Virus record (IMG/VR): IMGVR_UViG_3300017751_002750
Location: 1-38,024 of that record
DNA: 38,024 nt
Origin: a virus
Strand: one strand, 5' to 3'
Shown here: positions 1 to 38,024 of the stretch, piece by piece
Position numbering within the stretch: position 1 is the stretch's first letter
How the letters are laid out: every line of letters begins with the position of its first letter
Made by a program: the position numbers and the translations under genes
The notes under the pieces: model-generated
What the model was told of the DNA's origin: nothing
What the model saw: only the letters and a program-made list of their open reading frames with translations
The model's database searches: none

Positions 1-80
1 ACTAGGGCAGCAAGAGATACTACCGCGGACTCGTTAAATTCTGTCCCCAGTGTTTCAAAATCGTATATCATACTTTTCAT
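1..80 (-). CDS. dexA: DexA-like 3'-5' exonuclease, N-terminal fragment (runs off window)
   Basis: Only the first 26 codons are in the window; the gene continues past base 1. The start reads MKSMIYDFETLGTEF and then NESAVVSLAALV. The DFET is exonuclease motif I of the DEDD (DnaQ-like) superfamily, with metal-binding Asp and Glu, and the arrangement closely resembles the start of T4 exonuclease A (IIDFETMG...AAVIDLAV). DEDD enzymes remove nucleotides from DNA 3' ends. Its ATG overlaps the stop of the upstream sugar epimerase gene (ATGA), so the two are translationally coupled. ATG at 69-71 is an alternative start. The assignment rests on a short N-terminus only. Confidence 0.7.
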   Translation of the reverse strand, partial: MKSMIYDFETLGTEFNESAVVSLAAL

Positions 81-937
81 AATCTCTCCTCTATATATTC
101 TCTTAAATTAATTTTAGGTTTCCAACCAAGCGCAAGTAACATTTTGTTATGTACTACTCCACCCATTCGATTACCAGATTTCTCTGGTTTCATATCAACA
201 TCCACATCTAGCATTTCTGCAACATCTAACATAGAATACGAGGTATCGTTACCAATACCCCAACCATCACCACTACCATATTGCATAATTCTAATCAAAC
301 CATCAACAGTATCATCAACGTGCGTGAAGTTTCTTTCTTGTGTTCCTGGACTAGTAATGGGTAACGAAGTAGCTCCTTCTTTCACCATTTTAAGAAATTT
401 AGCGATTACAGTTGCATACTTGCCATCACTGATTTCACCATCACCATAAACATTATAAAAATAAACAATTGCATAAGATAGTCCACGCCATTCTGCATAT
501 GCTTGTAGTAATTCAGTATTCTGCGCTTTAGTATATGCATATGGACTCATCATCTTACCATCTTCTCCGATAGAGAATTTAGTGGATGAACCAGAGTATA
601 TAAACTTGGCGTCTGAATGTTTTGCAAAATCCAATACAGTAGGGAATGAATGATAATTATAATCCATTACCGTCTTATAATCAAAGAAGGATTGTTCTAC
701 TCTAGCATATTCTCCGAAATGGAAGATATAGTCGAATTGATTAGGTTCATGGCCAAAAATATCAAATAGATCAGCCGAATTACCCTCTAAATAATGAACA
801 CCTTCGTGATGATTTAAGTTACTACCAGTAAAGTAGTTATCTAAAGATACTACATAATAGTCTAACTCAGCAAGTTGCTTACATAGATTAGAGCCGACAA
901 AGCCAGCGCCACCTATAACCAAAACTTTATTTTGCAT
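77..937 (-). CDS. NAD-dependent nucleotide-sugar epimerase/dehydratase
   Basis: A 286-aa extended short-chain dehydrogenase/reductase. The Rossmann dinucleotide motif GGAGFVG is at residues 9-15. The catalytic YxxxK is in SPYAYTK (Y133, K137), with an upstream Ser/Thr stretch SGSST near 115-119. FYNVYG and RNFTHVDD are typical of the UDP-glucose 4-epimerase / UDP-glucuronate epimerase / UDP-xylose synthase group. These enzymes oxidise the sugar at C4 and then epimerise, decarboxylate or dehydrate it; the exact reaction cannot be read from the sequence. It has its own strong promoter at 961-989 and the leader AAAGGTAAAAAC before the ATG. A UDP-sugar dehydrogenase gene lies about 0.4 kb away, so UDP-glucuronate is a reasonable candidate substrate (inference). 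Confidence 0.85.
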   Translation of the reverse strand: MQNKVLVIGGAGFVGSNLCKQLAELDYYVVSLDNYFTGSNLNHHEGVHYLEGNSADLFDIFGHEPNQFDYIFHFGEYARVEQSFFDYKTVMDYNYHSFPTVLDFAKHSDAKFIYSGSSTKFSIGEDGKMMSPYAYTKAQNTELLQAYAEWRGLSYAIVYFYNVYGDGEISDGKYATVIAKFLKMVKEGATSLPITSPGTQERNFTHVDDTVDGLIRIMQYGSGDGWGIGNDTSYSMLDVAEMLDVDVDMKPEKSGNRMGGVVHNKMLLALGWKPKINLREYIEERL

Positions 938-960
938 GTTTTTACCTTTTATTAGTGTAT

Positions 961-989
961 ATTATAACACATTCACGGGTATTTGTCAA
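961..989 (-). promoter_or_regulatory. sigma70-type early promoter of the epimerase/dexA unit
   Basis: On the minus strand the sequence is TTGACA (984-989), a 17-bp spacer, then TATAAT (961-966): both hexamers match the consensus perfectly. The predicted start lies about 17 nt before the epimerase ATG. The -35 is extended as GTTGACAAAT, shared with the promoters at 14596-14624 and 20402-20430. Confidence 0.9.
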
Positions 990-993
990 CCCT

Positions 994-1314
994 TTAATCA
1001 CCTTCTTTAACAAAGATTCCATCAACCATTCTACCCTTACGGTCTTTAATATCTTCATACGCAGTACTTACACATTCTGTAAGTGAGATACCATTACGTT
1101 CAGCGATGTTAATTAAGACCACAATAATGTCTCCAATATCATCTTTAATATCTCTGCCTTTACAGATATTATCTGATAATTCACCCATTTCTTGGATTAA
1201 TTTGGCTAGTTGGTCCTTATCCGTAGCACCTTCGATTAGGTTTCTATCGTAGTGCCATGTTTTAATCTTATTAATATCTTCGATTATTCTTTGTGTTTCT
1301 TTACTAATTGTCAT
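994..1314 (-). CDS. mazG: MazG-like nucleotide pyrophosphohydrolase
   Basis: A 106-aa protein of the all-alpha NTP pyrophosphohydrolase (MazG-like) superfamily. The metal-binding signature is clear: EMGELSD (ExxE) followed by KDDIGDIIVVL (DxxxD). Members hydrolyse (d)NTPs to monophosphate and pyrophosphate. Phage versions have been proposed to recycle host nucleotides or to lower ppGpp; the substrate here is unknown. The start overlaps the end of the UDP-sugar dehydrogenase gene by 11 bases, so it is the last gene of the operon beginning at the promoter at 3842-3870. The epimerase promoter follows immediately after its stop codon. Confidence 0.85.
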   Translation of the reverse strand: MTISKETQRIIEDINKIKTWHYDRNLIEGATDKDQLAKLIQEMGELSDNICKGRDIKDDIGDIIVVLINIAERNGISLTECVSTAYEDIKDRKGRMVDGIFVKEGD

Positions 1315-2488
1315 TAAATATATCCCTCGTGTATGTTTTTTCTATTACGTCTTTTAGACTATCATCAATCCTATTGGTTACAATAAGATCGGCTAATTTC
1401 TTAAATTTTTCGTGGTCTGTTTCTACAACACAACCCATAAAGTCTTTACTCTCCAGAGTTGGTTCATATATTACTACCTTAATCTTGTTATTAATTAGTT
1501 GCTGAATAACACCTTGTATTGCAGAACTTCTAAAATTATCCGATCCGGACTTCATAACCAATCGGTGAATACCCACTACGGATACGCCATCACACTGTAG
1601 TATCCTATTAGTTATCCAATCTTTTCTGTTTTCATTCGCATATACGATACTTTGGATAATTTTATTAGGTATTCTTTGTTTACGGAAGTTAGCCAATAGC
1701 TGTCGGGTATCTTTGGGGAAACAGTAACCACCATAACCAAAAGAAGGATTACAATATCCCTTACCAATTCTGTGGTCAGATGTTACCCCTAAGATAATTT
1801 CTTCTGAATTCATATTCATAGATTCTGCATACATATCAAGCTCATTAAAGAATGAAACTCTCATGGCGAGATATGTATTTGCGAATAATTTAATTGATTC
1901 CGCTTCTGACTTACCAGTATAATAAACAGGTGCTTCTGGATATTCTGGTATAATAGCTTCTTTTATAAGTTTTGCGAACTCTTTTGCAACCGAACCTTTA
2001 CTACCAATAACAATTCTTTCAGGTCTTAAACAGTCACGTAATGCACTACCTTCTCTCAAAAATTCTGGAGAAAACATAATATCTAACTTACCAAACTTTG
2101 TTTGCATACTGCGTATGAAACCGACCGGTATTGTTGATTTAATTACTATGTGAGCTTCTGTGTTATAATCTAAACAATCTCTGATACAAGATTTAATACT
2201 ATCAGTATTAAAGTAATTTTTAGTTTCATCATAATCTGTAGGTGTTGCAATTATTACCCATTCTGCATTTTCATAAGCAGTTTTACTATCTGTAGTAGCG
2301 GTGAGAGAAAGTGTTTCGTTATCCAAATATTCTTGTATAGCTGTATCTTCAACAGTAGACTGTTTATTGTTAACCATATCAACTCTGTTTTTATCAATGT
2401 CTAATATAGTTACGTTATTATATTTAGCCAACATTGTAGCATTAGCCATACCAACATAACCTGATCCAACTACTGTTATATTTCTCAC
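1304..2488 (-). CDS. ugd: UDP-glucose/GDP-mannose dehydrogenase family protein
   Basis: About 394 aa, close to the family's usual size. The N-terminal NAD-binding site is VVGSGYVGMA. SPEFLREGSA and KLFANTYLAMR match the substrate-binding blocks. The catalytic cysteine is in GYGGYCFPKDT, near residue 256. The enzyme oxidises the C6 hydroxyl of a nucleotide hexose in two NAD-dependent steps, most often UDP-glucose to UDP-glucuronate. The open frame begins with GTG at 2492-2494, but a Shine-Dalgarno AAGG lies 7 nt before a second GTG at 2486-2488 (MRNITVVGSG), which I prefer. It overlaps both the upstream membrane-protein gene and mazG. It probably supplies an activated sugar to a glycosyltransferase of the phage; which one is inference. 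Confidence 0.9.
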   Translation of the reverse strand: MRNITVVGSGYVGMANATMLAKYNNVTILDIDKNRVDMVNNKQSTVEDTAIQEYLDNETLSLTATTDSKTAYENAEWVIIATPTDYDETKNYFNTDSIKSCIRDCLDYNTEAHIVIKSTIPVGFIRSMQTKFGKLDIMFSPEFLREGSALRDCLRPERIVIGSKGSVAKEFAKLIKEAIIPEYPEAPVYYTGKSEAESIKLFANTYLAMRVSFFNELDMYAESMNMNSEEIILGVTSDHRIGKGYCNPSFGYGGYCFPKDTRQLLANFRKQRIPNKIIQSIVYANENRKDWITNRILQCDGVSVVGIHRLVMKSGSDNFRSSAIQGVIQQLINNKIKVVIYEPTLESKDFMGCVVETDHEKFKKLADLIVTNRIDDSLKDVIEKTYTRDIFNDN

Positions 2489-2649
2489 ATCCACCCCTTA
2501 ATAATATTGGCCATAATTAAAATTGCACAAAGTAAATTAACACCCAAGATAACTGTTCGTATAACTGTTATTTGATTCTCCACAGGAGCTGTATCTTCAT
2601 CATTAAATGAACCCAGTGCATATTTCCAAATTGTCCAAAATCTTTTCAT
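2485..2649 (-). CDS. small single-pass membrane protein
   Basis: A 54-aa ORF starting MKRFWTIWKYALGSFNDEDT. An amphipathic, aromatic N-terminus is followed by a charged turn and one strong hydrophobic segment (TVILGVNLLCAILIMANII, residues 32-50) ending in KGWM. Its ATG shares one base with the stop of the 88-aa gene (TGATG) and its stop overlaps the start of the dehydrogenase gene. Such tight packing supports a real gene. I recall similar short membrane proteins in marine T4-like phages, but the function is unknown. Confidence 0.75.
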   Translation of the reverse strand: MKRFWTIWKYALGSFNDEDTAPVENQITVIRTVILGVNLLCAILIMANIIKGWM

Positions 2650-2915
2650 CACTTCCTCAAAAACTCATCAATCAGCTCATCTTCAGTCATTTCTTTGCCA
2701 AATATGTGTATCAACTCACCATTCTGGTATCTTTTAATAATACCATTTGCGAATTCCATATCAGTTACACATTTATCATTAGCAGTATCTTCGGGTCTAT
2801 CGTCATAATACATAGATCCTAATGAGTGGGTATGTACTGCAGTAGGCGTCGATGCCCATTTAACTGCTTTCTCTCTTATTCTCTGTCTTTCGACTTCTTC
2901 ATCATATTGTGTCAT
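2649..2915 (-). CDS. conserved hypothetical protein, 88 aa
   Basis: An 88-aa charged soluble protein, start MTQYDEEVERQRIREKAV. The middle contains GSMYYDDRPEDTAND and the C-terminal half is acidic, ending EDELIDEFLRK. There is no membrane segment and I recognise no domain. Its ATG overlaps the stop of the primase-polymerase-like gene (ATGA) and its stop overlaps the next start, so it is translationally coupled in the 3832-to-994 operon. The acidic-hydrophobic C-terminus is faintly like clamp-binding tails but is not at the very end. Confidence 0.6.
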   Translation of the reverse strand: MTQYDEEVERQRIREKAVKWASTPTAVHTHSLGSMYYDDRPEDTANDKCVTDMEFANGIIKRYQNGELIHIFGKEMTEDELIDEFLRK

Positions 2916-3832
2916 AGTTGATTCCTCATTACATATTCTAAGGCTCTATCAGCCTCTTTATCAAGTGGTCGTTTATCGTACCAGTTACCTGTATCCATAT
3001 CCAGTTCTCTACACATCCAGGCTATTTCTTTAGCTGTTATAGGGTATTTAGCCTTTATAGCATTACCAGCCAGAGCCACCATAATTTGATACATCTTATA
3101 GTACCAACCGGATCCACTTATAACTTTATAATCTAGTTCTAACTGTCTTGGAAAGAATGGACAATCTTTATATGAAGTCCATTTAACATCCGTATTAGTA
3201 AGAGAATTCTTTGTATGATTGACTAATGCTTCTTGCATAGATTTAGGTAATTTATCAAAGAATGTATTACCACCTTTCTCAATGTATTCATGAGCACTCA
3301 TTAGTGTCTCTGGGTCTATATGTTCACCCTCATTGGTAAAGATAAAATTATTCGCATTAGCATATTTGCCAGGAATATAGTACATTCTTGATAAATCTTT
3401 AGTTTGGATATCACCCATTTCACCAAGTTCTGTATTAAGAGCGAACCAGAAATGTTTTATTTCTTCTCTATCAACATCTCGCGATAGAGGGAATACCAAT
3501 CTGAATTTAGGACTTTCTTCTGTAGATGATGCGGTAGAATAGCAAACAAAGTAGTATTTACCACATTTGTTCTGTAAAAATTCTTTTAAATCTCCAGTAA
3601 AATCATCTACATCTACTGCACACCAGCCACCCCATTTAGTAACATTGTCATTCTTTCTTGTAGTACCTTCGAGGTAAGACGCTGGAGACATGAGATACGC
3701 AGATTTCTTATCTTTTCTGGGAATACCTGCGAGTTTATATAGTACTTTCTCAAATTCTTTGAATGAATCGAAGTCAATCTTGTTGACTGTCTCAGTCTTA
3801 TATAGTGATTGGAATAGCGTACCTGATATCAT
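2912..3832 (-). CDS. primase-polymerase (AEP superfamily)-like protein
   Basis: About 306 aa when started at ATG 3830-3832. The open frame extends to a TTG at 3853, but that lies inside the promoter (-10 at 3842-3847), so the internal ATG is preferred; it has almost no leader and no Shine-Dalgarno. WCAVDVDDF near residues 70-78 looks like the catalytic DxD of archaeo-eukaryotic primases. YSTASSTEESPKFRLVFPLS (residues 98-117) matches the 'YST.S..PRfRvvfPL.r' block of plasmid and phage prim-pols. The C-terminal third (TAKEIAWMCRELDMDTGNW) resembles a PriCT-like helical domain. A priming role is family knowledge; T4-type primase gp61 is not in this window. Assignment is by motif only. Confidence 0.6.
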   Translation of the reverse strand: MISGTLFQSLYKTETVNKIDFDSFKEFEKVLYKLAGIPRKDKKSAYLMSPASYLEGTTRKNDNVTKWGGWCAVDVDDFTGDLKEFLQNKCGKYYFVCYSTASSTEESPKFRLVFPLSRDVDREEIKHFWFALNTELGEMGDIQTKDLSRMYYIPGKYANANNFIFTNEGEHIDPETLMSAHEYIEKGGNTFFDKLPKSMQEALVNHTKNSLTNTDVKWTSYKDCPFFPRQLELDYKVISGSGWYYKMYQIMVALAGNAIKAKYPITAKEIAWMCRELDMDTGNWYDKRPLDKEADRALEYVMRNQL

Positions 3833-3841
3833 AATAAGTAT

Positions 3842-3870
3842 ATTATAACACAATTAAGTGTCAATGTAAA
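3842..3870 (-). promoter_or_regulatory. sigma70-type early promoter, 3832-to-994 operon
   Basis: TTTACA (3865-3870), 17-bp spacer, TATAAT (3842-3847) on the minus strand, with the recurring context CCCTTTACATTG and GTGTTATAATATAC. The predicted transcription start is only a few bases before the ATG at 3832, implying a nearly leaderless mRNA. Confidence 0.85.
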
Positions 3871-3877
3871 GGGATTT

Positions 3878-4825
3878 TTAAAAAAATTCGTCTAGTGATG
3901 ATGGTTTATTTCTCTTATATCCTACTGCATCCATTTCTCTAGCCAGTAGACTTCCGTCTGGTATATTGTTCCAAGAGTCAGAGTCAATTTGATCTGCATT
4001 CTGGAAAGCACTCTCAAAGAAGTGGGCAACAATATATGAGTTCTCCATAATATCATCTATGGAAGGTAATGTATGACCAAATATAGCAGTGTTTCCATCT
4101 AACCTAGACGGACTTTCTAAACTATAACATTTACCGACACCTAACCAAGCAGGTAGAGGGCTCATATAGAGTGGTTCAAATACTTTGGCTGTTGTGTCTC
4201 TATTAGCGATTGCCTTTACAGTCCATAGAATGGAATTCCATTCATCTGTGCCACCCTTAGGTTCTACTTGAAATTTAGCAATTATATCATCTGATAATTT
4301 GGACATTTCTTGTTGTGTAGTTTGCCCGATCTTAATAGGAAATGCAGTGAGTGCCTTTCCGTCCCAGGAGCCATCATGGACTGTCATTGGTGGTTTCTTT
4401 GGTCCCCATTTAGGAGCCATGCTGCTAGTTTTCTTAGCAGGCATTGTACTAAACCAAGAGTCATATTCTGGAAATGGTCGCAGACAAACAGAGTCCATAT
4501 CAAGTACAATTCCTAGTACTTCACTTGCCCTCTTAACTCTGACTGCATCTGCCACAAAAGCGATCGAGTGTCCCCATGATAACCCATTAAATACGGCTTC
4601 ATGAGAGATAATCGAACTAGCGTCTTTTATAGTAATACCATTATAATTAAAATTAGAGACTTTCTGATGTGTCCATACTTCTACATCATTACCAAGTTTT
4701 TCATGGGATTTAAATACTAAATCGTGTAATGGAGAAAATTCTAGTTCGCTTTCTCTCCATTCATCTACTGTTTTGTAACCTGATTTTTCTGGTATGTTTG
4801 ACCAGTAAAGTATAATCTTAGCCAT
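3878..4825 (-). CDS. DXD glycosyltransferase (GT32-like) with C-terminal clamp-binding-like tail
   Basis: A 315-aa protein. The N-terminus MAKIILYWSNIPEKSG is followed by a GT-A-type core: SIAFVADAVRVKRASEVLG and then IVLDMDSVCLRPFP, where DMD (residues 109-111) is the metal/nucleotide-sugar DXD. The spacing resembles GT32/OCH1-type transferases (S/A-D..R......G.YLDxD). The last residues, KPSSLDEFF, almost duplicate the C-terminus of the phage DNA polymerase (SSLEDFFG). In T4 such acidic-hydrophobic tails bind sliding clamp gp45, and T4 alpha-glucosyltransferase is known to act with gp45. With the TET-associated-type transferase upstream in the same operon, glycosylation of phage DNA is the leading hypothesis. 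A cell-envelope or protein target cannot be excluded. Confidence 0.7.
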   Translation of the reverse strand: MAKIILYWSNIPEKSGYKTVDEWRESELEFSPLHDLVFKSHEKLGNDVEVWTHQKVSNFNYNGITIKDASSIISHEAVFNGLSWGHSIAFVADAVRVKRASEVLGIVLDMDSVCLRPFPEYDSWFSTMPAKKTSSMAPKWGPKKPPMTVHDGSWDGKALTAFPIKIGQTTQQEMSKLSDDIIAKFQVEPKGGTDEWNSILWTVKAIANRDTTAKVFEPLYMSPLPAWLGVGKCYSLESPSRLDGNTAIFGHTLPSIDDIMENSYIVAHFFESAFQNADQIDSDSWNNIPDGSLLAREMDAVGYKRNKPSSLDEFF

Positions 4826-4826
4826 A

Positions 4827-5156
4827 TTAATCTAATACTTCATCTATTTCCATTGTGTCCATTTGATGTTCACCTACAAATCTTTCAAGGCTATGAGCTT
4901 TCTTATCCAAAACTGGATACCAAATACTCTTGGTTCTATGTGTCATGTTTCTCTGACCAATAAGTTCGGCAAATTCTCTGTAGTCCTCTTCATTTCTGAA
5001 ACGAATCTTGATCATCTTATGTGCTTCAGCCTGTGGTTGGTTGAAATCTGGCATATCATCCCAGTCATAAGGTGTTGTTTCTTCTTCACTACCATCTAAC
5101 ACAAATAAACTTTGTGGTTCATAGTTGATAGCTTTATTTAAATCTTTATTCGACAT
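4827..5156 (-). CDS. conserved small phage protein in the glycosyltransferase operon
   Basis: A 109-aa soluble acidic protein. The first 45 residues are low-complexity and acidic (SEEETTPYDWDDMPDF). The C-terminal 65 form a compact domain, IKIRFRNEEDYREFAELIG followed by RTKSIWYPVLD. I recall this 'f.teed..eFa.liGq....ktkSiWyP' block from other phage proteins, sometimes beside ParB-like or DNA-modification genes, but I cannot name its function. The start overlaps the end of the TET-associated-type glycosyltransferase gene by 11 bases, and only one base separates its stop from the next start. Confidence 0.7.
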   Translation of the reverse strand: MSNKDLNKAINYEPQSLFVLDGSEEETTPYDWDDMPDFNQPQAEAHKMIKIRFRNEEDYREFAELIGQRNMTHRTKSIWYPVLDKKAHSLERFVGEHQMDTMEIDEVLD

Positions 5157-6114
5157 TTAATTCCTCCTGCTCGTCCAATGTATTAGCTGATTTTAATTTT
5201 ACTAAATGCATTCCATAGTTATTAGTACCTTTAGGAATATTTAGCCCTGGTTTTTTAGTGGGTTTAGTATTTTGAAAAACCGTATAATCAATATGATGAT
5301 GCCAACGGCCCCACTTTTGTGTAATCTTTACTTCGTCTGGATGTTGAGCATGTAAAGATTCTGCAAACTCTCGTCTATGGTCAAAGTCGTCACCACCCAC
5401 TCGGTCATGTTTAGTACCTGCTTGGTCTATACCATAAACCTCTTTAGTGTTACCACCTTTCATTGTTAATGTTGCGACTTTACCACATAACATTGCATTA
5501 AACAAGTATGTATGGTAACCGCCTTTCATGACTCTCAATGACAGATCTGTATCCTCATTGAACTTACCACGCCAGTAGAGTTCTCCACTTTCATATACAT
5601 CATTAGATAAAAGAATACATGAGTAAACTCTGGTATTGTGATAGTAAGGTGGTCGTTTGGTAAAGGCAGGACAGAAGAAAGCATAGTTCATACCAGACAT
5701 TTTAACATCAGTATACCTATCAGTAAAGTCTTCGCATACTCTGAAACATGCTGGTGTGGTCATTTTGGTCTTTCTATTATTATGTAACCTATAGAAGTTG
5801 TGGATATTATCATCCATAATCCAATGACGTTTGTGGCCTTCGTTAATAGAATGTTCCCACACCCAGTTACGAACTGGAATAGAACCACCCATCAAACCAG
5901 TAACATCACATTTTCTAGCCCATCGTGGGTTTTCTCTGAATCCTTCAGGTAGTACCAATAGTCTGTTAGGGTTAATTACTGCAGCGTAATCATCATATTC
6001 TGATTCTTCAATAACAACCCGATACATTGCTCCCATTTCGTCCAGTGACTTAACTGTCAGTCTTGAATCTGCACGACCTTTAGAAATTATGTAAATAGGA
6101 TATCTTGATTGCAT
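5146..6114 (-). CDS. TET-associated-type glycosyltransferase (TAGT-like)
   Basis: A 322-aa GT-A-fold glycosyltransferase. The start YPIYIISKGRADSRLTVKSL has the SKGR block that binds the nucleotide sugar in this family. VLPEGFRENPRWARK and VRNWVWEHS lead to HWIMDDNIHNFYRL, where the DD near residues 101-102 is the metal-binding DxD equivalent. A later WRGKFNEDTDLSLRVMKGG matches the second conserved acidic block. From memory this is the family encoded next to TET/JBP dioxygenases in phages, where members add sugars to hydroxymethyl-pyrimidine bases. No TET gene lies in this window. It is the second gene of an operon starting at the promoter at 6433-6461. DNA as acceptor is inferred from family and context. 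Confidence 0.75.
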   Translation of the reverse strand: MQSRYPIYIISKGRADSRLTVKSLDEMGAMYRVVIEESEYDDYAAVINPNRLLVLPEGFRENPRWARKCDVTGLMGGSIPVRNWVWEHSINEGHKRHWIMDDNIHNFYRLHNNRKTKMTTPACFRVCEDFTDRYTDVKMSGMNYAFFCPAFTKRPPYYHNTRVYSCILLSNDVYESGELYWRGKFNEDTDLSLRVMKGGYHTYLFNAMLCGKVATLTMKGGNTKEVYGIDQAGTKHDRVGGDDFDHRREFAESLHAQHPDEVKITQKWGRWHHHIDYTVFQNTKPTKKPGLNIPKGTNNYGMHLVKLKSANTLDEQEELNVE

Positions 6115-6115
6115 C

Positions 6116-6409
6116 TTAAGCCCCTGTAATAATACCTTGTTTCTGTGGCACTACAATACCTGAATTCATAGAGTTAATCTGTTGTACCAATTCTGCTTGT
6201 GGTTCTACAATAAACATTACAAACCTATTGGGAATAGTAACACCCTTGGCCGCTTCTGTATAAGCCATAAATGGCATGAATCCGATTTTACCTTCACCCG
6301 CTGGGATAAGGCTATAACCATCAGTAATTGTAGTATGGCCTTGTTCACCTTCTACTTGTTCAATGTTACCGATAATTTCTTCACCGGATGATAATCTAAC
6401 TAATTGCAT
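6116..6409 (-). CDS. Sm-like (Hfq/LSm-fold) small protein A
   Basis: A 97-aa protein. The N-terminus VRLSSGEEIIGNIE looks like the first strands of an Sm/SH3-type beta barrel. It continues with GFMPFMAYTEAAKG and a C-terminal helix VEPQAELVQQINSM. The 132-aa protein at 20467-20865 has the same layout (FKLINGDNIIALVS, then FSPWFPFSEQ, then a helix), so the two look paralogous. It is the first gene after the promoter at 6433-6461, has a strong Shine-Dalgarno (AGGAG 7 nt upstream), and is followed one base after its stop by the glycosyltransferase gene. RNA or nucleic-acid binding is possible but unproven. Confidence 0.65.
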   Translation of the reverse strand: MQLVRLSSGEEIIGNIEQVEGEQGHTTITDGYSLIPAGEGKIGFMPFMAYTEAAKGVTIPNRFVMFIVEPQAELVQQINSMNSGIVVPQKQGIITGA

Positions 6410-6432
6410 TTTTTTCTCCTGTTAATGTGTAT

Positions 6433-6461
6433 ATTATATCATATTTAGTCATCAAAGTAAA
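6433..6461 (-). promoter_or_regulatory. sigma70-type early promoter of the glycosyltransferase operon
   Basis: TTTACT (6456-6461), 17-bp spacer, TATAAT (6433-6438) on the minus strand, followed by leader ACAGGAGAAAAAA before the ATG at 6409. The same ACAGGAGAAAA leader is found before gp45. Confidence 0.88.
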
Positions 6462-6465
6462 GGGT

Positions 6466-8976
6466 TTATCCAAAAAAATCTTCCAATGATGATTGTTCTT
6501 CTGACGACCAACCGATTGATTTGAGTATCGGTTCGATTGGCGCCAAAAAGGTTTTCTCAAATTGTAATTCATAGTCTATGTATTTAGCGAGTGCGAATTC
6601 TTCAGGCAAATACTGAGTAAAACCAATTACATTTTCTTTAAGGCTGTTTGGAATCTTTAAGTAGATAAATTTAATCTTTTCTCCGTTCTTAATAGCCTCA
6701 TACTTTTTATTTAGACTATAATTATCCAGTAGGTGATTATGTAACAGAGCGGCACGAACATGGATTGGAGTACCTTTACGGTATATAGTTCCCGCATCTC
6801 GGTAGTCTGTTACATTGGAAACTCCACGTGGGAATGCGACTTTATCTGCATCCAGCGATGTGAAGTATCTTTTAAATTGTTTAATAGCCAGTTGAGTCTT
6901 TACTTCGTCACCTGTCATAATTACTTTAAAGATTTCTTTAAGTGCGTCTCGGCATGGTTCTGGTGTGGATGATTTAATAGCCTCAATACCCATGATTTTG
7001 AGTTTAGGTTCAGCATAACGAACACCCTCGTTATCATGCACATTTAGGATATATCTTTTCTTTGCAGTCCAGATGCCACGATCAGCAATTACTTCTCGTT
7101 TCATAACCATTCGGTTCTCAATACCGCCCATCATATCATATAGAACATCATATGCTTTAGCCAGTTCTGGTTCTAGTCTATCTTCCGCAACCTTGTCTAG
7201 GAAATCAATCTTATTGACTGGGTTAACACGTTTTACCAATTCATCTAGGCTAACATACAACGAGTCTGTGTCGATAGCAATGACGTAATCTTTTCCTTTG
7301 GTTGACAGCACTTTATTAAGATACTTATTGATTGCGACTTCGGCCCATCGAATAGTAAGCTGTCCGGACAATGTAATGGCCTCTGCAATTCTTTGATCGA
7401 AGAACCTGAAGTACTTGTTGCCCATAGCACCATAAAGAGAATTAAGGAGAATTTTAATAGCCATTTGCCTGTTCTCTGCGATATTAATTCGTCTCTCAAT
7501 TTCATATAGTTTCTGTTTATCATTTTTATCTACCTTTTGTAACTCTCGTTGTGCCGAGAGCATTTCTTTCTTAATTTCAACACGTTCGCTGTACATACCA
7601 TCTACAAGAGTAGGCATAAAGCCTTTCTTATCGGTTCTGAACATCTGGCCGTTACCACCTATTGCCCTACCTGGATTTTTAAATGTATATCCATCGAGCA
7701 GTTTTTCTATATCCAAATTCATGACTTCGCCGTTAGATATAGTTTCTGTTGACATATTGTATTGCATGATCAGAGATGGATATAGAGAGTTAAGGTCAAA
7801 CGAAACTACGTTCTCGTGTAGACCAACCACTGGGTCTTTTACATAACCACCTGGATAATTTGTCTTTACTTTGTTTTCATAGAAAGGCATACAGATTTTT
7901 TGGTCATGCAAGTATCTATGGATAATTGATTCCCATATCGAAGTTACTCCGAATGTGTCATTATAGTTCACGCCACCCTGATATGCCATTGTAAGACAGA
8001 GAGTAATAAGACCCATCTTGTCTTCTAGCCGATCAACCAACTCTACGTCTTTGATATTATAATCAATGAATTTCTGATGGTCGAATTTGTATAATGTATG
8101 GAGTGAGCCGTGTTCCTCGTATGATAATTTCTTTTCGCCGAGAACTACGTTGGCAATATGATCCAGTCTGTAAGATTCTTGGGTACCATAAGAATAGCCG
8201 AACTTTTGAAAGAGTTCTAGGTAATCAATAGTGGAAATACCTTTTAAGTCATATGTGCACTGTTCACGGCCCATCATCTTCACATCATATCGGTCAACAA
8301 GACCCCATGGTGAAAATCTTTTAGCCATGTCATCGCCAAGGATTTTTATTGTACGGTTAACTAGGTATGGGACATCAAAGAATCTGATATTCCAGCCAGT
8401 AATAACATCGGGGCAGTTAGATGGTAGACACCAGTGTAATATAAACTCTGATAAAAGTTCACCTTCTGAGCCACACTTCTTATAGACTACACGATTGTCT
8501 TTCATAATAGATGATTCTACATCATAATCATTAAGACCCCAAACATAGTATGTGTTATCAATATTGTTTTTCATGGCGATTGAAATTACTGGGTAATCTG
8601 CATCTTCGGGTACTGGGAAACCTTCGTCAGATGCAACCTCGATGTCGAATGAGGTTACATTAATCTTGTTTCGATCCCACTCGATTATGCCAGGAAATTG
8701 GTCATTGATAAATGCAGGTATATATCGGTCATTGCCGAATATCAACCTACCAGCAGTATTTTTGTTTTCGTTTATCCAGTCTTTGGCATCACGCATAGAT
8801 TCCATTTGAATAGGAGCAACAGGCACTCCGTCTAGTGATTTCCAAGATGTTTGTTTTGGGGTATTTACAAATAAAGTGGGTTTATATTTGATTTTTTCTT
8901 GTTTCTTTTGGCCGTTTTCATAGCCACGATAGAGCAACATATTGCCGTACCGAGTTACGTTTGTGTAGAATTTCAT
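6466..8976 (-). CDS. 43: DNA polymerase, family B (T4 gp43)
   Basis: The replicative phage DNA polymerase, 836 aa, somewhat shorter than T4 gp43 (about 900). The exonuclease domain shows Exo I SFDIEVASDEG (D111, E113), Exo II GWNIRFFDVPYL (around 194-205) and Exo III YNIKDVELVDRL (D310). The polymerase domain shows motif A SFDLNSLYPSLIMQYN (D394), motif B KILLNSLYGAMGNKY and motif C AIDTDSLYVS (D569, D571). All catalytic residues are present, so both synthesis and proofreading should work. The C-terminus SSLEDFFG is the expected clamp-binding peptide. Its promoter is at 9009-9037, and an unusual repeat cluster lies just upstream. Confidence 0.98.
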   Translation of the reverse strand: MKFYTNVTRYGNMLLYRGYENGQKKQEKIKYKPTLFVNTPKQTSWKSLDGVPVAPIQMESMRDAKDWINENKNTAGRLIFGNDRYIPAFINDQFPGIIEWDRNKINVTSFDIEVASDEGFPVPEDADYPVISIAMKNNIDNTYYVWGLNDYDVESSIMKDNRVVYKKCGSEGELLSEFILHWCLPSNCPDVITGWNIRFFDVPYLVNRTIKILGDDMAKRFSPWGLVDRYDVKMMGREQCTYDLKGISTIDYLELFQKFGYSYGTQESYRLDHIANVVLGEKKLSYEEHGSLHTLYKFDHQKFIDYNIKDVELVDRLEDKMGLITLCLTMAYQGGVNYNDTFGVTSIWESIIHRYLHDQKICMPFYENKVKTNYPGGYVKDPVVGLHENVVSFDLNSLYPSLIMQYNMSTETISNGEVMNLDIEKLLDGYTFKNPGRAIGGNGQMFRTDKKGFMPTLVDGMYSERVEIKKEMLSAQRELQKVDKNDKQKLYEIERRINIAENRQMAIKILLNSLYGAMGNKYFRFFDQRIAEAITLSGQLTIRWAEVAINKYLNKVLSTKGKDYVIAIDTDSLYVSLDELVKRVNPVNKIDFLDKVAEDRLEPELAKAYDVLYDMMGGIENRMVMKREVIADRGIWTAKKRYILNVHDNEGVRYAEPKLKIMGIEAIKSSTPEPCRDALKEIFKVIMTGDEVKTQLAIKQFKRYFTSLDADKVAFPRGVSNVTDYRDAGTIYRKGTPIHVRAALLHNHLLDNYSLNKKYEAIKNGEKIKFIYLKIPNSLKENVIGFTQYLPEEFALAKYIDYELQFEKTFLAPIEPILKSIGWSSEEQSSLEDFFG

Positions 8977-9008
8977 AACGAATTGTTCACCTGTTTGATA
9001 ATATGTAT

Positions 9009-9037
9009 ATTATAACATATATTATAGCAAAAGTAAA
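9009..9037 (-). promoter_or_regulatory. sigma70-type early promoter of gene 43
   Basis: TTTACT (9032-9037), 17-bp spacer, TATAAT (9009-9014) on the minus strand, with the context CCCTTTACTTTTG shared with the gp45 promoter. It reads into gp43, whose ATG is at 8974-8976. Confidence 0.88.
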
Positions 9038-9071
9038 GGGATTTCTTGTACGTACCGTGTACATATTGCAT

Positions 9072-9125
9072 TTATATGTACGAAAAAGTGTAGTTTGTCG
9101 ACACTTATATGTACGAAAAAGTGTA
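9072..9125. repeat. two 21-bp direct repeats upstream of gene 43
   Basis: A perfect 21-bp unit beginning TTATATGTACGAAAAAGTG occurs at 9072-9092 and again at 9105-9125, a period of 33 bp. TGTAC also occurs at 9048-9052 and 9058-9062, giving four copies in 67 bp, just upstream of the gp43 -35 box. No gene covers it. Candidate roles are a protein-binding operator or a replication-origin element. Confidence 0.75.
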
Positions 9126-9131
9126 AAGATT

Positions 9132-9152
9132 GGGGGAGTTTTTACGTCCCCC
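9132..9152 (-). terminator. possible terminator after the 45-aa membrane protein gene
   Basis: On the minus strand GGGGGA (9147-9152) pairs with TCCCCC (9132-9137) around a 9-nt loop. The following AATCTTT is a weak U tract. It lies 22 bases past the stop of the 45-aa gene and separates it from the gp43 promoter region. Confidence 0.45.
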
Positions 9153-9174
9153 GCATGATTATGTCAAGTTGGTC

Positions 9175-9312
9175 TTAAAATGCTGTTTGCAAGACAATTA
9201 ACATTGGTGCTAGTCCTAAGATAGCTCCAGTGACAACAGTCAAAGTTAAAACAGTTTTTAAGGCCTCGGCAACGTCATCATATTTTTCCACAAAGTGAAT
9301 GATATGTTTCAT
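9175..9312 (-). CDS. small single-pass membrane protein, 45 aa
   Basis: A 45-aa ORF: MKHIIHFVEKYDDVAEALKT followed by a hydrophobic segment VLTLTVVTGAILGLAPMLIV and then LQTAF. GGAG lies 6 nt before the ATG. It sits between the Hsp20 gene and gp43 in an otherwise empty stretch and ends just before a hairpin. One transmembrane helix with an amphipathic N-terminus is seen; function unknown. A short holin-like or membrane-stress role would be speculation. Confidence 0.6.
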   Translation of the reverse strand: MKHIIHFVEKYDDVAEALKTVLTLTVVTGAILGLAPMLIVLQTAF

Positions 9313-9368
9313 GTTGTTCTCCAGTAAATTGATTAATTACAATCCACTGAGTTTCGCTGCTCGCCAGT

Positions 9369-9824
9369 TTACCCTTTCAGGTATTCTTTCTTCTTTGATG
9401 CCCCAGCAGACCCTATTTCGATCTTCCTAGGACGCCTCTCTTCTGGAACTTCTACTCTGGCATTCACCACAAGTATTCCGTTCACAAGATCGGCACCGTC
9501 TATTACGACAAATTCAGAGAGTCGGAAGGACTTCTCAAATTTGCGGGACGAGATACCTTTATGTGCATATTCACGTTCATCTTTATCAGAGTGTTCCGCC
9601 TTTACTAACAGAATACCATCTTTCACTTCCACTTGGATATCCTCTTCCGAGAAACCCGCTACTGCAAGTTCAATGATAAAATTTTCATCATCGACCTTCA
9701 CAACATTGTGGGGTGGATAGTTATCTTGAGCTCTTCCAGCAGAGTGGATTCTCTCAAGTTCATTTAGTATGGGTTCAAACCCGATGAATAAAGAACGCGG
9801 CACGTTCATAGTACTTCTTACCAT
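9369..9824 (-). CDS. hsp20: small heat-shock protein, Hsp20/alpha-crystallin family
   Basis: A 151-aa small heat-shock protein. The N-terminus SLFIGFEPILNELERI matches the IbpA-type start. The alpha-crystallin domain spans about residues 38-135: YPPHNVVKVDDENFIIELAV (start), AVAGFSEEDIQVEVKDGIL, then RKFEKSFRLSEFV and DLVNGILVVNARVEVP, with the family's G-I-L motif. Such chaperones hold unfolding proteins in an ATP-independent way. They are common in marine T4-like phages, where help in capsid or scaffold folding has been suggested. A very strong Shine-Dalgarno (AGGAGG) precedes the ATG, and a TATAAATA late box lies at 9887-9894, indicating late expression. Confidence 0.95.
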   Translation of the reverse strand: MVRSTMNVPRSLFIGFEPILNELERIHSAGRAQDNYPPHNVVKVDDENFIIELAVAGFSEEDIQVEVKDGILLVKAEHSDKDEREYAHKGISSRKFEKSFRLSEFVVIDGADLVNGILVVNARVEVPEERRPRKIEIGSAGASKKKEYLKG

Positions 9825-9852
9825 AGCTTCCTCCTATATTTTTAGCAAGGTT

Positions 9853-9884
9853 AAAAATGTGGTCCCGATAATTCGGCAACCACA
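9853..9884 (-). terminator. intrinsic terminator after regA and the 30-aa gene
   Basis: On the minus strand TGTGGT (9879-9884) pairs with ACCACA (9858-9863), with an inner CCGA/TCGG stem and ATTA loop, followed directly by five T (9853-9857). It would end transcripts of the gp44-gp62-regA cluster. It begins at the expected start site of the late promoter at 9887-9894. Confidence 0.65.
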
Positions 9885-9886
9885 TT

Positions 9887-9894
9887 TATTTATA
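9887..9894 (-). promoter_or_regulatory. T4-type late promoter box before hsp20
   Basis: TATAAATA on the minus strand, the exact T4 late -10 sequence read by gp55-containing RNA polymerase. It lies in a gap 63 bases before the Hsp20 start. Confidence 0.7.
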
Positions 9895-9906
9895 CAACTT
9901 TCGTTG

Positions 9907-9999
9907 TTAGTTTAAGCATTTATTACAAACTTTATTTAGTCTGCCACATTTCATAAATCTATGAAATTTTTTCCATGCTTTTTTAAGTTTTTTCTCCAT
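9907..9999 (-). CDS. 30-aa basic, cysteine-containing peptide
   Basis: A very short ORF: MEKKLKKAWKKFHRFMKCGR then LNKVCNKCLN. About a third of the residues are Lys or Arg, and three Cys lie in the second half (C18, C25, C28), the last two as CxxC. AGGA lies 7 nt before its ATG, and the start overlaps the end of regA by 17 bases, so it may be translated as the last gene of the clamp-loader/regA cluster. A zinc-binding or nucleic-acid-binding peptide is possible. The size makes it uncertain that it is real. Confidence 0.45.
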   Translation of the reverse strand: MEKKLKKAWKKFHRFMKCGRLNKVCNKCLN

Positions 10000-10414
10000 T
10001 ACTGTTTCCTATATTGTATTTCGGACACAGTTCCCATTGCGCTTTCTCTTTGTATGGAATGACCTTTATTTGGCGCAATGGAGCCAAATTCTTTGCTGTA
10101 GCAGGATTGATTATGGTTACTAAACCCCAATCTGCTAGCAAAGTAGCAATTGTGTTCCTACGTTCTAGGTCATTCTCTATTAGGTTAGATGGTTTCCCAT
10201 CCAACAAAAATAGTTCTTTAAAATGTACAATAAAATATCTGCCTTGTTTATGGAGTATATGACAAGACTGATATAGTTTTTGATCTTTGCGTGATGCCAC
10301 TCCGATACGTGTTAATGTCTCGCGTATCTTTAGAAAGTCATCCGGTTCGTTAAGGGTGATTTCCAGCATATCAGCTGGTACCCAATTTTTGATTTCAATA
10401 TTTTCGTTTTCCAC
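9983..10414 (-). CDS. regA: RegA translational repressor
   Basis: A 143-aa protein that matches T4 RegA along its length: MLEITLNEPDDFLKIRETLT, then LYQSCHILHKQGRYFIVHFK, LLADWGLVTIINP and a C-terminal WELCPKYNIGN. RegA binds start regions of phage early mRNAs, including clamp, clamp-loader and its own, and represses translation. The open frame starts with a GTG at 10412-10414 that has no spacing from the nearest AAGG; ATG at 10367-10369, beginning MLEITL, corresponds to the T4 start. The gene follows gp62 with a 20-base overlap, the T4 order 44-62-regA. Confidence 0.95.
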   Translation of the reverse strand: MENENIEIKNWVPADMLEITLNEPDDFLKIRETLTRIGVASRKDQKLYQSCHILHKQGRYFIVHFKELFLLDGKPSNLIENDLERRNTIATLLADWGLVTIINPATAKNLAPLRQIKVIPYKEKAQWELCPKYNIGNSNGEKT

Positions 10415-10778
10415 CTTTATAAATCCTTTGTTTCAATGTTTCAATATGTTCATCATTAAATAATGGTAAGACGGACTTAGCTTTTTCATTACTATATCCA
10501 TAATATTCTTTAATGAGCTCTAGGTTATCAACCTCCTGTGGTTTTAGCCACTTGGAGAACCTCTTTTTCTTCTTAATTATATTTATAAGAAAATGATATT
10601 GAAGCTTATTATCTATGTGGTGGTTAACATTCATCTCGTTGGCATATAGAACAGTATCATTAAAGTATGATAATGCCCTATTAACCATAAACGATGGATA
10701 GGCTTTCTCCGAAATATCGTCGTGCATAATATCTTTCTTAGTGATATTAATACTGTTTACATACTCGAAGGGGTTCAT
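10395..10778 (-). CDS. 62: clamp-loader small subunit (T4 gp62)
   Basis: A 127-aa protein, start MNPFEYVNSINITKKDIM, with AYPSFMVNRALSYFNDTVLY, LQYHFLINIIKKKKRFSKW and EYYGYSNEKAK, the conserved blocks of gp62. With four copies of gp44 it forms the clamp loader that opens gp45 and places it on primer-template DNA. T4 gp62 is about 187 aa, so this is a shortened form, as in other marine relatives. The ATG overlaps the gp44 stop (ATGA), giving coupled translation that helps set subunit ratio. Confidence 0.92.
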   Translation of the reverse strand: MNPFEYVNSINITKKDIMHDDISEKAYPSFMVNRALSYFNDTVLYANEMNVNHHIDNKLQYHFLINIIKKKKRFSKWLKPQEVDNLELIKEYYGYSNEKAKSVLPLFNDEHIETLKQRIYKGGKRKY

Positions 10779-11710
10779 TTAAACTTAACTCCAGCCATAA
10801 TTTCAGTGCAGCACGCCACAATGTTTAATTCGTGATCTGCCACAAATGCATTCTTGTACTGATAATCTGCAAGAATAAGAACTAGCTGAGGAATAGATTG
10901 TGGTTCTACATACTCACCCATATTATCATATATCTTACGGAATACAGCCGCTGGTTCAGTGTCAATGTTATCAGCTACCCACTGACGCATCTTTTTAAAA
11001 TCTTTGCGCTGTAAGGATTGCATTAGTTCGTTAACAGATACATCCGATAAGGTAACCAATATACCTGTATCAATAGTACCAGAAACCGAATATCGTTGTA
11101 ACTCATTTAACACCCTGCGCCAATCTGGCATGTGTTTCATAATTAGTTCTGCAATTACAGGAACCTCATATGTTACACCTTCGGTATCCAGAATGAATTG
11201 GATTCTTTTTAGCATTTCGCCACATAGAGCTCCAGAGTCTTTCTTGGACATATTAAATTCGACTACAGAACATCTACTATGTAGTGGTTCAATAATACGG
11301 TTCTTAAAGTTACACGTTAATATAAACCTACAGTTAGCACTAAATTCTTCTATGAATCCACGTAAAGCGGGTTGGGTTGATTGTGGATTAAGATAGTCAG
11401 CCTCATCAAGTATTACTACTTTATAGCCACCCTGTAAGGAGACCGATGAGGCAAACTTCTTAATCTTATTTCGGAGTGTATCAATACCTGATTCTTCTGA
11501 TCCGTTAATTAACAGATAGTCGAGATCCAGTTCGTTACACAGAGCCTTGGCGATAGTTGTTTTACCCGTACCAGCTGTGCCGGTGAGCAGCATGTTGTGA
11601 AGTGCACCTCCTCTAACAACATCTGCAAAAGTTTGCTTGATTGCGTTTGGTAAAATTGTATCTGCAATTTTCTGTGGTCGGTACTTCTCTACCCATAAGA
11701 AATCATCCAT
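10775..11710 (-). CDS. 44: clamp-loader ATPase large subunit (T4 gp44)
   Basis: A 311-aa AAA+ clamp-loader ATPase. It starts MDDFLWVEKYRPQKIADTIL, the classic 'W.EKYRP' start, followed by Walker A GTAGTGKTT (residues 44-52), Walker B VVILDEAD and the SRC arginine-finger motif (LHSRCSVVEF). The frame is open 23 codons further, but ATG at 11708-11710 overlaps the upstream stop (TAATG) and matches T4, so it is chosen. It hydrolyses ATP to load clamp gp45. It lies in the conserved 45-...-44-62-regA order. Confidence 0.96.
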   Translation of the reverse strand: MDDFLWVEKYRPQKIADTILPNAIKQTFADVVRGGALHNMLLTGTAGTGKTTIAKALCNELDLDYLLINGSEESGIDTLRNKIKKFASSVSLQGGYKVVILDEADYLNPQSTQPALRGFIEEFSANCRFILTCNFKNRIIEPLHSRCSVVEFNMSKKDSGALCGEMLKRIQFILDTEGVTYEVPVIAELIMKHMPDWRRVLNELQRYSVSGTIDTGILVTLSDVSVNELMQSLQRKDFKKMRQWVADNIDTEPAAVFRKIYDNMGEYVEPQSIPQLVLILADYQYKNAFVADHELNIVACCTEIMAGVKFK

Positions 11711-11967
11711 TAGAGTACCTCCCAACCATTGACTGTAGAAAGTCGGAAAGACCTCCAAGCCTCCTTGTCGAGAGCCCACGCTGCCAAATGGTCAGAGTCG
11801 GCGCTAATTTCTTTGATTTCTGTCTTTACACCATGTGCTTCAAGCACTACACTATTTAATGTGCACGGCATTACACGGATTTCGCCAGTGTTGATTTTAG
11901 TAAAGGTAACTGTTACAGTACCACGTTTAAGTGCCTCGATCAGGCGTGCGGTTTCGTTTCGATCCAT
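11710..11967 (-). CDS. small SH3-barrel protein (DUF2693/WYL_2-like)
   Basis: An 85-aa protein when started at MDRNETARLIEALKRG. The frame also offers an ATG 12 bases earlier, but GGAG sits 6 nt before the second ATG (11965-11967). TVTVTFTKINTGEIRVMPCT and later WALDKEAWRSFRLSTV match the phage 'vtVtFtK.dG..RvM.cTl ... v.D.e...WRsFr' pattern, predicted to fold as an SH3/Sm-like beta barrel. It lies directly before gp44, overlapping it by one base, so it is part of the clamp-loader operon. Function unknown. Confidence 0.7.
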   Translation of the reverse strand: MDRNETARLIEALKRGTVTVTFTKINTGEIRVMPCTLNSVVLEAHGVKTEIKEISADSDHLAAWALDKEAWRSFRLSTVNGWEVL

Positions 11968-11982
11968 AATATACTCCATAAT

Positions 11983-12010
11983 AAAAAAATGAGGGGCCCG
12001 AAGGCCCCGA
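11983..12010 (-). terminator. intrinsic terminator after the 85-aa gene
   Basis: On the minus strand GGGGCC (12003-12008) pairs with GGCCCC (11993-11998) around a TTCG tetraloop, followed within three bases by seven T (11983-11989). A textbook terminator between the gp45 unit and the gp44 unit. Expression of gp44 would need read-through or antitermination, as I see no sigma70-type promoter between it and gp44. Confidence 0.9.
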
Positions 12011-12014
12011 GGGA

Positions 12015-12272
12015 TTAAGCTTCAGCTGAAACTTCTTCTACTTCTTCGGTAGGTAAATCACCTTCAGGCGTTTCACCATCCTTAGGAGCAGCTGCGTTCA
12101 AGAACTTCACTACTCTATTTCTCAACGAACCAACTGCTTCCAGTTCTTGTCCTTCAAATCCACCACGTTTGGAACAGACATCAATAATCTGTACCATAGT
12201 TGCGATATCTTGTAGAGACAGTTGAGGTGCCTCTGTTTCTGCAGTTTCTACTGCGTTTACTTCTTCAGTCAT
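12015..12272 (-). CDS. conserved hypothetical protein between clamp and clamp-loader genes
   Basis: An 85-aa acidic protein. A short Thr/Glu-rich N-terminus precedes a helical core LSLQDIATMVQIIDVCSKRG then QELEAVGSLRNRVVKFLNAA, and the last 20 residues are Glu-rich (PTEEVEEVSAEA). I recall a similar 'q...QDl....qiIdv...RGaf.g.El..vG.vrdr...Fl' protein at the same position in T4-like cyanophages; its function is not known to me. The Shine-Dalgarno AAGGAG is 7 nt upstream. A late box lies at 12381-12388 and a terminator follows the stop, so it may be both an early gene behind gp45 and a separate late unit. Confidence 0.75.
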   Translation of the reverse strand: MTEEVNAVETAETEAPQLSLQDIATMVQIIDVCSKRGGFEGQELEAVGSLRNRVVKFLNAAAPKDGETPEGDLPTEEVEEVSAEA

Positions 12273-12340
12273 TTTATTTCTCCTTTGATCAAAGTTAGAC
12301 TAATTTTAGAAGTCCCGGCCGATCCGGCAACTTCCATATT

Positions 12341-12364
12341 ATCCCCATCATTATAATGGGAGAT
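12341..12364 (-). other. stem-loop in the leader of the 85-aa gene
   Basis: On the minus strand CCCAT (12356-12360) pairs with ATGGG (12344-12348), and the stem is extended by ATC/GAT beyond one mismatch. It begins about ten bases after the expected start site of the late promoter at 12381-12388. There is no U tract, so it is more likely an mRNA leader structure than a terminator. Confidence 0.45.
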
Positions 12365-12380
12365 TCGGTTTGTGTACTTA

Positions 12381-12388
12381 TATTTATA
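12381..12388 (-). promoter_or_regulatory. T4-type late promoter box after gp45
   Basis: TATAAATA on the minus strand, overlapping the gp45 stop codon and 109 bases before the 85-aa gene. Confidence 0.6.
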
Positions 12389-13055
12389 CACCATAGCTAC
12401 TAGTTCTCTCTAAAGCTATAAAATATTCTACAGGGTAATTCGTATTCTGCCAGTTTGAAATCAACTTAGAGCTGATTGACACAAAATAATCACCAGGTAG
12501 TAGTTTTAAGTTTGGGATATTAACCACAAAATTAAACTGTTCTTTACATGAATTGTCTTTATCTACCACAATATCAAATGTATTGGCAGTAGAGTCTTTA
12601 ATATCTAAGACACTTGCTGTTACAACACCATTGTTACCAGATAGTGATAGTTCCATATGACCTAAGACAGATGCTGCCTTCTTGATTTGGTCTAGGTCTT
12701 TTTCACTAAGATTGATACCAACTTCTGCATTAGGCATTGTGATATCTTTGGTTGGCTGTGTCAGAATATCGGTCTCTGCAAAGTAATACTTTACTTTCTG
12801 ACCACCATTCGACATAGTAAGAGCCTTTTCTTCAAAGGCCAATCCAGCATTTTCAATAAGACCATGGACAGATAGGAATTCGTTTAAGTCATAGACTCCA
12901 AACTCCAATGGAAAGTCCTCGGTGATATCAGCAATGGCCATGATATTCTTAGCCTCTGAAATCGTCTTCACCTTTTGGCCAGGTTTTAGTACTAGGTTAG
13001 GATTAACACTAGCGAAATTTTGCAATACCTTGAGGGTATCATCTGAAATAATCAT
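12384..13055 (-). CDS. 45: DNA polymerase sliding clamp (T4 gp45)
   Basis: A 223-aa protein, close to T4 gp45 (228). The start MIISDDTLKVLQNFASVNPN is followed by LVLKPGQKVKTI, then FPLEFGVYDLNEFLSVHGLI, the blocks conserved in phage clamps. The trimer encircles DNA, tethers gp43 and, in T4, also activates late transcription by binding gp55 and gp33. Any protein carrying an acidic-hydrophobic C-terminal tail is a candidate partner; here these include gp43 (SSLEDFFG) and the glycosyltransferase at 3878-4825 (SSLDEFF). Leader ACAGGAGAAAAT and promoter at 13082-13110 make it an early gene. Confidence 0.96.
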   Translation of the reverse strand: MIISDDTLKVLQNFASVNPNLVLKPGQKVKTISEAKNIMAIADITEDFPLEFGVYDLNEFLSVHGLIENAGLAFEEKALTMSNGGQKVKYYFAETDILTQPTKDITMPNAEVGINLSEKDLDQIKKAASVLGHMELSLSGNNGVVTASVLDIKDSTANTFDIVVDKDNSCKEQFNFVVNIPNLKLLPGDYFVSISSKLISNWQNTNYPVEYFIALERTSSYGV

Positions 13056-13081
13056 ATTTTCTCCTGTTTTTTCATAGTTAT

Positions 13082-13110
13082 ATTATAACACATTTACTGT
13101 TAAAAGTAAA
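13082..13110 (-). promoter_or_regulatory. sigma70-type early promoter of gene 45
   Basis: TTTACT (13105-13110), 17-bp spacer, TATAAT (13082-13087) on the minus strand, with CCCTTTACTTTT and TGTTATAATATA context. Confidence 0.88.
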
Positions 13111-13113
13111 GGG

Positions 13114-13416
13114 TTATTTTTCATTGTACATGCGATCGTGTTCATACAAGGCAAGTAATCCATAATGTAAGACCTTTTGGAGATCCTTTCGAAAATCCTC
13201 AGGAGTCTTACCTTTCTTTCCATATCTGGCCACATATTTGTCTACGTTACCTAGAAAGAATCCCATCCCATGGCCCCTGTCTACTATGACTTCAGAAGAT
13301 TGTAATCCCCCTTGTCCGTAGTGAGCGCCGTAAGTAGAATCAATATACGTTTGGAGCTCTTCAATAAGAGCTCCTTCGTTAAATTTATAATCGGGTTTAG
13401 AAGTTGATTTCTTCAT
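13114..13416 (-). CDS. DUF3310 (SaV-like) protein
   Basis: A 100-aa protein starting MKKSTSKPDYKFNEGALIEE. The frame extends 11 codons upstream, but GAGG lies 6 nt before the ATG at 13414-13416. GHGMGFFLGNVDKYVARYGK near residues 58-77 is the DUF3310/SaV signature (F.lGN..KYl.R.g.K); a helix with KDLQKVLHYGLLALYEHD follows. The family is common in phages and was loosely annotated as a nucleotide kinase; true function unknown. It overlaps the end of the MoxR-type ATPase gene by 20 bases and so is expressed with it. Confidence 0.8.
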   Translation of the reverse strand: MKKSTSKPDYKFNEGALIEELQTYIDSTYGAHYGQGGLQSSEVIVDRGHGMGFFLGNVDKYVARYGKKGKTPEDFRKDLQKVLHYGLLALYEHDRMYNEK

Positions 13417-14563
13417 TGCTATCCTCAGTAGTGGTTTCTTGTTCATCAAAGTTTACACCTTGGTCCACTTTCGTGTATAAGTCCAAGAAAGCCAGTTTAG
13501 TATCATCGTCAAATCTCGCAATACATAGGTCGATTGACTTCATTTTATCTTTAAAGATGGAGAAGGTTTGGACGATGTGGCACAACCTTCTTGTTGAAAT
13601 AACTTCGTCAACACCATCATCATAGAAGGTCTTTCTGATGATATCGGCCCAAGCCACTAGATTCTCTGCGAACCCATCATCAACCAAGTCAAACTTCTCC
13701 ATGTGTTTGATTACAATTTTCTTTTCAACAGTTTGTGAAGGGAACTGTTGGTCAACAGCCACTGTGAACCTCTCCAAGAATGCATCATCAATGATAGATG
13801 CCGCGGTGAATCTTCCGTCTTCCGAACCTTTACCTTTGGTATTGGCAGTCGCTATAACATTGAAACCAGCCGCTGGAGTGATTGTTTCACCCGTTTTCTT
13901 AACCAGAACAGGTTTACCTTCAAGTATACCTTGAAGACACATAATTTTATTTGTAGCTCTATCAATTTCGTCGAGAAGAAGGATAGCGCCGTTTTCCATA
14001 GCCTTGAGTACCGGTCCTTTTGAAAAGACAGTCTCGCCATTAATAAGTCTAAATCCACCAAGTAAATCATCCTCGTCAGTTTCTGGGTTAATTTGAACCC
14101 TAATAAATTCTCTACCGAGCTTAGCGGCAGCTTGTTCAACCATAAAGGTCTTTCCGTTACCTGATAGTCCAGATATATATACCGGATAGAACATTTCAGA
14201 TTTAATAATCTTAACTACATCTGTAAAAGCACCCCAAGGGACGAATGTTGGGTCGACCTTGGCATAATTATGTTCATCGTTAACAATCGACTGCATTTGA
14301 GCAGCTGCAACTGGAGCTGATTCCATAGTATTTACTACTTCCGTATTCATTTTCGGTTTGACCGCTTCGATAGAAGCAGACAGGTCATAGGTGCCGATTT
14401 TTACTCTGGCATCCTTGGCAATTAAGGGGACAAAATCTGGACTTCTATATCCCATAGATTTTGCAGTATCCACGATCACATTCTTCCTGAATTGTGTCTG
14501 GTCTGGGTACATTGTCATTAGCTGTTTGACAATGTTTTGGGTTGATATTCTCACTTCATTCAT
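13397..14563 (-). CDS. MoxR/CobS-like AAA+ ATPase
   Basis: A 388-aa AAA+ protein of the MoxR/CobS class. Residues 1-110 form an N-terminal domain with helix MNEVRISTQNIVKQLMTMYP. Walker A SGLSGNGKT is at 131-139, then RVQINPETDEDDLLGGFRL, Walker B ILLLDEID (194-201) and sensor NVIATANTKGKG. Marine T4-like phages carry this gene, usually labelled cobS after the cobaltochelatase subunit. MoxR-type ATPases work with VWA proteins as unfoldases or chaperones, and the next gene (14691-16832) encodes such a partner. Both genes have identical promoter-leader sequences. No other cobalamin gene is present, so a role in remodelling a protein complex is as likely as metal chelation. Confidence 0.9.
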   Translation of the reverse strand: MNEVRISTQNIVKQLMTMYPDQTQFRKNVIVDTAKSMGYRSPDFVPLIAKDARVKIGTYDLSASIEAVKPKMNTEVVNTMESAPVAAAQMQSIVNDEHNYAKVDPTFVPWGAFTDVVKIIKSEMFYPVYISGLSGNGKTFMVEQAAAKLGREFIRVQINPETDEDDLLGGFRLINGETVFSKGPVLKAMENGAILLLDEIDRATNKIMCLQGILEGKPVLVKKTGETITPAAGFNVIATANTKGKGSEDGRFTAASIIDDAFLERFTVAVDQQFPSQTVEKKIVIKHMEKFDLVDDGFAENLVAWADIIRKTFYDDGVDEVISTRRLCHIVQTFSIFKDKMKSIDLCIARFDDDTKLAFLDLYTKVDQGVNFDEQETTTEDSNEEINF

Positions 14564-14569
14564 AATTAA

Positions 14570-14601
14570 AACTCCTTATCATTTAATATAGGTATATTAT
14601 A
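14570..14601 (-). repeat. 32-bp promoter-leader repeat, copy 1
   Basis: These 32 bases are identical to 16836-16867. On the minus strand they run from the TATAAT -10 box through the leader to the AAGGAGTT ribosome-binding site of the MoxR-type ATPase gene. Confidence 0.9.
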
Positions 14602-14624
14602 CTACCATTACTGCAATTTGTCAA
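14596..14624 (-). promoter_or_regulatory. sigma70-type early promoter of the MoxR-type ATPase
   Basis: TTGACA (14619-14624), 17-bp spacer, TATAAT (14596-14601) on the minus strand; both hexamers are perfect. The -35 lies in a small dyad, TCAACA/TGTTGA around AAAG. Confidence 0.9.
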
Positions 14625-14690
14625 CACTTTTGTTGAAAAAAAGTATATTATTTTTATATCTTTTTGTTATATACATATTTCCTTTTATAA

Positions 14691-16832
14691 TCAAGCAACT
14701 GCCTTACCGAACTTAGTCATCAAGACTTTGTTTAGTTTCTTACTCTTGGCGAACTTCTTAAATGCCGTTCTGATGTTGGCATTTGAAGCGTCATCTGATA
14801 CAGAGAACTCGTCTTCCTGTGTGTCCAGATTCTTGCCACCTTTCACAAGGTAGTACTCTTTGTAACCAAGTACGTTATTAACTGAAACACACTTGTTTTT
14901 TCTGTACTCTTTGTTAGCCTCTGCCTTGTACTCGTCAGAGTATTTGTTTAATTCATCCGATAGAATCCACAATCTCTGTCTCCAATCACTGTTATCGTTA
15001 GCCATGAAGAAGCCGATGTTATTTGTACCATACTTTTTCTTCATGTTACCGAGAAGAGCTTTAGTAATATTCCTTGATCCGTTTTTGCACTTGATAAAAG
15101 AACCATCAATACTAAACGCTACATTGTACCTATCAGGCCAAATTCTGTTATCGTCATTACCTTTATGATATACCGACATTCTGTTTGCATCGCCATCCGT
15201 AAAGGTGATGAAATTCATTTTCTCAACACCATGCTTCTGTTTGAACTTCTTTACAAGGTGATGAGATATTACCAATGCCTGGTTAAGTGGTGTTGAACCC
15301 CACTCCTCATATCTACACAAAGCATTCCATCCATTCATTTTTGTTCTAAAGAACATGTGTTCCATTGAATTTAAGAAATCTGTTTTACTGAATGATGATG
15401 AACAGATATGAGGCATTGATAACCCATCCATTTCCATAACTTCATTATTCTTCTGAAAGTCCCAATCAAAGGCATCGTTACCAGTAGTAAACCCATACAC
15501 ATCAAACGGAATGTTTGTAGCTTTACAAAACATAACCAAGTGCATAACTTGATCAAGTACTTGTTTCATTGAACCTGACATTGAACCTGACATATCAACC
15601 AGAAGCATCATTCCGTGATTCTTGGCATTGGCCAGATTAGTAGCGGTTAGAAAGATGTCTTCGTTAGTCTTATAAGACCAAAGTTTGTTTACATCCAAAG
15701 TACCAGTCTTAGCAGTTGTAGCTCTACTGTACTGATACGCCGCTTTTCTCATTTCAAATTCTTTTACAGCAACCTGGACATTCTTTTTAAGTCCTTTCAT
15801 GTACTGTTTAAATTCTTCTGGAGTATATGCAGTCTCAAAATCTTTTTTCATCCATGAATCATCATCAAAGGATGCTTTGTGAGTTTCTCTTGCAGATTTT
15901 AACTTCTTGTAATCAATTACTGCCTTACTTATAATTTCTTTATTCACATCATTAAAGAATATTGGCTGCTTACCGTCTTCGCCTTGGTCGATCAGCTCTT
16001 TCTCTTTTTCTCTAAAGATTGTATCAGTAATGGATATATCTTCGTCTTTATGTACTGGTTCAGCAGCCTTAACAGAAACTGGTTCTTCACCACTCTCTAG
16101 TTCTTCTTCGGTTTCTTCACCCGAATCCGATGGTTGTTCTTGTTGTTGTTCTTGTTCTTCTGACTCTGTCTCTTCGCCATCATCATGTCCTGGTGAATCA
16201 AAATTGTCATTACTTTCTGACTCTTGATCATCATCCGAAGAATCATCAACTTGTGGTTCAGGTTTCTGCATCAACTCTTCTTGGTTCTCTTTAGTCCAAG
16301 CCAAGATGTCTCTTACAAGGTCCAATACCTCTTCAAATGATTTGGTAGTTAAAGACCTATCTAGGAATACTTTTTCTTCTGATGTAAACGGCACATCCAA
16401 CTTAGAACCAAGTTTAGTTTTAAGATTGATTTTGTCGATTAGTTTAATTTCATCCCATTCAATATCTGTAAGGTCTCCGAAGAAGTCTCTTTCAAGTAAC
16501 TGTTCGTAGCCTCTGTTAAAAGAACCGACCAAACCAGGGTATCTTGACTGGATTTTTCTTTCGATTCTAGCATCTTCAATGACATTGATATAAGTCCTAG
16601 GGCAACCTTTTAATTTCTCAGGGCTGTCATGCCAACCTTCAAATGGAGTTTCTAGTGCGTGACCAACTTCATGGCCAACAAACAAATCATATACATCTTT
16701 GTGCATATCATCCCACAGTGGTAACCCGAGAACACGATTTTTGAGGTCAAACCAAGCAGTCTTATAGTTACCATGTTGCACGGTAACATTCTCTTTAGCG
16801 AGTAGTTTCGGTAGTAGTGAAGATTTGTTCAT
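14691..16832 (-). CDS. HExxH metalloprotease-like and VWA-domain protein (CobT-like), partner of the AAA+ ATPase
   Basis: A 713-aa multi-domain protein. Near the N-terminus FVGHEVGHALETP carries HExxH (H54, E55, H58), and YINVIEDARIER (E86, D87) could give the third zinc ligand, as in gluzincins. Residues about 195-255 are an acidic, Glu/Gln-rich linker. The C-terminal VWA domain has MIDAS motif LLVDMSGSMSG (413-417 DMSGS) and TFTDGDANR. CobT-type VWA proteins pair with MoxR/CobS ATPases, and that ATPase is the next gene downstream under an identical leader. Whether the HExxH is an active protease is not known; CobT homologues usually keep only the E/DAR part. Its size suits a regulated chaperone or protease working late in particle or host remodelling (inference). 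Confidence 0.85.
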   Translation of the reverse strand: MNKSSLLPKLLAKENVTVQHGNYKTAWFDLKNRVLGLPLWDDMHKDVYDLFVGHEVGHALETPFEGWHDSPEKLKGCPRTYINVIEDARIERKIQSRYPGLVGSFNRGYEQLLERDFFGDLTDIEWDEIKLIDKINLKTKLGSKLDVPFTSEEKVFLDRSLTTKSFEEVLDLVRDILAWTKENQEELMQKPEPQVDDSSDDDQESESNDNFDSPGHDDGEETESEEQEQQQEQPSDSGEETEEELESGEEPVSVKAAEPVHKDEDISITDTIFREKEKELIDQGEDGKQPIFFNDVNKEIISKAVIDYKKLKSARETHKASFDDDSWMKKDFETAYTPEEFKQYMKGLKKNVQVAVKEFEMRKAAYQYSRATTAKTGTLDVNKLWSYKTNEDIFLTATNLANAKNHGMMLLVDMSGSMSGSMKQVLDQVMHLVMFCKATNIPFDVYGFTTGNDAFDWDFQKNNEVMEMDGLSMPHICSSSFSKTDFLNSMEHMFFRTKMNGWNALCRYEEWGSTPLNQALVISHHLVKKFKQKHGVEKMNFITFTDGDANRMSVYHKGNDDNRIWPDRYNVAFSIDGSFIKCKNGSRNITKALLGNMKKKYGTNNIGFFMANDNSDWRQRLWILSDELNKYSDEYKAEANKEYRKNKCVSVNNVLGYKEYYLVKGGKNLDTQEDEFSVSDDASNANIRTAFKKFAKSKKLNKVLMTKFGKAVA

Positions 16833-16835
16833 ATT

Positions 16836-16867
16836 AACTCCTTATCATTTAATATAGGTATATTATA
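16836..16867 (-). repeat. 32-bp promoter-leader repeat, copy 2
   Basis: Identical to 14570-14601 over 32 bases, covering -10 box, leader and AAGGAGTT ribosome-binding site of the VWA-protein gene. The sequences on either side differ. Confidence 0.9.
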
Positions 16868-16890
16868 TCAGAAAATAGGGGTGTTGTAAA
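16862..16890 (-). promoter_or_regulatory. sigma70-type early promoter of the VWA-protein gene
   Basis: TTTACA (16885-16890), 17-bp spacer, TATAAT (16862-16867) on the minus strand. The -35 hexamer falls in the loop of the hairpin at 16876-16897. Confidence 0.85.
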
Positions 16891-16897
16891 CCCCCTA
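16872..16897 (-). terminator. probable terminator after gp46
   Basis: On the minus strand TAGGGG (16892-16897) pairs with CCCCTA (16876-16881) around a 10-nt loop, followed by TTTT (16872-16875). It lies 65 bases past the gp46 stop. The U tract is short. It shares its loop with the next -35 box. Confidence 0.5.
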
Positions 16898-16961
16898 GGC
16901 GTTAAAAAACGATATTTTTTTATACTTTTTTCTTATATCCTTATAACTAAAAGGAATAAGT

Positions 16962-18677
16962 CTATCGTATTTTGCTGAAATTCTTGTGTTTAAAGAATTC
17001 TATTTTACTGCGGAACTTGTTCTCTAGCAGATCTCCCTTATGTGATATAATAAACACATTGGAATCATCATCTAGCGTACTTAAAATCTTTGTAAGATTC
17101 TCAACACCATCCACATCCAAACTTGAATCAAAGGTTTCATCCAAGATCAGCAGATTGGTACTGGCTGAATTCTTCATCTTAGCTATCTGTCTCCATGTAA
17201 ATAGGAGAGACAAGTCAATTCTCTGTTTCTCACCTTCGGAGAATGATGCATAATTAAATGAATCTCTATGTCTTGACCTGATAGTTTCGTTAAAGTTTTC
17301 GTCCAGATGAAATGCAACAAAGAAGTCAAGAATCTGTAAATAGTTATTAATTAACCTATTCATAACTGGTAGATACTGTTTAATGACTTTGGTCTTAATC
17401 CCCGTGTCTTTTAGCATCTCACCGATTACTTCGTTATAGGTTCTTTCTTCAACATACTCTAGCTTCTTTTCAGTAGCTAAATCTTTTGACTCTCTCAATT
17501 GGCCAAGTTCTTTCTTAGCTCCTTTTAAGTCTCCAGACTGCCCAGATAACCCATTAATTTCTTTCTGTACTTTATCCACTTCACGTTGAATAACAGATAT
17601 CTTATCATTGTTTGAGTTAATACGTTGCTGTCTCTGTCTCAGCTCATTTAACTTGTTCTTGATTTCAATACCTTCTCTTTCTGCAATAGCAACTTCTTTT
17701 TGAATATTCTGTATATCATTTTGAACATCAGAAGCTGTTTTCTTAATATCACTTAGTTTAGCAGTTTTAATATCTACACTAATCTCTTGTTCACAAGTTG
17801 GACAATTATCATTGTCTTCAAAGAATCTTGCATCTTTGACCAATGATTTAATCTTGTTATTATTCTGTGCTTGTGCAGTCTTAATATCAGACATTCTATC
17901 CATGAATGTTGATTGTGACTTTTCTTCAGCCTGTAGCTGTACTGTAAGATTCTTACCTATAGTTTGAGAATCCTCGAATAGTTTACTAATCTCGGATTTA
18001 TGTTCTTCTATAGACAGACGTTTCTGTTCCATCATGTCTTTATTAATAGATTGCAGATCTTTGATATACTTTTCTTGTGATTCCATCTTAGTCTTATATA
18101 ACTCTATCTGATGGTTTATATCACCCAGTTCATCTTTGATTTTGGAGTTTCTTTCTTTTAATAGCATATTCATCTTTGAGAATATTTGGATATCCAATAG
18201 GTCTTCAATGACTGCTCTACGGCTCCACGCTGGTAGTTGCATAAATGGAATAAATGAACTACTTCCTAACACAACTACTTGGTGGAAAGACTTATGATTT
18301 AGCTTTAATATATTAGTTTCCAAGAATTTTTGAAAGTCTCGCATACTTGATGCTTGATTAATCATATTTCCATTCTGCCAGATTTCAAACTTGTTGGGTT
18401 TAATACCACGAACAATCTTAAATTCTGCATTACCAATATCAAACTCTACTTCTACTATAGCTTTCTTACCATTAATTGAATTAACCAATTGAATCTTGGC
18501 TATATCACGGTGGGGTTTACCAAACAGACCGAATGATAATGCATCCAATAATGTGGATTTACCAGCGCCGTTTTGGCCTACAATAAGTGTGGTTGGTGAT
18601 TTGTCTAGTTTTACTTCAATGAATTCGTCGCCGGTGGATAAAAAATTCTTCCACTTACATGATTTAAAATGTATCAT
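16962..18677 (-). CDS. 46: recombination endonuclease subunit, SMC-like ATPase (T4 gp46)
   Basis: A 571-aa Rad50/SbcC-type ATPase. It starts MIHFKSCKWKNFLSTGDEFI with Walker A VGQNGAGKST (residues 33-42). A long coiled coil in the middle is interrupted near residue 290 by the zinc hook NCPTCEQE. The C-terminal part has the signature FSEGEKQRIDLSL and Walker B LLILDETFDSSLD. With nuclease gp47 it resects double-strand ends for recombination-dependent replication and helps degrade host DNA. Its ATG overlaps the gp47 stop (ATGA). The coiled coil (about 160-400) has the even charge pattern expected. Confidence 0.97.
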   Translation of the reverse strand: MIHFKSCKWKNFLSTGDEFIEVKLDKSPTTLIVGQNGAGKSTLLDALSFGLFGKPHRDIAKIQLVNSINGKKAIVEVEFDIGNAEFKIVRGIKPNKFEIWQNGNMINQASSMRDFQKFLETNILKLNHKSFHQVVVLGSSSFIPFMQLPAWSRRAVIEDLLDIQIFSKMNMLLKERNSKIKDELGDINHQIELYKTKMESQEKYIKDLQSINKDMMEQKRLSIEEHKSEISKLFEDSQTIGKNLTVQLQAEEKSQSTFMDRMSDIKTAQAQNNNKIKSLVKDARFFEDNDNCPTCEQEISVDIKTAKLSDIKKTASDVQNDIQNIQKEVAIAEREGIEIKNKLNELRQRQQRINSNNDKISVIQREVDKVQKEINGLSGQSGDLKGAKKELGQLRESKDLATEKKLEYVEERTYNEVIGEMLKDTGIKTKVIKQYLPVMNRLINNYLQILDFFVAFHLDENFNETIRSRHRDSFNYASFSEGEKQRIDLSLLFTWRQIAKMKNSASTNLLILDETFDSSLDVDGVENLTKILSTLDDDSNVFIISHKGDLLENKFRSKIEFFKHKNFSKIR

Positions 18678-19735
18678 ACTACCTCTAAGTTTTGTGCTTC
18701 AGTATATAATTTGCGTAGTTCAACCTTGATATGGTCTTTATCAAGTTCAGTATCTACTGCTTCAACATAGGAATCAAGTAGTTCGGTAGTATCTTCTAGC
18801 GAGACCTTCTCGTCTTCGACGCTGTCTCCCATATACTCCTCAAATGATTCTGCAATCTTTAACTCATATGTCTCAATAGATTGTAATTTATCCACAAATT
18901 TATCGAACATATACAAGTCATTTTTATTTATAACAATGAGCTTAATAAACTTTTTCTCATATTGAGATACATCCACATTGCTATAATCAGTCTTAGTATC
19001 GTCATAGATTACCTTCTTAAACATAGTAATAGGGTTACGCACAGGGGTAACTTCTCTTGTTTCTGTATCAAGAACATGAAAATACTTAGGGTCGTCAACA
19101 TCTGCCCATGTAAACTCCATTTGTGAACCCAAGTACTTAACATTACCAGAGCTCGATCTTGTATGGAAATGACCAGATAGTACTAGTTCAAACCTAGAGA
19201 ATATATCTGCATTCATACCGTGTGGATTCGGAACACCAGCCAATAAATCAAACCCCTTCAACTCTAAATGTGCTCCAAGAATAGGTGCATTACAATTAAG
19301 AGCCCACTTAGTATATTCTTCATAGTTGGCATTGTTAATCCATGGAATAACTGCGACTCCAAGTCCATCATAATCCAACACAGTGGGTTTCATTATAATA
19401 TTTACATTACTTGTAAAATACCCTAGCAGTTCTTTGAGGCTACAAAGTTCGTTGGTGTTTTTGTAGAACACATCATGATTTCCGGGTATAATATCCATGG
19501 TAATCCCTGCATCACGCATAGGCTCAAGAAAATGCTTACGATTAGCATTAAGTGCTTTAAAGTTAACGAATTTTCTGTGTTCATAATAGTCTCCTAGGTG
19601 CAGGATATTTTTGATATTGTGTTCTTTTAGATACGGAAAGAATATTTCCTCATAAAATCTTTCTTGATACTTTAGAAATATATCTGACGAATTTCTTACC
19701 CCACAATGGGTATCATTTAAAATAGCTACTTTCAT
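18674..19735 (-). CDS. 47: recombination endonuclease subunit, Mre11-like (T4 gp47)
   Basis: A 353-aa calcineurin-type phosphoesterase. The metal-binding motifs are in order: ILNDTHCGVRN (D8, H10), HLGDYYEHR, IPGNHDVF and LSGHFHTRSS. This is the nuclease half of the gp46/gp47 complex, equivalent to Mre11/SbcD. The order gp55-gp47-gp46 is tightly packed, with a 3-base gap after gp55 and an ATGA overlap with gp46. No Shine-Dalgarno is evident, so translation probably depends on coupling to gp55. Confidence 0.96.
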   Translation of the reverse strand: MKVAILNDTHCGVRNSSDIFLKYQERFYEEIFFPYLKEHNIKNILHLGDYYEHRKFVNFKALNANRKHFLEPMRDAGITMDIIPGNHDVFYKNTNELCSLKELLGYFTSNVNIIMKPTVLDYDGLGVAVIPWINNANYEEYTKWALNCNAPILGAHLELKGFDLLAGVPNPHGMNADIFSRFELVLSGHFHTRSSSGNVKYLGSQMEFTWADVDDPKYFHVLDTETREVTPVRNPITMFKKVIYDDTKTDYSNVDVSQYEKKFIKLIVINKNDLYMFDKFVDKLQSIETYELKIAESFEEYMGDSVEDEKVSLEDTTELLDSYVEAVDTELDKDHIKVELRKLYTEAQNLEVV

Positions 19736-19738
19736 ATA

Positions 19739-20311
19739 TTATACCATAAATAATTCTAGTTTTTCACGTTCTTTTTCTTCTTTAGCAAATTCTTTAATCT
19801 TAGCGTCTTTAGTCTTCACTTGATCAATTCTTTGTCTTAAAGTATCAACGTACTGTAGAGTCTGTTCTGCTCCTGCATCATCCATACCCATAGCTACAAA
19901 ATCTTCAATTCCACATTTCTCAATATATCTGAACTTAATGTCTTGTTGTTTCTTTTCTTTAGTTATTCGCCTAATAAAGGCGAAGTAGCATATCTGTGTA
20001 AAGTATGAGAATGCATTAGGTTTACCAGTCCTAGTGGCAGCTTCGATATTATAATTACTGATAGCTCTTAAACAATTTTCTACTGCATCCATAACCATTT
20101 CTTCGCGATATGTATATCTTACAAAGTTCGGTCTGTGAGATAGACCCTCCGCAATCTTAATAAAGCATTCAGCAATATAATTGGTTACTATAGGTGCATC
20201 TGTATCAGCTTCACGAGCAGCAAGTGCGGATTTAGCATAATCATAGACTGCTTCAGAGAAGTCTCTGTTATTAACGTAATGTGGTTTTTCTTTGGGCTTT
20301 AACTTGGCCAT
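19739..20311 (-). CDS. 55: late-transcription sigma factor (T4 gp55)
   Basis: A 190-aa protein matching T4 gp55: HYVNNRDFSEAVYDYA at the start, IAECFIKIAEGLSHRPNF, then EEMVMDAVENCLRAISNYNI and NAFSYFTQICYFAFIRRITK, the region-2-like helices that recognise TATAAATA. It directs host RNA polymerase to late promoters. The C-terminus EKLELFMV is acidic-hydrophobic, as expected for the clamp-binding tail that couples late transcription to replication. TATAAATA boxes at several places in this window are its likely targets. It has its own early promoter at 20338-20366. Confidence 0.93.
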   Translation of the reverse strand: MAKLKPKEKPHYVNNRDFSEAVYDYAKSALAAREADTDAPIVTNYIAECFIKIAEGLSHRPNFVRYTYREEMVMDAVENCLRAISNYNIEAATRTGKPNAFSYFTQICYFAFIRRITKEKKQQDIKFRYIEKCGIEDFVAMGMDDAGAEQTLQYVDTLRQRIDQVKTKDAKIKEFAKEEKEREKLELFMV

Positions 20312-20337
20312 ATTTGGGTTTCCTCCATAATTAGTAT

Positions 20338-20366
20338 ATTATAACACATTTGAGTGACAATGTAAA
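20338..20366 (-). promoter_or_regulatory. sigma70-type early promoter of gp55-gp47-gp46
   Basis: TTTACA (20361-20366), 17-bp spacer, TATAAT (20338-20343) on the minus strand, with CTTTACATTG and GTGTTATAATATAC context. Confidence 0.88.
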
Positions 20367-20401
20367 GAGCTAATTTAATTTAATTATTTTTAACAAAATG
20401 G

Positions 20402-20430
20402 TTGACAAATAGGGCTGAATAGTATATAAT
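20402..20430 (+). promoter_or_regulatory. sigma70-type promoter facing the opposite way
   Basis: TTGACA (20402-20407), 17-bp spacer, TATAAT (20425-20430) on the plus strand; both hexamers perfect. It is the only such promoter seen facing against the genes. The predicted RNA starts near 20437 and soon meets a weak hairpin, ACTATA/TATAGT around AATTAATG followed by TTTCTTT, at the 3' end of the gene at 20467-20865. It could make a short or antisense RNA. Confidence 0.75.
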
Positions 20431-20466
20431 ATATTAGTCGTCCGGGGGGATAGAGGTATACTATAA

Positions 20467-20865
20467 TTAATGTATAGTTTCTTTACTCTGGATGTGGTCG
20501 TCATACTCATCATACTCATCTTCTACTTCAAATTTATTAGCTATCTGATTAGTTATTCTCTCTACTATAGCTTCCATTGACTCGGGTGGTGGGAGTGGTT
20601 CTTTCTTAGCTAATGCATACTTAATATATTCTTTCTTTATATCTTCCACAACACTAGAATCACCAATAATATTATGTTTGTCTATAGAATACTGCTTCTG
20701 TTCAGAGAAAGGAAACCATGGAGAGAACTGGTAACCGCCGACCATAGTACTATAAACAGCAACTGGCCGTTCAATCATATAATTGTCTCGGTTATTATTA
20801 CTCACTAATGCAATGATATTATCACCATTAATAAGTTTAAAATTTCTAATATTAAGGTCTTCCAT
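20467..20865 (-). CDS. Sm-like (Hfq/LSm-fold) small protein B
   Basis: A 132-aa protein that appears paralogous to the 97-aa protein at 6116-6409: FKLINGDNIIALVS, then GGYQFSPWFPFSEQKQYSID and a helical stretch VVEDIKKEYIKYAL. It adds a Pro-rich link (EPLPPPESM) and a very acidic tail EVEDEYDEYDDH. A beta-barrel nucleic-acid or protein-binding role is plausible but not shown. It follows uvsW with a one-base gap and has a TATAAATA box just before its ATG. The antisense promoter at 20402-20430 faces its 3' end. Confidence 0.65.
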   Translation of the reverse strand: MEDLNIRNFKLINGDNIIALVSNNNRDNYMIERPVAVYSTMVGGYQFSPWFPFSEQKQYSIDKHNIIGDSSVVEDIKKEYIKYALAKKEPLPPPESMEAIVERITNQIANKFEVEDEYDEYDDHIQSKETIH

Positions 20866-20866
20866 A

Positions 20867-22369
20867 TTATATATTTATATCATACACATTGTAGTTAAAT
20901 TTCTCTTTAGCATATATTTTAATGCGCTCTGCCGCATGAACCAAGGTATAGTTCTTCTTACTCTTCCAATGTAAATCATCTGCAATATCATATACTTTAG
21001 TATTTATCCCATCTGCAGATTTTCTTAAGCCACGACCAATACTCTGTAATACTCTAATTTGTGACTTAGATGGGCTCGCGAAAATTATATTATGAAGGCG
21101 TTTAATATTAATACCAGTTGAAAAAGTACCCATAGAAGCAACGATAATAGCGTCATCCTGTCCTTCAGTAATAGCCCTAATCTCTTCCCTAGTGTCGACA
21201 TCCGTTTCGCCACTGACATAGAATAATCTCCTCTCTATAATATCCATCTTTTTAAATTTTTCTTGTAACATGTTATGTAGAGGTTTTCCGTGTTTATCAA
21301 CATATTGGAAAAGTATGAGTGTATTACCTTCACAGTCCATAGCGAGATTAGAAATAAAGTTATTTCTTGGTTCATACTTAACTATGAAATCCATCTCAGC
21401 CTGATAGTCCCTCTTTACTTTACAATATTCATCTGCATATTTTAGTAGTAATATATTAATATCTAATTTTGCCAGATCGTTACTATCCATTAACTTTTTA
21501 GTAGTGGTTACTTTATGTACAGGGCCGAATAAGCCTTCTAATACTAATTGATGTGTCTGTGTTCCATCCAAAGTACCAGTAGTACCCATACGAAATTTAC
21601 ATTCGGTGCATTTTTCTAATATAGCAGTCAAAGATTTAGCTTTAAATGAATGCGCTTCATCTCCAATCACCATACCATAATGCTGAAACCACCCTGCTTT
21701 TTCTTTATATATTGATTGCCATGTAGTAATAACCACTCTATTCTGTATGTTATACTTCTCTCTGCCAGCATAAATTTTGTGACAATTTTCATCCACATTC
21801 CATTCGTCAAATTGAGAATAGTCTGCAAAATCAGAATACATCTGTTCTACAAGAGATGTTGTGGGTACTATTAACAATACATTCTTATCAGACGCCTCTA
21901 AAAAGAAACGAATAGCCATGTAAATAATAAGTGATTTACCAGAAGCTGTAGGGGATAGTAGTAACGATTGTCCATTACTAAGTGCATGTTCAAGCGCATC
22001 TAATTGATATCCACGGGGTTCTATTTTATTACCACCTGCAGTCAAAGTTAGTTCATTTACTAACGCTTCTATATCAACAAGATTTTTAGAACCTGCCATA
22101 CCATAAGTAGAATTATTATCCAATTCCACATCATAAGATCGGGCAGCTGCAAATTCGTATAGGTATTTAAACAGACCTGTATAGAGAGTTTTCTTTCTTA
22201 GGTCGTATAAACGTATCTTACCATCCCACATGCGATTTTTATATGCTGGCATAAATTTATAACCAGGCACAAAGAAACAGAAGTGTTCAGCTAATTCCTG
22301 TTCTATAGATGGTTCTGTGAGTATTTCTAAGAAAGATTCGTTCTTCTTTCTGACTTTTATTTTATCCAT
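20867..22369 (-). CDS. uvsW: UvsW-type RNA-DNA/DNA helicase
   Basis: A 500-aa superfamily 2 helicase colinear with T4 UvsW. The N-terminal domain has FVPGYKFMPAYKNRMWDGKI. RecA domain 1 has IEPRGYQLDALEHALS (Q motif), Walker A LSPTASGKSLIIY, GDEAH (motif II) and GTTGTL (motif III). RecA domain 2 has SMGTFSTGINIKRLHN and motif VI VLQSIGRGLRKS. It unwinds branched DNA and R-loops and shifts replication from origin-dependent to recombination-dependent mode. The start overlaps the stop of the preceding glycosyltransferase gene by one base (TAATG). Confidence 0.96.
   Translation of the reverse strand: MDKIKVRKKNESFLEILTEPSIEQELAEHFCFFVPGYKFMPAYKNRMWDGKIRLYDLRKKTLYTGLFKYLYEFAAARSYDVELDNNSTYGMAGSKNLVDIEALVNELTLTAGGNKIEPRGYQLDALEHALSNGQSLLLSPTASGKSLIIYMAIRFFLEASDKNVLLIVPTTSLVEQMYSDFADYSQFDEWNVDENCHKIYAGREKYNIQNRVVITTWQSIYKEKAGWFQHYGMVIGDEAHSFKAKSLTAILEKCTECKFRMGTTGTLDGTQTHQLVLEGLFGPVHKVTTTKKLMDSNDLAKLDINILLLKYADEYCKVKRDYQAEMDFIVKYEPRNNFISNLAMDCEGNTLILFQYVDKHGKPLHNMLQEKFKKMDIIERRLFYVSGETDVDTREEIRAITEGQDDAIIVASMGTFSTGINIKRLHNIIFASPSKSQIRVLQSIGRGLRKSADGINTKVYDIADDLHWKSKKNYTLVHAAERIKIYAKEKFNYNVYDINI
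20872..20879 (-). promoter_or_regulatory. TATAAATA late-type box before Sm-like protein B
   Basis: TATAAATA on the minus strand, six bases before the ATG at 20865 and inside the end of uvsW. If used, the mRNA would be leaderless, so function is uncertain in this AT-rich DNA. Confidence 0.4.
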
Positions 22370-23292
22370 TAAAGCAATTCTTGTAATCTATTCATAGTAG
22401 TATCTATATCGCTACAAAGGTATTCAAAAATATAGTAACACAAAAACTTTCGTGTTAATTCTTTATCATACCAACTAAGGTCATTTATGAAACCTCTTAA
22501 TTGCACAGGTGAACGCATATCCTTAGTTACCCAATGGTAGTCTGGATGGCCGTATGTTATCATCGGCACCTCGTGCATCATACATTCAATTCCCGCTGTA
22601 CTATTATCTAATATAGCTACTCGGGTCTTAGGTAGTACTGAGTGTATTGCGGTAAACCCTCTCAGTATTTGTATATCCATTTCCTTCCACTTCTTCATTA
22701 ACTTCTTTTCGTCTAATGTCTTAGGTTTATATTTTGGATGCAATTTAAGAACTACATTTTCACCTTCAAGTTTATCTAAGATTCTATCTATTCTCTGTAT
22801 ATGCCCAGGCCAACCAAAACCATCAACAGTTTCATCACCAGGCATTTGACCAATAACAAGTATGTGGTCATCTGTTATGTCATCTACTTCATCCCAACCA
22901 TTTATTAATATTGATTGGTCCCACTTATTAGCTCTTCTTAAAATTAAAGATTTTATTTCATTAATTTCTGAATTATCATAGTTTCTCCAATCACTAATAA
23001 CCGTAGGGTCTATAAACGCCATATCTGAGCTATTTGCATATCCATTTCTATCTATTTGGAAGTGTTGACTTGTAGGTGCGGTTGGTTTAAATATGAGACT
23101 ATTCTCTGGCATATCAGGTTCTAGGTCTCTGCAAGTATGGTTATATATGTGCAGATCTGGATTATCACCTTCGGTGTGTCCCATCATCTCTAACGAGTGT
23201 CTAATCATATTTGCTGCATATGCAAACTGGCCCTGGAAGGTATACCTATGTTCGTATATTTTAAATTCCACTGGTGAATTTTCTCCATTCAA
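22369..23292 (-). CDS. glycosyltransferase of the capsule-synthesis (KpsC/KpsS) type
   Basis: A 307-aa GT-B-like protein. HILVIGQMPGDETVDGFGWP near residues 142-161 and VVLKLHPKYKPKTLD resemble the 'lvplQ.pgD...' and 'kpHP' blocks of the Capsule_synth family of Kdo-type transferases. VLPKTRVAILDNSTAGIECM then HEVPMITYG (about 224-252) is the nucleotide-sugar site with 'NSTAG.E...h..P.i..G'. It is inserted between uvsY and uvsW, which adjoin in T4, overlapping the first by 32 bases and the second by one. The acceptor is unknown: phage DNA, host surface glycan and phage protein are all possible. Confidence 0.7.
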   Translation of the reverse strand: MNGENSPVEFKIYEHRYTFQGQFAYAANMIRHSLEMMGHTEGDNPDLHIYNHTCRDLEPDMPENSLIFKPTAPTSQHFQIDRNGYANSSDMAFIDPTVISDWRNYDNSEINEIKSLILRRANKWDQSILINGWDEVDDITDDHILVIGQMPGDETVDGFGWPGHIQRIDRILDKLEGENVVLKLHPKYKPKTLDEKKLMKKWKEMDIQILRGFTAIHSVLPKTRVAILDNSTAGIECMMHEVPMITYGHPDYHWVTKDMRSPVQLRGFINDLSWYDKELTRKFLCYYIFEYLCSDIDTTMNRLQELL

Positions 23293-23707
23293 TCATATTC
23301 TTGATATTCTGATGGCGCCACTTAATATTTTCCATTATCTCTTTAAGAGTATCACACATTTCTTTTTGATACTCCATCTTTGCTTGATGGCCTTGAATGA
23401 TAGGGTCAGCATCATACCACTTATCCATATCACCTTTTAAGACAGTTAACCCATTAAGTGGATCATAGTCCCAACCTTTGGAGTCCATTTCTTCTTTGGA
23501 TAATTTGCCGTTATAGTGCATGAATTTGTCTCTAAGTATTACTTTGAAGTCTAGTTCTAGTTTCTTCAGTTTCATCTTATTGACACTGTATAGTTCTAAG
23601 TATTTGGAGTGAAGTTTGGCAGAGTCACGAGAAGATTCATCCAATCTCATTTCATCTATGAGTGAATCTTTCTTCCACATTTCTAAAATTTTTTCTAAGT
23701 TATTCAT
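23261..23707 (-). CDS. uvsY: recombination mediator UvsY
   Basis: A 148-aa protein matching T4 UvsY in size and layout: LEKILEMWKKDSLIDEMRLD at the start (T4: LQEELKKDVFIDSTKL), then LHSKYLELYSVNKMKLKKLE, KGDMDKWYDADPII and the C-terminal IKWRHQNIKNMIEWRKFTSG (T4: IKHIQDMRAFEAG). It helps load the RecA-like UvsX on gp32-coated single-stranded DNA. UvsX and gp32 are not in this window. It has its own early promoter at 23747-23775. Confidence 0.9.
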   Translation of the reverse strand: MNNLEKILEMWKKDSLIDEMRLDESSRDSAKLHSKYLELYSVNKMKLKKLELDFKVILRDKFMHYNGKLSKEEMDSKGWDYDPLNGLTVLKGDMDKWYDADPIIQGHQAKMEYQKEMCDTLKEIMENIKWRHQNIKNMIEWRKFTSGI

Positions 23708-23726
23708 AATATACCCATGGTTTAAA

Positions 23727-23748
23727 ATAGTGCTGTTTTAAGTACTAT
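23727..23748. other. inverted repeat over the uvsY transcription start
   Basis: ATAGTGCT (23727-23734) and AGTACTAT (23741-23748) form an 8-bp dyad with one G-T pair and a 6-bp loop. It overlaps the end of the -10 box and the predicted start site, so it could be an operator or a 5' structure. Confidence 0.35.
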
Positions 23749-23775
23749 TATACTACAAAACCAGACAAAAGTAAA
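23747..23775 (-). promoter_or_regulatory. sigma70-type early promoter of uvsY
   Basis: TTTACT (23770-23775), 17-bp spacer, TATAAT (23747-23752) on the minus strand. It would serve uvsY, the glycosyltransferase gene and uvsW. Confidence 0.85.
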
Positions 23776-23780
23776 CCATT

Positions 23781-24251
23781 TTATTTAATATCGTAATATG
23801 TATATTTAAATGATGCGTCTGCTTGTAAATATTCAATGTCTGTTTGTTGTGTTGAAAATTCTACTGCGGATAAACTTGTAGGGAAACAATCTCTAAAGGT
23901 AATTTCTTTAGTTACATTGTTATGTGATGATAGTACCGATAATGTGGCATCAAATTTATATGACTCAGCATCTGCAGAATTAATGATGCTATGCATCCAA
24001 TTATATAGCTCAACATAGTTATCCATATCTTCGGTTACATTAAACCGTACAGCTAATTCATCAAAAGTTAACCGATCACCAGTCATGGCAATATTAACAC
24101 CTCTATATGGTACATTAGATTCGGGCAGTGTTATACCCGGCAGTGTTACTGCAGTACAAAAATATTCTAAATTGGGAAACTGTTTGGCATCAACTTGAAA
24201 TTGAAACCCTACAGGACTTAAAAAGTTTTTATTTGTTGTCAGTGTCGCCAT
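23781..24251 (-). CDS. tail-tube (gp19-like) paralogue
   Basis: A 156-aa protein with the T4 gp19 fold pattern. VTLPGITLPESNVPYRGVNI corresponds to MPASVISPIMVPFRGRQLQI in the tail tube at 29352-29879. AMTGDRLTFDELAVRFNVTE and RDCFPTSLSAVEFSTQQTDI also align with that protein. gp19-like folds occur in the tube and in baseplate-tube junction proteins (gp48, gp54). This gene is separated from the main tail block by the head genes, so it may be a second tube or a junction protein. The 30-aa gene overlaps its start by 23 bases and carries a late box. Confidence 0.8.
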   Translation of the reverse strand: MATLTTNKNFLSPVGFQFQVDAKQFPNLEYFCTAVTLPGITLPESNVPYRGVNIAMTGDRLTFDELAVRFNVTEDMDNYVELYNWMHSIINSADAESYKFDATLSVLSSHNNVTKEITFRDCFPTSLSAVEFSTQQTDIEYLQADASFKYTYYDIK

Positions 24252-24321
24252 CTTTTTCCTCGTCTTCTTCTTCTAATAAACCCCACCAATTCCATCGGCC
24301 GTCTTGAGTATTATCTTCCAT
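24229..24321 (-). CDS. 30-aa acidic, tryptophan-rich peptide
   Basis: A short ORF: MEDNTQDGRWNWWGLLEEED followed by EEKDGDTDNK. Three Trp lie within four residues, and half of the chain is Asp or Glu. It lies between the gp23 terminator and the tail-tube paralogue, overlaps the latter's start by 23 bases, and begins six bases after a TATAAATA box. The arrangement of late box, short ORF and structural gene argues for translation, perhaps mainly to couple the paralogue. I know of no homologue. Confidence 0.5.
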   Translation of the reverse strand: MEDNTQDGRWNWWGLLEEEDEEKDGDTDNK

Positions 24322-24326
24322 AGTAT

Positions 24327-24334
24327 TATTTATA
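24327..24334 (-). promoter_or_regulatory. T4-type late promoter box of the tail-tube paralogue unit
   Basis: TATAAATA on the minus strand, directly after the gp23 terminator and six bases before the ATG of the 30-aa gene. The paralogue's own ATG is 76 bases downstream. Confidence 0.65.
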
Positions 24335-24336
24335 AC

Positions 24337-24366
24337 ATAAAAAAAGGGGAACCGAAGTCCCCCTTT
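24337..24366 (-). terminator. intrinsic terminator after gp23
   Basis: On the minus strand AAAGGGG and CCCCTTT flank an inner stem closed by a C(TTCG)G tetraloop, and a T run follows. It starts 22 bases past the gp23 stop. A strong terminator after the most highly expressed structural gene. Confidence 0.93.
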
Positions 24367-24388
24367 AGTTGAATCAAGAAGTCGATTC

Positions 24389-25723
24389 TTATGCAGAAAC
24401 CATAAGGTCGTCAACTCTAAAGATTCTGAAGTATGGGTTAGAACGGTTAGTACCAGCTCCATCAGCAGTTCCCACGAATGGGTTCTGTTGCATTCCATAT
24501 CTTGTTTTGAATCCGATTCTAGGTTGGAAGTCATTCTCACCAACTGCTTTGACCATAGTTAATGGTACGTATGGGCAGTAGAAAAGACCTGCGTCATATG
24601 GGTTAGTTCCTCTGTAACCAACACATACGAAGTTAGCAGTAGCATATGGATCAACATATACTTTCATTCTTCCGTTAAGAACACCAGCAAAAGTATTACC
24701 AGTATCGTCAACATTCAAGCCAGTAGACAATGCAGGAGAGTAGTCCATCATACCAGCAGCTGCAAGAGCAGAAGCTACGTCTGAAGAAACCAATACAAAG
24801 TTACCTTTGCCTCTTCTTGTGTCTAGAGCAATCTTGTTAGACTCTCTTTCGATTTGCATGATAAGACCTTTGAACTTCTCAGCCATCCATCTGCCATCGC
24901 TATCAGTATCAACATCGAAGACACCTTTAGTAGCAACGTTAGAAGTCTGTGCACCAAGATTAGCTTTCTGATAAACTGTTCTAATCAACTCTCTATTGAT
25001 TTCCGCTAGGATTTCAGAAGAAAGAATATTAGCCAGTTCAGCTTCAGCGTCTAGTCCGTGTACAGCTTTAAGGTCTTGAGCGAGTTCCATTGTGTACTCA
25101 GCTTTCAGAGCTCTTGACTTAGCAGTAACAGTTGCTTTTTCGATTGAGAAAGCCATCTCACCGAAAGCACCGTCACCAGTTTCGCCAACACCCAATCTTT
25201 CAGCAGCGTCTGTAGACATTGCAGAACCGAAAGTATTAACGATGTCTGCTTCATCACCGATGTCACCATCAGTATCAGCGTCAGCAACACCTTCAAGACC
25301 AGTAGGTCCAGCTTGTTGAGTACCAGTACCAGAGAATCCAGAATCAGCTTCAGAGTGAAGTGCTTCTGTACCACCTTGAGTACTGTATCTTGATTTCATT
25401 GCAAAGATAAGTCCAGTAGGACCAGTCATTGGCTGAACACCAGCGATATCATAAGCGATGAGGTTAGGCATTGCACGTCTTACCAAAGAGATAAGAACTG
25501 GATCAAAAGTAGCGATATCACTACCTGCCTGATTATTAGCAGCAGCCGCTTCACCTAAGAAGTTGCCTTGACTGTGTGCAGCTTGCTCTTTGAGTGCTGC
25601 TTCTTGGTTCTCCAACAATCTAGCTGTAGTAGCTTTCTTGTGCTTGTCAGCAATACTAGGCACGTCGTCGTGTTCTAGTACTGGAGCCCACTTTTCCATT
25701 AAGTTTGAATCTGCGTTAAACAT
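24389..25723 (-). CDS. 23: major capsid protein (T4 gp23)
   Basis: A 444-aa HK97-fold capsid protein. The N-terminus MFNADSNLMEKWAPVLEHDD and the block VLISLVRRAMPNLIAYDIAG (the 'RR..PnLia.di.GVQPM' block) are typical of gp23 of T4-like phages. T4 gp23 is trimmed by protease gp21 after a (L/I)xE site; NFLGE at residues 54-58 followed by AAAANN is a matching site, giving a mature protein of about 386 aa. It forms the hexamers of the head. A terminator follows the gene. It lies downstream of the scaffold and protease genes as in T4. Confidence 0.97.
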   Translation of the reverse strand: MFNADSNLMEKWAPVLEHDDVPSIADKHKKATTARLLENQEAALKEQAAHSQGNFLGEAAAANNQAGSDIATFDPVLISLVRRAMPNLIAYDIAGVQPMTGPTGLIFAMKSRYSTQGGTEALHSEADSGFSGTGTQQAGPTGLEGVADADTDGDIGDEADIVNTFGSAMSTDAAERLGVGETGDGAFGEMAFSIEKATVTAKSRALKAEYTMELAQDLKAVHGLDAEAELANILSSEILAEINRELIRTVYQKANLGAQTSNVATKGVFDVDTDSDGRWMAEKFKGLIMQIERESNKIALDTRRGKGNFVLVSSDVASALAAAGMMDYSPALSTGLNVDDTGNTFAGVLNGRMKVYVDPYATANFVCVGYRGTNPYDAGLFYCPYVPLTMVKAVGENDFQPRIGFKTRYGMQQNPFVGTADGAGTNRSNPYFRIFRVDDLMVSA

Positions 25724-25743
25724 TTTTGTTTTCCCCTATTAGA

Positions 25744-26904
25744 TTACTTGTTAAATTTTGAGATTGCTTGTGTGTATCTTGACATAGTGTCACTAACATC
25801 GGCCGGAGCCTCGTCAGTACCAGCTACGTTCGATACTTCATCAGATGATTCACTAATTGCTTTAGTAAAGTATGACTCTTTGATAACTTTAACTTTCATT
25901 TCAAAAGTTTCTTTATCATCGAATTCGATATCTTCAACCAAAGTACCTAGTTTCTCAGCCTCTGTATCGGCAAGCCCTGATGATTGTTCTCTTACTACCT
26001 CAGCTCTTTCCAAAGTTTGAACTGATTCATGTAGTTTGATATTATCATCTGTGGTTTTGTTTAATGTTTCTTCTAGTTCAGCAACTTGACCGGCGAGTTC
26101 GTCTACCAAGTCCACCTTACCTTCAGGTACATCGATATAATGTTCTTTGAACACTGATTGTAAAGAAGTCATAAAGTCTTCAGCAATTTCAGTCCTAAGA
26201 CCTTCTGTTACTGCAACTTCATTCGTTTCCATCCAGTTAGAAACAACATAGTTTAAGTAAGAATCAACTTTCTCAACTAATTCGTTTTTAACGTCTGAAA
26301 CTTCTTCTTCAAGATTTTGCGCATACTCAGTTTCAAGCCTTTCAACTTCATTAGCCAACTTACTAGTAAGTACAGCTTCAAAAATTGCTCCAGCTTTGCC
26401 ACGGAACCCATCAGATAGAGTTGCTTCTTCAGCGATTACTGCATCTAAATCTTCCTCAAAGTCAACGGACTCAACTTTAGCTTTCGCCTTAAGTTCGTTT
26501 TTCTTCTGTGGAGCTGATTTAATTGCTTTGTCAACGTCATCGATAGATTTCTTTTCGTTATCTTCCATTTCGTCAACTTTCGCCATTTTAGCAAAAATCT
26601 TCTGCGCATCTTCTTTTCTAGCGGCCTTCAACATGTCAACAGCTGCTTGAATTACTCCAGCTTTAGTTTTGGGAATAGAAATCTCTTTGACTTCAGGTTC
26701 TTCGTCTTCATCGTCTTCCTCATCGGCTGACTCTTCGACTTCTTCCTCGTCATCTTCGTCTTCTTCTTCCTTTACTTTAGCTTCAAGAACTTCTTCGTCT
26801 TCAACTTGTTGGTCTTCAACGAGCTCGTTCTCAAGCTCTTCAGCATCTTGTTGAATGTCTTCAGACACTAGTTCATTTTCTAGTTTATTTTCGTCTATTG
26901 ACAT
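25744..26904 (-). CDS. 22: prohead scaffold core protein (T4 gp22)
   Basis: A 386-aa, extremely acidic, mostly helical protein. Residues 1-75 are dominated by Glu and Asp (EEEDEDDEEEVEESADEEDD). The rest is Lys/Glu/Ala-rich with coiled-coil regions such as VDELAGQVAELEETLNKTT. It ends AISKFNK. Scaffold proteins fill the prohead and are then degraded by gp21, consistent with the many LxE-type sites. It is longer than T4 gp22 (about 270), mainly by the acidic N-terminal part. Position between protease and capsid genes supports the call. Confidence 0.93.
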   Translation of the reverse strand: MSIDENKLENELVSEDIQQDAEELENELVEDQQVEDEEVLEAKVKEEEDEDDEEEVEESADEEDDEDEEPEVKEISIPKTKAGVIQAAVDMLKAARKEDAQKIFAKMAKVDEMEDNEKKSIDDVDKAIKSAPQKKNELKAKAKVESVDFEEDLDAVIAEEATLSDGFRGKAGAIFEAVLTSKLANEVERLETEYAQNLEEEVSDVKNELVEKVDSYLNYVVSNWMETNEVAVTEGLRTEIAEDFMTSLQSVFKEHYIDVPEGKVDLVDELAGQVAELEETLNKTTDDNIKLHESVQTLERAEVVREQSSGLADTEAEKLGTLVEDIEFDDKETFEMKVKVIKESYFTKAISESSDEVSNVAGTDEAPADVSDTMSRYTQAISKFNK

Positions 26905-26919
26905 TTGTATTCTCCTATT

Positions 26920-27576
26920 TTAAGAATTTACAAGTTTAGAGAGGAAATTCTTAAAAGCTTTAATCTCAATATCAGATGAACCAATACCTCGAGCTTCTTT
27001 TATTTCAGTCTCAATTTCTTCAATTTCTTGTGGACAAAGTACACCATTATTCCATACCCACTCAACACCTTCCATGATTCCATTGACAAACGCCTCTGGA
27101 GCACTAGGGTCTTGAACGATATCGACTGTTGAAAGCATAAAATCTTTACCAACATGCGATGTGCCTTGCTTATTCACAAGAGTTCCCATACCACGACTTG
27201 ATACACCAAGCTTAACTCCACCTTCAAGTAGACCTTCAACGATCTTGCCCATAGGGGTATTAAGTATTGATGCCTTTCCAATAACATTACTTCCTTCAAA
27301 TTTGAGTTCAGTAATCTTATGTGAAACTTTGTCAAGATTAATTGTAGGGCCTTCTGGATGATTTAACTCTCCGACTGCTCTACCTGTCTTGACTTGTTCT
27401 GTTACGTATTTATTAACGGCACCTTCAAGTATTGACTTTTCATATACTCTACCGTTTCTATTCTTTTTATCGGCTTGCATAAACACGCCTTCGATGACAT
27501 ACGTTTTGCCACCGTCTTTAGTTTTTTCAGTAATAACCTGAAGGTTACTATCATGATACTCACTTATTAGTCTCAT
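26920..27576 (-). CDS. 21: prohead protease (T4 gp21)
   Basis: A 218-aa serine protease of the herpesvirus-assemblin-like fold. The catalytic His is in VGELNHPEGPTINL (H73) and the Ser in KLGVSSRGMGTL (S126/S127). NRNGRVYEKSIL and DIVQDPSAPEAF are also conserved. It cleaves scaffold, core and capsid proteins during head maturation. It sits between gp67 and gp22, the T4 order. Confidence 0.96.
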   Translation of the reverse strand: MRLISEYHDSNLQVITEKTKDGGKTYVIEGVFMQADKKNRNGRVYEKSILEGAVNKYVTEQVKTGRAVGELNHPEGPTINLDKVSHKITELKFEGSNVIGKASILNTPMGKIVEGLLEGGVKLGVSSRGMGTLVNKQGTSHVGKDFMLSTVDIVQDPSAPEAFVNGIMEGVEWVWNNGVLCPQEIEEIETEIKEARGIGSSDIEIKAFKNFLSKLVNS

Positions 27577-27593
27577 TATAGTTTATCCTATAT

Positions 27594-27761
27594 TTACTCT
27601 TCTGACTCTGTATCAGAAGGTTTGCCCATAGTAGATGCAATTTCTATTTTTCTAGCATCTATAGCGGCTTGTAATTTATCTGCAATAACACCATCAAACT
27701 GCTTATTAGCAGTAACATTATCGCCTTTTCCAACATTATCAATTAATTCTTCAATACTCAT
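27594..27761 (-). CDS. 67: prohead core protein (T4 gp67-like)
   Basis: A 55-aa protein: MSIEELIDNVGKGDNVTANK, then QFDGVIADKLQAAIDARKIE and IASTM, with an acidic tail TESEE. T4 gp67 begins similarly (short acidic helix, then '...f..im..k..a.ie.kKieiA.s') and has a very acidic end. Location between portal gp20 and protease gp21 is exactly that of T4 gene 67; gene 68 is not seen. It helps shape the prohead core and is cleaved by gp21. AGGAG precedes the ATG by 9 nt and a late box lies at 27782-27789. Confidence 0.85.
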   Translation of the reverse strand: MSIEELIDNVGKGDNVTANKQFDGVIADKLQAAIDARKIEIASTMGKPSDTESEE

Positions 27762-27781
27762 TATCATATTCTCCTAGTATA

Positions 27782-27789
27782 TATTTATA
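27782..27789 (-). promoter_or_regulatory. T4-type late promoter box before gp67
   Basis: TATAAATA on the minus strand in the gp20-gp67 gap, 21 bases before the gp67 ATG and followed by AGGAG. It would drive gp67-gp21-gp22-gp23. Confidence 0.75.
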
Positions 27790-27794
27790 ATATT

Positions 27795-29282
27795 TTATAA
27801 GTCAAGATCAAGATCGTCGTCATCTTCTAAATCTTTTTCTGCACTAATCTGGTCTTCCATTTCTTTTATGGCATCATCATCCATTTTAAGGACATTCTTT
27901 CTGATCCATTCATTAGAAACATACTTACCAGAGTATTCGTCTACTGTTCCTAGCATATCAAATCTTTCTCTCATCATCTCAGATTCTTTTAACTCGGAGA
28001 AGTAGTTATCTTCTATAAAGTCATATGCAATATACGTCTTCCATTCATTCCAATCTTGTGTAGTAATAATACCTTTAAGAATCAACTGTGTCTTTAGTAG
28101 CTGATTAAACATATCACTAAATCTTTTTCTAAGTCGGTCAATAAATTTCTTAAATTTAATCTCATCCCTAGTAATTTCACTACTTCTACCTAAAGTAAAC
28201 TGATTTTCTTGTTCTAATCTATTTACTGGAACATTAAGCGATTTATATAATTTCTTTTGGAAGTATATAATATCATCAATCTGCCCAAGATTCTCACCGC
28301 CAGGCAGTGTAGAAATTTCAGTACCTCTTCCACCTTCTCTACGCGGTAAGAAGAAATCTTCCAACATTGACATATGCTTTCTATCATCTTTGATATCGCC
28401 AGTCTTTGCGTCATATACCAATTTATTTCTATATTGACTCATAATACCCTTAAGGTATTCTTCTGCTTTACCCTTAGGTAAGTTACCAACATCAATATAA
28501 AAGATTCTTCGTTCTGGCGCTCTACTAATTCTGTAGATAACCAATGAATCTTCCATCATGCGAAGTTGGTTAACAGGTTTAATTGCTTTATGCAAGTAAG
28601 ATAGTATTCTCTTTCTCTGTGGATCCAACATACCAGAAGTCGCATAACATATAGCGTCTGGATGTATCTTTAATCCCTGGCCAGCACTACTCATTTTAGT
28701 GTCTTGGAATAAAAAGTACTCTTCCTGTTTCTTAATAATTTTTGCCCCAGTTTTAGGGTCTTGTTCTTCTTCGATTTCTTTGACCTTTCTTAATTTAGTT
28801 GGGTCAATATATCGTAATTCTTTAATACCATTCTTTGGTGATTTATCATCAATAATGATATGATAAGGTAATCTTCCATCCACATACCACTTTCTGAATA
28901 TATCATGTGCGTATGAGTTAAAATTTAGTAACCTTAATATTGTTTCAAATTCATTCTTAACAGATTCTTTAATCTTATCAGAAATTTCTAATTTGTCAAG
29001 AATCAGATTAATTGGAGCCTCGTCGTTATCTCCTACAATAGATTCATTAATAATATCTTCGATCGCAGCATCGCACTCTGGTTGAGATGCAATATCACGA
29101 TACTTAAAAATTAAATCAACTTCATTCTTGGCCTTATCACCATCTAAATCAAGATACGCACCAAAGTGACCGCCAGTAGTAATAACACCGCTGCCGTCTT
29201 CGTCCGTATTAGGTACAAATGAAGGCCTGATAGGTTCTTCATTACCTTTTCTTTTTATTTCAAAACCAAAAAAATCTGCCAT
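27795..29282 (-). CDS. 20: portal vertex protein (T4 gp20)
   Basis: A 495-aa protein. The start MADFFGFEIKRKGNEEPIRP and the blocks QPECDAAIEDIINESIVGD, YVDGRLPYHIIID, RYIDPTKLRKVKEI, RMMEDSLVIYRISRAPERR and VNRLEQENQFTLGRSSEITR are highly conserved in gp20 of marine T4-like phages. Twelve copies form the DNA entry/exit portal and nucleate prohead assembly. The C-terminus is acidic (DLEDDDDLDLDL). A hairpin and late box lie directly upstream. Confidence 0.98.
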   Translation of the reverse strand: MADFFGFEIKRKGNEEPIRPSFVPNTDEDGSGVITTGGHFGAYLDLDGDKAKNEVDLIFKYRDIASQPECDAAIEDIINESIVGDNDEAPINLILDKLEISDKIKESVKNEFETILRLLNFNSYAHDIFRKWYVDGRLPYHIIIDDKSPKNGIKELRYIDPTKLRKVKEIEEEQDPKTGAKIIKKQEEYFLFQDTKMSSAGQGLKIHPDAICYATSGMLDPQRKRILSYLHKAIKPVNQLRMMEDSLVIYRISRAPERRIFYIDVGNLPKGKAEEYLKGIMSQYRNKLVYDAKTGDIKDDRKHMSMLEDFFLPRREGGRGTEISTLPGGENLGQIDDIIYFQKKLYKSLNVPVNRLEQENQFTLGRSSEITRDEIKFKKFIDRLRKRFSDMFNQLLKTQLILKGIITTQDWNEWKTYIAYDFIEDNYFSELKESEMMRERFDMLGTVDEYSGKYVSNEWIRKNVLKMDDDAIKEMEDQISAEKDLEDDDDLDLDL

Positions 29283-29305
29283 ATTTATTTCCTCAAATAA
29301 TATCA

Positions 29306-29327
29306 GGAGGGGAACTAAATCCCCTCC
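29306..29327 (-). other. GC-rich stem-loop in the gp20 leader
   Basis: GGAGGGG and CCCCTCC form a perfect 7-bp stem around an 8-nt loop, between gp19 and gp20. No T run follows on either strand, so a true terminator is unlikely. It begins a few bases after the expected start site of the late promoter at 29337-29344 and would sit at the 5' end of the gp20 mRNA. It could stabilise that RNA. Confidence 0.7.
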
Positions 29328-29336
29328 ATCTATTAC

Positions 29337-29344
29337 TATTTATA
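29337..29344 (-). promoter_or_regulatory. T4-type late promoter box before gp20
   Basis: TATAAATA on the minus strand, between the gp19 stop and gp20, 54 bases before the gp20 ATG. Confidence 0.75.
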
Positions 29345-29351
29345 CATCAAA

Positions 29352-29879
29352 TTAAGATGTAGTATCAGACTCCCAATATTGAACCTGTAGTTCAACAGTA
29401 AACTCCTCAATTGCATTCTCACTATCATAAGAAAGTTCGATTGCACTTAGATTTGTTGGGAAAGTTCCACGGATATCATACTTCTTAGTGACTTCTCCAG
29501 CTTTATTTAATTGTTCTACAATCATGTCAGCCTGATAATCAGTAGGATTAGATAGTCCAGTGTTTTCGTTATGGTTATTGATACCATTCATCCATCTTTC
29601 AAATGCGCCACGAACCGTAAAGTCAACATCATTAATAATGGTTATTGACCATGGCTCAAAGGTTCTATCACCTGCAATCTGTAACTGTCTACCACGGAAA
29701 GGTACCATGATAGGTGAAATTACAGATGCTGGCATCTGAGCACCTTTACATAAGAAAGAAGTTAGTTCAACATCGCCTTGAGCATAACTTGGAAAGTTAC
29801 AAGTAACTTTGAACATGTTAGCACGAGCGCCACCTCCAACTAATTTGGATTTAAAATCATCTACGCCTAAAATTGCCAT
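29352..29879 (-). CDS. 19: tail tube protein (T4 gp19)
   Basis: A 175-aa protein, similar to T4 gp19 (163). The start MAILGVDDFKSKLVGGGARA and the blocks VISPIMVPFRGRQLQIAGDR, FERWMNGINNHNENTG and RGTFPTNLSAIELSYDSENA are typical. It forms the inner tail tube through which DNA passes. It lies 13 bases after gp18, as in T4. A divergent copy is encoded at 23781-24251. Confidence 0.96.
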   Translation of the reverse strand: MAILGVDDFKSKLVGGGARANMFKVTCNFPSYAQGDVELTSFLCKGAQMPASVISPIMVPFRGRQLQIAGDRTFEPWSITIINDVDFTVRGAFERWMNGINNHNENTGLSNPTDYQADMIVEQLNKAGEVTKKYDIRGTFPTNLSAIELSYDSENAIEEFTVELQVQYWESDTTS

Positions 29880-29892
29880 TTTCTATTCTCCC

Positions 29893-31590
29893 TTATACGC
29901 CAGAGATTTCAGAGAAATCTACGCCGGTTCTTGTTGCCACAAAGTTAAGAGTGATGAAGTTAATAGACCTTGAAGGCTTGATAAAAATATCAGCCACAAA
30001 ACTATTAGCATCAATTACTTGACCTGTGTTGTTAGTTTCATCACATACAACTGTAAAGTCTGTTACACCCCTACGACCTTTTACATCACGTAGGAATGGC
30101 TCAATTAAGTTTCTGAATTGTGCACGAGTAAACTCGTCATTGAATTCAAATAACTGTGCTTCAGCAGCTGTTGAAATTGCTTTTTCTAATACAATAAATA
30201 ATCTTCTTACATTGATTCTATCGAAAGCAGATGGTCTCTTAAGCAAAGTTTTATCACCGAATAGAACCGTACCTTGACCAGGTAAAGATACTATTGGGTT
30301 AATTCTACCTTTATAAAGAGTGTCTCTATCAGCCTTAGTAGGATTAAATGCCAACTTAGTGATACCAAGTAATTGACCTCTGTTCACACCAGCAGGTGAG
30401 AACCAAGCATCAGCTACATTATCAGTATTAGCACATAAACCTGCCTGATGTCCTGCAGCACCAATCCAACGATATACATCGTTATACTTATCGTATACAT
30501 AAACCGCAGTAGAATCTACAGCAGCGTATGAAGATGATGTTATAGCAGCACCAGCCGCATTCACCCATGCATTAACAGTAGTTGCTGGATCAGCAGCATC
30601 TCTGGAATCTTCAATAGGTGGTGAGATAAATGCCATACAATCTTTTCTATTTTTAGCAATTGTGATTAATTTTTCAGCAATTACTTTACTATTATCAGCA
30701 TCTGGATATGCAAAAAGTAAATTTACATCTACTGTTTCTGCATCTGCAAATAATTCCAAACCAACCTGGATCTCGCCAGGTGTTACGTTTTGGTTATCAT
30801 CTGTTCCGCCAGATAGCGAGTTAGTAATAGCAGCGGTTACGGTAGTGTATGTAGTAGTGCCAGAAACAGCATTTCCTGCATCAGTTAAACCCGTAGGTGC
30901 TGCCAAAAATCTAATATATTCAGATCTTGCATTAATTACATCTGCGTAGTAGTTAGAACTACCATCAGATGATTTTGCATCTGAACCCTGTGATAAGAAT
31001 TCAAATGTTTCTAGGATTGTGCCCTCTTTACCGGACCACGCCCCGTCTTGGTCGATTACGACTATGTGAAGTTCATCTGCAGCATTAGTTTTACCTAAAT
31101 CCTCAGCGAAGTCAGAAGTGTCAGGAGCGGCACTAAATTCACCTGCATAGGCCCAACCAGTAAATGCCGTAGCATTTGCAGGACAGACTGATACCTGTAA
31201 ACTATTGCCTAAATCACCTGGGTATTTTGCTACCCAAGCCCCTTCACTTGTACTTCCTAAGTTGAGTGCTTCATAATCAGTTTCATTTCCCACAAAGAGT
31301 CCACCACCAGCTACTGTAGCATTATCATGCCCAGACTTAGCTCGAACTACTTTGAGAGCGCCACCATACTTCAAAAATGATGCCGCTGTGAGGAAATGTT
31401 TATAAGTATAGGTATCGGGTGTTCCGAATGTAGCTGCTAGTTCTTTCTCCGAAGTTACAGTTACAATCTCACCAACCGGTCCCCAATTAAATGACCCAGC
31501 CGTTCCGCCAATAGAACTTGCTACCGCAGGTACTACACCTGTTGCATCAATTTCTTTTACCTGAACTCCTGGTGATACTTGAAATGCCAT
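29893..31590 (-). CDS. 18: tail sheath protein (T4 gp18)
   Basis: A 565-aa contractile sheath protein. The start AFQVSPGVQVKEIDATGVVP and early GTAGSFNWGPVGEIV are characteristic. The C-terminal domain has GITKLAFNPTKADRDTLY, PIVSLPGQGTVLFGDKTLL and FDRINVRRLFIVLEKAIS, the conserved sheath core, and ends in a domain with KPSRSINFITLNFVATRTG. The middle (about 100-330) is variable and exposed. T4 gp18 is 659 aa, so an outer domain is reduced. A late box at 31652-31659 precedes it. Confidence 0.97.
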   Translation of the reverse strand: MAFQVSPGVQVKEIDATGVVPAVASSIGGTAGSFNWGPVGEIVTVTSEKELAATFGTPDTYTYKHFLTAASFLKYGGALKVVRAKSGHDNATVAGGGLFVGNETDYEALNLGSTSEGAWVAKYPGDLGNSLQVSVCPANATAFTGWAYAGEFSAAPDTSDFAEDLGKTNAADELHIVVIDQDGAWSGKEGTILETFEFLSQGSDAKSSDGSSNYYADVINARSEYIRFLAAPTGLTDAGNAVSGTTTYTTVTAAITNSLSGGTDDNQNVTPGEIQVGLELFADAETVDVNLLFAYPDADNSKVIAEKLITIAKNRKDCMAFISPPIEDSRDAADPATTVNAWVNAAGAAITSSSYAAVDSTAVYVYDKYNDVYRWIGAAGHQAGLCANTDNVADAWFSPAGVNRGQLLGITKLAFNPTKADRDTLYKGRINPIVSLPGQGTVLFGDKTLLKRPSAFDRINVRRLFIVLEKAISTAAEAQLFEFNDEFTRAQFRNLIEPFLRDVKGRRGVTDFTVVCDETNNTGQVIDANSFVADIFIKPSRSINFITLNFVATRTGVDFSEISGV

Positions 31591-31651
31591 CGCTTTATCC
31601 TCTCATTGAGTTAGTTAATATGTTGTTCATAATACGAATTTTCACTACTAT

Positions 31652-31659
31652 TATTTATA
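31652..31659 (-). promoter_or_regulatory. T4-type late promoter box before gp18
   Basis: TATAAATA on the minus strand in the 81-base gap between gp17 and gp18, 61 bases before the gp18 ATG. Confidence 0.75.
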
Positions 31660-31671
31660 AATAACCAAAAC

Positions 31672-33285
31672 CTAACGAAGTAACTTGTCAAAGGCATCAC
31701 CTTCAAACCATAAGTTATCATCACCAAGCATCTTCTCGCCCTTAGGAGTTTCCTCTGTATCAGGTATAAAACCAAAAGGCAACATATCGTCTTGTATTGC
31801 CGCTAGTCGTTCTCTATACAACATATCTTTCATATTAATATCCGAAATACCTTCGAATATATCAGTAGTAACGAACCATGCAAACATTACTAAATTCATC
31901 ATTAAATCATCATGGTTAGGTGCAATAGCACAATAAGAATTACCTTTACTTACAAAAGTACTCATTTCTACTATGGTATTAGCATCTTTAATTAAAATCT
32001 TTTTCTGTTCTATTAAATCTTTTACAGTAGAACAACCAATTCTTTTTACTCTACGTGTCATAGTTGCACCTAGAGCATTAGCTTTAATACTAGACTCTAC
32101 AAACATATTTTCGTATTCTAAGTCATAATATAGACCATTACACACTACAGCTCCTTGGTCATTACTTTCTATAATTACATATGCTTTATTATAATGGTTG
32201 GCATATTTATAAATTATATCAGGTAATAACATTGGTGATATATTATTATCTCTAAAAGTGCACACCTGTTCAAATGGTCTGGTAGTAATATCTATAATAT
32301 TAAAGGTTGAATAATCCTGTCCCCTACCTTTGGCAACATCCACAGTCATTACATAATCGTGTTCCTGCTTTGGTAAATCATATATGTATATATTCTCTTT
32401 ATATTCTATCGGATCCAATGATTTTTGTGCAAGTAAATGATTAGCTTCTATAAGTGTATTACCCCGTCCATGGAATGTATTACCGAATTCTTGCTCAAAC
32501 TGTAGTTCAGAAGTATTTGATACAGTTTCTTTTTTCCATTTTTCATCACGTCCTGGCACGTCCCACCAGTCAACACGAAAGGGTTTATACTCATTAGTTC
32601 CCTGCGAAGCACCTTCCCATATCTTATGATATACGTTACCAATACCATTAGCAGTAGAAGTAATAATAACCTTAGTATCTTTACCAGAAGATACAACAGG
32701 ATATGTAGATGTATAAAACTGTGCGTCATTCTCTACGAATGCAAACTCATCAAGAAACAGTAGATTAATAGATAGACCACGAATAGATGAACCAGATGTA
32801 GCAGCTGCCATAATCTTAGAATTATTTGAAAACTCGATCGACCCCTTGTTTAATGCTTTACAACCTGGTTGTAAAAAGAATGGTAGATTTTCTAGTGCAA
32901 GTGTTACTCTTGCCAACATTTCACGGGCAGTTGCGCCCTTATTAGCTAAGATAGCAATATTCTTTTCTGGGTGAAAACATGCATACCAAAGTAGATATAC
33001 AACAGATGAAATAGATTTACCAGACTGTCGACATGCTAAAACAATACTAAATCTACTATCATTAAAGTGATGAAACATCTTTTCTTGATATGGATATAAG
33101 TTAAATGGCACAAGACCTTCATCTAAAGAAATGACTTTAATATAAGTACGTGCGAAGTACGCAGAATCCTTCATGCATTTAGCATACTCCTGTACTTCTT
33201 CTTTAGTAAATTCTGTTTCTACGCCGTCTCTTTTAACAGAAGGATTGCCTAGATAACCAAATTCGCTATTCTTTATCCTCTGCAT
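31672..33285 (-). CDS. 17: terminase large subunit (T4 gp17)
   Basis: A 537-aa packaging motor. The ATPase domain has YPYQEKMFHHF, a deviant Walker A LACRQSGKS (residues 83-91), Walker B NLLFLDEFAF (LFLDE 176-180) and coupling motif ITSTANG. The nuclease domain has TVDVAKGRGQDYS (D316), AYVIIESNDQG and HDDLMMNLVMFAWF, the RNase H-like acidic residues. It cuts concatemeric DNA and pumps it into the prohead through portal gp20. The gene overlaps gp16 by 20 bases. Confidence 0.98.
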   Translation of the reverse strand: MQRIKNSEFGYLGNPSVKRDGVETEFTKEEVQEYAKCMKDSAYFARTYIKVISLDEGLVPFNLYPYQEKMFHHFNDSRFSIVLACRQSGKSISSVVYLLWYACFHPEKNIAILANKGATAREMLARVTLALENLPFFLQPGCKALNKGSIEFSNNSKIMAAATSGSSIRGLSINLLFLDEFAFVENDAQFYTSTYPVVSSGKDTKVIITSTANGIGNVYHKIWEGASQGTNEYKPFRVDWWDVPGRDEKWKKETVSNTSELQFEQEFGNTFHGRGNTLIEANHLLAQKSLDPIEYKENIYIYDLPKQEHDYVMTVDVAKGRGQDYSTFNIIDITTRPFEQVCTFRDNNISPMLLPDIIYKYANHYNKAYVIIESNDQGAVVCNGLYYDLEYENMFVESSIKANALGATMTRRVKRIGCSTVKDLIEQKKILIKDANTIVEMSTFVSKGNSYCAIAPNHDDLMMNLVMFAWFVTTDIFEGISDINMKDMLYRERLAAIQDDMLPFGFIPDTEETPKGEKMLGDDNLWFEGDAFDKLLR

Positions 33286-33697
33286 GTTCTATAATCTTCT
33301 CATTATCTTGTGCTAGTAGCCTTTGGAGATCGGTTGTAGAACCAACAAACACATTATTATTAGTAATACGTTTCTGTTCTTCCGACTTTTCGTCCTTATT
33401 TAGTTCTTTCTTACTTTTCTGTAAGGTCATAAGTTTTTCGGTAGTATCTCCTAAATTCTTAATAGTAGTAGATAGTACTTCAAAGGCCCTGGGGTGTTCA
33501 GACTCTCTCGCCAACTCAGCAAGAACATCGAGAGAACCCACTCCAGTTTTAATTAAATTTTTATATGTTTCTCGCGAGAATTCATAATCATCTTTTATGT
33601 CTTTATCTATCTTTAAAGGTCTGTCTTTAGCGACAGTAGGTAGATTTTTCTCCAGAGAGGCTTTTAATTTATCTTTTTTGTCCATAATTATATCCAT
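33266..33697 (-). CDS. 16: terminase small subunit (T4 gp16)
   Basis: About 140 aa, highly charged and helical. It starts MDIIMDKKDKLKASLEKNLP; the second Met (33683-33685) has GGAT about 6 nt upstream and may be the true start. DDYEFSRETYKNLIKTGVGS and LDVLAELARESEHPRAFEVL are typical of gp16 of marine T4-like phages, followed by a long coiled coil with KLMTLQKSKKELN. It recognises DNA and stimulates the gp17 ATPase. Order gp15-gp16-gp17 is conserved. Confidence 0.92.
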   Translation of the reverse strand: MDIIMDKKDKLKASLEKNLPTVAKDRPLKIDKDIKDDYEFSRETYKNLIKTGVGSLDVLAELARESEHPRAFEVLSTTIKNLGDTTEKLMTLQKSKKELNKDEKSEEQKRITNNNVFVGSTTDLQRLLAQDNEKIIEHAEDKE

Positions 33698-33702
33698 AAC
33701 AA

Positions 33703-34449
33703 TTAAGTAATTGTAGTTGTAACTGTATAGTTATCATCCTCATCTGCACTTGATGGATCAATAGATAGTTGTATATTTTCTAATATTTCTGAACCACCAG
33801 TATCACCATTAAGGTCAATATTAATGCCTCTAATAACACCTTGGTTACCAGTAGGGCCAAAGAATTTCATTTTCATTGTAAAGTCTAATTGATATATAAG
33901 AGCTCTTCTTGTAAGAAAATCACCTTCATAGTCATCACTAATAGTAACCCCAGTTAATATAATTGGAACATCTTGATTATAATTAAAACCACTTACAGGT
34001 AAAATGGAAACTGTGTATTCTGGCTGAAAATACGGTAATATCTGTTCTACTACTTGTAATCCATCATCTTGATTCTTTGCCATAACATATAATGACATAT
34101 TAATATTATAAGCAACTTGATGTTTTATTGTCTTCTTTTTATTTACATCAGACGCATGAGATTCTGTAATTGTATTACGTTTAGATAATTTTTGAGTAGA
34201 ATCCAATTCTAATGATGTAATTTCAAATGCCATTCTAGGCATTTTTATTGCCATAGATGCATCTGTACCAGAATCTTGGTCAATTCTAGCTAAAAACTTC
34301 TGTTTAGGACCATATGCAAGTGGTACTTTAATTTGATTAAGAACTGTACCATCAGATTTAGTTCTAATAACATTTATATTATTAAAGATAGTACCAAAGA
34401 CCGCTACAGCCTTTCTCATAGTTGAATGATAGAAATGATTACCAAACAT
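33703..34449 (-). CDS. 15: tail sheath stabiliser / tail completion protein (T4 gp15)
   Basis: A 248-aa protein. The start MFGNHFYHSTMRKAVAVFGT and FNNINVIRTKSDGTVLNQIK, VPLAYGPKQKFLARI, PRMAFEITSLELDS are conserved in gp15. It caps the tail end and joins it to the neck. It shares one base with gp14's stop and is followed five bases later by gp16. The C-terminal part has GDFLTRRALIYQLDFTMKMK, also typical. Confidence 0.94.
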   Translation of the reverse strand: MFGNHFYHSTMRKAVAVFGTIFNNINVIRTKSDGTVLNQIKVPLAYGPKQKFLARIDQDSGTDASMAIKMPRMAFEITSLELDSTQKLSKRNTITESHASDVNKKKTIKHQVAYNINMSLYVMAKNQDDGLQVVEQILPYFQPEYTVSILPVSGFNYNQDVPIILTGVTISDDYEGDFLTRRALIYQLDFTMKMKFFGPTGNQGVIRGINIDLNGDTGGSEILENIQLSIDPSSADEDDNYTVTTTIT

Positions 34450-35393
34450 TAGTAAGTCTCCGATGGGTCGCCAAACGGATTGGTTTCAGTAAAGTCTAAA
34501 ATTCCATCCGCTTCAATTTCAAATTCATAATTTCTTGCAGCATTATCTAATGTAAATGATTGTTCATCTGCTATATCATATGTATTAATAATGAAACAAG
34601 TATTATTACTTTCTGCGCCTACAACACCAAGGGTATTTGATGTAGTGAACTCTCTCATTTCACCACTTGAACCTGTTACACCTATATTAATTACAGTAAT
34701 ATCTGCTGAAGTAGTGGATAATTTATCTATTGAAGATATTGTTCCAGAAACAATAATTGCAGGAGTATCACCATCTTCAGCGACCAATGTTTGTGATATT
34801 ACCTCACCTTTAGTAAAGTGTGCATCTGCAGTTACAGATACTCTTAAAGTGGTTTGATATGCATTTAAAGCGGCTAAATTGTCTATATCACTTACACCAG
34901 TATCAATCTGTTCTTCACTATATTCAAAGAGTGAGCAAGTTAGTTTATAAACTGGTAAATTAGATAATTGGTAGAATGGTTGTTCATGTTCTACAAATGT
35001 AATTTCAAAGAAAGAATTAGATAAAGGTAAGAATATTAAATCACCCTCTTTAGGTTTAACTGAAGTTAAATTATTATTATATAAACCTATTAATCTTTCC
35101 CACTGGCGCTTAGAAATAATAAAATTAGCTTCATCTCTAATTTCTAGGCCAAACTTCTGGTATAAATCACCCGCCCCTTCAAATCCGTCTTGGTTTTCTA
35201 TGTATGCTTCAATCAAATACGCATCATCGAATGAGGACGCAGGGTCTTCATTTAAAATATCATCTCTACTTACTAGGGTTCTAGGGATATAATATACATC
35301 TTGTCCAAAGATTTTGAGTGATTCAATAACCAGGTCTTCGTACAGATTCTGTTCTGATCTGACTGCCTGACTGAAATATACATTTCTAGGCAT
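34449..35393 (-). CDS. 14: neck protein (T4 gp14)
   Basis: A 314-aa protein starting MPRNVYFSQAVRSEQNLYED, with LKIFGQDVYYIPRTLVSRDD and GLEIRDEANFIISKRQWERL, and then GDLIFLPLSNSFFEITFVEH, QPFYQLSNLPVYKLTCSLFE. These are strongly conserved in gp14 of T4-like phages. It closes the neck between head and tail with gp13. T4 gp14 is 256 aa; the extra length is a Thr/Ser-rich insertion around residues 175-275. Confidence 0.95.
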   Translation of the reverse strand: MPRNVYFSQAVRSEQNLYEDLVIESLKIFGQDVYYIPRTLVSRDDILNEDPASSFDDAYLIEAYIENQDGFEGAGDLYQKFGLEIRDEANFIISKRQWERLIGLYNNNLTSVKPKEGDLIFLPLSNSFFEITFVEHEQPFYQLSNLPVYKLTCSLFEYSEEQIDTGVSDIDNLAALNAYQTTLRVSVTADAHFTKGEVISQTLVAEDGDTPAIIVSGTISSIDKLSTTSADITVINIGVTGSSGEMREFTTSNTLGVVGAESNNTCFIINTYDIADEQSFTLDNAARNYEFEIEADGILDFTETNPFGDPSETY

Positions 35394-35396
35394 TTT

Positions 35397-36146
35397 TTAT
35401 CCCGTATAGAAATCGACTGGTTGTTCCCAATTCAATCTGACTTCTTCAGTTAATTTTTCTAATTCCTGTGTGGCGTCTTCAAATAATTGTCTACCATTAA
35501 ACTGTACTCCGCCTGGCATAGTCATACCTTCAAACTTTAGTAGGTTCTGGCCCCATTGCAGTTTAATTAGTGCTGAAGCATATCTTTTTAAGTAATAATC
35601 GTTCCATACATCAGTAAATGTATTAGGATCAATAATTCTATAACACTCAACAACTATATACTGATCTACTGCAACTTCATTAGACCAATCCATATCAATT
35701 CTTAATTGGTTTTTATGTCTTTCAAATGAAATATGTTTATCATCAGAATCCATTAGTATATCAAGTAGAGATAACCACTGTTGGGTCATTTCGTAATCTA
35801 CCAATGAACCTAAGAAGCCAAGATTATAAACATCATTTAAGTGTATCTGATACTTAACATCAAATAAACTATTTGTTGCCATTGTATCTCTGATAGGCAT
35901 GACACGAACTACATCAGTCACAAGATCAGGCACTGAAATATACCCATTGGTCATATCATCTGATGTAACCTGATGTTTTAAATATACTTTTTCAATTGCG
36001 TCAGAATGATAAGTTTGATAGAACTGTAAAGCTTCATCTACTCTATCGTCAACTTGATCATCATCCACATTAATTTCAACAACAGGTGCGCCTAAGCTTC
36101 TGAGGCAATAATCTATGAATGTTTGTCTTGAATTTGGTTTAGCCAT
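35397..36146 (-). CDS. 13: neck protein (T4 gp13)
   Basis: A 249-aa protein starting MAKPNSRQTFIDYCLRSLGA with PVVEINVDDDQVDDRVDEAL and FYQTYHSDAIEKVYLKH, then MDWSNEVAVDQYIVVECYRI and a C-terminal LKRYASALIKLQWGQNLLKF with MPGGVQFNGRQLFEDA. All are gp13 hallmarks. It binds the portal after DNA packaging and forms the neck. gp14 begins three bases after its stop. Confidence 0.96.
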   Translation of the reverse strand: MAKPNSRQTFIDYCLRSLGAPVVEINVDDDQVDDRVDEALQFYQTYHSDAIEKVYLKHQVTSDDMTNGYISVPDLVTDVVRVMPIRDTMATNSLFDVKYQIHLNDVYNLGFLGSLVDYEMTQQWLSLLDILMDSDDKHISFERHKNQLRIDMDWSNEVAVDQYIVVECYRIIDPNTFTDVWNDYYLKRYASALIKLQWGQNLLKFEGMTMPGGVQFNGRQLFEDATQELEKLTEEVRLNWEQPVDFYTG

Positions 36147-36151
36147 ATTAC

Positions 36152-36159
36152 TATTTATA
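36152..36159 (-). promoter_or_regulatory. TATAAATA late-type box before gp13
   Basis: TATAAATA on the minus strand, five bases before the gp13 ATG and overlapping the stop of the 75-aa gene. If used, the transcript would begin at about the start codon. Confidence 0.45.
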
Positions 36160-36382
36160 CCCTAGTTGCAAGTCCATTAGAGTCGACCTCTAATTCATGT
36201 AAATATAATATATCACCATCTGGACTATCTATTTTATTTGTGCTGATTCTAATATTGTCTGGATTTAATGAATCGTGTAAATCTTTATCTAATGATTCCA
36301 TTAATAATCCTACTATTACGTTATCATTATCTGAATCATATATCACCCAAAACTTATCTGCTGCTGTTATTAATTCATCCAT
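36155..36382 (-). CDS. hypothetical protein, 75 aa
   Basis: A 75-aa acidic protein: MDELITAADKFWVIYDSDND, NVIVGLLMESLDKDLHDSLN and a C-terminal ILYLHELEVDSNGLATRV. There is no signal or membrane segment. It lies three bases after the fibre-like gene and eight before gp13, so it is likely co-expressed with the structural genes. I do not recognise it; a small virion or assembly protein would fit the position. Confidence 0.6.
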   Translation of the reverse strand: MDELITAADKFWVIYDSDNDNVIVGLLMESLDKDLHDSLNPDNIRISTNKIDSPDGDILYLHELEVDSNGLATRV

Positions 36383-36385
36383 TTT

Positions 36386-38024
36386 TTATCCTATGTATGC
36401 GTAGATTTCTACAGAAACCGCGCTTCCGCCAGTTAACCCAGTTCTAGCCGAATTAAACCATATCTCAAAAGTTTGACTTGCAGGGTAATAACTGTCTGAG
36501 CCGTATCTATGATTTATGGAAACTTGTATGGCGTTATTGCCATAATCTTTGTGATCTGTGTAAGCACCACTATTTGGAGCATGTCCCATAGCCGGCCCGA
36601 GTGGAATCTGATGTCTTTGATTAGAGTTGGAACTATAAGTAGTAAACCAAAATCTATCTGTTAGTCGGTGAGCTAGGTAATCTCCACCACCAGCACTTAC
36701 ATCATATGTATATACTCTAAAGTACATTGGCATGCCTGTAGTAGAAGAAGAACTGGCTCCAGGAATCCAAGATTGTAGTTGGGATCTTGTAGTAAACGGG
36801 TACCATGTATTAGCCGAAAAGTTACCTCTCATAGAGAAATGTGCTACATGATGATTATAATATCCTGCTGCAGATATTGACCCCCTGTTTGCGCTTGTTC
36901 CAGCATCATTGTTACTTACATCATACCCACCATTTGATCCAGCATTTGTGCTCCATGCATTAGAAGTTGCAGCTGGTGCTGTGACTTCTACTACCTTATG
37001 CCCAGGATGAGGCGAGTCTTGTACTCCGGCCTCCCCCACGGACAAATCTCCAGCATAATTAAGTGTCATTGCTTGAGTTGGATTAGCATTATTTGCCGTC
37101 CAGAAGTTTAATGCACCGTATTGTCCGGCGGCTCTTTGCTCTGCCTGTACCATTGCAATCCAACCAGCACCACTCGAAAATTTCTGATTTATATGAGAAG
37201 GGTTAGCATTAACTGTAGTTGCTAATTCTAATTGTGTTACGGTGGTATCAGCTTGTGTTGAAGTTTGTAGATGAAGCCTTGCACTTGGAATTGCAGTTGT
37301 TCCAATACCAACGTTGCCAGTAAATCCATGAATAAACATTACTTCGGCCGGAGTAGTATTATTTAATTTAGTTTTAAATGCAATACTCCCAGAGTAGCTA
37401 CTTGCATTTAAAGACCTGCCATAGTTTTCTATAGTAAGTCTTTCTGCACCTGATGTGTATTGTACTAATGCTCCATAAGTTCCTATCGCTTGAGATGCTA
37501 GTTCTAGGGTAGAAGTATAAGGTGATGTACCTGATTCATAAATAATAACCCTAGAATCAGACGCATCTTTGATGTATAGATTTGCTGCAGCTGGTATAGC
37601 CTGGCCTCCATTTCCTATGGAAACATTACCCACCGCATCAATCATCAATTTTGAATTAGAAGTAGCAAGCGGACTTGCTCCTGTAGATGCACCTTGCAAT
37701 ATATGAAAATCACCATAGTTACTATCAGCAGGTCCAATAGCCCAATCTCTTACTCTTGCATCATTCGTACTTGTGGTAGACATTACTAGCATAGGAGCAG
37801 TTGCATAAGTGTTAGTGTTACCTTCTATATTAAGTATACTAGCTGGATTATTTGTGCCGATACCAACTTTGCCGTCCGCTTTTATTATTATCATTTTTGT
37901 AGTAGCGTTAGTATCATATATTACGAAGTCGCCAGGATTATATACATTAGCTCCTACTCTCCACGCCTGTCCTGAGTAGCCAAAATCCATAGTCGGTCCA
38001 GAAGCACCACTACCAGACGCTTGG
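36386..38024 (-). CDS. fibre-like virion protein, C-terminal part (runs off window)
   Basis: At least 546 codons; the frame stays open to the end of the window, so the ATG at 37990 is probably internal and the true start lies beyond 38024. The first part contains fibre repeats with the VGIGT motif: GKVGIGTNNPAS, GNVGIGTTAIPSA, with related GNVSIGNG and SVGEAG. These are typical of beta-helical phage tail fibres and virion appendages. The last 200 residues form a different globular domain rich in aromatic residues (NTWYPFTTRSQLQSWIPG, YLAHRLTDRFWFTTYSS), perhaps the tip or a carbohydrate-binding module. No S74-type autoprotease motif is evident. A receptor-binding role is inferred. Confidence 0.7.
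   Translation of the reverse strand, partial: QASGSGASGPTMDFGYSGQAWRVGANVYNPGDFVIYDTNATTKMIIIKADGKVGIGTNNPASILNIEGNTNTYATAPMLVMSTTSTNDARVRDWAIGPADSNYGDFHILQGASTGASPLATSNSKLMIDAVGNVSIGNGGQAIPAAANLYIKDASDSRVIIYESGTSPYTSTLELASQAIGTYGALVQYTSGAERLTIENYGRSLNASSYSGSIAFKTKLNNTTPAEVMFIHGFTGNVGIGTTAIPSARLHLQTSTQADTTVTQLELATTVNANPSHINQKFSSGAGWIAMVQAEQRAAGQYGALNFWTANNANPTQAMTLNYAGDLSVGEAGVQDSPHPGHKVVEVTAPAATSNAWSTNAGSNGGYDVSNNDAGTSANRGSISAAGYYNHHVAHFSMRGNFSANTWYPFTTRSQLQSWIPGASSSSTTGMPMYFRVYTYDVSAGGGDYLAHRLTDRFWFTTYSSNSNQRHQIPLGPAMGHAPNSGAYTDHKDYGNNAIQVSINHRYGSDSYYPASQTFEIWFNSARTGLTGGSAVSVEIYAYIG

Follow-up and report, generated by a model that had tools for sequence, protein, structure and literature searches.

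In the window analyzed here, a virus record of 38 kb (38,024 nucleotides), a gene for a MoxR-type AAA+ ATPase, labeled CobS in its relatives, adjoins one for a 713-aa protein that combines an HExxH-containing N-terminal domain with a VWA domain. We judge it reasonably likely that the two constitute a MoxR motor and a metallopeptidase-like VWA partner, produced from host-type promoters, in which the partner would cut a target presented by the motor; more broadly, the pair is probably a protein-remodeling or protein-cutting machine and not a vitamin gene. In T4-like cyanophages cobS belongs to the core genes, and surveys of marine viruses routinely tally it among the auxiliary genes for vitamin B12; should its partner be a metallopeptidase, such tallies refer to something else. 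"Peptidase" versus CobT is also a standing annotation dispute over this phage family. The family was already known, both from the "peptidase" label of PHROG 459 and from a MoxR–vWA–metallopeptidase proposal for jumbo phages (PMC7824862). What is added here is the conservation of the site, its coordinated loss in CobT, and the host-type promoters on both genes. The initial annotation of this locus was made unaware of the PHROG 459 label, the jumbo-phage proposal and the probable homology to CobT.

The 713-aa protein and its conserved HExxH site

Profile searches of the window's ORFs recover T4-like replication, head and tail genes; the source virus is marine and infects bacteria. On the minus strand, the order of transcription starts with gp55, gp47, gp46, the 713-aa HExxH–VWA gene (14691..16832) and the 388-aa AAA+ gene (13397..14563), and continues with a DUF3310 gene, gp45, gp44, gp62, regA, an Hsp20 gene and the DNA polymerase. 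The placement of the HExxH–VWA gene and the CobS-like ATPase gene between gp46 and gp45 is identical to the order in P-SSM2. Both ORFs, and the motifs reported in them by the initial annotation, are present at these positions on the minus strand.

The 713-aa protein (P0001) belongs to PHROG 459 over its full length (E = 1.9e-177, residues 6–713 aligned to positions 9–736 of a 736-position profile) and is about 31–36% identical to its counterparts in named phages, while a Pfam search retrieves a weak VWA_2 match alone. Its N-terminal domain (residues 1–191; 16260..16832) displays an HEVGH motif at residues 54–58 (16659..16673) and, on the next (second) helix, the stretch N83-V-I-E86-D87-A-R89-I-E91, in which E86-D87 (16572..16577) includes the candidate third metal ligand, with D87 favored. 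It thus possesses the conserved HExxH and downstream acidic ligand seen in HExxH-class zincins. An acidic linker (residues 194–257; 16062..16253) precedes the finger and VWA domain (about residues 340–713; 14694..15815), whose MIDAS is complete (D413-M-S415-G-S417, T514 and D546-G547).

Across 137 non-redundant full-length viral homologues, E55 and E86 are universal, and H54, H58, N83 and D87 are each found in 136. This is as strict as the conservation of the MIDAS residues D413, S415, S417 and D546 (137/137), and the residues of the HExxH site rank with the most conserved positions of the entire 713 aa. The sole exception among the 137 is Pseudomonas phage nickie, which has SEISK at the motif and ES replacing ED. 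Two of the viral scans used an ED-type pattern; the two that did not yielded 46 non-redundant proteins, in all of which H54, E55, H58, E86 and D87 are intact. Because HExxH and EDxR patterns helped to collect the bacterial set, selection accounts for part of the site's invariance there; four bacterial members retrieved solely by the PF06213 model (L333, L334, L336 and L337) also retain it, as do SSU5 and CMS-2020a, whose hosts are enteric. At the E86-D87 position, Vibrio phage ICP2 carries VD together with an intact HECYH. The site has been lost, with retention of the VWA domain and the ATPase, in two phage lineages, namely nickie and an Acinetobacter element. A scan with an Ochrobactrum phage protein returned zero relatives, and PADLOC made no defence assignment. 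The HEVGH…EDAR motifs and intact MIDAS described in the initial annotation are hence confirmed, their conservation exceeding chance in both the 137 homologues and the 46 unselected proteins, and the survey of HExxH conservation that it had outlined finds the His and Glu ligands invariant in close homologues.

The full-length model has a mean pLDDT of 82, with residues 194–257 disordered (pLDDT below 50). The best PDB match of its VWA half is the NorQ-bound NorD VWA domain (9qh6; Z 16.8, rmsd 4.7 over 259 residues), and the matched range takes in the pore finger. In the published NorQ–NorD structure, the finger enters the pore of the ATPase (PMC13036017). Since VWA domains filled the structure search with the full model, the N-terminal domain was folded separately (AlphaFold2 pLDDT 89.6, pTM 0.86). 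Its best matches among PDB chains are BepA, Ste24, abylysin, ArdC, selecase, PprI, BlaR1 and ZMPSTE24, all zincin-type metallopeptidases or their relatives, at modest Z scores of 4.7 to 6.4; no unrelated fold is present among the best 19. The best Foldseek E for this domain is only 0.13, and its sequence profile found nothing in the PDB. Among viral proteins, the structure search matched some from haloarchaeal viruses and several phage "CobT" entries; the absence of solved CobT structures (9uka and others) from the matches carries no weight either way. With PDB matches almost exclusively to zinc metallopeptidases, and no indication of a fold unable to bind zinc, the model agrees with the zinc-protease-like domain of the initial annotation: the domain is probably of the zincin type and is predicted to bind zinc.

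Pairing with the ATPase and upstream elements

The ATPase (P0002) matches AAA_5 (E = 6.6e-22), CbbQ_C (3.9e-4) and PHROG 249 ("porphyrin biosynthesis"; E = 7e-113), and its PDB matches include NorQ and CobS at about equal strength. It has an intact Walker A (GLSGNGKT, G132–T139) and Walker B (LLLDE, D198/E199), and its candidate arginine residue, R265, is invariant across 107 non-redundant phage ATPases. Adjoining a MIDAS-bearing VWA protein, it displays the features of a MoxR/VWA pair. Informative loci, i.e., those where the ATPase was found or the downstream flank was sufficient to judge, number 186; in 183 of these the ATPase gene is near the VWA gene on the same strand, at a median gap of 135 bases, being upstream of it in just three of the 183. 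Together with the position of the window's ATPase gene just downstream of the 713-aa gene, this bears out the MoxR–VWA pairing first noted for the locus. In the phage collection, 463 records have a PHROG 459-type relative and 705 an ATPase relative, with identical counts for both genes in records named Synechococcus phage (365), cyanophage (61) and Prochlorococcus phage (24). The ORFs read next to the Listeria and Staphylococcus ATPase relatives include no HExxH–VWA protein. The divergence of the two proteins is coupled when compared with that of their neighbors (partial r 0.55–0.63, from pairs that are not independent), a signal we treat as suggestive only.

The two genes also share an identical 30-base leader, TATAATATACCTATATTAAATGATAAGGAG, which holds the −10 box and a ribosome site. 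It lies at 16838..16867 upstream of the HExxH–VWA gene and at 14572..14601 upstream of the ATPase gene, both on the minus strand; these exact copies are the only two in the window, as against zero in 100 shuffles. The associated promoters are a sigma-70-like TTTACA-17-TATAAT for the HExxH–VWA gene (16862..16890, minus strand) and a consensus sigma-70 TTGACA-17-TATAAT for the ATPase gene (14596..14624, minus strand), each conserved in many homologous loci. Within the closer related loci, such a promoter, with no more than one mismatch, precedes 38 of 101 VWA genes and 48 of 82 ATPase genes; in shuffled controls the best match averages about 3.6 mismatches. In a wider set the frequencies are 22% (VWA) and 32% (ATPase), higher than for gp44, gp46 and gp47 and similar to gp45 and gp55. 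The late motif TATAAATA is found upstream of the window's gp18 and gp20 and upstream of neither the HExxH–VWA gene nor the ATPase gene; several other head genes also do without it. The presence of sigma-70-type promoters and the absence of TATAAATA suggest that host RNA polymerase transcribes both genes before those of the virion, a timing that rests on consensus matching and of which promoter matches are not proof.

Relationship to CobT and loss of the site

PF06213, the Pfam family for the N-terminal domain of CobT, is matched by a group of mobile-element and bacterial proteins that carry HExxH and NxxEDxRIE. In hhalign comparisons, the profile of this group aligns with the phage N-terminal domain at 99.5% probability (E = 3e-23) and, more weakly, with genuine CobT (93%, E = 3e-7). 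A direct comparison of the phage domain with genuine CobT is not significant (1.3%, E = 0.038), with the register being as expected; PF06213 itself finds no match in P0001 and matches 9 of 95 relatives (best 5.5e-10). Linked through the mobile-element intermediates, the phage N-terminal domain is probably homologous to that of CobT.

Genuine alphaproteobacterial CobT lacks both histidines and mostly has Gln or Thr at the D87 position. In a set of 163 family sequences under 70% identity, D87 is present in all 140 with HExxH (Gordonia MrWormie, with AEDIRCD, being counted after correction of a local misalignment) and absent in 22 of the 23 without it; one of these 23, L306, was read in the wrong region and is uninformative. 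E86, in contrast, persists in most sequences that lack the histidines. Since D87 is lost together with the histidines, E86 is often kept without them, and ICP2 combines VD with an intact HECYH, the third metal ligand is most likely D87. The losses in nickie, the Acinetobacter element and CobT look independent of each other. More tentatively, genuine CobT might be a relative whose peptidase site decayed upon recruitment to cobalt insertion, and the viral cobS/"cobT" pair might be an ATP-driven metallopeptidase made early; this is possible, though we would not put it at even odds. Such a reading spans cyanophages, pelagiphages, SSU5-type phages and haloarchaeal viruses, and suggests a possible origin for the CobT N-terminal domain.

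Function of the pair, cobalamin and known systems

In the mechanism we favor, the ATPase would form a hexamer holding the VWA finger in its pore, as in NorQ–NorD and CobS–CobT, and ATP hydrolysis would displace the VWA domain relative to the N-terminal domain, thereby remodeling the target. The N-terminal zincin site (H54, E55, H58 and most likely D87) would cut the target opened or presented by the motor, with the genes being made from host-type promoters and not as a late virion-assembly factor. A target that is both opened and cut is the simplest reading because the zincin site is intact on a NorQD-like machine. The initial annotation's suggestion of a remodeling machine or ATP-dependent protease is likewise supported by the invariant ligands, the zincin matches and the NorD-like VWA domain. 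Against cutting, a metal site may be invariant because it is structural or because it binds the target, and the structure scores of the N-terminal domain are modest (Z at most 6.4; Foldseek E 0.13). Moreover, remodeling alone may suffice in some phages, because nickie and the Acinetobacter element lost the site and kept the pair.

The last point bears on a somewhat unlikely alternative, namely a NorQD-like remodeling or metal-insertion machine whose zincin-like domain holds a metal or recognizes the target and cuts nothing. The VWA domain with its finger matches NorD best, genuine CobT functions without HExxH, and the relatives that lack the site retain the pair; however, the catalytic-type Glu55 is invariant along with the ligands, beyond the expected need of a pure binding domain.

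A phage cobaltochelatase, with CobS and CobT joining the host CobN to raise cobalamin output and the "peptidase" label being mistaken, appears improbable. This reading has been published for the haloarchaeal and cyanophage homologues in an archaeal virus survey, which argues that the cyanophage "peptidase" is a mislabeled CobT (PMC8651126). In its favor, the closest relatives of the ATPase include CobS, the mobile-element proteins tie the N-terminal domain to CobT (E = 3e-23 and 3e-7), and CobN/ChlH-type proteins occur in cyanobacterial hosts. However, the equivalog models give only 18.7 bits for P0001 (CobT, TIGR01651; cut-off 759) and 60.6 bits for P0002 (CobS, TIGR01650; cut-off 558), and the phage protein keeps the histidines and aspartate that genuine CobT has lost. 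The window has no CobN match, and no cobalamin gene was recognized among its scanned ORFs, in keeping with the initial annotation's remark that none lies nearby; nine complete phage genomes that encode relatives also lack CobN, and it has no match in the genomes of Vibrio albus, V. sinensis, Edwardsiella anguillarum and two Providencia that carry a relative. Both of the haloarchaeal virus proteins examined, which are cited as CobT, possess the full site, with HEMEH and NVLEDQYID in HCTV-2, and HEVQH and NVLEDNHID in HHTV-2, where it is on an ORF apart from the VWA ORF. The two published readings, CobT and MoxR–vWA–metallopeptidase, probably concern one family, and each is probably right in part: CobT is related, but the viral proteins retain a site that it has lost.

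We consider it very unlikely here that the pair assembles virions and processes structural proteins as well, the role proposed for the jumbo-phage MoxR–vWA–metallopeptidase pair (PMC7824862): the genes sit in the gp46–gp45 replication and late-sigma module, separate from those for head and tail, both have host sigma-70-type promoters, and TATAAATA precedes gp18 and gp20 and not the pair.

Returning to the favored motor–metallopeptidase reading, the closest known counterparts are PHROG 459 and PHROG 249 of T4-like cyanophages and pelagiphages, of which the window pair are members within the same gp46–gp45 neighborhood; P-SSM2 differs in having three small genes between the ATPase and its partner, where the window genes are adjacent. 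The pair described from group 2.2 jumbo phages (ASV44729.1/ASV44728.2; PMC7824862) has, by its description, the same architecture of a MoxR ATPase beside a vWA protein with an N-terminal metallopeptidase domain; virion assembly was proposed there, whereas the window promoters and gene position suggest an earlier role. CobS–CobT shares the overall plan of an N-terminal domain probably homologous via intermediates, a linker and a VWA domain with MIDAS, but genuine CobT is without HExxH and the Asp, the window proteins score far below the CobS and CobT cut-offs, and the tested phages have no CobN. Finally, among solved structures the VWA domain and its pore finger come closest to NorQ–NorD (Z 16.8), and the window ATPase is about equally near NorQ and CobS; NorQ–NorD acts in nitric oxide reductase maturation and its target is a host enzyme.

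A repeated leader and other genes of the window

A 30-base promoter-leader, TATAATATACCTATATTAAATGATAAGGAG, stands in identical form ahead of both the HExxH-VWA gene (16838-16867, minus strand) and the ATPase gene (14572-14601, minus strand), with zero occurrences in the shuffled sequences; the repeat looks like a duplicated control cassette. Elsewhere in the window, genes for a nucleotide-sugar epimerase (77-937), a UDP-glucose dehydrogenase (1304-2494) and a glucosyltransferase-like protein (5146-6114) might function in sugar modification of DNA or the surface. A 534-aa ORF lacking a PHROG match (36386-37990, minus strand) adjoins the neck genes.

Variation in the putative metal site and domain architecture

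The Vibrio phage ICP2 homologue (locus L226, 4032-5774) retains HECYH with VD in place of ED and is informative regarding the identity of the third ligand. Another family member (L335, 2245-4065) displays altered spacing, HEIVCH, together with NILEDPRGE. In haloarchaeal virus HHTV-2 (L343), the zincin and VWA domains are encoded by separate ORFs (416-1483 and 1703-2989).

Relatives in bacterial genomes and plasmids

CobT-like proteins with HExxH are found in Vibrio, Edwardsiella and Providencia genomes (L250, L251, L261, L262, L266), some being plasmid-borne; these genomes have no CobN match, and no related ATPase was detected in the examined flanks of these genes. On a 112-kb Acinetobacter baumannii plasmid, probably a phage-plasmid, the CobT-like gene (L224, 5001-6929) adjoins a MoxR ATPase gene, with dnaE nearby, and its product's site has decayed to QEVAK and EEARVE.
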